Source: Nitrospinae bacterium RIFCSPLOWO2_12_FULL_45_22
GTDB lineage: Bacteria; 2-12-FULL-45-22
Length of the DNA stretch: 7,743 nucleotides
Reading direction: 5' to 3'
Assembly: GCA_001803565.1 (NCBI GenBank)
Contig: MHDQ01000213.1
Span: forward strand, 1 to 7,743
The notes below the pieces were generated by a model that was not told the DNA's origin, did no database searches, and worked only from the letters and a program-made list of their open reading frames with translations. Both the position numbers and the translations under genes were made by a program. Every line of letters starts with the position of its first letter. Position 1 is the first letter of the stretch. Below, in pieces: positions 1-7,743 of this stretch.

Positions 1-245
1 TCTATCCGGGTGATGGGCATCTGACGTAACTTGAGGGGACCACCAATAGTCATACCCGTAATACCCGAGCCAATAGTGCCTACCCAGGCAGCCTCAACAT
101 CCTTGGTCTCTATCTTAGCATCGGCAAATGCCTCATAAGCGGCATCGATAACCATATAATCTACACTTTGATCCCAATTCTCACCAAATCTGGTACAGCC
201 CATGCCTATTATTGCAACTTTATCTTTTATGGCATCTACTCTCAT
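1..245 (-). CDS. Thiolase-family protein (acetyl-CoA acetyltransferase-like), N-terminal part only
   Basis: This is the first 81 codons of a gene that runs off the left edge of the window. The N-terminus reads KVAIIGMGCTRFGE at about residues 9-22, followed by a helix with DAAYEAFADA and a strand with AAWVGTIGSG, which is the usual opening of thiolase-fold acyltransferases of the SCP-x/archaeal acetyl-CoA acetyltransferase type. The nucleophilic cysteine, expected near residue 85-95, lies just beyond the window, so catalytic competence cannot be judged. The ATG start is supported by GGAGGGGAG at 253-261 on the minus strand. The stop of the upstream HMG-CoA-synthase-like gene is only 19 bases away, so the two are almost certainly co-transcribed. 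Family members cleave or form 3-oxoacyl-CoA; the substrate is unknown. The pairing with a DUF35 protein favours a complex-forming thiolase (inference). Confidence 0.85.
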   Translation of the reverse strand, partial: MRVDAIKDKVAIIGMGCTRFGENWDQSVDYMVIDAAYEAFADAKIETKDVEAAWVGTIGSGITGMTIGGPLKLRQMPITRI

Positions 246-264
246 GGCCTTTCTCCCCTCCCTC

Positions 265-1680
265 TTATCTTACTGGACGGCATTTCCAGAAATAGCTATT
301 AAATCCTTCAGCCTCCTGCATCTTCCTGAAAGTTAGCTCCATAGGCATATCAACCTCAATCTTATCCGGGTCACGATCCGTCATCTGCCCATAGAACCTG
401 ACACCAGCATCCAGGTCAACAATACTGGTTATGACGGGTGGATCAATACTCTGGGCAAGGTGATCCTTGCAGAAGGTGTAGAGTTTCCCTTTCATCTCGG
501 CCAGTCTGACCTCTTCATACTGGTCTTTAGCCCGGCAATAAGCACAGACCCGCTGGGGTGGAAAGAATAACCGGCTGCAACTCTTGCATTTGCTGGCATG
601 AAGACCAAGGACCATCTTGCGATCCCGGTGGAGAACCGCGGCGGACGAGACCATGGGAGGCCGGCGCCGGCCTATCTCGACCTCCATAAGCCTTCGCAGC
701 CTGATATATTTTTCATAATTGCTGATTAGCCTCTTAGAATTCAAGTAGCCTTTTACTCCACGGCACTCTTTATTTTCTGGTATTTTATCTTTTACTTGCA
801 GGGAGAATACATCACAGCCATCACCATAATTTATTAGCAGCAGCCTATCCCCGGTCTTAGCATCTTCTAAAGCCCCTACCAATATCAGCAGGGCAAAGGC
901 ACTGCCTGTATTGCCTACCGAGTCGAACATAGGGTCCTGTATCTGGGTTTTAGGGTCGAGCTTCAGGCCCCGGGCCATTTCCTGATGCCGGCGGCCATCA
1001 GAGGCATAGAGGACGACCTTAGTATAATCCTGGGTATTAGCGTTGAATTGCTTTAAGGCAGCACGGACGGCCTCCTGAACATTGGTGGTATAGCCCTGGG
1101 TCATGACAAACCGGTCTTCCCAGGATTTGACAAAGTTTTGCCCATCGGCCCGCCATATGTCTATTATTTCATCGGTGTGGGTATAACTGCCTTCTATGAT
1201 CGTGCTACCAGCATCGCTAATGATCAGGGCCACAGCACCATCGCCAAATACCTGCTCGAATTCTGACCCTGGCGCACCCAGCCGACAATCAGCCGCTACT
1301 ACCATAACCTTCCGGGCAGAACCGGCTTTTACGGCATCTACTGCAGCCCGGATCGCATTGGTCCCTGCCCTTAAAGAATTAGCAAAGTCAGTGGTAAATA
1401 TATTGCGCCGCAAGTCCAAAGCGGCTGCTACAATGGCTGCCGATTGTTTCTCCTTATATGGTGCCGTAGTACTGGCAAAGTAAAGCGCATCTATACTGTC
1501 TCGCTCTATCCCTTTGAGGCAGTCCTGCCCCGCCTCCACGGCCATAGTTATACTATCTTCATCAAAATTAGCTACCGCTTTTTCTCCCCTGAGGGGACCA
1601 GCCTCCCAGGCCCGACCGATCTCTTCCCGCTTCAACCGGTGAAAAGGTATATAGGCACCGTACGATTTTATGCTGACCAT
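265..1680 (-). CDS. HMG-CoA synthase-like domain fused to a DUF35 zinc-ribbon/OB-fold domain, catalytic residues apparently lost
   Basis: 471 residues. Residues 1 to about 330 have the thiolase-fold HMG-CoA synthase layout: FANSLRAGT at 99-107 matches the nucleophile elbow, ADCRLGAPG at 130-138 and FGDGAVALI at 145-153 match family core motifs, and VGNTGSA at 255-261 matches the conserved Asn loop. Anchored on AGT, the catalytic Cys position is Leu103 (codon TTA). The Glu position is Thr71 in ASTTAPY, and the His position falls at Tyr225 or Ala226 in LYASDGR. Residues about 355-471 form a DUF35 module: a zinc ribbon with Cys365, Cys368, Cys379 and Cys382, then an OB-fold. In archaea a DUF35 protein bridges separate thiolase and HMG-CoA synthase subunits; here DUF35 is fused to the synthase-like part. 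The ATG has AGGAGG at 1691-1696. The protein probably scaffolds the thiolase encoded 19 bases downstream (inference). Confidence 0.88.
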   Translation of the reverse strand: MVSIKSYGAYIPFHRLKREEIGRAWEAGPLRGEKAVANFDEDSITMAVEAGQDCLKGIERDSIDALYFASTTAPYKEKQSAAIVAAALDLRRNIFTTDFANSLRAGTNAIRAAVDAVKAGSARKVMVVAADCRLGAPGSEFEQVFGDGAVALIISDAGSTIIEGSYTHTDEIIDIWRADGQNFVKSWEDRFVMTQGYTTNVQEAVRAALKQFNANTQDYTKVVLYASDGRRHQEMARGLKLDPKTQIQDPMFDSVGNTGSAFALLILVGALEDAKTGDRLLLINYGDGCDVFSLQVKDKIPENKECRGVKGYLNSKRLISNYEKYIRLRRLMEVEIGRRRPPMVSSAAVLHRDRKMVLGLHASKCKSCSRLFFPPQRVCAYCRAKDQYEEVRLAEMKGKLYTFCKDHLAQSIDPPVITSIVDLDAGVRFYGQMTDRDPDKIEVDMPMELTFRKMQEAEGFNSYFWKCRPVR

Positions 1681-1705
1681 AACTTCACCCCCTCCTAAAA
1701 AAGTG

Positions 1706-1731
1706 TTCAGTTGTCAGCGCTCAGCTTTCAG
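1706..1731 (+). repeat. 26-bp intergenic repeat, copy 1 (TCAGC word family)
   Basis: A 26-base word starting TTCAGTTGTCAGC and ending CAGCTTTCAG. It matches the reverse complement of 6293-6318 at 22 of 26 positions. Both copies are intergenic, next to minus-strand genes. Confidence 0.65.
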
Positions 1732-1812
1732 ATAAAAACCAGGTGTCAGGGATCGGGGATTAAGGATCAGTTTATAGAGAGCAGAAAGCTAACCCCTGAC
1801 TCCTGAACCCTA

Positions 1813-1844
1813 TTGCTGATGGCTGATTGCTGACGGCTGATTGC
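1813..1844 (+). repeat. 14-bp tandem repeat, two copies plus a partial one
   Basis: TTGCTGATGGCTGA (1813-1826) is followed directly by TTGCTGACGGCTGA (1827-1840) and then TTGC. The two units differ at one base. The same GACGGCTGA word appears in the 6293-6318 repeat, so this belongs to the same repeat family. Confidence 0.75.
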
Positions 1845-1847
1845 TTT

Positions 1848-2723
1848 TTATTCCTGATAATGGGTTTTTCTGGTTACAATAGCGCCCTTTATCCCCTTTT
1901 CCCTCCTCTCTTTAAATAGATTAAATTCACCCGGCTCGTAACGAATATTAGTCTGGAGGCTATGCATAATAGCATTGGCGATCATACCACTGCCCGCTCC
2001 CATAGCCTCTGCTACGGCATAGAACTGGGTTTTGCCCATCACAATACCGTCGAAGGGCGCCCGGGTAATGGCCTCAGCCAGCTTATCTACTGTCTCTTCC
2101 AGCTTCTCTATAGGTACTACCTTATTTACCAGCCCGACACGCCAGGCCTCCTGGGCATCAATAGGTATGCCCGTAAGCATCATCTCTTTGGCCTTTTTCA
2201 GGCCGACCAACTGAGTGACCAGCCACACATCCGTAGTGGGGCCGATATAACGCCAGCCAGGATGGGTAAACAGGGTATTTTCAGCAGCGATAGTTATGTC
2301 GCAAGCATTAGATATGTTCAACCCACCACCATAACAATACCCATGAACCTCGGCAATGGTAGCCTTCAGGCAATTAAATATGGTACGGAACAGCCCATTG
2401 CTGGACATGAGCCAGATGTCTTTAGACAATCTAGCCCTTTGTGATACACGGCGTTCTTTCCCAGTGGTATCCATACCATACATAACCCCCAGTTCCGCTA
2501 CATCATGTCCCGAGCAAAAAGAGCGGCCTGCCCCTCTAAAAATCAGTACCTTAATATCCTCATCTTCATTGGCCGAATGAACTATCTCGTTTATCCTCTG
2601 ATAATGGCCTATGCCAAGGGCATTTAGCTTTTCGGGCCTATTCAAAGTGATAACAGCGATCTTCTTATCTGGTTTTTTCTCATAAAGAATATCCTCATCC
2701 TTTATTGGTATCTTAGTTGCCAT
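1848..2723 (-). CDS. Enoyl-CoA hydratase/isomerase (crotonase) family protein lacking both hydratase glutamates
   Basis: 291 residues, slightly longer than a typical 260-residue crotonase. The N-terminal VITLNRPEKLNAL (24-36), the first oxyanion-hole segment SFCSGHDV (68-75) and the second, HGYCYGGGLNIS (127-138), are clear crotonase signatures, so acyl-CoA binding and an oxyanion hole are expected. In rat mitochondrial hydratase the acid/base glutamates lie in GGGCELA and FGQPE; the aligned segments here are GGGLNIS, with Asn136, and FTHPGW, with Gly156. Simple hydration of 2-enoyl-CoA by the classical mechanism is therefore unlikely. Crotonases of this kind can be isomerases, decarboxylases, hydrolases or C-C bond-cleaving enzymes; which applies is not visible. 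The insert around residues 80-110 is longer than usual. The ATG follows a G-rich run (GGGGGGG, 2730-2736). It is the first gene of the minus-strand acyl-CoA cluster, 167 bp upstream of the synthase-like gene. Confidence 0.88.
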   Translation of the reverse strand: MATKIPIKDEDILYEKKPDKKIAVITLNRPEKLNALGIGHYQRINEIVHSANEDEDIKVLIFRGAGRSFCSGHDVAELGVMYGMDTTGKERRVSQRARLSKDIWLMSSNGLFRTIFNCLKATIAEVHGYCYGGGLNISNACDITIAAENTLFTHPGWRYIGPTTDVWLVTQLVGLKKAKEMMLTGIPIDAQEAWRVGLVNKVVPIEKLEETVDKLAEAITRAPFDGIVMGKTQFYAVAEAMGAGSGMIANAIMHSLQTNIRYEPGEFNLFKERREKGIKGAIVTRKTHYQE

Positions 2724-2917
2724 GGCATACCCCCCCTTTTCTTTATATATAGTTAATTGAGTTGATCCAGGCCAGATACGATCGGGGTCATTCTACTCAT
2801 TCCTGGCCAATAAGTCAAACAATAATTGTTTACTAAGGTTGCTAGAGAAATAAAGCATAAAATTTTTGGGAATGTCCAATCAATGTTTGCTTTGAAAATC
2901 TATGGAACAATCGGTTA
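2724..2917. other. Gene-less upstream region of the crotonase gene
   Basis: No coding region is visible. On the minus strand the AT-rich stretch TATATA at about 2744-2749 could be a -10 element for the crotonase operon, but I find no good -35 hexamer at 16-18 bases, so it stays a weak guess. The short inverted pair GGCCA/TGGCC (about 2770-2818) is too small to interpret. The right end of this stretch is the insertion site of the element at 2927-3304. Confidence 0.35.
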
Positions 2918-2926
2918 AAATATTAG
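2918..2926 (+). repeat. Left putative target duplication of the outer element
   Basis: AAATATTAG lies directly against the left inverted repeat. The same 9 bases occur at 3306-3314, one base outside the right inverted repeat. Confidence 0.6.
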
Positions 2927-2943
2927 GCATCCTTCAAAAGTAG

Positions 2944-3063
2944 CAGGGCCACGTCGAAGTCATCTTAGAAGTCGATTGGGTAACTCAAGGCTTTAGCCTT
3001 GACAGATCAACCCTGAAGGGTTGAGTTACAGGGGCTGCTCAGGATCACTTTGACGTTACCGTG
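2944..3063. mobile_element. Nested 120-bp palindromic miniature element
   Basis: The element is bounded by an exact 10-bp direct repeat, TCAAAAGTAG, at 2934-2943 and 3064-3073. Its first 23 bases (2944-2966) match the reverse complement of its last 23 (3041-3063) at 17 positions, sharing CGTC and ATC blocks. The inverted repeats therefore end exactly where the direct repeats begin, as expected for transposition with a 10-bp target duplication. Inside lies a branched palindrome at 2980-3029. Only about 11-13 bases on each side separate the inverted ends from this core, so almost the whole element can fold on itself. It encodes no protein. It interrupts the left terminal region of the larger element at 2927-3304. 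Confidence 0.7.
2980..3029. repeat. Cloverleaf-like core: 9-bp stem enclosing two hairpins
   Basis: The outer arms GTAACTCAA (2980-2988) and TTGAGTTAC (3021-3029) are perfectly complementary. Between them lie two near-perfect hairpins with 2-base tops, CAAGGCTTTAGCCTTG (2986-3001) and CAACCCTGAAGGGTTG (3008-3023). Each shares CAA or TTG with the outer stem, so the stem and the full hairpins compete for a few bases. Two folds are possible: a three-way junction or two separate hairpins. Confidence 0.75.
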
Positions 3064-3071
3064 TCAAAAGT
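3047..3071 (+). repeat. Short hairpin at the right junction of the nested element
   Basis: ACTTTGAC (3047-3054) can pair with GTCAAAAGT (3063-3071) with one bulged A. An overlapping alternative pairs GTCAAA (3063-3068) with TTTGAC (3081-3086). It spans the right end of the nested element and its target duplication. Confidence 0.4.
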
Positions 3072-3146
3072 AGTTAACAGTTTGACAAAAGGAATATATT
3101 TTTTTAACCCTTCACCACAAACGCAAAAAGCCGTAAGGCGTTAGTA

Positions 3147-3188
3147 GTAAGGCGTAAAGCGATAACTCCTCACCCCCTTACACCTCAC
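3147..3188 (+). repeat. GTAAGGCG hairpin-type repeat, degenerate copy
   Basis: It starts GTAAGGCGTAA and ends with a CTCACCCCCTTACACC segment, the same order of words as the better-preserved hairpin at 6240-6281 (GTAAGGCGTAA ... CTCACCCCTTACGCC). A second GTAAGGCG lies just before it at 3133-3140 and a CCTTACG at 3197-3203. The self-complementarity is partly decayed here. Confidence 0.6.
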
Positions 3189-3213
3189 TTCTCACTCCTT
3201 ACGATGTACGTAT

Positions 3214-3240
3214 CTCTGTGATCTCTGTGTGCTCTGTGGT
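3214..3240 (+). repeat. 9-bp tandem repeat of CTCTGTGNN, three copies
   Basis: CTCTGTGAT, CTCTGTGTG and CTCTGTGGT follow each other with exact 9-base period. A related sequence in reverse orientation lies at 5128-5146. It is short and non-coding, and has no spacers. Confidence 0.75.
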
Positions 3241-3305
3241 AAATTAGCAAAATAATTTTACTGACGAAAAGTGTTGACTACTTTTTGGGCGAAATGAAGG
3301 ATGCG

Positions 3306-3314
3306 AAATATTAG
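3306..3314 (+). repeat. Right putative target duplication of the outer element
   Basis: Exact copy of 2918-2926 (AAATATTAG). It is separated from the right inverted repeat by a single G (3305). Confidence 0.6.
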
Positions 3315-3448
3315 ATTGTATTTTGGACGCAGATTTGCACAGATTCCCGCAGATAACTAGAATCCAGAAGAGAAGTTGGTTGTTCCGCATTATTAAAATG
3401 AAAATCTCTATGCGATTAAATTAAGATATTCGAAGGAGGGAAGGGATT
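3315..3448. other. Upstream region of the FmdB-family gene
   Basis: It holds the phased repeat at 3329-3354, then an AT-rich leader. The ribosome site AAGGAGGG lies at 3433-3440, eight bases before the ATG at 3449. No convincing -35/-10 pair is visible. Confidence 0.5.
3329..3354 (+). repeat. 10-bp phased repeat of (G/A)CAGAT, three copies
   Basis: GCAGAT at 3329, ACAGAT at 3339 and GCAGAT at 3349 recur at exactly 10-base spacing, close to one helical turn. It lies just outside the outer mobile element and resembles CGCAGAT-type word repeats seen in other environmental genomes (from memory). Confidence 0.65.
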
Positions 3449-3778
3449 ATGCCTATTTATGAATATCGTTGCAGCCAGTGCCAAAGGGTCAACAGCTTCC
3501 TTATCTTGAAGGAAACTCCTCTTGACTCACTCCAGTGCAAGGGGTGTGGTAGTCAGGATCTCTCCAGAGTTCTATCAAAGTTTGCTTATCATAAATCTGA
3601 GGCCAGCCGTATTGATGAATACGATCCCAATAAACGGCATGGATCAGAATTCTATAAAGACACACGGAACATAGGTTTGCATGCCCAGAACCGGATGAAA
3701 GAGTTGGGGGTAGACTTGGGGTCACAATTTGATGCGGTAGTAGATAAGGCCCGCTCCGGGGAATTGATTGATATATAG
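3449..3778 (+). CDS. FmdB-family zinc-ribbon protein
   Basis: 109 residues. The N-terminus MPIYEYRC is the hallmark of the FmdB/CxxC_CxxC_SSSS family. The zinc ribbon uses Cys8, Cys11, Cys30 and Cys33. Residues about 35-75 are hydrophilic and low in pattern. The C-terminal helix (GSQFDAVVDKARSGELI, about 91-107) is also typical of the family. FmdB itself was named as a putative regulator of formamidase; for most members the role is unknown, so no function beyond metal and possibly nucleic-acid binding is claimed. The start is well supported by AAGGAGGG at 3433-3440. The gene is divergent from the acyl-CoA operon. Directly after it, overlapping the stop, begins an open frame for a DUF72 remnant. 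A 6-bp hairpin (AGCCCG 3777-3782 with CGGGCT 3793-3798) overlaps the stop codon but has only three following T residues, so it would be a weak terminator. Confidence 0.9.
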   Translation: MPIYEYRCSQCQRVNSFLILKETPLDSLQCKGCGSQDLSRVLSKFAYHKSEASRIDEYDPNKRHGSEFYKDTRNIGLHAQNRMKELGVDLGSQFDAVVDKARSGELIDI

Positions 3779-3924
3779 CCCGAAACCATCTCCGGGCTTT
3801 GGCGGGAGAAATAAAGGACTATATCCAAAGCGATAAAGAGGTCTTTGTCTATTTCAATAATGACCAGGGTGGCTTTGCGGTACAGAACGCCCTGGAGTTA
3901 AAGGAACTTCTAGCGGATGCCTAA
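3772..3924 (+). pseudogene. C-terminal remnant of a DUF72 (YecE-like) protein
   Basis: This frame is open from just after the TGA at 3769-3771 to the TAA at 3922-3924 and encodes 50 residues. The part EVFVYFNNDQGGFAVQNALEL (residues 23-43) carries the diagnostic DUF72 C-terminal motif VYFNND...A..NA. The preceding segment (LRALAGEIKDYI) fits the helix before it. DUF72 proteins are normally about 230-300 residues, so at least 180 N-terminal residues are missing, and the frame has no ATG or ribosome site. The upstream sequence is the intact FmdB gene in another frame, so the 5' part was lost by deletion or rearrangement. The reading frame is undamaged, which suggests a recent event. The function of full-length DUF72 is not known. 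Confidence 0.7.
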
Positions 3925-3925
3925 A

Positions 3926-3985
3926 GGCTACTTGCAGGGCAAGGCCCTGCAGCTCTGGCAGCACAAGGTGCTGCAGCTACACTAC
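3926..3985. mobile_element. 60-bp two-hairpin insert bracketed by a 10-bp direct repeat
   Basis: Two successive hairpins share the loop AAG: GCAGGGC-AAG-GCCCTGC (3934-3950) and GCAGCAC-AAG-GTGCTGC (3958-3974). They differ in the stem at two paired positions and remain perfectly complementary, and both are followed by AGCT. The insert is flanked by exact copies of GATGCCTAAA at 3916-3925 and 3986-3995. The left copy contains the DUF72 stop and the right copy the ATG of the radical SAM gene. This fits insertion with a 10-bp duplication, although I see no terminal inverted repeats. The hairpins lie 12 bases before the start codon, in place of a clear ribosome site, so they may affect its translation. 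Confidence 0.55.
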
Positions 3986-3986
3986 G

Positions 3987-5093
3987 ATGCCTAAATGCCG
4001 AGCTTGCCATAGAGATTCTTTATTGATCTCCAAAAAGATAGGTTTTTGTATAGACTGTATCCGGGGGAATTTTACTGAAGTCTGGCCCACCATACAAGCC
4101 GTCCATTGCCAGAGCCGCTTGGACTCTGGCCTACCACCCACTATTCCCAAGAGCCCCGCAGGGCTTAAATGTCACCTTTGTGTCAACCAGTGCCAGATAG
4201 CTGAAGGAGAGCGCGGCTATTGCGGGTTAAGGATTAATCGGGATGGAAAGCTGGTGGGTGGCGGCCCTGATGATGGCAATGTATCCTGGTACTATGATCC
4301 ATTGCCCACCAATTGTGTAGCTGATTGGGTATGTGCTGGTGGGACTGGAGCAGGCTATCCCAAATATGCCTATAATTCAGGACCAGAACAGGGATACAAG
4401 AATCTGGCTGTCTTCTACCAGGCCTGCTCTTTTAACTGCCTCTTCTGCCAGAACTGGCAATATCGCCGCCTAAGTCATAGCCCAAGGAGGGTCCCGGCTG
4501 AGGCATTAGCAGACGCCGTGGATGAGAAGACGGCTTGTGTCTGTTATTTTGGTGGTGACCCTACCCCGCAACTGGCCCATTCCCTGGCGACTTCCCAACA
4601 AGCCCTGGCCATAACTAGAAACCGCATCCTCCGTATATGTTGGGAGACCAATGGCAGCATGAACCCTTCTTCTCTGGAGGCGATGGCAGACTTAGCCCTC
4701 CGTTCTGGTGGTTGTATTAAGTTTGATCTGAAGGCCTGGCATGAGGAAGTTAATCTGGCCCTGTGTGGTGTAACTAACAAAAGGACTTTAGAAAACTTCC
4801 GCTACTTAGCAGAGAGGGGCTTAGAAAGGACTCAGCCCCCTTTTCTGATTGCCTCTACCCTCTTGGTTCCGGGATATATTGATGTCCAGGAAGTAGAAGG
4901 TCTATCCCGCTTTATCGCTTCATTAAACCCGGATATACCCTATGCCTTATTGGCCTACCACCCACTATTCTATCTCGATGATCTGCCCACTACTTCCAGG
5001 AGTCATGCCCTGGAATGCCAGGCAGCAGCCGAACGGGCAGGGTTAAAGAGGGTCAGGATAGGAAACATCCACCTCCTGCGAGATAATTATTAA
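3987..5093 (+). CDS. Radical SAM protein, AmmeMemoRadiSam/PflA-like, with extra cysteine clusters
   Basis: 368 residues. The 4Fe-4S/SAM motif is CSFNCLFC with Cys147, Cys151 and Cys154, followed by QNW as in the AmmeMemoRadiSam and pyruvate formate-lyase-activating groups. Further family landmarks are FGGDP (188-192), ETNG (220-223), KFDLKAW (245-251) and GNIHLL (359-364). Upstream is a second cluster, CHLCVNQC...GYCGLR, with Cys62, Cys65, Cys69 and Cys79, the usual N-terminal signature of AmmeMemoRadiSam enzymes. At the very N-terminus Cys4, Cys7, Cys21 and Cys24 make a probable additional zinc ribbon. It should bind SAM and generate a 5'-deoxyadenosyl radical; the substrate is unknown, and no AmmeMemo partner genes are in the window. 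No good ribosome site precedes the ATG, but the start is supported by the N-terminal cysteine pairs. It converges with fliW. Confidence 0.88.
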   Translation: MPKCRACHRDSLLISKKIGFCIDCIRGNFTEVWPTIQAVHCQSRLDSGLPPTIPKSPAGLKCHLCVNQCQIAEGERGYCGLRINRDGKLVGGGPDDGNVSWYYDPLPTNCVADWVCAGGTGAGYPKYAYNSGPEQGYKNLAVFYQACSFNCLFCQNWQYRRLSHSPRRVPAEALADAVDEKTACVCYFGGDPTPQLAHSLATSQQALAITRNRILRICWETNGSMNPSSLEAMADLALRSGGCIKFDLKAWHEEVNLALCGVTNKRTLENFRYLAERGLERTQPPFLIASTLLVPGYIDVQEVEGLSRFIASLNPDIPYALLAYHPLFYLDDLPTTSRSHALECQAAAERAGLKRVRIGNIHLLRDNY

Positions 5094-5127
5094 TCCTGAC
5101 CCGGCTCACAGATACCGACACCCATCA

Positions 5128-5146
5128 ACCGCTGAGCACGCAGAGA
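5128..5146 (-). repeat. CTCTGTG-family repeat, reverse-oriented copy
   Basis: ACCGCTGAGCACGCAGAGA matches the reverse complement of the repeat at 3222-3240 at 16 of 19 positions. It sits in the 84-bp gap between the convergent radical SAM and fliW genes. No T-rich hairpin terminator is visible in that gap. Confidence 0.55.
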
Positions 5147-5177
5147 ACGTTGGATTCAGGTTTATGAAATGAAGTAC

Positions 5178-5723
5178 TCAGGGTTCTCTGACAGGAGAAA
5201 ATGTGGGGGGAAGACATGAGGAGGGGTTAGGGGTAGGACAGAAAGTAATTATTTCAGCTTTCTTCGGGAGTCTTAGTCTGGTATTTCTTTGTAATTCTTC
5301 TAAGATCAGGTGCTGGGTAGTATATTCCTGCTCCAGCAAGATTACCTGCTTACCCAGCCTATTTTCATTATTAATCAGGATGGGGGCCTGAAGATTAGCT
5401 GTTATCATGCCCGGGTCAGGGGGGATAGTGACTATGGTATGGACTGTCACGCTAGCTGGGTCATTAATTTCCAGGCCGGCTACTTCTTCCCGCGAGATCT
5501 TGACCCTATAATCAGGCCTAAAAATTAGAGGGTTTATGATGACAAAGGCCAGATAAGGGTCTTCTAAGCACTGAAACCACTGGAAAGGCATAGCTTCATC
5601 ATATTTCAGTATGACATATTTGCGTAAGGTAGGAAACCCTATCAGCCCCTGGGTTAAGCTAATAATATCAGCTTCTTCTACCTCAATCTCCTCAAACTGC
5701 CGCGCTACAACTGGTAGTCTCAA
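5178..5723 (-). CDS. fliW: Flagellar assembly factor FliW, with a C-terminal extension
   Basis: 181 residues. GLIGF (26-30), PFQWFQCLEDPYLAFVIINP (46-65) and ANLQAPILIN (109-118) are the core FliW motifs. FliW binds both flagellin and CsrA: when flagellin is secreted, freed FliW sequesters CsrA and flagellin translation resumes. The start is TTG at 5721-5723, chosen because AAAGGAGAG (5731-5739) lies seven bases upstream and the family N-terminus begins there; the next in-frame Met, residue 45, would delete the conserved core. FliW proteins usually end near residue 145-155, about where YTTQHLI (134-140) aligns. The last 35-40 residues, ending in a Pro/Ser-rich stretch, are extra and may be read-through past a lost stop. 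It is the last gene of the flgK-flgL-csrA-fliW order. Confidence 0.93.
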   Translation of the reverse strand: MRLPVVARQFEEIEVEEADIISLTQGLIGFPTLRKYVILKYDEAMPFQWFQCLEDPYLAFVIINPLIFRPDYRVKISREEVAGLEINDPASVTVHTIVTIPPDPGMITANLQAPILINNENRLGKQVILLEQEYTTQHLILEELQRNTRLRLPKKAEIITFCPTPNPSSCLPPTFSPVREP

Positions 5724-5730
5724 ATCTCTT

Positions 5731-5739
5731 CTCTCCTTT
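5731..5739 (-). promoter_or_regulatory. Ribosome binding site deciding the TTG start of fliW
   Basis: AAAGGAGAG on the minus strand, seven bases from TTG at 5721-5723. No ATG or GTG is placed suitably. Confidence 0.75.
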
Positions 5740-5940
5740 GTCTTACTTAACTTGACATTGTCACATTAAAATTGAACCCCTCCCTTGTTATCCTGAATAA
5801 CCGTTCGGCCACTAAGAAGCTCAAAGCGTAAAGTGCAAGGTGTAAAATTAAGGTAATTATTCCTCAGCTTTGCACTTTTAGCTTTGCGTTTTACATTTCC
5901 TTGCGGTCCTTGGGCATTAGTGGCAGATAAGAGGCCTGCG
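5740..5940. repeat. csrA-fliW gap with an imperfect inverted repeat
   Basis: No gene is visible in this gap. AAAGTGCAA (5830-5838) is perfectly complementary to TTGCACTTT (5870-5878), and AAGC on the outside (5824-5827) pairs with GCTT (5881-5884) across a small mismatch. Words such as AAAGCGTAAAGTGCAAGG belong to the same style of intergenic repeat as the GTAAGGCG family. There is no T-tract, so it is not an evident terminator. In related bacteria csrA and fliW are often adjacent; here about 217 bp separate them. Confidence 0.55.
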
Positions 5941-6180
5941 TTATAATCTACTAAACTTTTTTAGCCATATGGTCTTAATGGTCTGGATGTTAGAAGAGCT
6001 TTTGGCAGCCAGTTTATTCTCCATTAAAATCCTGGCATAAACTTCTTCTCGATGAACCATTGTTTCTGATGGTGCCTCTATACCTACACGTACCTGCCCT
6101 CTTTTCACCTCTATAACTGTTACTTTTATCTGAGGGCCTATCTGAATACTCTCCCCTGACTTCCTTGTCAAGACCAGCAT
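5941..6180 (-). CDS. csrA: Carbon storage regulator CsrA
   Basis: 79 residues, slightly longer than the usual 60-75. MLVLTRKSGESIQIG (1-15), QVRVGIEAP (29-37) and HREEVYARI (43-51) are diagnostic. The RNA-contacting residues Leu4, Arg6 and Arg44 are present. Asn55, the counterpart of the Bacillus subtilis residue implicated in FliW control, is also present. CsrA dimers bind GGA motifs in mRNA leaders and repress translation, classically of flagellin in FliW-containing bacteria. The start is ATG with GGGAGGG at 6189-6195, eight bases upstream; that site contains a GGA, so autoregulation is conceivable (inference). The tail after about residue 60 is hydrophilic and poorly conserved. It lies between flgL and fliW on the same strand. 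Confidence 0.95.
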   Translation of the reverse strand: MLVLTRKSGESIQIGPQIKVTVIEVKRGQVRVGIEAPSETMVHREEVYARILMENKLAAKSSSNIQTIKTIWLKKFSRL

Positions 6181-6222
6181 CTAGGTTGCCCTCCCTGGCA
6201 ATATAAGCAATCAGCAAGACTT

Positions 6223-6284
6223 ATCGTAAGCTGTTAGGGGTAAGGCGTAAGGAGAAATTTTTCTCACCCCTTACGCCTTACGAT
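6223..6284. repeat. GTAAGGCG palindromic hairpin in the flgL-csrA gap
   Basis: GTAAGGCGTAAGG (6240-6252) pairs perfectly over 13 bp with CCTTACGCCTTAC (6269-6281). AGAAA (6253-6257) pairs with TTTCT (6260-6264) above a 4-base bulge. An outer copy, ATCGTAAG (6223-6230), can instead pair with CTTACGAT (6277-6284), so two folds compete. In the flgL-to-csrA reading direction no T-run follows, which argues against an intrinsic terminator and for an mRNA processing or stability element, or simply a mobile repeat. A degenerate relative is at 3147-3188. Confidence 0.7.
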
Positions 6285-6292
6285 TATTTCAA

Positions 6293-6318
6293 CTGCAAGC
6301 TGACGGCTGATAACTGAA
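6293..6318 (-). repeat. 26-bp intergenic repeat, copy 2 (TCAGC word family)
   Basis: Its reverse complement matches 1706-1731 at 22 of 26 positions. It lies just downstream of the flgL stop codon. Confidence 0.65.
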
Positions 6319-6328
6319 TGCTTACTTA

Positions 6329-7213
6329 TTAGCGGAGGAAGTCTACTAAAGACTGCAGGATGACCCTTTTAGCTGCGGCCAAAGAGGCTTCATAGGCCAG
6401 TTGTTTGGCATTTAGCTCGGTTATAGCCTTAGCCATATCCATATCCTCAGTCCCTGATAGGAGCAGGGTAAACTCTGTTTCAAAATCTAGGGTCCTCTCC
6501 CGGGTGGTTTCTAATTGGTTGATTTTTGCACCGGCATAGGATATCTCACGTATGACCTGCTCCAGGGCACTATTCAACTCCCCTAACTGTGCGGCAATAC
6601 CGGTGGAATTGTCATTTTCCAGGGCAGTCTTTAAATCACTCAAGATGGTAAAGATATCCTTTCCTCCTCCACTACCTTTAAATACCCTGTTACCGGAGAT
6701 ATTAACGACTACGGATACATCGGGGCTTATCTCTACCTTTATCTCGCCATCATCGCCAGAGTAAGCACCTGAGCTGTCAAATGGAGCAGTATTAGTCTTA
6801 TAGCCACCAAATATATAGCGGTTATCCAGTTTGGTATTAGCCAGTTGAGCAACCTGATCAAATATTACCTGTATTTCTTGGGCGGCAACATCCCGGCTAA
6901 AGTCATCAGCGGTACTGGAAGCCTGTGCTATAGCAATTTCGTTGGCCCTTACCACCAGGTTCTTCAGGTTGGTTAAGGCAGTGCTGGTAATATTAAGCCA
7001 GTTTTTCCCTTGATCAATATTCCTCTTATACTGACCCAGGGATTCTAGGGTTCTTTTATAACTCAGTACCTGTGTGATACCAACAGGATCATCTGATGGC
7101 CGGTTGATCCGTTTGCCAGAGGCAATAGACTCTTGAATCTTCGCTATTTGGGTCTGGTTCTTAGTGAAGCCTTGAATAAAGTTGTTAATTAGTATTCGGG
7201 AAGTTATGCGCAC
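6329..7213 (-). CDS. flgL: Flagellar hook-associated protein 3 (FlgL)
   Basis: 294 residues, normal for FlgL. The N-terminal helical region contains ASGKRINRPSDDPVG (31-45), the D0/D1 signature shared by flagellin and FlgL. The C-terminal helix region reads EDMDMAKAITELNAKQ (256-271) and ends ILQSLVDFL, again typical of FlgL. The short middle domain (about 140-190) is the variable outer part. FlgL joins the hook, through FlgK, to the flagellin filament and is exported by the flagellar type III apparatus. The start is GTG at 7211-7213, supported by AAGGGAG at 7221-7227 and by the match MRITSRI at the N-terminus. Position directly after flgK rules out a plain flagellin call. Confidence 0.94.
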   Translation of the reverse strand: MRITSRILINNFIQGFTKNQTQIAKIQESIASGKRINRPSDDPVGITQVLSYKRTLESLGQYKRNIDQGKNWLNITSTALTNLKNLVVRANEIAIAQASSTADDFSRDVAAQEIQVIFDQVAQLANTKLDNRYIFGGYKTNTAPFDSSGAYSGDDGEIKVEISPDVSVVVNISGNRVFKGSGGGKDIFTILSDLKTALENDNSTGIAAQLGELNSALEQVIREISYAGAKINQLETTRERTLDFETEFTLLLSGTEDMDMAKAITELNAKQLAYEASLAAAKRVILQSLVDFLR

Positions 7214-7238
7214 GGCTTTACTCCCTTTTTTAGGTTAT

Positions 7239-7293
7239 TGTAGGCCCAGATTTATCCGTACCTCCCAATAGCACGAATAAAATTGTGCCTACA
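7239..7293. repeat. 55-bp palindromic element in the flgK-flgL gap
   Basis: The terminal 21-bp arms (7239-7259 and 7273-7293) match as inverted repeats at 17 of 21 positions, beginning TGTAGGC and ending GCCTACA. A smaller local hairpin, GCACGA...TTGTGC (7271-7288), overlaps the right arm. It ends three bases before the flgK stop codon. No flanking direct repeat is clear. Confidence 0.6.
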
Positions 7294-7296
7294 TTT

Positions 7297-7743
7297 TTAT
7301 ACCATTTCTAACAAGGTTTGGAATAATTCATCGGCCATGGTAACCAGCTTGGCTGCAGCATCATAGGCCTGCTGGAAAAGTATAAGATTAGCCATCTCTT
7401 CATCCAGCGATACCCCCGAGATAGATTCCCGGTAATTACTCAGTTGATTAACAATGGTCTCTTGATGCTCCAGGTTGCTGGTAGCTTCCTGGGTCTTACT
7501 GCCAACATATCCCACCAGGTTAGTATAAAATTCCGCAAAGGTAACGGTATCGGTGGACATAGTCAACTTACTTTGCAGGGCCGCTATACTCAAAGCAATG
7601 CTGTTATTACCCACACCATAATTACCAGTGCTAGGGTCTACCACCCCGGTAGCGATGTTATTGGTATCTCCCTCTATAACAGAATTTAAACTTATATCTA
7701 AGGCATTTTCACCGGTAAAAAAAGTATTTAACCCCAGCGCCAT
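7297..7743 (-). CDS. flgK: Flagellar hook-associated protein 1 (FlgK), C-terminal part
   Basis: 149 codons including the stop are visible, and the gene continues beyond the right edge; the Met at the window edge is internal. The C-terminus contains ESISGVSLDEEMANLILF and QQAYDAAAKLVTMADELF, the D1/D0 signature that separates FlgK from other hook-associated proteins. ALGLNTFFTG at the visible start fits the FlgK segment before it. FlgK is the first hook-filament junction protein. flgL follows 83 bp downstream with a palindromic repeat in the gap. Confidence 0.93.
   Translation of the reverse strand: MALGLNTFFTGENALDISLNSVIEGDTNNIATGVVDPSTGNYGVGNNSIALSIAALQSKLTMSTDTVTFAEFYTNLVGYVGSKTQEATSNLEHQETIVNQLSNYRESISGVSLDEEMANLILFQQAYDAAAKLVTMADELFQTLLEMV

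Follow-up and report, generated by a model that had tools for sequence, protein, structure and literature searches.

A maintained HMG-CoA-synthase-like and DUF35 fusion protein without the catalytic triad, a putative subunit of the neighbouring thiolase

The window analysed here, a stretch of 7,743 nucleotides that is a whole contig (G000:C213:1-7743) of a bacterial assembly (3.67 Mb in 321 contigs, 85% complete), encodes a 471-residue protein in which a domain similar to HMG-CoA synthase (HMGCS) is fused to a DUF35 domain. The Cys, Glu and His of the HMGCS active site are all replaced in this protein, and the loss of this triad is ancient and maintained. The fused protein is probably a non-catalytic scaffold and CoA-site subunit of the thiolase encoded next to it, acting in acyl-CoA catabolism. 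A dead HMGCS-fold subunit within a thiolase/DUF35 assembly is already known from PhlA and MucA. The covalent HMGCS-like::DUF35 fusion appears to be new, as do its breadth and its multiplication, and no description of the fusion, its single origin, its breadth or its five-copy expansion was found in the open-access literature.

The features of the locus are listed in Table 1. The N-terminal part of the protein has the archaeal-type HMG-CoA synthase/KAS-III fold, and a Pfam search of the protein gave both PF12172 and PF01796 above their cut-offs. The four Cys residues of the Zn ribbon are invariant in 83 sequences. An AlphaFold2 model was built with 83 family sequences as input, and its best match in VIA-align was 6esq_I, chain I of the archaeal acetoacetyl-CoA thiolase/DUF35/HMG-CoA synthase complex from Methanothermococcus thermolithotrophicus (31% identity), followed by PhlA (Z 45-46) and then MucA (Z 42); residues 1-333 superpose on the HMGCS fold. 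The original prediction had recognized the HMGCS-like part correctly, but the C-terminal DUF35 domain, which decides the interpretation of the fused protein, went unmentioned. It had also placed the gene in an intact operon. The fused ORF is indeed full length, whereas the completeness of the operon can only be half checked, as the contig ends 81 codons into the thiolase gene. Elsewhere in the window, a small Zn-ribbon (PF09723) protein and then a radical SAM protein are encoded on the plus strand (3449-5093), and the minus-strand genes at 5178-7743 resemble fliW, flgL and flgK by eye and are unrelated to the acyl-CoA genes. A PHROGs search gave no match. The phylum of the window is represented by two genomes in the genome set searched.

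Table 1. Features of the fused gene and its neighbours, in window coordinates
Feature	Position	Strand	Basis
Fused HMGCS-like and DUF35 protein, 471 aa	265..1680	-	ORF; Pfam; AlphaFold2 model (mean pLDDT 94.7, pTM 0.94); five paralogues in genome
HMG-CoA-synthase-like domain, residues 1-333, without Cys/Glu/His	682..1680	-	NF003274 match 1-333, 241.8 bits; 6esq_I Z 48.8, 1.3 Å over 330 residues
DUF35 domain (rubredoxin-like Zn ribbon C365/C368/C379/C382 and OB fold), about residues 345-471	268..648	-	PF12172, PF01796; 6esq_E match, E 1e-14
Thr71 codon ACT, catalytic Glu position (6ESQ Glu82)	1470-1468 (1468..1470)	-	phmmer alignment; Thr in 94% of fused members
Leu103 codon TTA, nucleophilic Cys position (6ESQ Cys114)	1374-1372 (1372..1374)	-	phmmer alignment; Leu in 81%, Cys in no fused member
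Tyr225 codon, catalytic His position (6ESQ His238)	1008-1006 (1006..1008)	-	phmmer alignment
SCP2-type thiolase (partner), N-terminal 81 aa, cut by contig end	3..245	-	NF004810 acetyl-CoA acetyltransferase match, 1.5e-25; full homologues beside paralogues are thiolases
Enoyl-CoA hydratase (crotonase), upstream of fused gene, same strand	1848..2723	-	PF00378, 5.5e-39

In a phmmer alignment with 6ESQ chain I, Leu103 occupies the place of the Cys in FACKAGT, Thr71 that of the Glu in SESHPY and Tyr225 that of the His in FHQ, so that none of the three catalytic residues of an archaeal-type HMG-CoA synthase (NF003274) is present. The 6ESQ numbers (Cys114, Glu82 and His238) were counted in this analysis, and PMC6392133 gives the same positions for the key Cys and Glu. 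Leu103 and Thr71 had been assigned to the Cys and Glu positions from a motif in the sequence, and either Tyr225 or Ala226 to the His. The alignment confirmed the first two and settled the third on Tyr225, and the coordinates are exact. Because the AlphaFold model superposes so closely on 6esq_I, the residue assignment is independent of a single motif anchor.

The genome of the window contains five fused proteins, of which the others are 44-49% identical to that of the window, and all five have Leu at the Cys position and Thr or Asn at the Glu position. A sequencing error at Leu103 was ruled out, since the paralogues agree and the TTA codon is two changes away from a Cys codon. Cys132 was considered as a substitute nucleophile and rejected, being conserved in only 57 of 92 fused members. 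A scan of public genomes revealed at least 504 relatives; the best 80 of these loci belong chiefly to Chloroflexota (Dehalococcoidia) and 'Deltaproteobacteria', with some from Bacillota, Nitrospinota and Armatimonadota. Position 103 in 92 fused members is Leu (79), Ile (8), Met (2), Val (2) or Thr (1) and never Cys, and Glu was found at position 71 in none of the 92. Among about 120 fused proteins in a larger set, there was likewise neither a Cys at position 103 nor a complete Glu-Cys-His triad. A Glu does align at position 71 in one very divergent fused member (L111), which has Glu for the Cys and Gly for the His, and two further fused members have His at position 225, both without Cys or Glu. 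Because all five paralogues carry Leu together with Thr or Asn, and about 120 fused homologues lack the Cys, chance or error behind the triad loss is excluded. The unfused archaeal-type HMGCS of bacteria keep Glu, Cys and His in 30 of 30 cases, and downstream of their genes come separate genes for a thiolase and a DUF35 protein. True HMGCS and fusions shared no genome in the set compared, which carries no weight, since chance alone would give about two genomes with both.

In a tree of 118 rows, a quick tree with SH-aLRT support only, without bootstrap and with some long-branched rows, the fused proteins lie on one side of a branch (SH-aLRT 94), and the fused/unfused state changes once, compared with 29.6 changes in shuffles. 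PhlA, MucA (a long branch) and L143 fall on the unfused HMGCS side. L143 (G162:C19) is an unfused PhlA-like protein (SSTFPY, FSGKSGT and FHQ) that scores 398 bits with NF003274 and lacks the Cys and Glu. At twenty positions, including T71, E77, L103, R104, R133, D147, R230 and G259, the fused and the unfused groups each conserve a residue, but not the same one. At and around the old active site of the fusions, Thr71 is conserved in 94%, Arg133 in 98%, and Asp147 and Gly259 each in 99%. Position 133 is presumably equivalent to Leu142 of E. coli FabH, which lines the acyl pocket, and the near-invariant Arg133 would fill or recharge this pocket. Both domains are under purifying selection, with a median pairwise dN/dS of 0.090 for the dead HMGCS-like domain (84 pairs) and 0.061 for the DUF35 domain (77 pairs), the pairs being non-independent in both cases. 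The many homologues, none with the triad, their own set of conserved residues and the low dN/dS bear out the earlier description of the protein as a maintained pseudoenzyme.

Such conservation might instead reflect a new catalysis in the HMGCS-like half, such as hydrolysis, hydration or the activation of an acyl-CoA ahead of the thiolase step, with Thr71, Glu77, Arg104, Arg133, Asp147 and Arg230 as the residues involved. These six positions are 86-99% conserved in the fusions, and true HMGCS have other, just as conserved residues there, although the change at Arg230 is a mild one from Lys to Arg. However, the catalytic positions are without a conserved Cys or His, and PhlA, which among the characterised relatives lacking the catalytic Cys and Glu is the nearest, gives no residue to acyl transfer. 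Asp147 lies in a GDG motif that is also common in FabH-type enzymes and therefore need not signal a new function. We consider a new catalysis unlikely.

A thiolase gene lies downstream of the fused gene in 117 of 124 fused loci, with a median gap of 12 nt, so that thiolase, DUF35 and HMGCS-like modules are encoded together in these loci; the window itself has 81 thiolase codons. Six of the seven remaining loci are limited by contig ends. The seventh, L144 (G098:C116), is a real exception and the sole testable locus where no thiolase lies downstream. A crotonase gene stands between the fused gene and the thiolase gene in some loci, and 23 loci that apparently lacked a thiolase proved to be artefacts of overlapping stop-to-stop frames or of such an intervening crotonase gene. 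Seven loci (L013, L026, L029, L040, L081, L147 and L177) contain fused-thiolase-fused-thiolase tandem arrays, and in two others (L014 and L028) a separate thiolase and an unfused DUF35 gene, in a BbsAB-like order, lie directly upstream of the fused protein and thiolase pair. Distances among the thiolases correlate with those among the fused proteins (r = 0.81; none of 500 permutations as high). At the sequence level, this correlation shows that the pair travels together and does not imply contact between the proteins; adjacent genes that are inherited jointly would also be co-located and show correlated distances.

The nucleophilic Cys and the HDCF and GHP motifs (Cys/His/Cys/His) are invariant in all 102 full-length partner thiolases of the homologues; the window's own copy ends before the catalytic residues. 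A retro-aldolase (Sal/Ltp2) reading of the partner was rejected, as HDCF is kept. Judged by sequence, the assembly thus consists of a uniformly dead half and a uniformly live one. The closest solved relative of the partner thiolase is the 6ESQ thiolase (1e-53), and further matches are SCP2 thiolases and BbsB (3e-40), with PhlC far weaker (1e-14 to 1e-16).

The neighbouring genes encode crotonases (30 loci), acyl-CoA dehydrogenases (22), class III CoA-transferases (9), short-chain dehydrogenases (7) and methylmalonyl-CoA-mutase-type enzymes with B12 subunits (5). In the operons of L022, L023, L031 and L078, the fused protein and the thiolase are accompanied by an acyl-CoA dehydrogenase, an enoyl-CoA hydratase and an enzyme of the methylmalonyl-CoA-mutase type whose B12-binding subunit is separate, which together may form a route for branched acyl-CoAs. 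Because the neighbours are genes of acyl-CoA degradation, the thiolase most likely cleaves beta-ketoacyl-CoAs; we infer the thiolysis direction, the catabolic role and the substrate from the neighbours only. These genes also bear on the idea that the pair, instead of being a catabolic thiolase, is a PhlACB/MucABC-type acyltransferase or a biosynthetic condensing enzyme that performs C-acylation or Claisen condensation. Of the HMGCS-fold subunits of known structure that lack the catalytic Cys, the nearest two, PhlA and MucA, do belong to acyltransferases. However, the acyl-CoA dehydrogenases, hydratases, CoA-transferases and B12 mutases around the pair, the closer similarity of its thiolase to the 6ESQ thiolase and BbsB than to PhlC, and the position of PhlA on the unfused side of the tree make such an activity improbable.

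That the protein is a working HMG-CoA synthase whose catalytic residues have moved is suggested by its NF003274 score, which is just below the curated NCBIfam equivalog cut-off (241.8 of 244 bits), and by that of a homologue from a related genome, which exceeds the cut-off (248.6 bits). However, NF003274 scores are bimodal, the unfused type reaching 398-556 bits and the fusions staying below 250; the high-scoring true enzymes of the same type keep the triad and are unfused, whereas Cys, Glu and His are all replaced throughout the fused family, in a fold superposing at 1.3 Å. HMG-CoA reductase was not found in the window's 85% complete assembly; GcpE was likewise not found there, so that a comparison of the mevalonate and MEP pathways is uninformative. 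With the triad absent family-wide and no reductase found in that assembly, an active HMG-CoA synthase was rejected as very improbable. A decaying relic, as the loss of all three catalytic residues might indicate, is hardly credible given that the ORF is full length, that the genome has five paralogues, that the scan yielded more than 500 relatives, that dN/dS is 0.09 and that the Zn ligands are invariant; decay is refuted for the family.

Two fused members without the triad, L092 (G001:C35; 248.6 bits) and L108 (G033:C7; 244.5 bits), score above the equivalog cut-off, and automatic annotation would call them active HMG-CoA synthases. Because at least two fused members pass this cut-off, a step of the mevalonate pathway may be ascribed to genomes that lack it.

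The original prediction's suggestion that the protein serves the adjacent thiolase as a structural subunit or as one that binds CoA remains the best-supported reading of the putative function, given an intact thiolase next to the fused gene in all testable loci but one, the bridging by DUF35 in known complexes and the precedent of PhlA. We propose that the fused protein would be an obligate non-catalytic partner of the neighbouring SCP2-type thiolase. Its HMGCS-like half would dimerise, and this dimer and the DUF35 half would pack on the thiolase dimer as in 6ESQ and PhlACB. The fused protein would then wall off a shared cavity, hold CoA and the acyl chain and stabilise the thiolase, and the chemistry would be carried out by the thiolase alone, with its Cys nucleophile and the HDCF and GHP histidines. 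A scaffold and cavity wall is proposed because DUF35 connects the HMGCS with the thiolase in both 6ESQ and PhlACB and because PhlA offers a precedent; the physical complex and the CoA site are drawn from these likenesses. In the window, beside an enoyl-CoA hydratase, such a complex would most likely cleave a beta-ketoacyl-CoA.

More tentatively, and perhaps rather less likely than its opposite, the dead active site might serve as a conserved acyl/CoA-binding specificity module. The fusions would then mark an extensive group of bacterial thiolases, uncharacterised and belonging chiefly to anaerobes, with as many as five in a genome, in which every thiolase is obligately paired with a dead HMGCS::DUF35 protein and one scaffold is used for many beta-ketoacyl-CoA substrates. 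The fused genes occur in operons for acyl-CoA degradation in uncultured Chloroflexota and Desulfobacterota-type bacteria, and little is known of the substrates of these bacteria. In this clade, an ancestral two-enzyme channelling complex of thiolase and HMG-CoA synthase seems to have turned into a working enzyme and a retained dead one, which makes it possible to compare live and dead members of the same assembly as they occur in nature.

Among known systems, the 6ESQ complex shares the HMGCS fold and the DUF35 family and contains the nearest thiolase. However, its HMGCS is active (Cys114 and Glu82) and forms a chain separate from DUF35, whereas in the window protein DUF35 is fused to an HMGCS-like domain devoid of the triad. 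PhlACB (PpATase, PDB 5M3K/9SKH) resembles the proposed assembly in combining an HMGCS-fold PhlA, a DUF35 protein PhlB and a catalytic thiolase-fold PhlC. PhlA lacks the catalytic Cys and Glu, acyl transfer uses only PhlC residues, and PhlA and PhlB were judged to be needed for a properly formed complex (PMC6392133); both here and in 6ESQ, DUF35 is the bridge between the HMGCS and the thiolase. PhlA had already been termed an inactive member of the thiolase superfamily in the DUF35 structure paper (PMC2954200). Nevertheless, PhlACB consists of three separate chains and performs a Friedel-Crafts acylation in antibiotic synthesis. The window protein shares with PhlA the absence of Cys and Glu and does not group with it in the tree, and the triad replacements differ (Cys/Gly/Gln in PhlA, Thr/Leu/Tyr in the window protein). 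MucABC from Streptococcus macacae (PDB 9VBO) is likewise a three-protein complex with an HMGCS-fold subunit, MucA, that has Glu instead of the Cys, but MucA is unfused and only 22-23% identical, and the complex acetylates tetramates. BbsAB (benzoylsuccinyl-CoA thiolase, PDB 7PXP) pairs an SCP2-type thiolase with an obligate DUF35 protein in anaerobic acyl-CoA catabolism, and both of its parts match, although it has no HMGCS-like domain. The steroid aldolases Sal/Shy and Ltp2/ChsH2 also combine a thiolase fold with DUF35, but Tyr-based motifs replace their thiolase motif, whereas every full-length partner thiolase of the fused family keeps HDCF.
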